Origin: Candidatus Fermentithermobacillaceae bacterium
GTDB taxonomy: Bacteria; Bacillota; Sulfobacillia; Fermentithermobacillales; Fermentithermobacillaceae
Reading direction: 5' to 3'
Assembly (NCBI GenBank): GCA_012837895.1
Contig: DUQH01000104.1
Span: 1-42,665, forward strand
DNA: 42,665 nucleotides
Shown here: piece after piece, positions 1 through 42,665 of the stretch
Numbering within the stretch: position 1 is the first letter of the stretch
Layout: every line of letters starts with the position of its first letter
The notes under the pieces: model-generated
Told to the model about the DNA's origin: nothing
Seen by the model: the letters and a program-made list of their open reading frames with translations, nothing else
The model's database searches: none
Program-made: the position numbers and the translations under genes

Positions 1-411
1 ATAGGCAAAGCTTTGGGGTGGGAAATTGATGAGGTAGTTGAGGAGCGGGAACCTATCATCACAACTGTGGAGAGACGTACCCCTTATATCACAGTCCCGC
101 CTGGGTACGTGGCTGGATGCCGCCACATTGCAAGAGCATATTCCAAAGGCAGGGAAGTGATATTCCTCGAGCACCCGCAACAGGTTTGCCCCGGGCTGGA
201 AGGCGTGAGCACAGGAGATTACATAACCATCAAAGGCAACCCGCCTGTGAACTTAGCAATCGAACCTGAAATCCCAGGGGGCATAGGGACAATAGCTATA
301 GCTGTGAACATGATCCCCCTTGTGATGGACGGCCCTGCAGGGCTTGTTACCATGGCGGACTTGCCGGTCCCACGTTTGTGGCATACCCTGTCTGCCGTGT
401 CACCGAAGTAA
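1..411 (+). CDS. ord: 2,4-diaminopentanoate dehydrogenase, C-terminal part (cut by window edge)
   Basis: The reading frame is open from base 1, so this is the last ~136 residues of a gene that starts outside the window; the TTG at 13 is internal. The product would oxidise (2R,4S)-2,4-diaminopentanoate to 2-amino-4-oxopentanoate with NAD(P)+ and release ammonia, the third step of ornithine oxidation. The visible part matches the C-terminal domain of this DapB-like oxidoreductase family: a [16 protein letters not shown] stretch, then [17 protein letters not shown] and [12 protein letters not shown] near the end. The nucleotide-binding N-terminus is not in the window. The gene precedes ortA and ortB, as in the Clostridium sticklandii cluster. 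The name rests on both the sequence and this context. Confidence 0.85.
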
Positions 412-449
412 GGAGCCCTTCAGCTATTAGTTTCAGTGAGGTGAGTACT

Positions 450-755
450 GTGTCAAAAACATGTAAGCAAGGCGAATGGGTTGAGGTTCACTATGTTGTA
501 TTGACGCCTGAAGAACGTTCGCCCGATGTTCCTGAGGATACCAAGAAGGTTCCGTTGGAGTGCTGGGTCAAAGGCTGGGCCTTGAGTTCCGGAACAGTCG
601 GGGAACCCATTGAAATCAGGACCCCGGCAAACCGCGTAGTAAAGGGCACTTTGACAAGAGTGAACCCGGGTTACACTCATTCATTCGGACCGTCTGTGCC
701 GGAGCTCTTGCCAGTTGGGCAAGAACTGAGGGCTATGTTAAAGGAGGATGAGTGA
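450..755 (+). CDS. ortA: 2-amino-4-oxopentanoate thiolase, small subunit OrtA
   Basis: This ~101-residue protein is the small subunit of the thiolase that cleaves 2-amino-4-oxopentanoate with CoA into acetyl-CoA and D-alanine. It shows family features: VPEDTKKVPLE near residue 28, then NRVVKGTLTRVNPGYTHSFG and a VPELLPVGQELR ending. The frame is open upstream to a GTG at 378 that overlaps ord, but that would add 24 residues the family lacks. I chose the GTG at 450 because GAGGTG lies 6 bases before it (438-443) and the protein then has the usual ~100 residues. It overlaps the start region of ortB, which fits translational coupling of two subunits. Confidence 0.85.
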   Translation: MSKTCKQGEWVEVHYVVLTPEERSPDVPEDTKKVPLECWVKGWALSSGTVGEPIEIRTPANRVVKGTLTRVNPGYTHSFGPSVPELLPVGQELRAMLKEDE

Positions 756-756
756 A

Positions 757-2172
757 GTGTCCCGCGACTTGTCTTACAATGCAGTGATGGCCCGCCGTGG
801 CGAGATTATGAAAAAAGCTTTGGGCCTTGAATATGACGAGTTTATCCAATCTGATATTGCCTTCGACTACGAAGGTATGATGGAGAAAGCCGGATATTCA
901 CTGGAAGAGGTAAGAGAGATCCAGAAGCAGTCGGGAGTTGGGAACACCCCCCTTCTTGAACTTACGAACATAACCAAGCTGGTAAGGAAGACTTCAAAGA
1001 AGGGTTACGGGGCTAAGATTTTGCTCAAAGATGAAGCAGCCAATCCCTCTGGGAGTTTCAAAGACAGGAGAGCCAGCGTTTCTGTATACCATGCCAAGAA
1101 ACTTGGATACCCTGGTGTGCTTGCAGCAACAAGCGGCAACTACGGGGCGGCGGTAGCTTCCCAGGCTAACATGGCGGACCTGGGATGCATTGTGGTCCAG
1201 GAAGTGTTCGATTCCCGTCGCGTAGGTCAGCCTGAGATAATAGAAAAATCCAGGAAGTGCGAAGCTTACGGCGCCGAAGTCATACAACTTACAGTGGGGC
1301 CTGAGCTGTTTTATGTATCCCTGCTACTCCTTGAAGAAACCGGGTATTTTAACGCATCGTTGTACAGCCCCTTTGCCATTTCAGGCGTTGAAACCCTTGG
1401 TTACGAACTGGTGGAGCAAACCAGAGCCAGGTATGGAAAAGACCCGGCGTATGTGGTGGTCACCCATGCCGGAGGCGGCAACGTAACCGGTACAGCCAGG
1501 GGCGTACGCAAGGCAGGTGCCAATTCCAAAATAATAGGCGCAAGCGTGGATCTCACTGGGCTCCATATGGCGTCTGATGACGATTTCAACAAGAAGTCGT
1601 TTACCACGGGACACACAGGCTTCGGAGTACCTTTTGCTACCTGGCCTGACAGGACTGACGTTCCCAAGAATGCCGCAAGGCCTTTGAGATACCTGGACAG
1701 GTATGTGCTGGTTACCCAAGGCGAGGTGTTCTACGTTACTGAGGCCCTGGCGCAAGTAGAGGGACTGGAACGGGGACCTGCAGGCAACACTTCACTTGCT
1801 GCCGCCATAGCTCTTGCAAGGGAGCTTCCTGAAGATGAAATCGTGGTGGTCCAGGAAACTGAATACACAGGAGCCGGAAAGCACCCGCAGGCCCAGCTGG
1901 ATTTTGCAAGGAGAAACGGCGTTGAGGTAATGCGCGGCGAGCCAAAACAAAACGTACCTGGAAAAGTGATAGCTATTCCTGAGGAGTTCTCACAACTCAC
2001 TTTCACTGAAGTCGATCTTGATAGGATGAAGACGTCCTACATAAGGAATGCAGTCACAAGAAACAACGTTGCAAGAGTCACCCAAGAAGAACTTGAGTTC
2101 CTCGCCGAAGATACAAATTCAACTCCTGAGTTTGTGTCTTCAGTGCTTCAAAATTTGGGGGTGCAAGTGTAA
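757..2172 (+). CDS. ortB: 2-amino-4-oxopentanoate thiolase, PLP subunit OrtB
   Basis: This is the PLP-dependent large subunit of the OrtAB thiolase, which forms acetyl-CoA and D-alanine. It has a threonine-synthase-like fold (type II PLP). The PLP lysine is in NPSGSFKDRRAS (Lys102 from this start), followed by the phosphate/substrate loop ATSGNYGAA and a glycine-rich THAGGGNVTGTARG segment near residue 240. The frame also has an ATG at 748, but AAGGAGG (741-747) directly abuts that codon. The same site is 9 bases from the GTG at 757, so I start there; the difference is three residues. Its stop codon shares one base with the oraS start (TAATG). Confidence 0.9.
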   Translation: MSRDLSYNAVMARRGEIMKKALGLEYDEFIQSDIAFDYEGMMEKAGYSLEEVREIQKQSGVGNTPLLELTNITKLVRKTSKKGYGAKILLKDEAANPSGSFKDRRASVSVYHAKKLGYPGVLAATSGNYGAAVASQANMADLGCIVVQEVFDSRRVGQPEIIEKSRKCEAYGAEVIQLTVGPELFYVSLLLLEETGYFNASLYSPFAISGVETLGYELVEQTRARYGKDPAYVVVTHAGGGNVTGTARGVRKAGANSKIIGASVDLTGLHMASDDDFNKKSFTTGHTGFGVPFATWPDRTDVPKNAARPLRYLDRYVLVTQGEVFYVTEALAQVEGLERGPAGNTSLAAAIALARELPEDEIVVVQETEYTGAGKHPQAQLDFARRNGVEVMRGEPKQNVPGKVIAIPEEFSQLTFTEVDLDRMKTSYIRNAVTRNNVARVTQEELEFLAEDTNSTPEFVSSVLQNLGVQV

Positions 2173-2540
2173 TGCAAAAGCCTTGCGATTTTGAGGAAAG
2201 GCGTAAGCACCTGGCAGGCCTGTCTGATGACGAACTGAAGCAGAGGTTTTGGGAGCTTGCCCGGAACATTGTCAGGCCGCTGTACGATCTGGCGCACACA
2301 CACACTTCACCTTCGATTGAGCGATCAGTGCTCTTGCGCATGGGGTTTTCAAGTTTGGAAGCACAATCGATAGTATCATCTGCTGAGAAGAGAGGGCTAC
2401 TTGGCAAGGGGGCAGGCAATATTGTGCTCACCTTTGCCAAAGCCCGGGGAATTCATTACCTTCAGGCGGGCAAAGAACTTGTCTCGGGAAACGGATGGGA
2501 CGAAGTTGCCGGCCTGTTTGGAGGTGAATTGAACTCATGA
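2172..2540 (+). CDS. oraS: D-ornithine 4,5-aminomutase small subunit OraS
   Basis: This 122-residue protein is the small subunit of adenosylcobalamin- and PLP-dependent D-ornithine 4,5-aminomutase, which moves the terminal amino group of D-ornithine to C4. It matches the OraS family in size and sequence (RFWELARNIVRPLYDLAHTHTSPSIERSVLLRMGFSS in outline, a conserved helical core around residues 25-60). It sits directly before oraE, overlapping the ortB stop by one base and the oraE start by four (ATGA). This position and overlap match obligatory coupling to the large subunit. Confidence 0.9.
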   Translation: MQKPCDFEERRKHLAGLSDDELKQRFWELARNIVRPLYDLAHTHTSPSIERSVLLRMGFSSLEAQSIVSSAEKRGLLGKGAGNIVLTFAKARGIHYLQAGKELVSGNGWDEVAGLFGGELNS

Positions 2541-4795
2541 AGCAAGACAGGACATGCACCGGTGGCGGGTATAAGTTGAGACCGGACGAGAAACTTGACG
2601 TGCGCCGGATTCTTGAAGACCTTGAGAACTATACCCCCAGGCGCAAGGGATGGACGTGGCGCAAAAAGCAGCCTGGCCAACAGGCCGGGCCGTTTAGGTA
2701 TTCAGAAACATCTGAGCCGCTTAAACAATCCATACCGCTGCCTGCAGCTAAGTATTTCCAAAATATCGACCCGCAAGCTGATTGCGTGATCACTTCGGAA
2801 ATTGCATCAGGCAGGTTTGAAGACGATTTAAGGCGCATGCGCATGGCAGCATGGCATGGGGCCGATCACATCATGGTGATCCGTACCACAGGCCAGAGCC
2901 ATATCGACGGGCTTCTGGAGGGGACGCCTGAAGGAGTGGGTGGGATCCCCATCACACGTAAGCAGCTGAGGGCAACGAGGAAAGCCCTTGACCTCATCGA
3001 AGAAGAGGTGGGCAGGCCTATCAACTTCCATTCCTACGTGTCAGGTGTTGCAGGGCCTGAAATATCTGTGTTGTTTGCTGAAGAAGGGGTTAACGGTGCC
3101 CACCAGGACCCACAGTACAACGTGCTATACAGGAACGTCAACATGGAGCGGTCTTTTGTGGATGCAGCTGTTGCAAAGAAGATCATGGCATCATGCGGCA
3201 TGCTGCAGATTGACGGAGCCCACAACGCTAATGCCACTGCGAGGGAATCATGGAAGGTAATGCCTGAGCTCCTGGTGCAGCATGCAATAAATACGGCTTT
3301 TTCCGAGATGGTAGGTATAGACAAGGAAAACATCGCCCTGTCGTCTGTACCTCCTACGGCACCGCCGGGCCCGGCGCTGTCATACGATCTCCCGTATGCA
3401 GTGTGTCTCAGGTGGCTGTTTTCAGACTATAAGATAAGGGCACAGCAGAACACAAGGCATATAGAATCTGACACAAGGGAAGCTACTGTAACCCATGTGC
3501 TCAACTTGTTGGTATCAAGGCTTACACATGCAGACGTTCAGAGCACCATCACCCCTGATGAGGGCCGTAACCTGCCGTGGCATTACAACAATGTGGCTGC
3601 AGTTGAGACTGCCAAACAGGCACTCTTGGGTATGGACGGCCTGAAAGATATGCTTGAGATCAAGAAAGACGGCCCGATCCCGGCCAAGGTGAGGGAATTG
3701 GCAGAAAGGGCAGTGCTCTTCCTTGAAGAAATCAAGGATGAAGGATATTTCAACGCTGTGGCAAAGGGCTTCTTTGTTGATTCAGGTCAGTACCCTGAAA
3801 GAAACGGCGACGGTATCGTAAGGGATCCCAACGGTGGAATAGCTGCAGGCAGTATAGTCAAGCGGGATGAAGATTACCTGGCCCCGGTGTGCGAACACTT
3901 CGGCTACAACAATTTGCCGGGTGACATATCCCGCCCGTGTGACCTGATAGGCGGGTGCACTTTCTGCAACAGGGACAAAATCGTGTACATAGATGAGCTG
4001 GATCCTGAGGACAACGTGGAGAAGAGGTTAGAAGCTACCGCCCAACAGTACGGCCCGGATTCAATTCGTCCGGAAGTAGAGTGGGCCCAGGACGGTATCG
4101 TGGTGTTGACCATCTTCATCCCCGACTCAGAAGCTATTGCAGAAAGCGCTTCTTTGGAGATTGCAGCAAAGATGGGCCTGGAACAGCCCGAAATCATACA
4201 CAAACGGGTAATACATCCTTCAGAGGGTACTCTGGTTGAACTTAAGGGAATTGTGCCGTTTTCGCTCAAACGGTCTGAACTCAAGACCCCTGAGAAGCCT
4301 GAAGTGCTTTCTGAAGACGAGATCAGGCGTGCAATATCTGAGCATCCCATGAAAGTGGTATGCGGCACTGTGGGCGAAGATGAACATTCAGTCGGGATGA
4401 GGGAGATTATCGATATCAAGCACGGGGGCATTGAAGGTTTCGGGATCAAAGCTGTATACCTTGGAACGTCTGTTCCGGTTGAGAAAATGATAGATGCAGC
4501 TATCGAGGAAGATGCAGACGCCATCTTGATTTCCACTATCATCAGTCATGCAGACATACACAGAAAAAACATGGAAAAGCTGTCCCGGCTGTGCGTTGAA
4601 AAAGGAGTAAGGGATAGGTTCATCCTGGTCGGCGGAGGCACCCAGGTTACCAACGACCTGGCTGTCGAAGCAGGATTAGATGCAGGCTTCGGCAGGGGCA
4701 CTAAAGGGATTCAGGTGGCGTCGTTCCTTGTAGAAAAGCGTAAAGCTCTATGGGCAGAGGGAAAAGGAAGAAAGCGGGTCTTAGATGAAAATTGA
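2537..4795 (+). CDS. oraE: D-ornithine 4,5-aminomutase large subunit OraE
   Basis: This 752-residue protein is the catalytic subunit that binds both PLP and adenosylcobalamin. An N-terminal TIM-barrel region (about residues 60-540) is followed by a linker and a Rossmann-like B12 domain (about 600-740). In the B12 domain DEHSVG is the DxHxxG base-off motif with cobalt-ligand His617, and LVGGGTQ closes the nucleotide loop. Lys628 lies exactly 11 residues after the histidine, the spacing of the PLP Schiff-base lysine in the C. sticklandii enzyme (His618/Lys629), so both cofactor residues are present. GGAGGTG at 2520-2526 precedes the ATG. The 3' end overlaps the next gene by 11 bases. Confidence 0.95.
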   Translation: MKQDRTCTGGGYKLRPDEKLDVRRILEDLENYTPRRKGWTWRKKQPGQQAGPFRYSETSEPLKQSIPLPAAKYFQNIDPQADCVITSEIASGRFEDDLRRMRMAAWHGADHIMVIRTTGQSHIDGLLEGTPEGVGGIPITRKQLRATRKALDLIEEEVGRPINFHSYVSGVAGPEISVLFAEEGVNGAHQDPQYNVLYRNVNMERSFVDAAVAKKIMASCGMLQIDGAHNANATARESWKVMPELLVQHAINTAFSEMVGIDKENIALSSVPPTAPPGPALSYDLPYAVCLRWLFSDYKIRAQQNTRHIESDTREATVTHVLNLLVSRLTHADVQSTITPDEGRNLPWHYNNVAAVETAKQALLGMDGLKDMLEIKKDGPIPAKVRELAERAVLFLEEIKDEGYFNAVAKGFFVDSGQYPERNGDGIVRDPNGGIAAGSIVKRDEDYLAPVCEHFGYNNLPGDISRPCDLIGGCTFCNRDKIVYIDELDPEDNVEKRLEATAQQYGPDSIRPEVEWAQDGIVVLTIFIPDSEAIAESASLEIAAKMGLEQPEIIHKRVIHPSEGTLVELKGIVPFSLKRSELKTPEKPEVLSEDEIRRAISEHPMKVVCGTVGEDEHSVGMREIIDIKHGGIEGFGIKAVYLGTSVPVEKMIDAAIEEDADAILISTIISHADIHRKNMEKLSRLCVEKGVRDRFILVGGGTQVTNDLAVEAGLDAGFGRGTKGIQVASFLVEKRKALWAEGKGRKRVLDEN

Positions 4796-6152
4796 CGTGC
4801 TTGTAGCAGAAATCGGCAGTACTACCACGGTAGTAAATGCAGTGGACCTTGGAGGTAGCGGGGACACCCCGCGCCTCCTGGGCCAAGGGATGGGTTGTAC
4901 CCTGGAAGACCCGGACGACGTAACTGTTGCGCTTAAGTCTGCCGTACGCGATTTAGCCTTGAACCTTGGAGAAAGCGCGGCTGACGATCTCCAATGGGAC
5001 CTGATGATGGCCGCTTCAAGCGCAGCAGGCGGGTTGTCCATGAGCGTCCACGGCCTGGTTTACGACATGACCGTGAGGGCTGCAAGGGAAGCTGCCCTGG
5101 GCGCAGGGGCTGTGCTCAAGATGGTGACTGCTGGAGAAATGACTCAAACTGACATAGAAGAACTTAGACGTGTAAACCCTAAGATCATTCTGCTGGCAGG
5201 CGGCGTAGATTACGGTGAGAAACACACTGCCATATGGAATGCGAGGATGATCGCAAGCAGCCATGTGTGGTGCCCGGTTATTTACGCAGGCAATGTTGCG
5301 GCACAGGGCCAGATAAGGGAAATCTTTGATGAGGCAGGTATCAAGACATATTTTGTAGACAATGTTTATCCCAGGGTAGATGAACTTGTGATCGAACCGG
5401 CCAGGCAAGTGATCCAGGAGGCATTTGAAGAACACATAGTAACTGCCCCTGGGATGGACAAGATCAGGACCATGGTAAACGGTCCGATAATGCCTACCCC
5501 TGGGGCTGTAATGGAAGCATGTAAGCTTCTCTGGCCTACTTTGGGTGACCTGTGTGCTGTTGACGTTGGAGGCGCAACTGTGGACGTCCACTCTGTGGCA
5601 AAGGGCAGTCCTGAAATCCAGGCGATACTTGAAGCTCCAGAGCCCCTGGCAAAGAGGACGGTTGAGGGGGACTTGGGAATTCACGTGAATGCCCGGAACA
5701 TCGCTGAACTGGCCAGAGACAGGATAGAACTTGAACTGGGGTTTGATCCCTGGCCGGTGCTTGAACACCTGGAGGTGATCCCTGAGACAGAACAGCAAAC
5801 CAAGCTTGTGTGCTATCTCAGGGACCTAGCAGTCAACCAGGCATTCAAGCGGCATGCAGGTACCATCAAGCACTTGTACGGGCCCCAAGGCAGGATGACT
5901 GTAGCTTCAGGCAAGGATCTTTCAAGTGTCAAATTCATTATCGGAACCGGAGGGCCTCTCACCAGGCTGCCGGGTGGTTCTGAGGCGCTTTCAGGGCTCA
6001 TAGGCAAAGGTTACGGCAGGGACTTGTATCCTACAACCGCTGATGTTGTGTTGGACAACCAATATATCATGGCTATGTGCGGGGTGCTTTCAAGGAGATT
6101 CCCTGAACAAGCAAGAAGTTTGTTATTACAAAGTTTGGGGTTGGAACTATGA
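4785..6152 (+). CDS. MutL/GlmL-family ATPase of the ornithine cluster
   Basis: This 455-residue protein belongs to the GlmL/MutL family of ASKHA-fold (actin/Hsp70-like) ATPases, found next to glutamate mutase and D-ornithine aminomutase genes. Phosphate-loop motifs are visible: AEIGSTTTVVNAVD near residue 8, LLAGGVDYGEKHT near 140, VDVGGATVDVHSV near 262 and IGTGGPLTR near 385. The length is normal for the family. The usual proposal is that it helps maintain or reactivate the B12 mutase, but this is less well proven than for diol dehydratase reactivases. Its position between oraE and orr, overlapping both, supports service to OraSE. A second, longer relative lies at 27987-29783. Confidence 0.8.
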   Translation: MKIDVLVAEIGSTTTVVNAVDLGGSGDTPRLLGQGMGCTLEDPDDVTVALKSAVRDLALNLGESAADDLQWDLMMAASSAAGGLSMSVHGLVYDMTVRAAREAALGAGAVLKMVTAGEMTQTDIEELRRVNPKIILLAGGVDYGEKHTAIWNARMIASSHVWCPVIYAGNVAAQGQIREIFDEAGIKTYFVDNVYPRVDELVIEPARQVIQEAFEEHIVTAPGMDKIRTMVNGPIMPTPGAVMEACKLLWPTLGDLCAVDVGGATVDVHSVAKGSPEIQAILEAPEPLAKRTVEGDLGIHVNARNIAELARDRIELELGFDPWPVLEHLEVIPETEQQTKLVCYLRDLAVNQAFKRHAGTIKHLYGPQGRMTVASGKDLSSVKFIIGTGGPLTRLPGGSEALSGLIGKGYGRDLYPTTADVVLDNQYIMAMCGVLSRRFPEQARSLLLQSLGLEL

Positions 6153-7228
6153 GTTACCCGGTTATTACGATAGACAAAGCTAAACTGGAGCATAATGCCA
6201 GAACCCTCTCGGAGATGCTTTCGGGGCAGGGCATGCGTCTTGTGGGCGTGGCCAAAGGCGTTTGCGCTCATCCTGCGGTTGTGGAAGCTATGGTGTCAGG
6301 CGGGGTTGCTGCAATTGGCGATTCCAGGATAGACAACTTGAAGAAGATACGTGAAAACGGCTACCAAGGCGAAACTATACTGCTCAGGGCGCCTGGCCAT
6401 TCCCAATGCGATGAAGCCGTGCTTTATGCCGATACCAGTCTCAATTCTGAAATAACCACTGCAAAACTCTTGGGAGAAGCTGCAAGTAAAGCCGGAAAAA
6501 CGCACAAGGTAATCTTAATGGTTGACGTGGGGGACTTGAGGGAAGGCGTCATGCCGGACCGGGCTGCTGAAGTTGCGGCTGAATTTGACCGGATAACCGG
6601 TATCCATTTGGCGGGTATAGGTACCAACATGGCGTGTTACGGCGGAGTGATTCCCACAGCGGAAAAAATGAGATTGCTGCTTCAGGTGAAAAATGAAGCT
6701 GAGCAGCGCATAGGCAGGCCTCTTCAGCGGGTATCAGGGGGAACGTCCGCCAATATCAGCTTGGTTTTGGAAGGGCAGATGCCTCCTGGTATCACCGAAC
6801 TCAGAGTTGGCGAGGGAATCCTGCTAGGTGCAGAAGCAGTAGAAAGAAAACCTATACCTGGCTGCTTTAGGGATGCTTTCTTGCTGAAGGCAGAGGTGAT
6901 CGAAGTACAGACCAAGCCATCCAAGCCAATCGGCGAAATCGGGCAGGATGCCTTTGGCAATGTGCCTGTGTTTGAAGACAGGGGATTCAGGAGGAGAGCA
7001 ATTTTGTCAGTGGGGCAGCAGGATCTGGATCCAGGGGCTCTGTTTCCCCGCCTGAGAGGCGTGGAGATTCTAGGTGCTTCGTCAGATCACCTTATCTGCG
7101 ACGTGGATCAAGCCGGTTACCCTGTGAATACCGGCGATATCCTTGAGTTCAGTTTGTCTTACGGTACTTTGTTAAGAGCTTTTACATCTCCTTTTGTAAC
7201 TAAGGAGGTATTGGAAGGTGCCAGATAG
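6149..7228 (+). CDS. orr: Ornithine racemase
   Basis: This 359-residue PLP enzyme of the alanine-racemase N-domain (fold III) type is assigned to L-/D-ornithine interconversion, which supplies D-ornithine to OraSE. The PLP lysine is Lys36 in VGVAKGVCAHP. A VSGGTSANI motif near residue 193 and the phosphate-binding ITELRVGEGILLGAEA near 215 follow. The family also contains other amino-acid racemases; ornithine specificity is inferred mainly from the cluster. It starts with an ATGA overlap to the MutL-like gene and overlaps the next gene by 11 bases, so the AmmeMemo genes are probably on the same mRNA. Confidence 0.85.
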   Translation: MSYPVITIDKAKLEHNARTLSEMLSGQGMRLVGVAKGVCAHPAVVEAMVSGGVAAIGDSRIDNLKKIRENGYQGETILLRAPGHSQCDEAVLYADTSLNSEITTAKLLGEAASKAGKTHKVILMVDVGDLREGVMPDRAAEVAAEFDRITGIHLAGIGTNMACYGGVIPTAEKMRLLLQVKNEAEQRIGRPLQRVSGGTSANISLVLEGQMPPGITELRVGEGILLGAEAVERKPIPGCFRDAFLLKAEVIEVQTKPSKPIGEIGQDAFGNVPVFEDRGFRRRAILSVGQQDLDPGALFPRLRGVEILGASSDHLICDVDQAGYPVNTGDILEFSLSYGTLLRAFTSPFVTKEVLEGAR

Positions 7229-8621
7229 TGTAGTCCTGGCGGGCTTGGCACCACATCCGCCCATTATCATTCCGCAAATAGGGCGGGGAGAAGAAAAGGA
7301 AGCAAGCAGCACTATAAGTGCAATGGATCAACTTGGGAAAGCGTTTTCCCACGCCGGAGCAGACACACTTGTGATTATCACACCCCATGGTCCTGTGTTT
7401 TCAGATGCAATATCCATGCCGGTGCTTCCGGAGCTTGAGGGCGATTTCGGGCAGTTTGGCGTCAGGATGGTAGGTGCAAAGCTCAAGAACGATCTGGAAC
7501 TGGTAAACGCAATCGCACGAGGCGTGGATGCCAGAATACAGCTTGTCTTGCTTGACAAGAGGGGCCATTCCAGGTATGGGATAAGGCCACGGCTGGATCA
7601 CGGTGTGCTTGTTCCCCTGTACTACCTCAGTAAACACGGGTTTGACGCACCGGTAGTGATCATAAACATAGGGATGTTGCCTTATCTCGACCTTTACCGT
7701 TTTGGCAAGGCAGTTGCCCGGGCTGCTTCAGGCCTGGGACGCAAGATTGCCGTGCTCGCCTCGGGGGACCTGTCCCACAGGCTAAAGCCTGATGCGCCGG
7801 CAGGTTACAGCAGACAGGGCAAGGTGTTTGATGAGCTCCTTATGAGCAAACTCAAGTCGTTTTCGGTGGAAGGTATTTTGTCCATGCCCGGCCAATTGAT
7901 TGCAGATGCAGGAGAATGCGGGTTGAGGCCCATTACTGTCATGCTTGGCTCTCTTGATGAGGCGCTGGTAGAAGCTGAGGTTCTATCGTATGAGGGCCCG
8001 TGGGGCGTAGGCTACGGCGTAGCTTTGTTCAGGCCTGTAGGCAAAGGCAAGTCGCGCATCTTTGATATCATAGAGCAGAAGCAGGCCGCAATCTCTCGGA
8101 AACGCCAAGAGGAGAGTTTTCCTGTATCGCTGGCCCGTATGGTGGTCGAGCATCATGTGAAAACAGGCAAGCTGCCTGCTGTGGAGGAGGACATCCCCGA
8201 TGAGTTCGCGAGGCAGGCGGGAGTGTTTGTATCAATATACAAAGAAGGCAATCTGAGAGGTTGCATTGGAACCATTGATCCCACCACCAAAAGCATTGTA
8301 GATGAAATAATACAAAACGCAGTAAGTGCCGCGACCGGCGATCCCAGGTTTTCGCCTGTGAGTGCTGATGAACTTGATATGCTTGAATACTCAGTAGATA
8401 TCCTGTCTACCCCTGAAGCTGTAAACAGCATGGCGGAACTTGACCCTAAGCAATATGGGGTCATCTGCGTCAAAGGCAACAGGAAGGGCCTGTTATTGCC
8501 TGACTTGCCAGGGATTAACACCGCCCGGGAACAACTATCAATTGCAAAGCGTAAGGCAGGTATCGACCCTCATGATACCAAGGTGAAGGTGTACCGGTTT
8601 ACCGTAGAGAGATTCACATAA
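7218..8621 (+). CDS. AmmeMemoRadiSam system protein: Memo-like domain fused to AMMECR1
   Basis: This 467-residue protein joins two domains. Residues ~1-265 resemble class III extradiol dioxygenase/Memo proteins (LAGLAPHPPIIIPQIG at the start, IITPHGPVF, ASGDLSHRL). Residues ~295-467 are AMMECR1 (GVFVSIYKEGNLRGCIGTI, AATGDPRFSPV, LEYSVDILSTPE). Such fusions are known as AmmeMemoRadiSam system members, and their reaction is unknown. The start is GTG at 7218 with AAGGAGG (7202-7208) nine bases upstream, inside orr. The radical SAM partner follows 27 bases downstream. It overlaps the ornithine operon, but I infer no role in ornithine metabolism from that alone. Confidence 0.85.
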   Translation: MPDSVVLAGLAPHPPIIIPQIGRGEEKEASSTISAMDQLGKAFSHAGADTLVIITPHGPVFSDAISMPVLPELEGDFGQFGVRMVGAKLKNDLELVNAIARGVDARIQLVLLDKRGHSRYGIRPRLDHGVLVPLYYLSKHGFDAPVVIINIGMLPYLDLYRFGKAVARAASGLGRKIAVLASGDLSHRLKPDAPAGYSRQGKVFDELLMSKLKSFSVEGILSMPGQLIADAGECGLRPITVMLGSLDEALVEAEVLSYEGPWGVGYGVALFRPVGKGKSRIFDIIEQKQAAISRKRQEESFPVSLARMVVEHHVKTGKLPAVEEDIPDEFARQAGVFVSIYKEGNLRGCIGTIDPTTKSIVDEIIQNAVSAATGDPRFSPVSADELDMLEYSVDILSTPEAVNSMAELDPKQYGVICVKGNRKGLLLPDLPGINTAREQLSIAKRKAGIDPHDTKVKVYRFTVERFT

Positions 8622-8648
8622 CGGTCAGGCAGCAAGGAGGCTTGGGGT

Positions 8649-9662
8649 TTGAAAGAGGCGCTTTGGTGGGAGCCCCTTGAGCATCACAAGGTAAGATGCA
8701 TACTGTGCCCGAACGCTTGTATAGTTTTGCCTGGAAGGCGGGGCATCTGCCAGGTGAGGGAGAACCGGGGAGGGCAGCTTTACGCCCTCAATTACGGGCA
8801 AGTTACTTCAATTTGCCTGGATCCAATAGAAAAGAAGCCGCTGTTTCATTTCCACCCAGGCTCCCTGGTGCTATCCATCGGGACTTACGGATGCAATTTT
8901 CAATGCGCCTTCTGCCAGAATTGGAGGATTTCCCAGGAGAGGCCTTCTTGCACTGAGCTCACCCCTGAACAGTTAATAAACATTTGTGCCGCCCAGAAGA
9001 AGCGGTTTCCTAGTACCATAGGTCTGGCTTACACCTACAATGAACCTACAGTGTGGTACGAATTCGTGAAAGAGTGTGCTGAACAAGCCAGGGCCAATGG
9101 ATTTGTGAACCTACTTGTTACAAACGGATACATAGAAAGGGAAGCGTTGGAGCAGCTAGTCCCGCTCATTGACGCGATGAACATCGACGTAAAAGCATGG
9201 GATGAGCAGTTCTACCGTAGCCTTGCCAGGGGGAAGCTAGATCCTGTGCGCCGGGCTGTTGAGCAAGCTGCCGGTGCCGGGGTATGGGTGGAGATCACCT
9301 ACTTGGTGATACCTGGGGAGAACGACAAAGATGAACAGATTGAAGGATTAGCTACATGGCTCAGCGGCATAAGTCCGGTAATACCGCTGCATCTTTCGCG
9401 CTACTTCCCTGCTTACAAGTATGACAAACCTCCCACTCCCCTTGCTACCCTGGAAAGGCTTCGTGGGATAGCCAGGGAGAAACTAGATTACGTGTATATC
9501 GGAAATGCCTGGCAGAAAGGGTACGCTGATACCCTGTGTCCTCAATGCGGGGAACCGCTTTTGGAAAGAGGGGCCTTGGAACTTGAGAGAGCTAACCTCA
9601 GCCAGGGTGTTTGTCCTGGCTGCTTGAGGCCGGCAGACATTATAGGTAATGTGTGGATGTAA
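8649..9662 (+). CDS. AmmeMemoRadiSam system radical SAM enzyme
   Basis: This 337-residue radical SAM protein carries the cluster motif CNFQCAFC (CxxxCxxC) near residue 82. An N-terminal cysteine pair motif, CILCPNACIVLPGRRGIC (about 18-35), resembles the pyruvate formate-lyase-activating-like AmmeMemoRadiSam family. A C-terminal zinc-ribbon-like region has CPQC near 294 and CPGC near 323, both well conserved in this family. The start is TTG at 8649 because AAGGAGG at 8634-8640 lies eight bases upstream. Its substrate is unknown; it is expected to work with the fused Memo-AMMECR1 protein encoded just before it. Confidence 0.87.
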   Translation: MKEALWWEPLEHHKVRCILCPNACIVLPGRRGICQVRENRGGQLYALNYGQVTSICLDPIEKKPLFHFHPGSLVLSIGTYGCNFQCAFCQNWRISQERPSCTELTPEQLINICAAQKKRFPSTIGLAYTYNEPTVWYEFVKECAEQARANGFVNLLVTNGYIEREALEQLVPLIDAMNIDVKAWDEQFYRSLARGKLDPVRRAVEQAAGAGVWVEITYLVIPGENDKDEQIEGLATWLSGISPVIPLHLSRYFPAYKYDKPPTPLATLERLRGIAREKLDYVYIGNAWQKGYADTLCPQCGEPLLERGALELERANLSQGVCPGCLRPADIIGNVWM

Positions 9663-9701
9663 CAACTCTAGCTAACCAAGAAAAGAACAGGAGGGGTTTA
9701 A

Positions 9702-11024
9702 TTGGCACGGAAGAAAATCATCATTATGGGAGCTGCGGGAAGGGACTTCCACAATTTCAACACAGTGTACAGGGACAATCCAGAGGTTGAAGTAGTATGC
9801 TTCACCGCTACCCAGATTCCTGACATTGAAGGCCGCACTTACCCGGCAAAGCTTGCAGGCAAACTCTATCCCAACGGAATTCCTATCTATGCAGAAGAAG
9901 ATCTACCTGAACTTATCGAAAAGCACAACGTAGATGAAGTAGTATTTTCTTACAGCGACATTTCCCACGTTGACTTGATGCACAAGGCATCAATGGTCTT
10001 AGCTAAAGGTGCAGATTTCAAGCTGCTTGGATTCAGCACTACGGCCATTAAATCAAGCAAGCCTGTTATCTCGGTTTGCGCTGTGAGGACTGGGGTGGGC
10101 AAGAGCCAGACTACCAGAAGAGTGGCACGGATTCTTGAAGCTGCCGGCAAGAAGATTGCTGTAATCCGTCATCCCATGCCCTACGGAAACCTTGAGGAGC
10201 AGATCTGGCAGAGATTTGCTACATACGAGGACCTCGATACCCATAAATGCACTATTGAGGAAAGGGAAGAGTATGAACCTCACATTGACCAGGGAATCGT
10301 GGTATTTGCAGGGGTAGACTATGCGGAAATCCTCAAGCGGGCGGAAGAAGAAGCAGACGTTATTCTATGGGACGGCGGAAACAACGACGTACCTTTCTAT
10401 CGAACTGATTGCCACATTGTACTGGTAGATCCCCACAGGCCGGGCCATGAGATGCTGTATCACCCAGGGGAAACAAACCTCAGGATGGCAGACATTGTTG
10501 TTATCAACAAGATTGACACTGCCGATGCCAAGAATATCGACCAGCTCCGCAACACGATAAGGGAAGTAAGCCCCAAAGCTTTAATAATTGAAGCTGCTTC
10601 TCCCCTTATTGTAGATAGTCCCCAGGAGATCACAGGTAAGAGAGTCCTGGTAATCGAGGATGGCCCAACCCTTACCCACGGCGAGATGCCGTACGGGGCA
10701 GGTATGATTGCCGCCAGGAAGTGGGGAGCAGCCGAAACCATCGATCCCAGGCCCTGGGCAGTTGGAAGCATCAAGGAGACTTTTGAAGCCTACAGCCATA
10801 TCGGTTCGCTGCTGCCCGCCATGGGGTATTCACCCGAGCAAGTTAAAGAGCTTGAAGAGACTGTCAATAGCATAGATTCCGATTTGGTGATAATAGCCAC
10901 GCCTATTGACCTCCGCAGGGTAATGAAGATCGAAAAGCCGTCGCTCAGGGTAAGGTATGAACTCCAGGAGGTTGGAACGCCCGATTTGGAGTACGCCATA
11001 AAGATGGTTGGCGGTATCCTCTAG
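9702..11024 (+). CDS. P-loop GTPase of the COG2403 / cyclic 2,3-diphosphoglycerate synthetase-like family
   Basis: This 440-residue protein has an N-terminal Rossmann-like part (IIIMGAAGRDFHNF), then a P-loop GVGKSQT at residues 131-137 and an NKID nucleotide-specificity motif near 268. This matches predicted GTPases of COG2403, often labelled cyclic 2,3-diphosphoglycerate synthetase by distant similarity to the methanogen enzyme. That product is unlikely to be established for a clostridial protein, so I would not infer the reaction. The start is TTG at 9702 after CAGGAGGGG. It follows the radical SAM gene by 39 bases and is the last gene before a strong terminator, so it probably ends the ornithine/AmmeMemo transcript. 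Confidence 0.75.
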   Translation: MARKKIIIMGAAGRDFHNFNTVYRDNPEVEVVCFTATQIPDIEGRTYPAKLAGKLYPNGIPIYAEEDLPELIEKHNVDEVVFSYSDISHVDLMHKASMVLAKGADFKLLGFSTTAIKSSKPVISVCAVRTGVGKSQTTRRVARILEAAGKKIAVIRHPMPYGNLEEQIWQRFATYEDLDTHKCTIEEREEYEPHIDQGIVVFAGVDYAEILKRAEEEADVILWDGGNNDVPFYRTDCHIVLVDPHRPGHEMLYHPGETNLRMADIVVINKIDTADAKNIDQLRNTIREVSPKALIIEAASPLIVDSPQEITGKRVLVIEDGPTLTHGEMPYGAGMIAARKWGAAETIDPRPWAVGSIKETFEAYSHIGSLLPAMGYSPEQVKELEETVNSIDSDLVIIATPIDLRRVMKIEKPSLRVRYELQEVGTPDLEYAIKMVGGIL

Positions 11025-11072
11025 GATGAGGTCTAGCCTGAGCGCAAGCCCAGGCTGGGTCCGGCTTAGCGT

Positions 11073-11114
11073 AAGGAAGGAGCGGCACAGTCTGGACCGC
11101 TCCTTTCCTTTTTT
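11073..11114 (+). terminator. Rho-independent terminator
   Basis: A GC-rich stem of about 9-11 bp is formed by GGAAGGAGCGG and CCGCTCCTTTCC with an 11-base loop, followed by TTTTTT. It lies 48 bases after the GTPase stop and closes the long ornithine/AmmeMemo transcription unit. Confidence 0.85.
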
Positions 11115-11130
11115 GGACGAATAGGCGGAG

Positions 11131-11203
11131 CCCTATAGCGCAACACTAGTTTGGGCGAGAGATAAACTGCCCGCCAGTAACGCAAGAGGAGGCCCGCATA
11201 GGG
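11131..11203 (+). promoter_or_regulatory. Possible structured 5' leader of the glycosyltransferase gene
   Basis: CCCTATAGCG (11131-11140) can pair with CGCATAGGG (11195-11203) with one bulged A, placing the ribosome binding site AGGAGG (11187-11192) inside the fold. Within it AGTTT-GGGC ... AAACT-GCCC has pseudoknot order (a-b-a'-b'). This was found by eye and does not match a riboswitch family I know; chance pairing is quite possible. Confidence 0.3.
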
Positions 11204-11204
11204 A

Positions 11205-13190
11205 ATGACAACAGCCGAGACCCTATATGTCATAGCGTTTTCAGTATACCTGTTATTTTTTTTGCTTTTTGCCAGGTTCTTTGTGTGGAAGAACTACAGC
11301 GAACGGAGGTATTGGAACAGAAGGCCAAGCATCACTGATGAAGAACTTGTAGACCTTGCACACAAGCTTGGCAAGCAAGTGCCATTCATTAGTGTGCTTG
11401 TTCCTGCCAGAAATGAGCCTGTTGTAATCGAAAACACCATAAGGCACCTTGTATCTCTCAAATATCCCCGGAACTCCTTTGAAATCCTCATAGTGACAGA
11501 TGAAAAAGAAATCCAGGGTACCCGGGATGAAAGACAGGGGGTCCTCAATGAGGTGCAGGACCTCATACAAAGGCGGCTTACCGGTTCTCACGTGTCTCAG
11601 AAAGCCAGAGAAGCAATTATTGCAGTCCTCAGCGAACTTGCCCTTGCAGAATTCTTGTCCAAGAAGTTTGAAGACGGCTATTCCCTTGGGATTCCGGAAT
11701 TATGCCTGCTTCCCGCCAAGGAACGTCAGCTTATAGTAAGAGACATTTCCATTGAGATCATGAACTGCAAGGGAGCACCCAAAATGAAAACTCTCCGGGG
11801 CATTGTTAGGTCTACATGCCCCTGGTTGTCTGAACTGGATATCGACAGGATATATCCTGCCTCCCTGGCTGTATCCATGCCTGTACTTGCAGCATATACC
11901 CGGCTTTTTGACGATACCAACTACCCTGTATTAAAGAAAGCTATCAATCATACTGCCAGGGCAAACCACGAGCTCACCCAAGATATCATCCTAAGGATGA
12001 CCGAATTTATCGCGACCAGGGTAGCTACTGAGCTTAAGAGCGCTGCAATGACCAAAGAACTTGAGCACAAACTGATTGGGGCGCTCAAGGACATGTACCC
12101 CACCACTCAGGAAGTTGTGACATCAGTCCAACAAGACCTGAAGCTCCATCACCTGAAGTATCCAAAGGTCAAGCACATTGTGGTTCCATTTGATTTTGAA
12201 GGCAGTCTGGGTGGTGCGAGGACCGGCACAAGCGTTCCTTCAACAAAGGGCAGGGCGCTCAACTGGGGGTTGGGCTTCTTGGATCCCCGTTCAGAAGTAT
12301 GCGGGTTCTATGATGCTGAAAGCAGGCCCCACAGGGATGTGCTTTTGTACGTGGGATACAGGCGTTTGCTTGATCCTGAAGCTTCCAGGGTACTCCAAGG
12401 GCCTGTATTCCAGGTGAGGAACTTCTACAGTATGAGCCCTTTTTGCAGGATTGCCGCGCTTTATCAGGCCATAGCTCATGACTGGTACCTGCCCTGGCTA
12501 TTTAGAAGACTGCCTTTTGTAGGTGGCACAAACGTATACGTTGAAAAGAACTTGTTGTTCGAAATCGGCGGATGGGATTATACAGTGCTTACGGAGGATC
12601 TTGAACTTGGAGTGAGGGCCTACTTGCTCAACTCTGCCTGGCCAGAGTACCTGCCCTACCATTCTTCTGAGCAGACGCCTCCCAACTTCAAAGCCTTTTT
12701 CAAGCAGAGGTTACGATGGGGCACCGGGCACCTTCAGGTTGTAGATAAACTGGAAGATGAGCTAATGGGCGAACCAGGTGAAAGAAACAAGATTAGGATA
12801 CGGCTTATCGTCAAGGGACAGGTGGAATGGGTTGCATATCAACTGGCGACTTTTGTACCCCCTACAGCCATGATTTTGCATTACAAGAACATGCTTGACC
12901 CCCATATAGTGCCGCCTGCAGGACATCTGATGCTTAGCATGTTTTCCGTGGTTTACCTGGGATTCACGGTATATGCGTTCAGGCGGTACAGCGGTTACCT
13001 TGACACATCCCTTGAGCCTGATGGCCTAGGCAGTTGGCTGCTTGTGTATACCGGGCTCATGCTGTTGCCCCTGGCTGCATTCATGTTTCCTGTGCCGTAT
13101 ACTGCAGCTTTGGTGCTTAAGGCCGTTGGAAGAGAACCAAGAGCCTGGGTCAAGACCCCACGTACAGGTGAACGCAAACTCGCTGTATGA
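11205..13190 (+). CDS. Membrane GT2-family glycosyltransferase with large internal insertion
   Basis: This 661-residue processive-type GT2 enzyme (cellulose/hyaluronan synthase-like) probably uses a UDP-sugar at the membrane to make an extracellular polysaccharide; the product is unknown. One TM segment lies at about 7-27. The fold begins with FISVLVPARNEP (61-72) and ILIVTDE (94-100), then about 215 mostly helical residues (105-320) interrupt it. It resumes with STKGRALNWGL (346-356), acidic FYDAES (368-373), TEDLELG (463-469) and the QRLRW product motif (501-505). Two or three TM helices follow after 550. All catalytic motifs are intact. No polysaccharide partner genes are nearby, and the gene follows a terminator, so it is likely its own unit. 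Confidence 0.8.
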   Translation: MTTAETLYVIAFSVYLLFFLLFARFFVWKNYSERRYWNRRPSITDEELVDLAHKLGKQVPFISVLVPARNEPVVIENTIRHLVSLKYPRNSFEILIVTDEKEIQGTRDERQGVLNEVQDLIQRRLTGSHVSQKAREAIIAVLSELALAEFLSKKFEDGYSLGIPELCLLPAKERQLIVRDISIEIMNCKGAPKMKTLRGIVRSTCPWLSELDIDRIYPASLAVSMPVLAAYTRLFDDTNYPVLKKAINHTARANHELTQDIILRMTEFIATRVATELKSAAMTKELEHKLIGALKDMYPTTQEVVTSVQQDLKLHHLKYPKVKHIVVPFDFEGSLGGARTGTSVPSTKGRALNWGLGFLDPRSEVCGFYDAESRPHRDVLLYVGYRRLLDPEASRVLQGPVFQVRNFYSMSPFCRIAALYQAIAHDWYLPWLFRRLPFVGGTNVYVEKNLLFEIGGWDYTVLTEDLELGVRAYLLNSAWPEYLPYHSSEQTPPNFKAFFKQRLRWGTGHLQVVDKLEDELMGEPGERNKIRIRLIVKGQVEWVAYQLATFVPPTAMILHYKNMLDPHIVPPAGHLMLSMFSVVYLGFTVYAFRRYSGYLDTSLEPDGLGSWLLVYTGLMLLPLAAFMFPVPYTAALVLKAVGREPRAWVKTPRTGERKLAV

Positions 13191-13300
13191 GCGACAACCG
13201 GCAATGGTTAATGTGGACGTGCCTTGTAATCCCGATATACAATATGATCGCGATTTGACCGGCATGAAAGGGGGACTTGAGCCGGCATGGCTCTCATGAG

Positions 13301-13573
13301 ATGAACTGGCAAATAGTGTTTTCTACTTTCGCCGTAGTGTTTCTGGCGGAATTAGGAGACAAGACACAGCTTTCCACCATGATGCTGGCAGCTTCCAAAA
13401 AGACACCATGGAGCGTATTTCTCGGTTCGGCAATGGCATTGGTCCTTTCTTCCCTTATCGGTGTTTTGGTCGGAGACGCGCTCTACCGGGTGGTTCCTGG
13501 GCACATAATCAAGTACTGCGCAGGAGGAGCTTTTGTGATAATCGGTCTGCTGATGTTGTCAGGCCGGATATAG
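13301..13573 (+). CDS. TMEM165/GDT1 family membrane protein, single-domain form
   Basis: This 90-residue membrane protein carries the family signature AELGDKTQLSTM in its first helix. It has three hydrophobic segments (about 4-22, 30-50, 62-86). GDT1-family proteins transport Mn2+ or Ca2+ (MntX/MneA types); single-domain bacterial versions probably act as dimers. Substrate is not evident. I start at ATG 13301 because homologues usually begin MNW just before this helix. A TTG at 13277 with AAAGGGGG upstream would add eight residues and is a real alternative. No manganese riboswitch was seen. Confidence 0.8.
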   Translation: MNWQIVFSTFAVVFLAELGDKTQLSTMMLAASKKTPWSVFLGSAMALVLSSLIGVLVGDALYRVVPGHIIKYCAGGAFVIIGLLMLSGRI

Positions 13574-13579
13574 CAGAGG

Positions 13580-13608
13580 TTGTGTTCTGGCAAGGCTAGA
13601 TGTATAAT
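13580..13608 (+). promoter_or_regulatory. Promoter for tRNA-Arg
   Basis: TTGTGT (13580-13585) and a perfect TATAAT (13603-13608) are 17 bases apart, ending 19 bases before the tRNA. This is a sigma-A-type promoter. Confidence 0.7.
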
Positions 13609-13627
13609 CTCATATAGCCACGTGCAT

Positions 13628-13704
13628 GCGCCCGTAGCTCAAACGGACAGAGCGTTGGCCTCCGGAGCCAAAGGCTGCGCGTTCGATTCGCGCCGGGCGC
13701 ACCA
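13628..13704 (+). tRNA. tRNA-Arg (anticodon CCG)
   Basis: A full cloverleaf can be drawn. The acceptor stem GCGCCCG pairs with CGGGCGC. D-stem GCTC pairs with GAGC. The anticodon stem TTGGC/GCCAA closes loop CTCCGGA, giving anticodon CCG, which reads CGG. T-stem GCGCG/CGCGC closes TTCGATT. The 3' CCA is encoded at 13702-13704. The gene is single, not in a tRNA cluster. Confidence 0.97.
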
Positions 13705-13772
13705 TCCCATAAAGCCGGTCCAGCGAAGTATCCCCCAAACAATGCTGAAATCATAATAGGAGGAAACATTAC

Positions 13773-14396
13773 ATGTCTACTTACGGTACGTACCCCCACC
13801 CACGCATAGCGATATTTGTGGACGGTTGGAACTTCAAGTATGCCACCTATGACGCGTTCGGGATTCAGGTTGATTTCATCAAACTTCTTAACTACTTATC
13901 TGAAGGCAGTATCCTAATAAGAGCTTATTACTACACAGGCGAGTGGACGGTTGAAACAATTGACCAATACGTGAAACTAACAGCCAGCAGCAACTCAGAG
14001 ACCCTGAGGGAAGATCTTGAAAACCAGAGGCGCAGGTCTCAATCATTTTACAGGTTCCTTAACAGAAACGGTTATATGGTTGTGCTCAAACCTTTGAAGG
14101 TTTTTGCCGGCGGCACCATAAAGGCCGATCTCGACCTTGAACTTGCTATCGACATGTTCTCCTTGGTGGATCGCTGCGACAAATTCATCCTGTGTTCAGG
14201 CGATGGCGATTTTGTCCCGCTAATCCGCGCCGTAGCAAAGCGGGGCGTCAGGATCCAGGTGCTGTCGACGCAACATCCAGATGCTTACGCCAACTGTAAC
14301 TTCAAAGCAGCTGATGAGCTGGTTGATGCCGCTGATGAATTCATAGAACTCTATGATATTTTGCCTAAGATCACAAGGGATTTGTCTTCAAGGTAA
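13773..14396 (+). CDS. NYN domain protein (LabA/DUF88 family, PIN-like ribonuclease fold)
   Basis: This 207-residue protein of the NYN/PIN-like nuclease superfamily shows the acidic metal-binding set of the family: Asp17 in IFVDGWN, KADLDLELAID near residue 113 and CSGDGDFVPLI near 144. These suggest a metal-dependent RNase, but cellular substrates of LabA-like proteins are mostly unknown. AGGAGG lies 11 bases before the ATG. It follows tRNA-Arg by 68 bases. The 3' end overlaps a convergent small gene by 26 bases. Confidence 0.85.
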   Translation: MSTYGTYPHPRIAIFVDGWNFKYATYDAFGIQVDFIKLLNYLSEGSILIRAYYYTGEWTVETIDQYVKLTASSNSETLREDLENQRRRSQSFYRFLNRNGYMVVLKPLKVFAGGTIKADLDLELAIDMFSLVDRCDKFILCSGDGDFVPLIRAVAKRGVRIQVLSTQHPDAYANCNFKAADELVDAADEFIELYDILPKITRDLSSR

Positions 14397-14709
14397 AGTG
14401 AAGGTTATCTAGTAACGTGCGGGAAATCTGATCGCGCACAATTTCAGGCAGGTGTACCGGGAAGACTGGGTCAGGGGCGCTGTTGATAAGGTCAAACAGT
14501 CTTTCGCCAAGTTCGCGATATGGGCATAGCACTTCAACACTTGTTGAAGTGGTTTGGACGCCCTGCCCTTCTCCCGGTACTTCTTCCAGGTAGGCCCTGA
14601 TTAAGCATGCTTCAGGCACTGTGTGGGTTTCAAATTCATAATGAATCACAAATTCCCGCCCATCCTGGCAACAGCTTCGTGTGCTTTTCCTTACTGCCGT
14701 TCTGGTCAT
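14371..14709 (-). CDS. Small hypothetical protein
   Basis: I do not recognise this 112-residue protein. It is supported by a good AGGAGG six bases upstream of the second of two tandem ATG codons (on the - strand) and by balanced composition. The N-terminus is basic (TRTAVRKSTR), followed by a mixed alpha/beta pattern (EFVIHYEFETHTVPEACLIR, SVEVLCPYRELGERLFDLIN) and a C-terminal segment rich in hydrophobic positions. No TM segment or signal peptide is visible. It is convergent with the NYN gene and overlaps it by 26 bases. It could be a small soluble regulator, but that is a guess. Confidence 0.6.
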   Translation of the reverse strand: MTRTAVRKSTRSCCQDGREFVIHYEFETHTVPEACLIRAYLEEVPGEGQGVQTTSTSVEVLCPYRELGERLFDLINSAPDPVFPVHLPEIVRDQISRTLLDNLHFTLKTNPL

Positions 14710-14712
14710 CAT

Positions 14713-15064
14713 GATCCTCCTGTTCCCTAGCTATTAGTGATTGTTCAAAAATGGGGTAGAGGGTTCATTCGCTGAAGTTACTGTGGAAACCCTTGTGGAC
14801 AACCGTGATTCGTTCGACACACATTGACAAAAACTGGCTACACGAAATGTATACATCTATTACAGGATTTGGATGTTTCCCTGCATAACGAGGATGCATG
14901 CAGGCAAGCTCAAACGCCCTTTTCCCGAAAAATATCGAGTCCTGGCAAATCATGGACCCTGAAATTTGAGCTTGGCTCTGGTCCATTAGATGCTTATTAT
15001 ATTCCTTACGGAGGGTAATAATCAGATCAGGTATCCGTTTCAGCAATTTTCAGGAGGGGTCTTA
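14713..15064 (+). promoter_or_regulatory. Intergenic region with candidate promoter for the FMN-binding lipoprotein
   Basis: No gene is convincing in these 352 bases; the ORF on the - strand across 14765-15046 lacks a ribosome binding site and family-like sequence. The best promoter reads TTGGCT (14972-14977), 17 bases, TATTAT (14995-15000), about 65 bases before the lipoprotein start. A separate TTGACA (14824-14829) has no well-placed -10 element. Confidence 0.5.
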
Positions 15065-15766
15065 ATGGCGAATCGGCGATTAATAGGGCTATTGGTGTCA
15101 GGATTGGTGCTAGTTATGTCGCTTACTGGTTGCGGTCCAAAGGTGTTCAATAACGGAACATTTATGGGCGTATCCACTGCCGATGACAATGGCTATGCCA
15201 TCGCCGAGGTTACGGTGAAAGACGACAAGATTGCGGACGTGAAGATCACCGAGTTTAACTCACTGGCAGCTGAGAAGGACATGGAGACTTACCAATGGGA
15301 ACCTGCCAAACAGGCCTATAAAGAATTGCCTGGCCGTTTCATTGGAAGGCAAGATGCAAACATCGACACTTTGAGCGGTGCTACCGCCTCATCAAACAAG
15401 TATGTGTCTGCAGTAGCGCATGCCCTGGAAAAAGCCAGGAAAAATCCTCAAGTTACAACCCAGCATTTTGACGGCACGTTCATGGGCCCGTCTGAAAGCG
15501 ATGACAAAGGTTACGGTATTGCCTTCGTTACCATTGAAGGAGACCAAATCAAAGCTGTACGCCTGTTGGAAGTGGATGAAGAGAACAAGCTCAAAGACTA
15601 CGCCACTTATCAGTATACAGTTGTGCTTGAGGCCAAGGAACAGTTGGAAAGGGCCTTCGTCGAGGAAAACAGTCCTGAAGTAGACACTTTCAGCGGAGCT
15701 ACCAACAGTTCGCAGAAGTGGATACAAGCTGTGAGCAATGCTCTTCAGGCTGCCAGGATAAAATAG
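15065..15766 (+). CDS. Lipoprotein with two FMN-binding domains
   Basis: This 233-residue protein begins with a lipoprotein signal peptide ending in LTGC, so it is probably anchored outside the membrane. Two tandem FMN_bind repeats follow, about residues 31-130 and 138-230. Each starts with GTFMG and ends with a DT-SGAT-S motif (DTLSGATAS, DTFSGATNSS), resembling the flavin-attachment SGAT(S/T) site of RnfG/NqrC proteins, where FMN is bound to threonine by a flavin transferase. A role in extracytoplasmic electron transfer is inferred; no rnf, nqr or apbE gene is in the window. AGGAGG lies seven bases before the ATG. The next gene encodes a ferredoxin but has its own promoter. Confidence 0.8.
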   Translation: MANRRLIGLLVSGLVLVMSLTGCGPKVFNNGTFMGVSTADDNGYAIAEVTVKDDKIADVKITEFNSLAAEKDMETYQWEPAKQAYKELPGRFIGRQDANIDTLSGATASSNKYVSAVAHALEKARKNPQVTTQHFDGTFMGPSESDDKGYGIAFVTIEGDQIKAVRLLEVDEENKLKDYATYQYTVVLEAKEQLERAFVEENSPEVDTFSGATNSSQKWIQAVSNALQAARIK

Positions 15767-15786
15767 CTTGACTATCTTACTACTGA

Positions 15787-16044
<258 letters not shown>

Positions 16045-16068
16045 TCATATCACAACTGATAAAAGGCA

Positions 16069-16142
16069 AGTATGTACATACTGCGGAGTTGAGACACCAA
16101 CCACTTCATGCCAGGTTCCGGTCTTAAGAGCGAACCTGGCAT
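16069..16142 (+). promoter_or_regulatory. Perfect palindrome and stem-loop between ferredoxin and dipeptidase genes
   Basis: AGTATGTACATACT (16069-16082) is a perfect 14-bp palindrome, a possible operator, although two or three such are expected by chance in a window this size. ATGCCAGGTTC (16108-16118) pairs perfectly with GAACCTGGCAT (16132-16142) around a 13-base loop. With only a weak T run after it, this may be a ferredoxin terminator or a leader hairpin of the dipeptidase gene. Confidence 0.45.
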
Positions 16143-16163
16143 CTTAATAAGGAGGGCATTGCG

Positions 16164-17168
16164 TTGTCAAAGGCTCACGAACTTCACCAAGAGGCAGTCG
16201 TGATTGACGGGCACTGCGATACTATCCTGTCAGTTATGACCAGGGGTTCCTGGTTCGGGTCGCGTTCCCGCGATTTCTTCGAGAGAGATGAAGACGGCCA
16301 CATCGATCTTCCCAGGCTCTTGGAAGGTGGAATTACATGCCAGGTCATGGCATTGTACATCGAGCCCCAGTATAAGCCTGCAGCTTCTGCAAGACGTTGC
16401 CTGGAAATGCTCGATGCGTTTTACAGTTTACTTGACCAATCTGAGCAGTTTGTTATGGCCACTAAGGTGCAGGACATCCTTGATGCCAAAGCCGGAGGCA
16501 AAGTGGCTGGACTTCTAAGCATTGAAGGCGGCGAAGCTATCGAGGGCAGTTTGTCTGCACTGAGAAATTTCTACAGGCTGGGTGTAAGGGCCATGGGGCT
16601 CACATGGAACCAGAGAAACGATCTAGCCGATGGGGTTGGCGAGAAATCAGCTAAGTCCGGTCTTACAGACCTTGGCATTTCTGTGGTAAAGGAAATGGAA
16701 AAACTGGGGATGCTGGTTGATGTATCCCATCTGTCTGAGTCGAGTTTCTGGGGCGTCCACGAGGTGGCAGACAGGCCATATATTGCGTCTCACTCCAATG
16801 CACAGGCACTTGCGTCACATCCCCGCAATCTCACAGATAAGCAAATAGAAGCCCTGGCTTCAAAAGGCGGGGTGATTGGAGTAGTGTTTTGTCCGCCGTT
16901 TGTAGATGACGACAGGGAAAATGTGACCCTGTCAAGGGTATGCGACCACATTGATCACATAAAGAAGGTAGCCGGTATTGACCATGTAGGCCTTGGATCT
17001 GACTTTGATGGGTTTGGAGTATCCCCTGGAAGCCCGCAGGTCATGAAAGATGTATCTGAGATGCCCAAACTTACGGAAGAACTGCTGCGCCGTGGTTATA
17101 CAGAAGAAGAAGTCAAGAAAGTCTTGGGCGGCAACTGGCTGAGGGTATACAAAGAAGTTATTGGCTGA
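16164..17168 (+). CDS. Membrane dipeptidase (peptidase family M19)
   Basis: This 334-residue zinc dipeptidase resembles renal dipeptidase. Metal ligands are visible: His17 and Asp19 in VIDGHCDT, the bridging Glu in LSIEGGEAIEG (about 119), VDVSHLSE (about 190) and ASHSNA (about 211). GLGSDFDG (about 276) is the conserved aspartate loop. No signal peptide is present, so it is probably cytoplasmic and cleaves dipeptides, including D-amino-acid or dehydro-dipeptides in this family. TTG 16164 is chosen because AAGGAGG (16150-16156) lies seven bases upstream. A strong terminator follows. Confidence 0.9.
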   Translation: MSKAHELHQEAVVIDGHCDTILSVMTRGSWFGSRSRDFFERDEDGHIDLPRLLEGGITCQVMALYIEPQYKPAASARRCLEMLDAFYSLLDQSEQFVMATKVQDILDAKAGGKVAGLLSIEGGEAIEGSLSALRNFYRLGVRAMGLTWNQRNDLADGVGEKSAKSGLTDLGISVVKEMEKLGMLVDVSHLSESSFWGVHEVADRPYIASHSNAQALASHPRNLTDKQIEALASKGGVIGVVFCPPFVDDDRENVTLSRVCDHIDHIKKVAGIDHVGLGSDFDGFGVSPGSPQVMKDVSEMPKLTEELLRRGYTEEEVKKVLGGNWLRVYKEVIG

Positions 17169-17195
17169 ACCCTTATTCGCCATATACGCGCGCAC

Positions 17196-17223
17196 AAAAG
17201 ACGTTCAGGATGAACGTCTTTTT
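17196..17223 (+). terminator. Rho-independent terminator
   Basis: AAAAGACGTTCA and TGAACGTCTTTT form a perfect 12-bp stem with a 3-base loop and a T run. It lies 27 bases after the dipeptidase stop. Confidence 0.88.
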
Positions 17224-17473
17224 GCTGCTCTGTGAGGTTTCAGCAGCGGCAGCTCCCCTGGATTCCTCAACTTCAGAACTTGCCTCAGCTCCCAGAAACA
17301 TCTATCTGTTCTGGCAGGATTCAAGATAGACCCATGTCGAACTAGATTGGGCCTGATAATGCGTTTGTGCAGGGTTAACGCCTGAGAAGTGTTATATCCC
17401 GGCCTTGTTTCGATAAGTATTTGGGCTGATACGCCACGGTCATGTGCTTCGTGTGGCGATAGAACGCTAGAGG

Positions 17474-19198
17474 ATGAGGATATTGCCAGAACTTACGCCA
17501 AATACATCTTTTCCGTCACGGAGAACCAGGACCGCCAGGCCGACAGGGCCAAAGCGTGTTCCCTGGCCGGTCTTTATATTGATAGCTGCTATCCTATTTG
17601 CAGCGGTAACAGTGATTTACCCGTCGTTCCAGTATGCCGGACGCCCACCCGGAAGCAGGCCACAACTGGTGTATCAAGGTGAAGCCCACAGGTTCCCGGT
17701 GGTGGTGGAGAAGGGCGAAGCTTATGTCCCTTTGAGCTTTATACATGACAAACTCGACCCCCACGTGCACTGGGACGAAAGCGGTGTAATGGCTGTCACC
17801 ACAAGAGACCAAGTGGTAAAACTCAAGACCGAGTCGCTCACTGCATATGTGAACCAGCATCCTGTTGACTTGCAGTTCCCGGTTATACTTGAGGGCAGGG
17901 AACCATATGTTCCTGCAAGCACTTTGGAAACACTCTATCCGGTTTCAACACGTTACAGCCAGGAATATGGTATATTTTTGGTAAGGCCGCTGGATATTCC
18001 CAAGACCACAGGTGAAACACGCACTGAGACTATATTGAGAACTAAAGCGTCTCCCTTGGCCAGGAGGGTAGCGGTATTGCCTGCAGGAGAGCAGGTTGTG
18101 GTTTACGGCGATGCAGCGAGGTGGCTCAAAGTGGAAACAAGTTCCGGATTATGCGGTTTTGTTCCAAAAAGAGATGTATCAGACCTCAGGGAAAAACCTC
18201 CTGTTGCAGAACAGCCTTCAGAATATGTGCCTGCACCTCTGAAAGGCGAAAAGGTGGTTTTGGCGTGGGAACACGTTCACAAGATCACCCCGGACCCGTC
18301 TACCTTAGGGGAAATGCCAGGCTTGAATGTAGTCTCGCCCACATGGTTTCACCTTGCCGATACTCCCGGCGAAATCGAGAACCGCGCTGATATGCGTTAT
18401 GTCAACTGGGCACACTCAAGGGGATACCAGGTATGGGCGCTGTTTTCTAACTCGTTTGACCCTGAAAGGACCTCAGTAGTGTTAAGGGATTCAGGACTGA
18501 GGGACAAAGTGATATCCCAGCTTCTGATATACGCTGATATATACAAACTTGACGGGATCAACGTGGATTTCGAAAACGTGCATTTAGCTGACGGGCCGTA
18601 TCTTACCCAGTTTGTGCGAGAGCTTAGCCCGCTGCTTCACAACCAGGGCCTTACAGTATCCATTGACATAACTGTGAAATCTTCCAGCCCCAACTGGTCG
18701 ATGTTCCTTGAACGGGATAAGCTGGCCCAAGTGGTGGATTACGTTATGCTGATGGCATACGATCAGTACCCTCACGGCTCGAAAGTGGCAGGCCCGGTAT
18801 CGACAATTCCGTGGACCGAATGGACAATTCAGAAGACCCTTGAGGAAGTCCCAAAGGAGAAGCTTGTGTTAGGTGTACCTTTCTACACCCGCCTCTGGAA
18901 AGAGACCGTTGAAAACGGCAAGACTACTGTAACTCCCACAGCTTTGGGCATGGCCGGTACCGGCCAATGGCTCCAGGAAGAGAATGTTACACCGGAGTAC
19001 CAGGCAGACACCGGGCTCTTGTATGCCGAAAAGAAGGCCGGCAACCACACATACAAGATATGGATTGAAGATGCCTCGTCCATGAAAAAGCGGGTTCAAC
19101 TGGTCAACCAGTATGAACTTGCAGGAGTGGCTGCGTGGCGCCGGGGATTTGAAACTCCCGACATATGGGAAGTTATCTGCGAGACCCTTGGGTCGTGA
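17474..19198 (+). CDS. Membrane-anchored GH18-family glycoside hydrolase with stalk and SH3 domains
   Basis: This 574-residue protein has a basic N-terminus and one TM anchor (about 31-50). Next come a copper-amine-oxidase-N-like beta domain (about 63-170, containing AYVPLSFI) and a bacterial SH3 domain (about 178-235). A GH18 barrel occupies about 250-574. The catalytic motif is DGINVDFEN with acid Glu367, as in SleL/YaaH-type N-acetylglucosaminidases, rather than the DxxDxDxE of classical chitinases. It probably trims peptidoglycan outside the cell, perhaps in sporulation. AGAGG abuts the ATG, so the start is only moderately certain. The 250 bases before it, after the terminator, contain no other gene I can support. 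Confidence 0.8.
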   Translation: MRILPELTPNTSFPSRRTRTARPTGPKRVPWPVFILIAAILFAAVTVIYPSFQYAGRPPGSRPQLVYQGEAHRFPVVVEKGEAYVPLSFIHDKLDPHVHWDESGVMAVTTRDQVVKLKTESLTAYVNQHPVDLQFPVILEGREPYVPASTLETLYPVSTRYSQEYGIFLVRPLDIPKTTGETRTETILRTKASPLARRVAVLPAGEQVVVYGDAARWLKVETSSGLCGFVPKRDVSDLREKPPVAEQPSEYVPAPLKGEKVVLAWEHVHKITPDPSTLGEMPGLNVVSPTWFHLADTPGEIENRADMRYVNWAHSRGYQVWALFSNSFDPERTSVVLRDSGLRDKVISQLLIYADIYKLDGINVDFENVHLADGPYLTQFVRELSPLLHNQGLTVSIDITVKSSSPNWSMFLERDKLAQVVDYVMLMAYDQYPHGSKVAGPVSTIPWTEWTIQKTLEEVPKEKLVLGVPFYTRLWKETVENGKTTVTPTALGMAGTGQWLQEENVTPEYQADTGLLYAEKKAGNHTYKIWIEDASSMKKRVQLVNQYELAGVAAWRRGFETPDIWEVICETLGS

Positions 19199-19244
19199 TG
19201 TGTCTCAACTCCTGCTCCCCTGCTAAAGCCCCTGAACTTGGCGG

Positions 19245-19290
19245 CTGACACCTTAACGCCCTGAACCCTAATTCCGATACTAGGTGTCAG
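19245..19290 (+). promoter_or_regulatory. Possible sigma-D-like promoter within an inverted repeat before cheW
   Basis: TAAC (19254-19257), 15 bases, TCCGATAC (19273-19280) fits the flagellar/chemotaxis sigma factor pattern TAAA-N15-GCCGATAA/T at 9 of 12 positions, about 20 bases before cheW. It lies inside an inverted repeat, CTGACACCT (19245-19253) and AGGTGTCAG (19282-19290). The position directly before a chemotaxis operon raises its weight. The match is imperfect. Confidence 0.45.
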
Positions 19291-19300
19291 GGGGATTGTT

Positions 19301-19822
19301 GTGTCTACCAACCAGAATCCGGAGAAAGACATCACCAATAGTGACACCAGCCATGGCCGGCAAATCGTGGCCTTTTGTTTGGGCGCGGAAACTTACGGCG
19401 TGGATATCCAGAAAGTCCGGGAGATTATACCTATCCAAAAGATAGTCCCTGTCCCCAGGGCCCCTGATTTTGTGGAGGGCATCATCAATTTGAGGGGCAA
19501 AGTCATTCCTGTGCTTGACCTTAGGAAGCACTTTGGCTTTGAGAAAAAACAAGCTACCCCAGAGCAAAGGATCGTGCTCACAGAAGCTGATGGCGAGGGC
19601 ATTGGCGTAATCGTAGACTCTGTATCGTCGGTGCTCCGCATCAGCGATGATTCTGTCGAGCCGCCTGCATCGGTAATCACAGGCGATGAGATTGATTACA
19701 TCCAGGGTATTGCCAAAGTGAACGATTCCCTTATCGTTCTGCTGGATCTTACCCGGATCATCTCAGATGCTGAAAAGAGAACCCTCAAACAAGTGGACTT
19801 AGCATCTGCTGTGGTCAGGTGA
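19301..19822 (+). CDS. cheW: Chemotaxis coupling protein CheW
   Basis: This 173-residue CheW couples chemoreceptors to the CheA kinase. The family pattern is clear: IVAFCLGAETYGVDIQKVREII, then FVEGIINLRGKVIPVLDLRKHFG near residue 60 and GVIVDSVSSVLRI near 105. The N-terminus is about 20 residues of polar leader. GTG 19301 follows GGGGG and is the first start in the frame. It opens the cheW-A-Y-B-R-X operon. No receptor genes are present in the window. Confidence 0.92.
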   Translation: MSTNQNPEKDITNSDTSHGRQIVAFCLGAETYGVDIQKVREIIPIQKIVPVPRAPDFVEGIINLRGKVIPVLDLRKHFGFEKKQATPEQRIVLTEADGEGIGVIVDSVSSVLRISDDSVEPPASVITGDEIDYIQGIAKVNDSLIVLLDLTRIISDAEKRTLKQVDLASAVVR

Positions 19823-19847
19823 AGCCTGAAAGAAGGAGCCTAGCCCC

Positions 19848-21959
19848 ATGGAATACACAGAAGATCTGAGCATTTTTCTCGAAGAAGTTGATGAACTTCT
19901 TGCAAATACAGAGCAGAACCTGGTCGAACTGGAAAAATCACCGTCAGGTGAAGCTCTTATCCAAGAAGTGTTCAGGGCAATGCACACAATAAAGGGCGGA
20001 GCTGCTACCTTAGGTTTACAGGACGGCGTGGAAGTGACCCACGCCATGGAAAATATCCTGGACACGATCAGGTCAGGCGAACGCGCGCTTACACCAGATG
20101 TAACAGATTTGCTGTTTTCGGTTCTCGACTGGCTTTCCAGTTGGAAGGCTGCACTGGAGCGCAGGAGCGCGAGACCGTCTACTGAAAGCATAATGGCAAA
20201 AATCCAGGCAGTGCAACCAGGCGCCGCCAAGACAGGGGAGCCTGCCGGGACATCGGGCGAACCTGCCGCTCAGGCGAGGGATTCACTTGAAGATTCATCT
20301 GACCTGGAACCAATCCTCGCCGGGCAGATCTCAGAGGTATTAGATGACGGAAAGCCTGTATACAGACTAACCGTAAAACTAAACCCTGAAGCCGAGCTGC
20401 TTTCTGTGAGATGTTTTCAGGTGTTAGTGCTGGTTGGCGAGATTGCAGACGTTATTGAATCAGTCCCGTCCGTGGACAAGGTAGAGGCCGGTGAAGCAAG
20501 CGACAAGCTGGATATTTATCTGACATGCAGCGATGATGGGGTATCAGCCAAGAAGGTAGCCGGGTCAGTGCAGGATGTGGTACAGGTTTCCCTGGTTCCG
20601 TATCACAGGAGCGGATCAAAACAGACTACTGGGGACAGTTCAGGGGCTGTCGCAGGAACTGGTTCACCTGAAGAGCTACACAATACTGACGAAGCACCGG
20701 CAACGGAGCAACAGGGCGAACAGCCACACAAAGGGGAACAAGACAATGGCCCTAGGCGTGACGGGGATTCAGTAGTGAGAACAACTAATCTCGGGCGCAC
20801 AGTGCGTGTGAACGTCGCCCTTCTTGATCTACTGCTTAATCTGGTAGGCGAGTTAGTGATCGACAGGACCCGGCTCTCCCAATTAGGCTTGAGGCTCCAA
20901 GCCAGTAAAGAGACAGCGGTAATCGGCAACGAAGTAGCGGCGCTTTCGGCAAGGCTTCAGAGGACGTCCCAGGAACTGCAAGAGGGCATTATGAAAGCCC
21001 GGTTGCTGCCCTTAAGGAGCATACTTTCCAAGTTCCCCAGGATGGTCAGGGATCTGTCAAGCCGTTGCGGCAAGCTGGTCGACTTTGAAATCAGGGGCGA
21101 ACGTCCTGAACTTGACAAGACAGTGCTTGAAGCTATAGACGATCCGCTGATACACATCCTCAGGAACGCAATCGATCACGGAATCGAAATGCCTGATGAA
21201 AGAAGGACCCGGGGCAAGCCGGAAAGAGGCAAGATAACCCTGTCAGCGTGGTATCAGGAAAACCAGGTGCTGATTCAGGTCAAGGATGACGGTGCAGGGA
21301 TAGACCCTGACCGGGTAAGGGAATCAGCGGTGAACAAAGGCTTGATCACCCGGGAAGCTGCTGCCAGGCTATCTGACAGGGAAGCGCTTGAATTGATTTT
21401 CACCCCCGGTTTCTCTACAGCCCGGACTGCGACTGAGGTGTCCGGCAGGGGTGTGGGCTTGGATGTTGTCAGGTCAAATCTCGAGCGGATCAATGGCCAC
21501 ATAGAAATCAAGAGCCAGGCTGGCATAGGCACATCGGTGATCTTACGTCTCCCTCTCACCCTTGCCATTGTACGTGCGTTGCTTGTGGAGTGCTCAGGCA
21601 TTACATACGCCATACCCACGTCATCAGTTGAAGAAGTATTGGTTGTACAGCGGGAAGATATCAAGACTATCAAAGGCAAAGCAGCCCTGACTGTAAGGGG
21701 CAGCGTATTTCCTTTGGTTTCCCTTGAAGGTTGCCTGAAAGACGACCCCTGGATGGGAAACGGCAATTTCAAATATGCGGTGCTTACGCGCAGCCACGAT
21801 GAACCCCTAGCCCTTGGGGTAGACGGGCTGATTGGTGAAGAGGAGATAGTTGTAAAGGAATTAGGCAGAATCCTCTCGCGCCTGAAAGGTATCGGAGGTG
21901 CCACCATCCTTCCCCAAGGCGATCCGGCTGTAATCCTTGACACCAACAGCTTGTTATGA
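19848..21959 (+). CDS. cheA: Chemotaxis histidine kinase CheA
   Basis: This 703-residue kinase autophosphorylates and passes phosphate to CheY and CheB. The P1 domain has phospho-acceptor His46 in AMHTIKGGAATLG. A P2-like CheY-binding domain spans about 155-250, followed by a Gly/Glu/Gln-rich linker (about 255-305). The P3 dimerisation helices contain LLNLVGELVIDRTRL. The P4 ATPase has N box ILRNAIDHGIE, G1 DDGAGID and G2 GRGVGLDVVR. A P5 CheW-like domain forms the C-terminus. AAGGAG lies 11 bases before the ATG. All domains look intact. Confidence 0.95.
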   Translation: MEYTEDLSIFLEEVDELLANTEQNLVELEKSPSGEALIQEVFRAMHTIKGGAATLGLQDGVEVTHAMENILDTIRSGERALTPDVTDLLFSVLDWLSSWKAALERRSARPSTESIMAKIQAVQPGAAKTGEPAGTSGEPAAQARDSLEDSSDLEPILAGQISEVLDDGKPVYRLTVKLNPEAELLSVRCFQVLVLVGEIADVIESVPSVDKVEAGEASDKLDIYLTCSDDGVSAKKVAGSVQDVVQVSLVPYHRSGSKQTTGDSSGAVAGTGSPEELHNTDEAPATEQQGEQPHKGEQDNGPRRDGDSVVRTTNLGRTVRVNVALLDLLLNLVGELVIDRTRLSQLGLRLQASKETAVIGNEVAALSARLQRTSQELQEGIMKARLLPLRSILSKFPRMVRDLSSRCGKLVDFEIRGERPELDKTVLEAIDDPLIHILRNAIDHGIEMPDERRTRGKPERGKITLSAWYQENQVLIQVKDDGAGIDPDRVRESAVNKGLITREAAARLSDREALELIFTPGFSTARTATEVSGRGVGLDVVRSNLERINGHIEIKSQAGIGTSVILRLPLTLAIVRALLVECSGITYAIPTSSVEEVLVVQREDIKTIKGKAALTVRGSVFPLVSLEGCLKDDPWMGNGNFKYAVLTRSHDEPLALGVDGLIGEEEIVVKELGRILSRLKGIGGATILPQGDPAVILDTNSLL

Positions 21960-22047
21960 CAATGCGGCTTTACATAGGTTCTGGAAAAGTCATTGTTTGA
22001 TCAACAGATGAGGCAGCCACAGAGATTTGACTAAGGAGTGGGTGTTG

Positions 22048-22407
22048 ATGGCTAAGATTCTGGTTGCAGATGATGCCATGTTCATGCGGAACAGGACCTC
22101 GAAGTTGCTCACTGCCAACGGTTACGAGGTTGTTCAAGCTTCAAATGGTGAAGAAGCGGTCAAGCGGTACTTTGAAGAAAAGCCTGACGTCGTCCTAATG
22201 GACATTACCATGCCCGTACTGGATGGTATTGAAGCTTTGAAGCAGATGAAGGCAGGAGATCCCGATGCAAGGGTGGTTATGGTAACGGCCATGGGGCAGA
22301 AGAGCATGGTCCTGGAAGCTATCAAAGCAGGTGCTAAGGATTTCGTGATCAAGCCTTTTGATCCTGACAGGCTTCTTGAAGCAGTGAAGAAGCAATGCGG
22401 GAAATGA
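22048..22407 (+). CDS. cheY: Chemotaxis response regulator CheY
   Basis: This 119-residue single receiver domain has acid-pocket residues in VADDAMF, phospho-acceptor Asp52 in LMDITMP, and conserved Thr (VTAMGQ) and Lys (VIKPFDP). Phospho-CheY would act on the flagellar switch. I start at ATG 22048 because AAGGAG (22033-22038) lies nine bases upstream; the upstream TTG at 22027 has no such site. The end overlaps cheB by 13 bases. Confidence 0.9.
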   Translation: MAKILVADDAMFMRNRTSKLLTANGYEVVQASNGEEAVKRYFEEKPDVVLMDITMPVLDGIEALKQMKAGDPDARVVMVTAMGQKSMVLEAIKAGAKDFVIKPFDPDRLLEAVKKQCGK

Positions 22408-23483
22408 GATGCAGGGGCAAGGATGACAAAATAAGGGTGCTCATAGTAGATGACTCTCTTTTCATGAGACGGATGCTCAGAAGGATGCTTGAGAGTCATC
22501 CAAGGATCGCCGTAATAGATGAGGCGAGAGACGGAGTAGAAGCAGTGGCCAAATGCATCTCCCTTAATCCCGATGTAATGGTGCTGGACATTGAAATGCC
22601 CAAAATGGACGGGCTGTCTGTCTTGAGGGATACAATGATAAAACGGCCGCTGCCCGTGGTTATGTTCTCGTCTCTCACACAGCGGGGTTCCAAGATTACC
22701 ATGGAAGCCTTGTCAATGGGAGCGGTTGATTTTGTGCCCAAGCCTGTGGCCAGGGGTTTGGTCCCACTGGTAGCCAGGGAGCTATGTGAAAAAGTAATTC
22801 ATGCTTCCTGTGCAAGACTCAGGGTGCAAGAACTCAGGTACCGTCATGAAACTGAGAGGGCAAAAAAGCGGAAGCAGGCAAATGGCACGGCCCCTGTGGA
22901 TACTTTGGTGGTTATAGGCTCTTCTACAGGCGGCCCCCAAGCATTGGAAGAAATCATACCTAACCTGCCTCCGGACCTGCCTGCAGCCGTCATAATTTGC
23001 CAGCACATGCCGAGAGGGTTTACCGAGTCGCTGGCCAAGCGCTTGGACATGCTTTCCTCCCTCAAAGTCAGGGAAGCTGCTGAAGAAGATGTTCTCGAGC
23101 CAGGCCTGGTGCTGGTTGCCCCTGGGGGATATCACTTGAGGATTGACAAGTTGCCTTGTGATAAACATGGCGTTTACCATGTATATCTTGACGAAGGCAA
23201 TGCTGTGCATGGTGTCAAGCCTTCGGTTGATGTAACCCTTTTTGACGCCGGGTCCCTGTTTAGGGCCAATTTGATGGTTGTCATACTCACGGGAATGGGA
23301 TTCGACGGTGCCAGAGGAGCGTGGGCAGCGAGAAAGGCCGGAGCTAAGGTGATCTGCCAGGATCGTGAGACTTCGGTTGTATGGGGAATGCCCAAAGCCT
23401 GTTATGAAGCAGGTGGGTGTGAAAAGATATTGCCTTTGGACGATATAGCAAATGCCATAGAAGGTTTTTGCAGCAAACGGTAA
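22395..23483 (+). CDS. cheB: Protein-glutamate methylesterase CheB
   Basis: This 362-residue CheB has a receiver domain (Asp65 in VLDIEMPKMDG) joined by a basic linker (about 145-165) to the methylesterase domain. The catalytic set is Ser177 in GSSTGGPQ, His204 in CQHMPRGF and the Asp of LTGMGFDGARG near 300. It removes methyl groups from chemoreceptors and can deamidate glutamines. It overlaps cheY, implying coupled translation. An ATG at 22404 is a possible alternative start. Confidence 0.93.
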   Translation: MREMRCRGKDDKIRVLIVDDSLFMRRMLRRMLESHPRIAVIDEARDGVEAVAKCISLNPDVMVLDIEMPKMDGLSVLRDTMIKRPLPVVMFSSLTQRGSKITMEALSMGAVDFVPKPVARGLVPLVARELCEKVIHASCARLRVQELRYRHETERAKKRKQANGTAPVDTLVVIGSSTGGPQALEEIIPNLPPDLPAAVIICQHMPRGFTESLAKRLDMLSSLKVREAAEEDVLEPGLVLVAPGGYHLRIDKLPCDKHGVYHVYLDEGNAVHGVKPSVDVTLFDAGSLFRANLMVVILTGMGFDGARGAWAARKAGAKVICQDRETSVVWGMPKACYEAGGCEKILPLDDIANAIEGFCSKR

Positions 23484-23505
23484 AACAACGAGGGAGCGGA
23501 CGGTT

Positions 23506-24318
23506 ATGTCAGATTCAGTGAATACAACAGAATTGCATCAATTCGGCGCAGACTACTCGTATTTTTGCACAAAGGCGGCTGAGTTCACAGGCATCAATCT
23601 GCACAACTACAAGGGAAGGCAGATCTACCGCCGGCTGGTGAACTACATGAACAGGCGCAACATCCCTGATTTTGCAACGTTTGCTATGCGCCTTCAGCGG
23701 GATCCCGGTGAAGTTGCACGGCTGGTTGAATACCTGACCATCAACGTATCTGACTTTTTTAGGAACCCGGAACACTGGGAAGCGCTTGCCAGGGAGATTG
23801 TGCCGCTGTTGGCGGACTCGGCCAAGTGGCGCATAAGGGTGTGGAGTGCCGGTTCAGCTGCGGGCCAGGAAGCTTATTCAGCTGCGATCACCTTTGCTGA
23901 GTGTTCAGTTGATGATGTTTTCATCCTCGGCACAGACATTGATGAGACAAGTTTAGGCAAGGCCCGGGCGGCCAAATATACTTCCGCTGAAGTCAAGAGC
24001 GTTCCTAAACCTTTACTCAGGAAGTATTTCCGGAAAGAAGCGGACTTGCATGTAGTCCAAGATTCCATCAGGCGGATGGTAAGTTTCCGTCGGCATGACC
24101 TGTTAAGCTCAGAGTATCCTGGCAGCATGGACCTTATAATATGCCGGAACGTGATTATCTACTTCTCAGAACACAGCAAGCAGGATGTAATAGCAAGGCT
24201 GGCGTCTTCCCTAAGGCCGGGGGGCGTGTTGTTTATGGGGGCAACAGAAGCCATATTCAACGCCCAGGACTACGGCCTTAAGCAGATCCGGCCGTTTTTT
24301 TACCGCCGCTCACCTTGA
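23506..24318 (+). CDS. cheR: Chemoreceptor methyltransferase CheR
   Basis: This 270-residue S-adenosylmethionine-dependent methyltransferase methylates receptor glutamates. A helical N-terminal domain contains FTGINLHNYKGRQIYRRL and YLTINVSDFFRNPEHW. The Rossmann domain has VWSAGSAAGQEAYS (the usual SAM loop is AGCSTGEEPYS-like, so this is a divergent version), GTDIDETSL and DLIICRNVIIYF. GAGGGAG lies nine bases before the ATG. Confidence 0.92.
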   Translation: MSDSVNTTELHQFGADYSYFCTKAAEFTGINLHNYKGRQIYRRLVNYMNRRNIPDFATFAMRLQRDPGEVARLVEYLTINVSDFFRNPEHWEALAREIVPLLADSAKWRIRVWSAGSAAGQEAYSAAITFAECSVDDVFILGTDIDETSLGKARAAKYTSAEVKSVPKPLLRKYFRKEADLHVVQDSIRRMVSFRRHDLLSSEYPGSMDLIICRNVIIYFSEHSKQDVIARLASSLRPGGVLFMGATEAIFNAQDYGLKQIRPFFYRRSP

Positions 24319-24384
24319 TAGTGCATGACTTTGGCATGAACCGAGCCTGTTTGGCTGGGCGATAGTGGAGAAAGGAGTGATGCC

Positions 24385-24858
24385 ATGTTTAAGGCAACCT
24401 TGATCAACCCATTCTTGGAGTCTGCTTTAGGTTTCCTGAAACAAGAGCTTAACACCGAGGTCAAGCGTGGGCAGTTGCGCTTGGAAGCGTCGCGTTCAAC
24501 ATCGGGAGAGGTCAATGTTGCCATCGGCGTTACAGGAGATGCAGAAGGAATTGTGATTTACTCCATGTCTGAACGTACGGCCAAAGCTATGGCATCTGCA
24601 ATGATGGGCGAACCTGTGCCCGTATTTGACGAACTGGCCGAATCCGCGATTGCAGAGATGGGGAACATTATTACCGGACAAGCTACTATCAGATTTGAGG
24701 AGTGCGGTTACGAGTGCAAACTGTCTCCGCCTACACTTGTTTCGGGCGTAGGCGTTGTGATCTCAACACTGGATATTCAAAGGCTCATAATCCCCCTGGA
24801 AATGCCCGTGGGATATCTTGAGATCTGTGTTGCCCTAAGACAAGTTAAGCCCAAATAA
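24385..24858 (+). CDS. cheX: CheX-family CheY phosphatase
   Basis: This 157-residue protein is of the CheC/CheX/FliY superfamily. It carries one catalytic helix signature, ESAIAEMGNIITGQA (ExxN, residues ~83-98). The overall length and single active site fit CheX rather than two-site CheC. It would dephosphorylate CheY-P to end the signal. AAAGGAG lies eight bases before the ATG. It is the last gene of the che operon; neither cheD nor cheZ is seen. Confidence 0.85.
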   Translation: MFKATLINPFLESALGFLKQELNTEVKRGQLRLEASRSTSGEVNVAIGVTGDAEGIVIYSMSERTAKAMASAMMGEPVPVFDELAESAIAEMGNIITGQATIRFEECGYECKLSPPTLVSGVGVVISTLDIQRLIIPLEMPVGYLEICVALRQVKPK

Positions 24859-24970
24859 TGTCGAATCAGGTCAAGAACCAGAAACCTAAAGAGGGTTCCT
24901 TACGTCTATCAAGAAGTGAATAAGGAAGTGGTTCTTGCTATCTAGCAGGTATAGAGATGGGAGAATTTTC

Positions 24971-26227
24971 ATGGGGGAAACTAGTTTGGAGCCTAGGCGC
25001 TCTTCCAGGCGCCAGCGGAAGGCAAGGCACACATATGTTTGGATGATGGTTGCCTTGCTCTTTTTTGCCACAAGTTTGCTTGCTGCGTATCATTTTGAGG
25101 TGTTTCCCTTTGCCAGGGAAGCTGCAGGGACGGACATACCAGCGAACGGGATCGGGCAAGGCCAGGTTGAAGAGGGCGAGCTTGATGAAGGTCAGGGTGG
25201 GGAAGGCCAGGGCGCCGCGGATCCAGAGGAACAGCCCGGACTTGCATCCATGGAGCAGGCGCTTTCTGCCAGGGGGCTGTATGTGACCATGGATGTGTTC
25301 GGTACACCGTCACGGTTTGCTGACGTGATAACGTTTATACGCAGCAATCCCGGACTTAATTGCCTCGTAATCGACGTCAAAGACAACAACGGCAGAATCC
25401 CGCGTGAGGCACCGGGAATTCCTTCGAAAGCTGCTTCTTACAACCACTTTTCAGCCCTTGTGAATGTGCTGAAACAAGAAGGTTACTACTTGATTGCAAG
25501 GATTGTTGCATTCCAGGATCCTCACATGGCGATGGCAGCACCCGGGCAAGCTATCAGGAATGCTGACGGTACCTTATGGAGAGATAGGGACGGTAGGCTT
25601 TGGCTCAACCCCTATGACAAGAGAAACTGGGAGTTCGTAAAGGATGTCTCAATGTGGGCTGTGGATATGGGCTTTGATGAGATCCAACTGGACTATGTAA
25701 GATTTCCCGACAGCGCCCAAGGGTTGGAGAAGAAAGGTGTGCTTATGCCCGGCCATGAAGAGTATGAATCCCGGGGAGATGCTATAGCTGCCTTTCTCGA
25801 GTATATGGGCGACGCGTTGGAGAACAAGGCGTACCTGAGCGCCGATGTGTTTGGATTTGTGACAATTGCCCAGGACGACATGGGTATAGGGCAGCGCCTG
25901 GAACAACTCGCCGATTTAATTGACTTTATTTGCCCCATGGTGTACCCATCACACTATTACAATCCCGGAATATACGGGTTTGAGGTTCCTGAGAAGCACC
26001 CGTATGAGGTAGTATACAAGGCCATGGAAGAGGCCCTGGACCGTACCCAAGGGCTCAGGGGCAAGGTCCGTCCCTGGCTCCAGGACTTCTCAATGAGATA
26101 CCGTTATGGTCCTCAAGAGGTACAGGGTCAAGTCAACGCCGTATTTGAACACGGCATCTACACATATATGCTTTGGAACCCGGCCAATGTTTACACAGAA
26201 GGCGTTGACTACGCGCCCGGTATATGA
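24971..26227 (+). CDS. Membrane-anchored DUF4015 (COG1306) putative glycoside hydrolase
   Basis: This 418-residue protein has a basic N-terminus and one TM helix (about 22-41). A Gly/Glu/Gln-rich linker (about 55-85) is followed by a TIM-barrel-like DUF4015 domain (about 95-418). Key pieces are CLVIDVKDNNGRI, YYLIARIVAFQDP, DGRLWLNPYDKRNW, GFDEIQLDYVRFPD and DFICPMVYPSHY. The family is predicted to hydrolyse glycosides; substrate is unknown, though an extracytoplasmic cell-wall role is likely. ATG 24971 has GGGAG seven bases upstream. A TTG at 24935 with AAGGAAG before it is a plausible longer start. Confidence 0.75.
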   Translation: MGETSLEPRRSSRRQRKARHTYVWMMVALLFFATSLLAAYHFEVFPFAREAAGTDIPANGIGQGQVEEGELDEGQGGEGQGAADPEEQPGLASMEQALSARGLYVTMDVFGTPSRFADVITFIRSNPGLNCLVIDVKDNNGRIPREAPGIPSKAASYNHFSALVNVLKQEGYYLIARIVAFQDPHMAMAAPGQAIRNADGTLWRDRDGRLWLNPYDKRNWEFVKDVSMWAVDMGFDEIQLDYVRFPDSAQGLEKKGVLMPGHEEYESRGDAIAAFLEYMGDALENKAYLSADVFGFVTIAQDDMGIGQRLEQLADLIDFICPMVYPSHYYNPGIYGFEVPEKHPYEVVYKAMEEALDRTQGLRGKVRPWLQDFSMRYRYGPQEVQGQVNAVFEHGIYTYMLWNPANVYTEGVDYAPGI

Positions 26228-26232
26228 CACCT

Positions 26233-27748
<1,516 letters not shown>

Positions 27749-27765
27749 TTAACACTCACCGCAAT

Positions 27766-27783
27766 CAGGTGACAACCTGTCAA
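27766..27783 (-). promoter_or_regulatory. Candidate guaB promoter element with inverted repeat
   Basis: On the - strand TTGTCA (27775 to 27770) is followed, 18 bases on, by TAAACT, a weak sigma-A-like pair. The -35 lies inside CAGGT-GACA-ACCTG (27766-27779). A nearby TTGACA (27783-27778) lacks a -10. This is suggestive only. The rest of 27710-27986 shows no gene. Confidence 0.3.
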
Positions 27784-27986
27784 GCATGGATAAATTCAGC
27801 TAAACCGCAAGTCTTCAATTATCCCCTGATTTGCTCATATATATGGATACAGCCATTTTTGGACAAGAAGGAATTTTATGAACAGTGTAGAAAGATGAGC
27901 TGGTATTTACCCTCAATGTAGGCCATTCATTTTCGTTTCGAACCGCCGAAGATAGCTCTGAGAGGCTCACACAGGGAGGGATTTGT

Positions 27987-29783
27987 GTGTATAGGAGACT
28001 CCTCGCTGCAGATATCGGTAGCACAACTACAAAGACAGTTTTGTTTGAAAGGCAGAATGGAAGTTGGAAGATGAAAGGGAAGACAGTGTCTCCCACGACT
28101 GTTGAATCTCCCCATCTGGATGTAATGATTGGCTTCAGGCAGGCGTTGTCTAAGCTTGAGGAGCAAACAGGCAGAAAACTCATGGACGGAGTCAGGCTGA
28201 TCACACCTGCCGGGGACAGTTCCGGTGTTGACATATTTGTAGCTACATCAAGTGCAGGCGGCGGCTTGCAGATGGTTGTTACCGGGCTCATGAAAGAGAT
28301 TACTGCTGAATCAGCTCACAGGGCAGCTCTGGGAGCCGGCGCCATAGTATCAGATGTGATCGCCCTGGACGATTCCAGGAGTGCCGTCGAAAAGATCGAT
28401 GCAATCAAACGAATAAGGCCGGATATGGTGCTGGTTACAGGCGGCACAGACGGCGGCAATATATCGGAAGTGGCTGCAATAGCTGAAATGGTAGCTTTGG
28501 CAAACCCTGAACCACGTTTCGGTCAGGATTTCAAGACGCCGGTCATCTTCGCAGGCAATGTAGAGGCAAGGAGTTTTGTCCAGCAGGTTTTCGTGGACGA
28601 AATGGAGCTTTCGTTTGCCGATAATATAAGGCCGGTGCTTGAAAAAGAAGTGCTCGAACCTGCAAGGCACCGTATCCACGATATTTTCCTGGAACACGTG
28701 ATGATGCATGCGCCTGGCTACCACACCCTCATTTCCTGGGCGGAAGGGCATGTGAAACCCACCCCGGTTGCTGTAGGCGAAGCCTTGCGGTTTGTGGCTG
28801 ACCGGACCGGTGGTGATATTTTGGCTGTTGACGTAGGTGGAGCAACCACAGATGTATTCTCAGTGATAGATTCCCAGTTCTACAGGACAGTATCGGCCAA
28901 TCTAGGGATGTCATACAGTATGGGTAACGTGCTCTCTGAGGCAACTCCTGAAATGGTGCTGCGCTGGCTTCCTTTTGAGGCAGATGAGAATACAGTGAGG
29001 AACTGGAACTTCAACAAGATGATCAGGCCTACAGGATTACCTCATACGTTCTATGAACTCATGTTGGAGCAGGCGGTCTGCAAAGAAGCCTTGAGGCTTT
29101 CCCTTGAACACCACAAAGGATTGATACGTGGCCTCAAAGGAGTGAGACAGGAGCGGGGGGCAGGAGATGCTTTCCATCAGACACCTTCAGGCGAAACCCT
29201 TGTGGACATGATGAAAGTTAAGGTATTGATCGGGACAGGCGGGGCGTTGTCTTACGCACCCAGGCGGGCTCAGGCAGCAATGATTCTTCTGGACGGGCTT
29301 CAGCCGGAGGGAATCACTTACTTGTACGTGGACAGCTGGTTCTTACTCCCCCATATGGGCGTGTTGATGGACATAGACAGGGATATTGCAGGAGAGCTCA
29401 TTGAGAAGGAGACCTTGATACCCCTGGCTGTATGCATTGCGCCGGTAGGTCCCAAGGTTACCCCGGGCAGGACCATGGCCAGGGTTAGTACCGGAGGTAG
29501 TACTCACGATGTTGTGGCAGGCGCCTTGCAGCTAGTGGATCTTGAGGGCGGGGAAGGGACCTTGTTTGAAGTGGAGCCTGAAAGGGAGTTCGATGTGGGT
29601 CCGGGTGCCGGGAGGCCTGTTTCAGGGCATATCCCGCCGGGGATTACACGCCTTATACTGGATGGACGGGGCAGGCCCCTTGAGTTTCCACGGGACTGGG
29701 GCAGTACCCGGCGCATGGTGGCCGGATGGTATGACGTTCTCGGGGCGTACCCCCGCCACACCTTAGAAGGATTGGAGGTGTAA
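27987..29783 (+). CDS. Long MutL/GlmL-family ASKHA ATPase
   Basis: This 598-residue protein is of the GlmL/MutL family with intact ATPase motifs: AADIGSTTTKTVLF (residues 6-19), VTGGTDGGN (about 150), VDVGGATTDVFSV (about 280) and IGTGGALSYAPRR (about 415). It is about 130 residues longer than its relative at 4785-6152 because of an extra beta-rich, Gly/Pro-rich C-terminal part (about 465-598). No cobalamin mutase is adjacent; instead it leads a module with two unusual genes. It may serve a distant enzyme or have another role. GTG 27987 has GGGAGGG about six bases upstream. Confidence 0.75.
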   Translation: MYRRLLAADIGSTTTKTVLFERQNGSWKMKGKTVSPTTVESPHLDVMIGFRQALSKLEEQTGRKLMDGVRLITPAGDSSGVDIFVATSSAGGGLQMVVTGLMKEITAESAHRAALGAGAIVSDVIALDDSRSAVEKIDAIKRIRPDMVLVTGGTDGGNISEVAAIAEMVALANPEPRFGQDFKTPVIFAGNVEARSFVQQVFVDEMELSFADNIRPVLEKEVLEPARHRIHDIFLEHVMMHAPGYHTLISWAEGHVKPTPVAVGEALRFVADRTGGDILAVDVGGATTDVFSVIDSQFYRTVSANLGMSYSMGNVLSEATPEMVLRWLPFEADENTVRNWNFNKMIRPTGLPHTFYELMLEQAVCKEALRLSLEHHKGLIRGLKGVRQERGAGDAFHQTPSGETLVDMMKVKVLIGTGGALSYAPRRAQAAMILLDGLQPEGITYLYVDSWFLLPHMGVLMDIDRDIAGELIEKETLIPLAVCIAPVGPKVTPGRTMARVSTGGSTHDVVAGALQLVDLEGGEGTLFEVEPEREFDVGPGAGRPVSGHIPPGITRLILDGRGRPLEFPRDWGSTRRMVAGWYDVLGAYPRHTLEGLEV

Positions 29784-29786
29784 ATT

Positions 29787-31181
29787 ATGGCAGTGCTTTC
29801 TACACTCAGGGTGCTGGAAAGGGCCGTAATACGGAAACAACGAAAACTGCCTACCCCAGGTGATGTGCTTGTGTCAGAAGGGAATGAAGTGAAGCCGGAT
29901 ACTGTAATAGCTAAGGCGGAGTTTGTGAAGGGCAACCCGCACATAGTAGACCTAAGGGCAGAGCTCAGGCAGCCAATCAGCCCTGACCTTGTGGACAGGG
30001 TTTTGCTCAAGAAGACAGGCGACATTGTTAAGGCCAAAGAAGTGATCGCACGCTACCAAAAAGGATTCTGGTCTGAAGTTATCGAGGTTACGTCTCCGTG
30101 CGACGGGGTGATTGAATATACTTCAAGGACACAAGGCCGGATAGTCATCAGGGAAGATCCGCGATCTGCCAAACCTGTGAGCATAGTGGCGGCTGCTTCC
30201 AGGCTCAGTGTGAGGCCCAGATTCCTGAGGTTGTTTACAACGGTGAGGGAAGGCGACTATGTATACGAAGGAAAGATAATCGCTGAACTTGATGGCAAAG
30301 ACTTCGTATATGCTCCTATCAGCGGAATTGTTGAGAAGATATGCACCCTTACAGGCACTATCACAATAGTGAAGCCGATCAAGCATACCAGGGTGCTTGC
30401 CCATATAAGGGGAAGGGTAAGTAAGGAAATCCCTCATTACGGTGCAGTAGTTGAGACAATAGGTGCGTATATACAGGGGGTCTTTGGGATCGGCCGTGAG
30501 CGCTCAGGGGAATTGGTGATCATGTCTGAAGCCCCGGACCGGCCTCTTGACGAGGGCAGGCTCAATGAAGATGTCAAAGGCAAAATCCTAGCCTGTGGTT
30601 CATTCGCATCGCTTGAGTCTATTCAGCAAGCAAGGGAACAGGGTGCGCTAGGGCTTATAACAGGAGGCATGAATCAACTTGACCTGGTGCGTGTTGCCGG
30701 CAGGGAACTGGGTACAGGGTTGACCGGCCAGGAAGACACAGATTTCACGATTGTGATCACTGAAGGGTTTGGCCAGCTGGCTATGAGCCGGGAGACCTGG
30801 AACATACTTGAGAAGTATAGCGGTAACACAGTCTCTATGGACGGGACCACCCAAATCAGGGCAGGTGTGATAAGGCCTGAGGTTATAATAGACACTTGCC
30901 AGGAGATGCAACCCTGCTTGGAACAATCAGACCCAGGGTTACCGGTGATATCAGACGAGATCACCCTGGCTCCTTCTGTAACATATACCTCACTGACCCT
31001 TGGGGACAGGGTCAGATGTACCAGGCCTCCGTATTTCGGTTTGTGGGGTAGAGTGGAGGAATTGCCTGAACAGCCCGGGGAAATAGAATGCGAGGCGGTT
31101 GTTGAGGTTGCAAAGGTGAGGCTTGACGATGGGAAGCTTGTAACAGTACCCCAAACTAACCTGGAGGTATTCAACAGGTGA
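29787..31181 (+). CDS. Barrel-sandwich (lipoyl/biotinyl-like) protein of unknown function
   Basis: I do not recognise a named function for this 464-residue protein. Two segments look like biotinyl/lipoyl-type barrel-sandwich hybrids without the modified lysine motif: PGDVLVSEGNEVKPDTVIAK plus VTSPCDGVIEY (about 24-115), and VREGDYVYEGKIIAEL plus VYAPISGIVEKI (about 150-195). A central alpha/beta region (about 250-350) has ALGLITGGMNQLDL. A KOW-like beta unit, LGDRVRCTRPPYFGLWGRVEE, is near the C-terminus. No TM helix or signal is seen. It follows the long MutL-like gene by three bases and overlaps the next gene, so it is probably that ATPase's partner. Confidence 0.7.
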   Translation: MAVLSTLRVLERAVIRKQRKLPTPGDVLVSEGNEVKPDTVIAKAEFVKGNPHIVDLRAELRQPISPDLVDRVLLKKTGDIVKAKEVIARYQKGFWSEVIEVTSPCDGVIEYTSRTQGRIVIREDPRSAKPVSIVAAASRLSVRPRFLRLFTTVREGDYVYEGKIIAELDGKDFVYAPISGIVEKICTLTGTITIVKPIKHTRVLAHIRGRVSKEIPHYGAVVETIGAYIQGVFGIGRERSGELVIMSEAPDRPLDEGRLNEDVKGKILACGSFASLESIQQAREQGALGLITGGMNQLDLVRVAGRELGTGLTGQEDTDFTIVITEGFGQLAMSRETWNILEKYSGNTVSMDGTTQIRAGVIRPEVIIDTCQEMQPCLEQSDPGLPVISDEITLAPSVTYTSLTLGDRVRCTRPPYFGLWGRVEELPEQPGEIECEAVVEVAKVRLDDGKLVTVPQTNLEVFNR

Positions 31182-31456
31182 AATTTAGCAGGTGGACAGG
31201 GATTGTGAGGAAATGGCTGCGTCTTAAGCCCCCTGTATGGGAGACTCCTGAATGGGATGAAATGTCCTGGGACGAGAAGATGGCTCTCTGGAAGAAACAC
31301 AGGAAGATCAATATCATCCTGAGCTGCGTATATGTAGCTTGCTTTATCGGGAGCCTGCTATGGGTCATAAAGACCGGGCGCGATGCCAAAATCCTGGGTC
31401 TCTTGAACATCATAATGCTTGCCTGTATTTGTGCCGCGATGTTCCTGATGGATTGA
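31178..31456 (+). CDS. Small two-TM membrane protein
   Basis: This 92-residue protein has a charged Trp-rich N-terminal half (PVWETPEWDEMSWDEKMALWKKH) and two hydrophobic helices (about 47-64 and 71-91). I recognise no family. It overlaps the preceding stop by four bases (GTGA), with GGAGG about 11 bases upstream, so it is translated with the barrel-sandwich protein. It may anchor that protein or the MutL-like ATPase to the membrane; this is inference from gene order only. Confidence 0.65.
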   Translation: MKFSRWTGIVRKWLRLKPPVWETPEWDEMSWDEKMALWKKHRKINIILSCVYVACFIGSLLWVIKTGRDAKILGLLNIIMLACICAAMFLMD

Positions 31457-31478
31457 GTATTGGATCTAGCTATCGCGC

Positions 31479-31507
31479 CTGGGTGCTAAACCTGCGCTGG
31501 CACCCGG
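31479..31507. terminator. Possible hairpin between convergent genes
   Basis: CTGGGTGC (31479-31486) pairs with GCACCCGG (31500-31507), including a G-T wobble, around a 13-base loop. It lies between the small TM gene and pspC. There is no T run, so termination is uncertain. Confidence 0.35.
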
Positions 31508-31541
31508 CCGGCTTTGGCAAATGGTGTTTTCACTCAGTACC

Positions 31542-31736
31542 TCATTCAGGGCTTTCAGGTATTATGATTGCAGCGGCCAGGTAGAACAATACCCCGGGGA
31601 CGATCCGGGTTATGCAAGTTACAAAAGCGACGCCAAGGCGGACCAGGGTTTCATCCACGTCCAAGTACTCTGCCAGCCCTCCGCACACACCCAAAACCAT
31701 CCTTTTTGTTCTTGAACGGTACAGTTTCTTAGACAC
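31542..31736 (-). CDS. PspC domain protein
   Basis: This 64-residue protein is nearly all PspC domain: KKLYRSRTKRMVLGVCGGLAEYLDVDETLVRLG, then a TM helix (about 36-58) ending in PESPE. PspC proteins sense or respond to envelope stress, but stand-alone small versions are poorly understood. I start at GTG 31736 since AAGGGG sits about eight bases upstream and family members begin just before KKLYRS. A GTG at 31745 would add three residues. Confidence 0.88.
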   Translation of the reverse strand: MSKKLYRSRTKRMVLGVCGGLAEYLDVDETLVRLGVAFVTCITRIVPGVLFYLAAAIIIPESPE

Positions 31737-31809
31737 TCGGTTCACCCCTTAAATGTGACTGTGCTATTGTAATACGTAACACAGCCCGGATTGTATCATT
31801 ATTGAATTG

Positions 31810-31841
31810 TTTGACAATTTTATTGTTGTCAAATTTATTAT
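31810..31841. promoter_or_regulatory. Overlapping divergent promoters on an inverted repeat (pspC / hpt)
   Basis: TTTGACAA (31810-31817) and TTGTCAAA (31826-31833) form a perfect inverted repeat with an 8-base spacer, giving a TTGACA on each strand. Toward hpt, TTGACA (31811-31816) is followed by TTTATT at 17 or TATTAT at 19 bases. Toward pspC, TTGTCA (31821-31816 region, - strand) is followed 16 bases on by TACAAT. The repeat could be an operator controlling both genes. The local A+T content is high. Confidence 0.5.
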
Positions 31842-31899
31842 TGCATTATCTAAATTGCAGTGATAGATTTAAGACAGAAGCCCAAGGAGGCGAGGAATT

Positions 31900-32433
31900 C
31901 TGCGGGAACACGAAATCAAAGTACTCATAAGCACTGAAGAATTGCAGAAGCGGGTCAAGGAACTGGCTCAGGAAATCTCCAGGGATTACGCCAACAGGGA
32001 ACTGCTTATGGTCGGCGTGCTGAAAGGAAGTTTCATGTTCATGGCCGACCTTATAAGGTACTTGGACTGTGACGTAGAAGTTGACTTTATGGGAACTGTC
32101 AGTTACGGGGCTTCAACCGAGTCATCGGGAGAAGTACGGATTACCAAGGATCTGGAACAGAGTGTGGCAGGACGCCACGTGCTACTGGTTGAAGACATTG
32201 TGGACACAGGCCTCACTCTCAGGTATCTTCTGGACACTTTGAGAAACAGGCAGCCTGCAAGCCTCAAAGTGTGTGCACTTCTCGACAAACCTGCAAGAAG
32301 GCGGGTAAGAGCTAACCTGGACTACTACGGATTCATAATCCCCAATGCGTTTGTTGTAGGCTACGGCCTGGATTTTGCAGAGAAGTACAGGGGATTAAAC
32401 TATGTAGGTGTGTTGGAAAACCCAGGTTCGTGA
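31900..32433 (+). CDS. hpt: Hypoxanthine-guanine phosphoribosyltransferase, apparently with a non-standard start codon
   Basis: This ~177-residue enzyme salvages hypoxanthine and guanine with PRPP to IMP and GMP. The PRPP loop is VLLVEDIVDTGLTL. The family N-terminus EIKVLISTEELQKRVKELAQEIS is encoded in frame from ~31912. Between the in-frame stop (TAA 31870-31872) and TTG 31942 there is no ATG, GTG or TTG, and that TTG would delete the conserved VLIS-EEL segment and has no ribosome binding site. A perfect AAGGAGG (31884-31890) lies nine bases before CTG 31900 and six before ATT 31897. I use CTG. The permease follows. Confidence 0.85.
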   Translation: MREHEIKVLISTEELQKRVKELAQEISRDYANRELLMVGVLKGSFMFMADLIRYLDCDVEVDFMGTVSYGASTESSGEVRITKDLEQSVAGRHVLLVEDIVDTGLTLRYLLDTLRNRQPASLKVCALLDKPARRRVRANLDYYGFIIPNAFVVGYGLDFAEKYRGLNYVGVLENPGS

Positions 32434-32482
32434 CTGGGTTGCATAGTACAGAGCAATCAGCTTGATGAGGGAGGAAAAATCC

Positions 32483-33772
32483 TTGCTGGAGCGTTTCTTC
32501 AAACTCAAAGAAAATGGTACCGATGTACGTACTGAAGTAATTGCAGGTATCACCACATTCATGACTATGGCTTACATCCTTTTCGTAAACCCCGATATTC
32601 TGAGTGCTACGGGTATGCCTTTTGGAGCCGTGATGACTGCCACTGCCCTGTCTGCAGGTATTACTACGATTCTTGCAGGACTTATGGCTAACTACCCTTA
32701 CGCCCTTGCCAGCGGAATGGGGCTTAACGCCTTTTTCGCTTTCGTAGTAGCTGCGCAGGCAGGATGGCAGGCAGCCTTGGGCGTGGTTTTCCTGTCAGGA
32801 GTGGTGTTCTTCATCCTGTCTGTCACCGGCGTCATCAACGTGCTGGATGCTGCCATGCCCCAGACACTTAAGCGCGCAGTAGGCGTAGGTATCGGACTTT
32901 TCATTGCTATCATTGGCTTAAGCAACGCGGGTATCATCCAGGCTGATCCCGCTACCCTCATTACAAGGGGCAATTTTGCGGACAAAGGCACTGCCCTGGC
33001 ATTGATCGGACTGCTCATAACCGCTGTGCTCATGGCCAGGGGTGTGCGCGGGTCCATCCTCCTGGGTATTTTGATAACTACGATTATCGGGATCCCTATG
33101 GGAGTTACCCAAATCACCGGCAGCATTGTTGGAAAACCTGCGTCTTTGGCTCCCATTGCCCTCAAGATGGACATTAAGGGTGCACTAAGCCTTGGCTTCA
33201 TGACCATCTTCAGCTTCTGGTTTGTTGATGTTTTTGATACAGTGGGAACCCTTGTGGGCACTGCTTCAAGGGCCGGCATGCTCGACGAAAAGGGGCAACT
33301 TCCAAGGATCAAAGAGATGATGACTGTCGACGCCATAGGCACATGTCTTGGCGCAGCCCTGGGAACAAGCACTGTTACTACCTATGTGGAATCAAGCGCA
33401 GGTATCGCCGAGGGCGGTCGCACAGGGTTGACTGCCCTGGTAATAGGAGCTTTGTTCTTGGTGTCACTAATCTTTGCACCCCTTGCAGGGATGATTCCCG
33501 GCCAGGCAACGGCCCCTGCCTTGATCATTGTAGGTGTACTGATGATGCTGCCTGTGCGGGAAATCGATTGGTCTGATTTCTCAGATGCTTTCCCTGCCTT
33601 CATGACCATAGTAATGATGCCTTTTGCTTATTCAATATCTGACGGCATTTCAGCCGGATTCATCAGCTATGTAGTTGTCAAACTGCTTTCCGGAAAAGCT
33701 AAAGAAATTCACTGGTTGGTTTACATACTCGCTGCCATATCTGTGATTCACCTGGTTCCCGGGTTGTTCTAG
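32483..33772 (+). CDS. NCS2-family purine permease (AzgA-like)
   Basis: This 429-residue membrane transporter is of the AzgA branch of NCS2, which imports guanine, hypoxanthine or adenine by proton symport. It shows the family start ERFFKLKENGTDVRTEVIAGITTFMTMAYILFVNP, then FFAFVVA, FWFVDVFDTVGTL and STVTTYVESSAGIAEGGRTGL. About 12 hydrophobic segments are visible. I start at TTG 32483: GGGAGGA lies seven bases upstream, and the protein then begins exactly where homologues do. ATG 32465 is upstream of that site and would have none. Its partner hpt traps the imported base. Confidence 0.9.
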   Translation: MLERFFKLKENGTDVRTEVIAGITTFMTMAYILFVNPDILSATGMPFGAVMTATALSAGITTILAGLMANYPYALASGMGLNAFFAFVVAAQAGWQAALGVVFLSGVVFFILSVTGVINVLDAAMPQTLKRAVGVGIGLFIAIIGLSNAGIIQADPATLITRGNFADKGTALALIGLLITAVLMARGVRGSILLGILITTIIGIPMGVTQITGSIVGKPASLAPIALKMDIKGALSLGFMTIFSFWFVDVFDTVGTLVGTASRAGMLDEKGQLPRIKEMMTVDAIGTCLGAALGTSTVTTYVESSAGIAEGGRTGLTALVIGALFLVSLIFAPLAGMIPGQATAPALIIVGVLMMLPVREIDWSDFSDAFPAFMTIVMMPFAYSISDGISAGFISYVVVKLLSGKAKEIHWLVYILAAISVIHLVPGLF

Positions 33773-33837
33773 AGAAGTGCGTCCGGATTAACCGGGTAGG
33801 ATTGCTGTAGACAAGATCTGAACGGAGGGCGTATTCC

Positions 33838-34362
33838 ATGGACACAAAGGGCGAAGGTGTGCAGGTGGGAGTCGTCTTAGGCTCTGCAAGCGACTTGGAT
33901 AAGGTTAAGCCACTTTTCGGGGTACTTGATGAGTTCGGGGTCAGCTACGAGGTGGCGGTGATTTCAGCTCACAGGACTCCCGGACTGTTGGAGGAATACG
34001 CCCGTTCCGTACCTTCAAGAGGGGTTAAGGTGGTTATAGCAGCAGCCGGTTTGTCAGCGGCGCTGCCGGGTGTATTAGCATCTCTAATAGATATTCCTGT
34101 GATAGGCATTCCTGTGAGCGCTGGTACCCTTGACGGGATTGATGCGCTGCTTGCCATATCCCAGATGCCCCCAGGGGTACCTGTGGGGTGTGTGGGGATT
34201 GATTCATCAAGAAACGCCGGGTTACTTGCGGTAAGGATATTGTCCCTGACCGATACCTCCCTGGCTAAGAAGCTTGCAGGCTATAGGCAGGGCATGGCCG
34301 GCAAGATTGTTGAGGCAAACCGGAACCTTAAGGAAGAGGGATACCCCGTATGGGACTTCTAA
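33838..34362 (+). CDS. purE: PurE-type aminoimidazole ribonucleotide carboxylase / N5-CAIR mutase
   Basis: This 174-residue PurE makes CAIR for purine synthesis. LGSASDLD (about 14-21), ISAHRTP with His45, and QMPPGVPV with NAGLLA near the end are present. The second conserved histidine of class I enzymes (AHLPG, position 75) is alanine here (GLSAALPG). Class II enzymes, which use CO2 directly and need no PurK, also lack it at the equivalent place, and no purK is in the cluster. Which reaction it runs is therefore open. It starts the purEFMNHD run; its end overlaps purF by 13 bases. Confidence 0.9.
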   Translation: MDTKGEGVQVGVVLGSASDLDKVKPLFGVLDEFGVSYEVAVISAHRTPGLLEEYARSVPSRGVKVVIAAAGLSAALPGVLASLIDIPVIGIPVSAGTLDGIDALLAISQMPPGVPVGCVGIDSSRNAGLLAVRILSLTDTSLAKKLAGYRQGMAGKIVEANRNLKEEGYPVWDF

Positions 34363-35795
34363 GGGCTGACGAGATAAGGGAACACTGCGGGGTATTTGCT
34401 GTAGTAGGACACCCGAAAGCGTCAGAGTTGTGTTACTACGGGCTTTACGCACTGCAGCACAGGGGACAGGAGTCTGCAGGGATGGCAGTGCGCAACGGAT
34501 CGCGCATTCAAACCAGAAAAGGTATGGGCCTGGTATCTGACGTTTTTTCAAGGGAAGACGTAATGCGGCTCGAAGGTTCTTCAGCAGTTGCCCACGTGAG
34601 GTATTCCAACATTGGAGATGAAGGCGGTATTGAAGACGCCCAGCCAATCGCGGTTAAGATGTGGCAGGGGCAGATGTCTTTTGCCCATAACGGTAATCTG
34701 ATAAATGCAGCGCGGCTGCGGACCCGACTTGAGCAAGGCGGCTCGATTTTCCAGACTACGTCTGATTGCGAGGTAATACCCCATCTCATGGCCAAGTCAG
34801 GCTTGAAGGACCTTGTGAAAGCCCTCATCGAATCGCTCCCGGCTCTAAGAGGAGCTTATTCCTTATGCGTCCTCACCCCTAACGGGATAATTGCAGCCAA
34901 AGACCCTAACGGTTTCAGGCCGCTTTGTTTGGGAAGACTGGGCGGGGCATATATCGTATGTTCTGAGACTTGTGCGCTGGACGCTGTTGGTGCAGAGTTT
35001 ATCCGCGAACTTGCCCCAGGAGAAGCAGTATTCATCGAAGAGGTGGAGCACGTGGATTCAGGCTCCCCGTGTGCCAGGGAACCTGTGTGGTATCGCATGG
35101 GCAACGACACAGGCAAAGCTAACTCAAACCTTTGCGTTTTCGAATTCATATATTTCGCCAGGCCTGACTCGGACATATACGGCATCAATGTGCATGCAGC
35201 CAGGAAAGCTCTTGGAAGGAGACTTGCCATGAAGGATAACCTGAGTGCAGACTTGGTAACAGGGATTCCCGACTCGTCCCTGTCTGCTGCCTCCGGTTAT
35301 GCAGAAGAAGCGGGCATCCCGTATGAAATGGGAATTGTGAAGAACAAGTATATAGGCAGGACTTTTATCGCTCCAAGGCAATCCCTCAGGGAGCTTGGCG
35401 TAAAAATAAAGATTAACCCGCTGCAAAGGGTTGTGTCAGGCAGGCGTGTTGTGCTGGTCGACGATTCTATGGTGCGTGGCACCACTTCGAAGTATATTGT
35501 AAGCCTCTTAAGAGCTGCAGGAGCTAAGGAAGTACACGTGAGGATCAGTTCCCCGCCTTACAAATTCCCGTGCTATTACGGCATTGACACTTCATCACGG
35601 GGAGAGCTGATAGCCGTGGGCAAGACTGAAGAGCAGATCCGGGACGCCATAGGCGCTGACAGCATTGCCTTCCTGGATGTACATGACTTAGAGGAAGTAC
35701 TAGGCTGGCAGGCAGGGAACTTGTGCACGGCTTGCTTTACAGGCGACTACCCTGTGGCATTGGAAGGAGACACTTGTTCAGATGACTTCAGATAG
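34350..35795 (+). CDS. purF: Amidophosphoribosyltransferase
   Basis: This 481-residue enzyme forms phosphoribosylamine from PRPP and glutamine. The first 12 residues are a likely propeptide ahead of catalytic Cys13 (HCGVFAVVG). The glutaminase domain has LQHRGQESAGM and SFAHNGNL. The PRPP loop is VVLVDDSMVRGTTS. It is the Bacillus/avian iron-sulfur type: ligand cysteines appear in LCVFEFIYFARPDS and the C-terminal NLCTACFTGDYP. It overlaps purE and purM. Confidence 0.96.
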   Translation: MGLLRADEIREHCGVFAVVGHPKASELCYYGLYALQHRGQESAGMAVRNGSRIQTRKGMGLVSDVFSREDVMRLEGSSAVAHVRYSNIGDEGGIEDAQPIAVKMWQGQMSFAHNGNLINAARLRTRLEQGGSIFQTTSDCEVIPHLMAKSGLKDLVKALIESLPALRGAYSLCVLTPNGIIAAKDPNGFRPLCLGRLGGAYIVCSETCALDAVGAEFIRELAPGEAVFIEEVEHVDSGSPCAREPVWYRMGNDTGKANSNLCVFEFIYFARPDSDIYGINVHAARKALGRRLAMKDNLSADLVTGIPDSSLSAASGYAEEAGIPYEMGIVKNKYIGRTFIAPRQSLRELGVKIKINPLQRVVSGRRVVLVDDSMVRGTTSKYIVSLLRAAGAKEVHVRISSPPYKFPCYYGIDTSSRGELIAVGKTEEQIRDAIGADSIAFLDVHDLEEVLGWQAGNLCTACFTGDYPVALEGDTCSDDFR

Positions 35796-36801
35796 ATCCG
35801 TGGAATATACAAAAGCCGGAGTCGACATTGATGCTGCAGTTTCATGGGTCTCGAAAATCAAGCAAATGGCGGAACAAACCAGGGATGCCGGCGTGCTCTC
35901 GGGCGTAGGGGGATTCTCAGGGCTTTACAGCCTGGAGCATCTGGGATATGAGAACCTGGTGCTGGCTTCCGGAGCAGATGGTGTAGGTACAAAGGTGATA
36001 ATCGCCCAGATGATGGACAAGCACGATACTGTAGGCATAGACCTGGTTGCAATGAACGTCGATGACGTAGTGACTTCCGGTGCAACTCCCCTCTTGTTCC
36101 TGGACTACATTGCCGGGGGAAGACTCACCCCTGACTTGGTTGAGCAGATTGTAGAGGGCGTTGTTGCAGGGTGCCAGGCTGCCGGATGTGTCTTGCTAGG
36201 CGGCGAAACTGCCCAGATGCCTGACCTTTATGGTCCGGGCGAGTACGATCTTGCAGGGTTTTGCGTGGGCATCGCAGACCAATCCAAGCTTATCGACGGA
36301 AAAACAATCAGACACGGAGATGTTGTGATAGGGCTTGCCTCGTCAGGATTGCATTCGAACGGGTATACCCTGGCGAGAAAGGTGTTCAGGGAAGCCGGTT
36401 GGGACCTCAGCCGCCATGTGGCCGAATTCGGAAGATCCCTCGGGGAAGAATTGCTTGAGCCTACCCGGATATATGCGCCTCTATTGCTCAAAATCAGGGA
36501 CAGTGTTTGTCTCAAGGGTGCCGCTCACATTACCGGCGGCGGGATAGTAGAAAACGTCCCGCGGATAATGGCTCCGGGCCTCAAGGTTGAGTTTGACTTT
36601 AGCTGGGAAGTGCCGCCTGTGTTCCAGCTTATACAGGAACTAGGCAAGATTTCTGATATGGAGATGTACAGGGTGTTCAATATGGGTATAGGGATGGCCG
36701 TTGTAGTCGGGAAAGATGACGTGGACAAGGTGATTGGATTGTGCCGTGAAACCGGGATCGCTTCATTTGTGGCAGGTGAGGTAGTTGGAGAACCGGTCTG
36801 A
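35782..36801 (+). CDS. purM: Phosphoribosylformylglycinamidine cyclo-ligase (AIR synthetase)
   Basis: This 339-residue ATP-dependent enzyme closes the imidazole ring to give AIR. Family motifs are GVGGFSGLY near residue 40, SGADGVGTKV, GIDLVAMNVDDVVTSGA, GGETAQMPDLY and HITGGGIVENVPR. Length is normal. It overlaps purF by 14 bases and purN by 17, indicating coupled translation. AAGGAG is about 12 bases upstream. Confidence 0.96.
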   Translation: MTSDRSVEYTKAGVDIDAAVSWVSKIKQMAEQTRDAGVLSGVGGFSGLYSLEHLGYENLVLASGADGVGTKVIIAQMMDKHDTVGIDLVAMNVDDVVTSGATPLLFLDYIAGGRLTPDLVEQIVEGVVAGCQAAGCVLLGGETAQMPDLYGPGEYDLAGFCVGIADQSKLIDGKTIRHGDVVIGLASSGLHSNGYTLARKVFREAGWDLSRHVAEFGRSLGEELLEPTRIYAPLLLKIRDSVCLKGAAHITGGGIVENVPRIMAPGLKVEFDFSWEVPPVFQLIQELGKISDMEMYRVFNMGIGMAVVVGKDDVDKVIGLCRETGIASFVAGEVVGEPV

Positions 36802-37468
36802 TACCATCATTTCACTGGGAGTACTTGTTTCAGGAAGAGGCACCAATCTTCAAACTATCCTTGACAGGTGTGAAGCAGGCAGTATACCCGCCCGCGTGGA
36901 GGTAGTGATTTCCAACAGGCGTGGTGCACCTGCTATAGACAGGGCGGCTGCGAAAGGTGTGCCCGTTTTTGTTGTGGAGCCGCGCCAATATGGGAAGTGG
37001 CCGGCTTGCAAGAGGGCATACGAGGAGAAGCTGGTGGAAATCCTTTTGTCCCATGGCGTGGAACTTGTGGTACTTGCAGGCTACGACCGGCTGGCAGGCG
37101 AGACTTTACTTGATGCCTTCCCAATGAGAGTGATAAACATACACCCCTCGCTGTTGCCTGCCTTTCCCGGGCTTGGCGCCCAGAAGCAAGCTTTGGACTA
37201 CGGTGTTAAGATAGCAGGCGCCTCGGTATTCTTTGTGGACCTGTCAGTAGACGGCGGCCCCATTATCGTCCAGGGGGCTTGCCCGGTACACGAGAACGAT
37301 ACAGTCGAGTCTCTTTCCGGACGGATACTTGAGATAGAACACAGGATCCTGCCTGAAGCCATAACCCTCATAGCCCATGGCAGGGTCAGGGTTAACGGGC
37401 GGAAGGTGGAAATATTGCCGGAACCGGTACAGGCGCAAGCTGCCAATACATCGCTTAGTGAGGTGTGA
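36785..37468 (+). CDS. purN: Phosphoribosylglycinamide formyltransferase
   Basis: This 227-residue folate-dependent GAR transformylase has SGRGTNLQTIL near the N-terminus, VLAGYDRL, the catalytic NIHPSLLPAFPG and VDGGPIIVQ with the conserved aspartate. It starts with TTG 36785 inside purM after GGTGAGG. The C-terminus has a short extra tail (about 205-227) compared with E. coli. Confidence 0.94.
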   Translation: MENRSDTIISLGVLVSGRGTNLQTILDRCEAGSIPARVEVVISNRRGAPAIDRAAAKGVPVFVVEPRQYGKWPACKRAYEEKLVEILLSHGVELVVLAGYDRLAGETLLDAFPMRVINIHPSLLPAFPGLGAQKQALDYGVKIAGASVFFVDLSVDGGPIIVQGACPVHENDTVESLSGRILEIEHRILPEAITLIAHGRVRVNGRKVEILPEPVQAQAANTSLSEV

Positions 37469-37471
37469 CCA

Positions 37472-39070
37472 TTGAGACGCGCTGTGTTGAGTGTGGCCGA
37501 TAAAACAGGAATCGGGGAACTGGCCCGGGCGTTGCAGGACGCAGGGTGGGAAATAGTCTCATCAGGAGGTACAGCCGCGTACCTGGAAAGCAATGGTATT
37601 CAGGTTACTCAAGTGAGCCAGGTAACAGGTTTCCCAGAAATGCTCGACGGGAGGGTGAAGACCCTTCATCCCAAGATCCATGGCGGTATACTTGCTCTGC
37701 GGGACAAAACGGAGCACATGCAACAACTTGAAATGCATAAAGTGACCCCGGTTGACATGGTTGTCTGCAACCTTTACCCGTTTGTCCAGGCAGCCAAGAA
37801 ACCAGGTGTTACCCTGGAAGAAGTGATTGAACAGATAGATATCGGAGGGCCGTCCCTCATAAGGGCAGCTGCCAAGAACTACCGGTGGGTTACAGTAGTA
37901 TGCAACCCTGACCGGTATCAGGACATCATAGGGCAAATCAAGGTCCACGGGGAGGTAAGCTTAGATCTCCGGTTGGAGCTGGCCTGCGAAGCTTTTGCCC
38001 ATACCGCCCAGTACGATGCAGCCATATTTTCGTATTTTGCTTCTTTGCTGCCTGACCTCGGCGCTCAAGATCAATTCGATGACAAGCTAGTACTGGGTTA
38101 TGAAAAAGTGTTTTCCCTGAGGTACGGAGAAAATCCCCACCAGCAAGCTGCGTATTACGAGCCTGTGTTTGAGGGGAATATTCCCTCTTTGCACAGAGCC
38201 CAGATCCAGGGTAAAGCTCTTTCGTACAACAACATAAACGATCTTGACAGCGCGTTTCATGCAGTATGGGATCTCCGCTCAACAGGATGTGTGATAGTCA
38301 AACATGCTGCACCCTGTGGCGTTGCACTAGGCGAAACCCCAAGGGAAGCTTTTGACGCTGCGTTTCAAGGTGACCCTGTCTCAGCCTTCGGAGGGATTGT
38401 AGCTTTTAACTGTGAAGTTGATAAGGATTGCGCCGAAGCCATGAAAGATATTTTCCTTGAGGTTGTTGCAGCGCCTTCATTTACCCAAGACGCCCTTGAG
38501 ATCCTGAAAGCTAAGAAGAATTTGCGGCTGCTTGCTATCGCTCCGTCCTGCTTGAGCAAGGACCGGTCCTTGAACGGCCCAAGTGCCGGCGCAGGTGAAT
38601 GCGCTGGTGGCGGCAGCTACACCATCAAGACAGGCATGGGCGGGATATTGGTTCAGGAGAAGGACAAGCTGCTCCCTGAGTTTGAAGAGTGGAGGGTGGT
38701 GTCCAAGAGACAACCCACCGGGGAAGAACTTAGCACCCTCAAGTTTGCAATGACCGTCTGCAAATACGTGAAGTCCAATTCAATAGTGCTTGCACGGGGA
38801 TTTCAGACTGTGGGTATAGGCGGTGGCCAGCCCAACAGGGTGGATGCAGTAAGGATAGCTATCAAGCGGGCGGAAGACAGGGCCAGGGGTGCGTGTCTTG
38901 CGTCAGATGCGTTTTTCCCGTTCCCCGACGCAGTATTAGAAGCAGCTAAAGCCGGTATCACTGCCATAGCTCACCCAGGCGGGTCAATAAGGGATCAGGA
39001 ATCTATAGATGTGGCTGATGAGCATGGGATCGCAATGGTACTTACCGGCAACCGCCATTTCCTGCACTGA
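37472..39070 (+). CDS. purH: Bifunctional AICAR formyltransferase / IMP cyclohydrolase
   Basis: This 532-residue protein performs the last two steps to IMP. The N-terminal cyclohydrolase domain has SVADKTGI, SSGGTAAYLE and GRVKTLHPKIHGG. The transformylase domain has GENPHQQAA, the KHAAPCGVA catalytic segment and AFGGIVAFN. A Gly/Ser/Ala-rich stretch (NGPSAGAGECAGGG, about residues 369-382) looks like a small lineage-specific insertion. The C-terminal AHPGGSIRDQE is intact. TTG start with GAGGTG seven bases upstream; three bases separate it from purN. Confidence 0.95.
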   Translation: MRRAVLSVADKTGIGELARALQDAGWEIVSSGGTAAYLESNGIQVTQVSQVTGFPEMLDGRVKTLHPKIHGGILALRDKTEHMQQLEMHKVTPVDMVVCNLYPFVQAAKKPGVTLEEVIEQIDIGGPSLIRAAAKNYRWVTVVCNPDRYQDIIGQIKVHGEVSLDLRLELACEAFAHTAQYDAAIFSYFASLLPDLGAQDQFDDKLVLGYEKVFSLRYGENPHQQAAYYEPVFEGNIPSLHRAQIQGKALSYNNINDLDSAFHAVWDLRSTGCVIVKHAAPCGVALGETPREAFDAAFQGDPVSAFGGIVAFNCEVDKDCAEAMKDIFLEVVAAPSFTQDALEILKAKKNLRLLAIAPSCLSKDRSLNGPSAGAGECAGGGSYTIKTGMGGILVQEKDKLLPEFEEWRVVSKRQPTGEELSTLKFAMTVCKYVKSNSIVLARGFQTVGIGGGQPNRVDAVRIAIKRAEDRARGACLASDAFFPFPDAVLEAAKAGITAIAHPGGSIRDQESIDVADEHGIAMVLTGNRHFLH

Positions 39071-39088
39071 TCGAAAGGAGCCGTTTTG

Positions 39089-40375
39089 ATGAGGGTATTG
39101 GTTATCGGTTCTGGCGGAAGAGAACATGCCCTGGCATGGGCTATACACAGAAGCCCCGGCGTTGAAAAAGTCCTGATTGCACCTGGAAACCCGGGCACAG
39201 GAGCTCATGGGGTCAATGTTACCATAGACCCCATGGACTTTGAGGCAATCTACGACCTTTGCCGGGAAGAGCAGTTAAGGCTGGTAGCGGTAGGGCCTGA
39301 GAACCCACTTGCTGCCGGGATTGCAGACTTCCTGACCGCCAGGGGCATTTCGGTGTTCGGTCCTATGAGAGCAGGAGCGCAGCTTGAAGCTAGTAAGAGC
39401 ACGGCCAAAGATTTCATGGCCAGGCATGGCATCCCGCATGCCCGCTACAAGGTGTTTGAGCGGCAGGAAGATGCCGTCGAGTATGTCAGGAGCGTGCCAG
39501 GGCCATGGGTGATTAAGGCAGACGGATTGGCCTACGGCAAAGGGGTAACCATAGCTTCAGACATGGGTGAAGCTGTAGACGCCATCGGCCAAATGCTCTC
39601 AGGCAAGCTCCATGGCCAGGCCGGCAGGCGGATTGTCATAGAAGAGTTCCTTGAAGGCATTGAAGCTACCGCCATGGCGTTATGTGACGGAAACACAGTC
39701 TTTCCTCTCCCAATGGCCAAAGATCATAAGAGGGTTTTCGACGGTGATAAAGGTCCCATGACAGGAGGGATGGGCGCGTATTCCCCCCTGCCTTTTGTCA
39801 CCCCTGAGATGGAGAAGGCTATTTACCGGGATATCTTGCATAAGACCTTCCTGGGGCTCAAAGGTGACGGGGTAGACTACAGGGGTGTGATTTACGCAGG
39901 GCTCATGCTAACTGCGGACGGCCCCAAGGTGCTTGAGTACAACGTAAGGTTCGGTGATCCTGAAGCTCAATGCGTGCTGCCAAGGTTAGCCGGGGATTTT
40001 GCCGGCCTGCTTCTTGCGTGTGCAGAGGGACGCCTTGAAAGCTTCGTCTCAGACAAGGGCATTGAGGTCAGGGACGAGGCAGCGGTTACAGTTGTACTTG
40101 CTTCTCCCGGATATCCAGGCGGATATCCCAAAGGCTTGCCGATAGAAGGCCCCGCAGGCCCAGGCGATATGCACTCAGGTGATGTGCTGGTGTTTCATGC
40201 AGGAACAGGACTTGATGAGCGGGGCAGCCTGGTGACATCAGGCGGGAGGGTGCTAGCGGTTACGGCGCTTATGCCCACTCTCAGCCAAGCCAGGTCTAAG
40301 GCATACGGCGCTATCGAACAGGTCACATTCCCAGGCGTCCATTACAGGAAAGACATAGGTGGGATTGAAGCTTAG
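39089..40375 (+). CDS. purD: Phosphoribosylamine-glycine ligase
   Basis: This ~428-residue ATP-grasp enzyme makes GAR from phosphoribosylamine and glycine. It has VIGSGGREHALAW, IAPGNPGT, KADGLAYGKGVTI, IEEFLEGIEATAMAL, GGMGAYSPLP and EYNVRFGDPEAQ. AAAGGAG (39074-39080) lies eight bases before ATG 39089; a TTG directly before it is unlikely to be used. It is the last pur gene in the run. Confidence 0.96.
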   Translation: MRVLVIGSGGREHALAWAIHRSPGVEKVLIAPGNPGTGAHGVNVTIDPMDFEAIYDLCREEQLRLVAVGPENPLAAGIADFLTARGISVFGPMRAGAQLEASKSTAKDFMARHGIPHARYKVFERQEDAVEYVRSVPGPWVIKADGLAYGKGVTIASDMGEAVDAIGQMLSGKLHGQAGRRIVIEEFLEGIEATAMALCDGNTVFPLPMAKDHKRVFDGDKGPMTGGMGAYSPLPFVTPEMEKAIYRDILHKTFLGLKGDGVDYRGVIYAGLMLTADGPKVLEYNVRFGDPEAQCVLPRLAGDFAGLLLACAEGRLESFVSDKGIEVRDEAAVTVVLASPGYPGGYPKGLPIEGPAGPGDMHSGDVLVFHAGTGLDERGSLVTSGGRVLAVTALMPTLSQARSKAYGAIEQVTFPGVHYRKDIGGIEA

Positions 40376-40420
40376 TCCCCTTGCTTAAGTGGTAGACTTG
40401 AAGCTGGGGATCTGAGAACT

Positions 40421-40909
40421 ATGAGCAGGGATATCACTCTTTCAGCGACCATAACAAGGATAGCTTTGCTGGCAGGGATTTACGCAGCCCTGACAGTGCT
40501 TCCCCCGTTTTCAAGCTTGGGGTACGGGCCGGTCCAAGTCAGGGTGTCTGAGACCCTTACAGTACTCCCCTTCTTGTTTCCTTGGGCCAAGTGGGGGCTT
40601 TACATTGGGTGCATCGTGGCAAACCTGGCAAGCCCTTTTCTGGTGTGGGATATTACCCTGGGTGCTTTAGCCAGCCTCATAAGCGGGCTTATCACCGAGC
40701 GGATGCCCAATGCATATCTCGCTCCTTTGCCTCCTGTACTTGTCAACGCATTTGTGGTCACAGCATATGTTGCGCCTCTTAGCGGGCTAAACTACTGGCC
40801 TGTGCTTGCACAGATATTGTTGGGGCAGGTGGTTTCCTGCTATGTGTTTGGGCTACCCTTATTAATGTTCTTGATAAGAAACCCTCATCTTACCAGGCGG
40901 CTGCAGTGA
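40421..40909 (+). CDS. queT: QueT-family queuosine precursor transporter
   Basis: This 162-residue membrane protein matches the QueT family, the substrate-binding component of an ECF-type importer for queuosine precursors such as preQ1. About five hydrophobic helices are visible, with VQVRVSETLTVLPFLFPWAKWGLYIGCIVANL a typical segment. It lies 45 bases after purD, perhaps on the same mRNA. No preQ1 riboswitch can be drawn in the short gap. Its final codon and stop lie inside the first unit of a 34-bp tandem repeat. Confidence 0.87.
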   Translation: MSRDITLSATITRIALLAGIYAALTVLPPFSSLGYGPVQVRVSETLTVLPFLFPWAKWGLYIGCIVANLASPFLVWDITLGALASLISGLITERMPNAYLAPLPPVLVNAFVVTAYVAPLSGLNYWPVLAQILLGQVVSCYVFGLPLLMFLIRNPHLTRRLQ

Positions 40910-41037
40910 AGACATCCTGCCGGTTTAGGGAAGATCGCAGCGAAGACATCCGGCCGGCCTAAGGACGACTGCAGCGAAGACATTGTGCCAGCCAAAGGAC
41001 GATTGCAGTGAAGACATCTTGTTGGTTAAGGACGATT
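40903..41037 (+). repeat. 34-bp tandem repeat, four units
   Basis: Units start at 40903, 40937, 40971 and 41005 (34, 34, 34 and 33 bp). Each begins GCAGYGAAGACAT and, in units 2 to 4, ends with AAGGACGAYT. The centres vary (CCTGCCGG, CCGGCCGG, TGTGCCAG, CTTGTTGG). 34 is not a multiple of three and stops occur, so it is not coding beyond the queT stop. No function is evident. Confidence 0.92.
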
Positions 41038-41116
41038 GCCCGCAGAATAGGCTACTCCGATCGCGTAGAACGGATGTTACCATGACCGTAAGAACGGAAG
41101 GCATGAGGTTGCATCT

Positions 41117-41500
41117 CTACCGGCGGGCCACCGAATCGATTTCTTGCCCCGTGCCTTCCAGGGTTATGACCATGCGATTGGGGACACAAACGATAGATTG
41201 TCCCGGATAGGAGATCCATCCGGTCCTCCAGCATATCTCATTGGGACATACATCGTGATCCAGGGGCATCACCCGCACCTTTCCCTGGCCATGTTCTATG
41301 GTGGCTTCTCCTTGCGGGACTGCTATCGTAGTTTGAGATAGCGTTTCAGAGCCAACAGGCAACCGGGCCACTTCCTGACCGTTTATCCTTACGACGGCAA
41401 CCAATTCGCTGCTTCTGTCCGGTAAGTACCTAAGCCCTGCCCAGATTAGTACTGTAGCTGCTACCCCCAAAGAGATCAGTATCTTGTCGCCTCTTGTCAC
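41117..41500 (-). CDS. NusG domain II-containing protein, membrane-anchored
   Basis: This ~127-residue protein has one N-terminal TM helix (about 8-26) and an extracytoplasmic NusG-domain-II-like beta domain with the family signature CPNEIC ... GWISYPGQSIVCVPNRMVI. Function is unknown; such genes are common in Clostridia, often near rnf or thiamine genes, neither seen here. On the - strand GGAGGA is seven bases from GTG 41500 and four from TTG 41503; I use the GTG. It sits between two unrelated repeat arrays. Confidence 0.82.
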   Translation of the reverse strand: MTRGDKILISLGVAATVLIWAGLRYLPDRSSELVAVVRINGQEVARLPVGSETLSQTTIAVPQGEATIEHGQGKVRVMPLDHDVCPNEICWRTGWISYPGQSIVCVPNRMVITLEGTGQEIDSVARR

Positions 41501-41503
41501 CAA

Positions 41504-41747
41504 TCATTCCTCCATACGGCAGTCCGGGCGTTTATATTATCCCGCTGCGGAAATGATAACACCCATTTGGTACGGTTGGCAGCTGCTGTTGGACAAAGGC
41601 TTGTCCATTTCAGCACCAGGTTCGGCTCAGAGGTGATCGGATTTGGTACCAGGTCCTGGAGCAATCTGGCTGGTTCTGGTGCCAGCACTCCTATAACATC
41701 AATTCGTGCTTGTTGCAGAAGCCTTAGCGGACCGCAGGCAGGAATAA
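41504..41747. other. Non-coding flank of the 53-bp array
   Basis: No gene is visible. TGGACAA-N4-TTGTCCA (41590-41607) is a different perfect dyad whose right edge lies exactly three 53-bp periods before that of array unit 1. Other TGGTACC- and CTGGTGCCAG-like pieces (41644, 41676) are out of register. It may be a decayed part of the array. Confidence 0.5.
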
Positions 41748-42508
41748 TGGTGCACCAAGTATGCCATTGTGTCTGCCGGGCAGCCATAAAACGGGCAAAA
41801 TGGTTCACACAGTGCACCATTTTACCTGCCGGACAACTGAAAAACCGCGAAATCGGTACACGTAGTATACCATTACAGCCGCCGGCTTGGCCGAAACGCG
41901 GAGCATTGGTGCACACGGTGCACCGTTTTACCGGAAAACATTCTCAGAGCTCCGGTAATTGGTGCATCCTGTGCACCATTCTCACCGAAACCGTAGCGGA
42001 AACCGGCAAGATTGGTACACCCAGTGCACCATTTCTGCAGAAATCTTAGCTCGAGCTTGCAAGAATGGTACACACGGTGCGCCATTTTGGCAGCGATGAA
42101 GTCTGAAAACCGGAAAAATGGTGCATGTGGTGCACCGTTTTGGCCGAAAGCATCCCAAGAACCAGAGTAATCGGTGCATCCAGTGAGCCATTTTGGATGG
42201 CATCAACGACAAAACCGGGAATAATGGTGCACGTAGTGCGCCATTTTAGCTAATCTGTTCCGGCGAACCTGCAAAATTGGTGTACCCAGTGCACCATTTT
42301 GACTATCCTGCTGCGAGAAACCTGCAAAACTGCTGTACCCAGTGCACCATTTTGGCCCTACAGGTAACAAAAAACAGAAAGACTGGTGCGCGTGGTGCAC
42401 CATCTTGGCAGAAAGCAAGGCGAAGACCCAAAAGTTTGGTGCATGTCGTATACCATCTTGTCGATACCTTAGCCTATATCGACTGGCCTTGGTTCATGGT
42501 GACATTTT
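41748..42508. repeat. Exact 53-bp-period array of diverged TGGTGCAC-N3-GTGCACCA dyads
   Basis: Dyads start at 41748, 41801, 41854, 41907, 41960, 42013, 42066, 42119, 42172, 42225, 42278, 42331, 42384 and 42437. A left half-site only, TGGTTCAT, is at 42490. Every step is exactly 53 bp. The 19-bp consensus is TGGTGCAC-N3-GTGCACCA; half-sites vary mainly by transitions, while the GG of the left half is kept in all units but one. A T-run with GGC often follows each dyad, and AAACC-x-GCAAAAT-like sequence precedes it; the ~14-bp centre between is highly variable. The period is not a multiple of three and no frame stays open through it. Confidence 0.93.
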
Positions 42509-42665
42509 TCTCTGCCTGTTTACAGGATTACAGCATCACTGGCCGGTAGCAGTGGCCAACACCTGTATTGATAGCTGACATATACTGAAATATTAGCCTG
42601 TCCCAAGGCTACAAAGAAGGATTTTCCATTGATGCGTAGAATATAGTGTCAACGAAAGCCATCTC
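42509..42665. other. Non-coding sequence at the window's right edge
   Basis: No gene start is recognised. CACTGGCC and CAGTGGCC form a short direct near-repeat (42537-42557). TAGCCT (42594-42599) can pair with AGGCTA (42606-42611). Whether the array precedes a gene to the right cannot be judged here. Confidence 0.4.

Follow-up and report, generated by a model that had tools for sequence, protein, structure and literature searches.

Intergenic arrays of dyads spaced by whole helical turns in one genus of Candidatus Fermentithermobacillaceae

The sopC site of the F plasmid (parS-F), which is bound by SopB/ParB, consists of twelve 43-bp units, each spanning four helical turns and carrying a dyad for a ParB dimer (PMC9178275, PMC6238139). 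Tandem sites for IclR-family dimers lie about two turns from each other on the same DNA face; the MhpR operator reads GGTGCACCTGGTGCACA (PMC8222616). Phased A-tracts are a known nucleosome-type positioning and curvature signal (PMC3940949). The array described here lies in the last kilobase of the window, i.e., the whole stretch of 42,665 nucleotides that was analysed, and belongs to a family of arrays. By anatomy, sopC is its closest known analogue, as both have tandem units of whole turns with a short dyad, and arrays of one species (G001) even run at 42/43 bp. Unlike in sopC, dozens of arrays are scattered over the chromosome, the dyad is a different one and has a 3-bp spacer, spacings of four, five, six and seven turns are mixed, and the linkers are diverged but A/T-phased. 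There is also no parA-parB operon beside the arrays, whose flanking genes are unrelated, and the arrays fall outside the sopC class. With the MhpR operator, the dyad shares nearly the same core half-sites and the same 3-bp spacer, whereas IclR sites occur in ones or twos at promoters and not in arrays of 14-20. A/T-rich steps once per turn recall Lrp-type wrapping arrays and nucleosome-positioning DNA, from which the arrays differ in that a specific dyad fixes their frame.

The window array comprises 14 dyads of the form TGGTGCAC-N3-GTGCACCA, 19 bp each, with centres at 41757+53n without exception (last centre at 42446; Table 1). A repeat search likewise returned 14 copies in the window, with a start-to-start distance of exactly 53 bp 13 times consecutively. 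A symmetric position matrix that was trained with the arrays of four species and refined on the whole family gives 22.6-38.7 bits at each 41757+53n for n = 0 to 13 and strongly negative values at n = -2, -1, 14 and 15 of the same register. Since no score ≥9 occurs in 400 kb of related genome, a chance origin of the dyads is excluded. Fifteen starts at 41748+53n had been proposed in a first-pass annotation; those for n = 0 to 13 stand, whereas the site at n = 14 is in register but falls in a distinct, conserved terminal segment. The dyads are alike at 73% of positions on average, the GC content is ordinary (50%), and TRF reports only 2.2 copies because the units have diverged. Units 11 and 12 look like a recent unit duplication. 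The array stops before the contig end, and an assembly artefact, which the first-pass annotation had named as a possible refutation, is excluded because the orthologous locus of sister species aligns with both flanks (from ~42575 rightward and left of ~41590). Elsewhere in the window, a 34-bp tandem repeat of 4.1 copies (TGCAGCGAAGACATCCTGCCGGCCTAAGGACGAT) at 40902-41039 begins at the 3' end of the QueT gene.

Table 1. Coordinates of the array, its dyads and adjacent features in the window.
Feature	Position	Strand	Basis or remark
Whole array, 14 dyads at exact 53-bp centre spacing	41748..42455	.	repeat search and matrix
Dyad 1	41748..41766	.	PWM 27.2
Dyad 2	41801..41819	.	PWM 31.9
Dyad 3	41854..41872	.	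PWM 24.1
Dyad 4	41907..41925	.	PWM 28.5
Dyad 5	41960..41978	.	PWM 31.6
Dyad 6	42013..42031	.	PWM 34.1
Dyad 7	42066..42084	.	PWM 34.4
Dyad 8	42119..42137	.	PWM 38.7
Dyad 9	42172..42190	.	PWM 25.5
Dyad 10	42225..42243	.	PWM 34.1
Dyad 11	42278..42296	.	PWM 35.6
Dyad 12	42331..42349	.	PWM 24.7
Dyad 13	42384..42402	.	PWM 27.2
Dyad 14	42437..42455	.	PWM 22.6
Conserved terminal segment	42478..42551	+	includes "half-site" 42490-42508 and box CTCTGCCTGTTTACAGGATTACAGCATCACTGGCCGGTAGCA at 42510-42551
Weaker conserved segment, other array end	41685..41731	-	47 bp, 81% to outer flank of G001 array L054
Promoter-like TTGATA-N17-TATTAG, pointing out of the array	42568..42596	+	by eye
NusG domain II protein gene, flanking	41117..41503	-	PF07009

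Arrays of the same motif are also found elsewhere in the genome of the window (G000) and in three of the four other species of one genus within Ca. Fermentithermobacillaceae (DTU015-like). At least 46 arrays of three or more dyads each, with 396 dyads, are dispersed between genes. The sample consists of draft genomes of five species with genes called by a simple codon score, and the array counts are lower bounds because many arrays end contigs; some arrays at contig ends are halves of one array (L081/L178; C79/C38). In a profile search of 151 genomes, dense array sets were found only in the four species, with two weak matches in G003, which is probably the genus's most divergent species. G003 has no arrays at two loci compared and almost none genome-wide, and since this sister species is nearly without arrays, the system is dispensable. 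An exact-pattern scan of GTDB genomes returned arrays in this genus and on one contig of another MAG, and single matches elsewhere. On that contig (L099:7561-7826, JAKPFY010000116.1), one 53-bp array neighbours hydE/hydG/hydF-like genes; the MAG, a Bacillota genome of 2.7 Mb, has no other array, which may reflect transfer or misbinning. Plasmids and phages gave no blastn match to the arrays, and viral contigs contain one isolated dyad. No description of the array family was found in the papers and collections searched.

The array and flanking genes of L056 (G001 contig 43) are 99-100% identical to those of L082 (G000), although the two species are otherwise clearly divergent, and a misbinned contig is the probable explanation. 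An array of another motif around TCCGC/GAATTC, with a 32-bp period (~3 turns), was found in G006, a genome of another genus of the family (L128:14053-14340). It may be an analogous system, but it was the only array that a de novo search of G006 for similar ones returned, which is too little to argue from. The array-less sister species G003 has a 62-bp tandem repeat with AACGTTT motifs at a contig end (L146:5100-5390), and a 15-bp tandem repeat (~AGGAAGTCTTCTTAA) lies next to a G001 array (L159:780-990).

Among 341 dyad-to-dyad distances in 44 arrays of four species, 339 lie within ~1 bp of a multiple of 10.6 bp. The distance is 53 bp in 284 cases, 52 or 54 bp in 13 and 42 or 43 bp in 37; three intervals of 63/64 bp, one of 75 bp and one of 95 bp (nine turns, with one dyad missing) are rarer, and only one of 48 bp and one of 78 bp are off-turn. 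A Rayleigh test on the 44 non-53 intervals gives p ~1e-15, a value that, like the other test statistics reported here, overstates independence because units within an array share ancestry. The variation is of whole turns also within and between genomes. In G001, L057 runs at 42/43 bp almost throughout, whereas L058, L183 and L185 alternate 43 and 53 bp. Orthologous arrays at the rpmE locus (L054/L062) have the series 43,43,43,43,43,42,53,53 and 53,53,63,53,53,53,52,53, respectively, which differ by whole turns. Thus, the number of turns between dyads is free and the phase is fixed. The selection on distance and the placement of all dyads on one helix face proposed in the first-pass annotation are supported, as intervals other than 53 bp still sit on four, six, seven or nine turns. 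Freely varying spacing in relatives, which it had listed as speaking against its reading, was sought and not found; only the number of whole turns varies. Going beyond an "exact 53 bp", this quantisation is the strongest indication that a protein would assemble on one face.

The linkers have no sequence conservation, yet their A/T content rises with a 10.5-bp period that is phased to the dyads. Counted from the dyad centre, which is itself A/T, the linker peaks of A/T content at ~20-22 and 31-33 bp continue the register of the A-runs that flank the centre at 10-13 bp, so that A/T runs occur at offsets of ~0, 10-11, 21, 32 and 42 bp. Compared with within-linker shuffles, the phase has the expected sign in 44/44 arrays and z>2 in 36 (Stouffer z 24), and it is also found in arrays without linker identity. 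Because the peaks are in register with the dyads, the A/T-rich minor grooves face the side from which a dimer would cover the dyad centre, and by analogy with phased A-tracts, DNA curvature toward the protein is predicted. The two arms of the dyads vary independently of each other: both deviate together in 88 cases, where 88.3 are expected. Therefore, they behave like protein half-sites, which argues against an RNA hairpin or a cruciform, as these would show compensation if they were under selection. The letter preference of the half-site is shifted in one species (GGYACAC in G001), as expected if a binder co-evolves. Arm independence and in-phase linker A/T agree with the dimeric binder suggested in the first-pass annotation, and a putative protein may bind the dyads.

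These data bear on two rival explanations. A string of hairpins acting at the RNA level as terminator, attenuator or riboregulator is highly improbable: that each dyad could fold into an 8-bp stem with a 3-nt loop is its sole support, whereas the arms vary without covariation, the arrays have no bias toward the 3' ends of convergent genes, helical quantisation is meaningless for RNA, and an Rfam search of the last 12.7 kb of the window matched no family. Scarcely more credible is a plain tandem repeat with spacing that is exact through youth. Units do multiply by duplication, and linker identity reaches 0.6-0.8 in some arrays, but linker residues are near background identity in many arrays, spacing is just as exact at background linker identity (L061, L070, L072, L084), the spacing variants are whole turns, and the linkers keep their A/T phase.

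Almost all dyads (394/396) lie outside predicted genes, though the loci are 80% coding. The flanking genes are unrelated housekeeping genes (QueT, a NusG domain II protein, leuS, metG, L31, D-Ala ligase, SpoIIE, ABC transporters, SOD and others), so the conserved DNA-binding gene that the first-pass annotation had envisaged next to the arrays is not supported; a binder gene was also sought beside isolated single dyads and not found. Nor does a plasmid iteron, another identity it had considered, fit chromosomal loci among housekeeping genes and arrays that match no plasmid or phage. In three species, arrays flank a cluster of MarR-like, ABC, ABC and SOD genes on one side or on both (L061, L063, L068, L088). 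About ten loci have an array in the same intergenic gap in two or three species, and these arrays differ in the units themselves, in how many there are and in turn count. The D-Ala ligase/YabP locus, for example, has 14, 8 and 5 units across species and none in G003, and some orthologous loci have an array in one species and a single dyad in another. Orthologous arrays persist while their units turn over. At the window locus, three sister species keep the genes but have no array, and the gap measures ~1 kb in G000 compared with ~90-100 bp in sister species. Hence, the window array has been gained or lost among these species.

The right end of the window array is conserved beyond the dyads. The terminal segment is 77-85% identical to the ends of the non-orthologous arrays L074, L075 and L088 (its last part also to L077), and identity of the box core between species reaches up to 100% in other arrays. 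At position 42490 (TGGTTCAT), the left side is arm-like and the right side is not an arm; equally good arms occur 30 times in the 42.6-kb window, i.e., ~7e-4 at a pre-set position. Other arrays, too, have a conserved copy of the stretch around 42490 (TGGTTCATGGTGACATTTT...) beside them, and at L182:9440-9495, where the nearest dyad is 4.3 kb away, its right part (ATGGTGACATTTTCTCT...) occurs again. The presumed fifteenth half-site is therefore better read as part of the terminal box than as a decayed dyad. The terminal core CAGGGTGACAATATCACTGGCCGGTAGCA is found at the ends of the window array and of eight others, nearly all at unrelated loci in three species, and lies just upstream of promoter-like sequences. 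The DNA of the promoter-like sequence beside the window array is conserved with sister species without the array. Solo copies of the box (AGGGTGACAATATCACTGGCCGGTAGCA) were observed at L182:9440-9495, L207:2059-2092 and L082:82-123, where the available sequence contains no array; the one at L207 lies upstream of a pyrR-like gene. Possibly, the solo copies are the site of a separate promoter-proximal regulator.

The ends and the placement of the arrays bear on two further explanations, both of which would leave the dyads as protein sites. One holds that the arrays are the inside of a non-coding MITE-like element with related inverted ends, dispersed selfishly, with the dyads as transposase or host sites. 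The terminal box common to nine arrays at different loci of three species, the related outward-facing boxes at both ends of L074, L077 and L054 and the window locus that is empty in sister species would fit such an element and suggest that array and end can spread together. The box, however, is present at only 9/46 arrays and also solo (L182, L207), no clear target duplication was seen by eye in the flanks of L074, L077 and L054 or at the empty window site, and decay should bring free indels, yet spacing is quantised where linkers are saturated. We regard this explanation as unlikely; it may account for the spread of the arrays but not for their maintenance, and mobility is a possible way of spreading, not a function. 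The other, which seems rather doubtful, is that the arrays are enhancer-like upstream regions, in which a transcription factor on phased dyads acts on the adjacent promoter. In its favour, promoter-like sequences of the array-adjacent rpmE, rpsT and superoxide dismutase genes, as well as of the array-free pyrR, have the terminal box immediately upstream (the names rpsT and pyrR come from translated sequence, not from a profile search). But the flanking genes have no common function, and five arrays lie between convergent and 20 between co-directional genes, with seven between divergent ones. Array edges lie a median of 233 bp from gene starts and 90 bp from gene ends, which weighs neither way on a regulatory role.

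Known DNA-binding proteins were compared with the distribution of the arrays. Spo0J is present in 12/12 genomes and a Noc-like protein in several, and both also occur in the array-less G003. The Noc-like ParB was considered because Noc sites are dispersed; its presence does not track the arrays, and the G003 copy has a near-identical helix-turn-helix stretch. An IclR protein, suggested by the MhpR operator, was rejected as PF01614 (IclR_C) occurs in G000 only and is absent from G001, G002 and G004, and so was Lrp/AsnC, since PF01037 is absent in 12/12 family genomes with positive controls. REP/BIME elements are likewise intergenic, dispersed clusters of palindromes, but the genus has no RAYT (Y1_Tnp) gene, the arms show no covariation, and the helical phase is strict. 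A CRISPR array does not fit either, as the window dyads are not near-identical and the linkers are A/T-phased.

Taken together, the window array is likely to be one copy of a genus-specific, dispersed, intergenic family of DNA-level scaffolds that would be bound by a dimer on one face and bend the DNA. Quantised spacing, A/T phase, arm independence, intergenic placement, persistence with unit turnover and gain or loss of whole arrays are read directly from the DNA, and the physical reading of helix-phased, dimer-bound and bent DNA is well supported by them. Each 19-bp dyad would be the site of one dimer, which would read two successive major grooves and straddle the central minor groove. Whole-turn spacing would keep the dyads on one face, so that neighbouring dimers might touch or share one bound surface, and phased A/T runs would put narrow minor grooves on the dyad face all along the array. 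The DNA would thereby be predisposed to curve toward the protein, giving a bent or wrapped nucleoprotein array. A dimeric binder, its cooperativity and the direction of bending are putative, and it is only the A/T phase that would point to wrapping. Less certain is the role, which most likely would be that of a chromosome-organising or segregation-type nucleoprotein cluster, possibly with effects on neighbouring promoters. More tentatively, the arrays might represent a sequence-encoded, nucleosome-like packaging within a genus, in which the dyad sets the frame, linker A/T wraps or curves the DNA round the dimer and spacing is in whole turns, maybe serving as a centromere spread over the chromosome or as an anchor of chromosome domains, with an origin inside the genus; this is possible but not probable.

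The usual demonstration of helical phasing between regulatory sites shifts one site at one promoter. In these arrays, evolution ran the phasing test several hundred times, as distances change between species and do so by whole turns. Thus, the arrays are a natural data set on the number of turns that a nucleoprotein array tolerates and on the linker bases that matter, as well as on how such arrays arise, spread and get lost within one genus. Furthermore, they point to a putative DNA-binding protein that would have binding sites throughout the chromosome.
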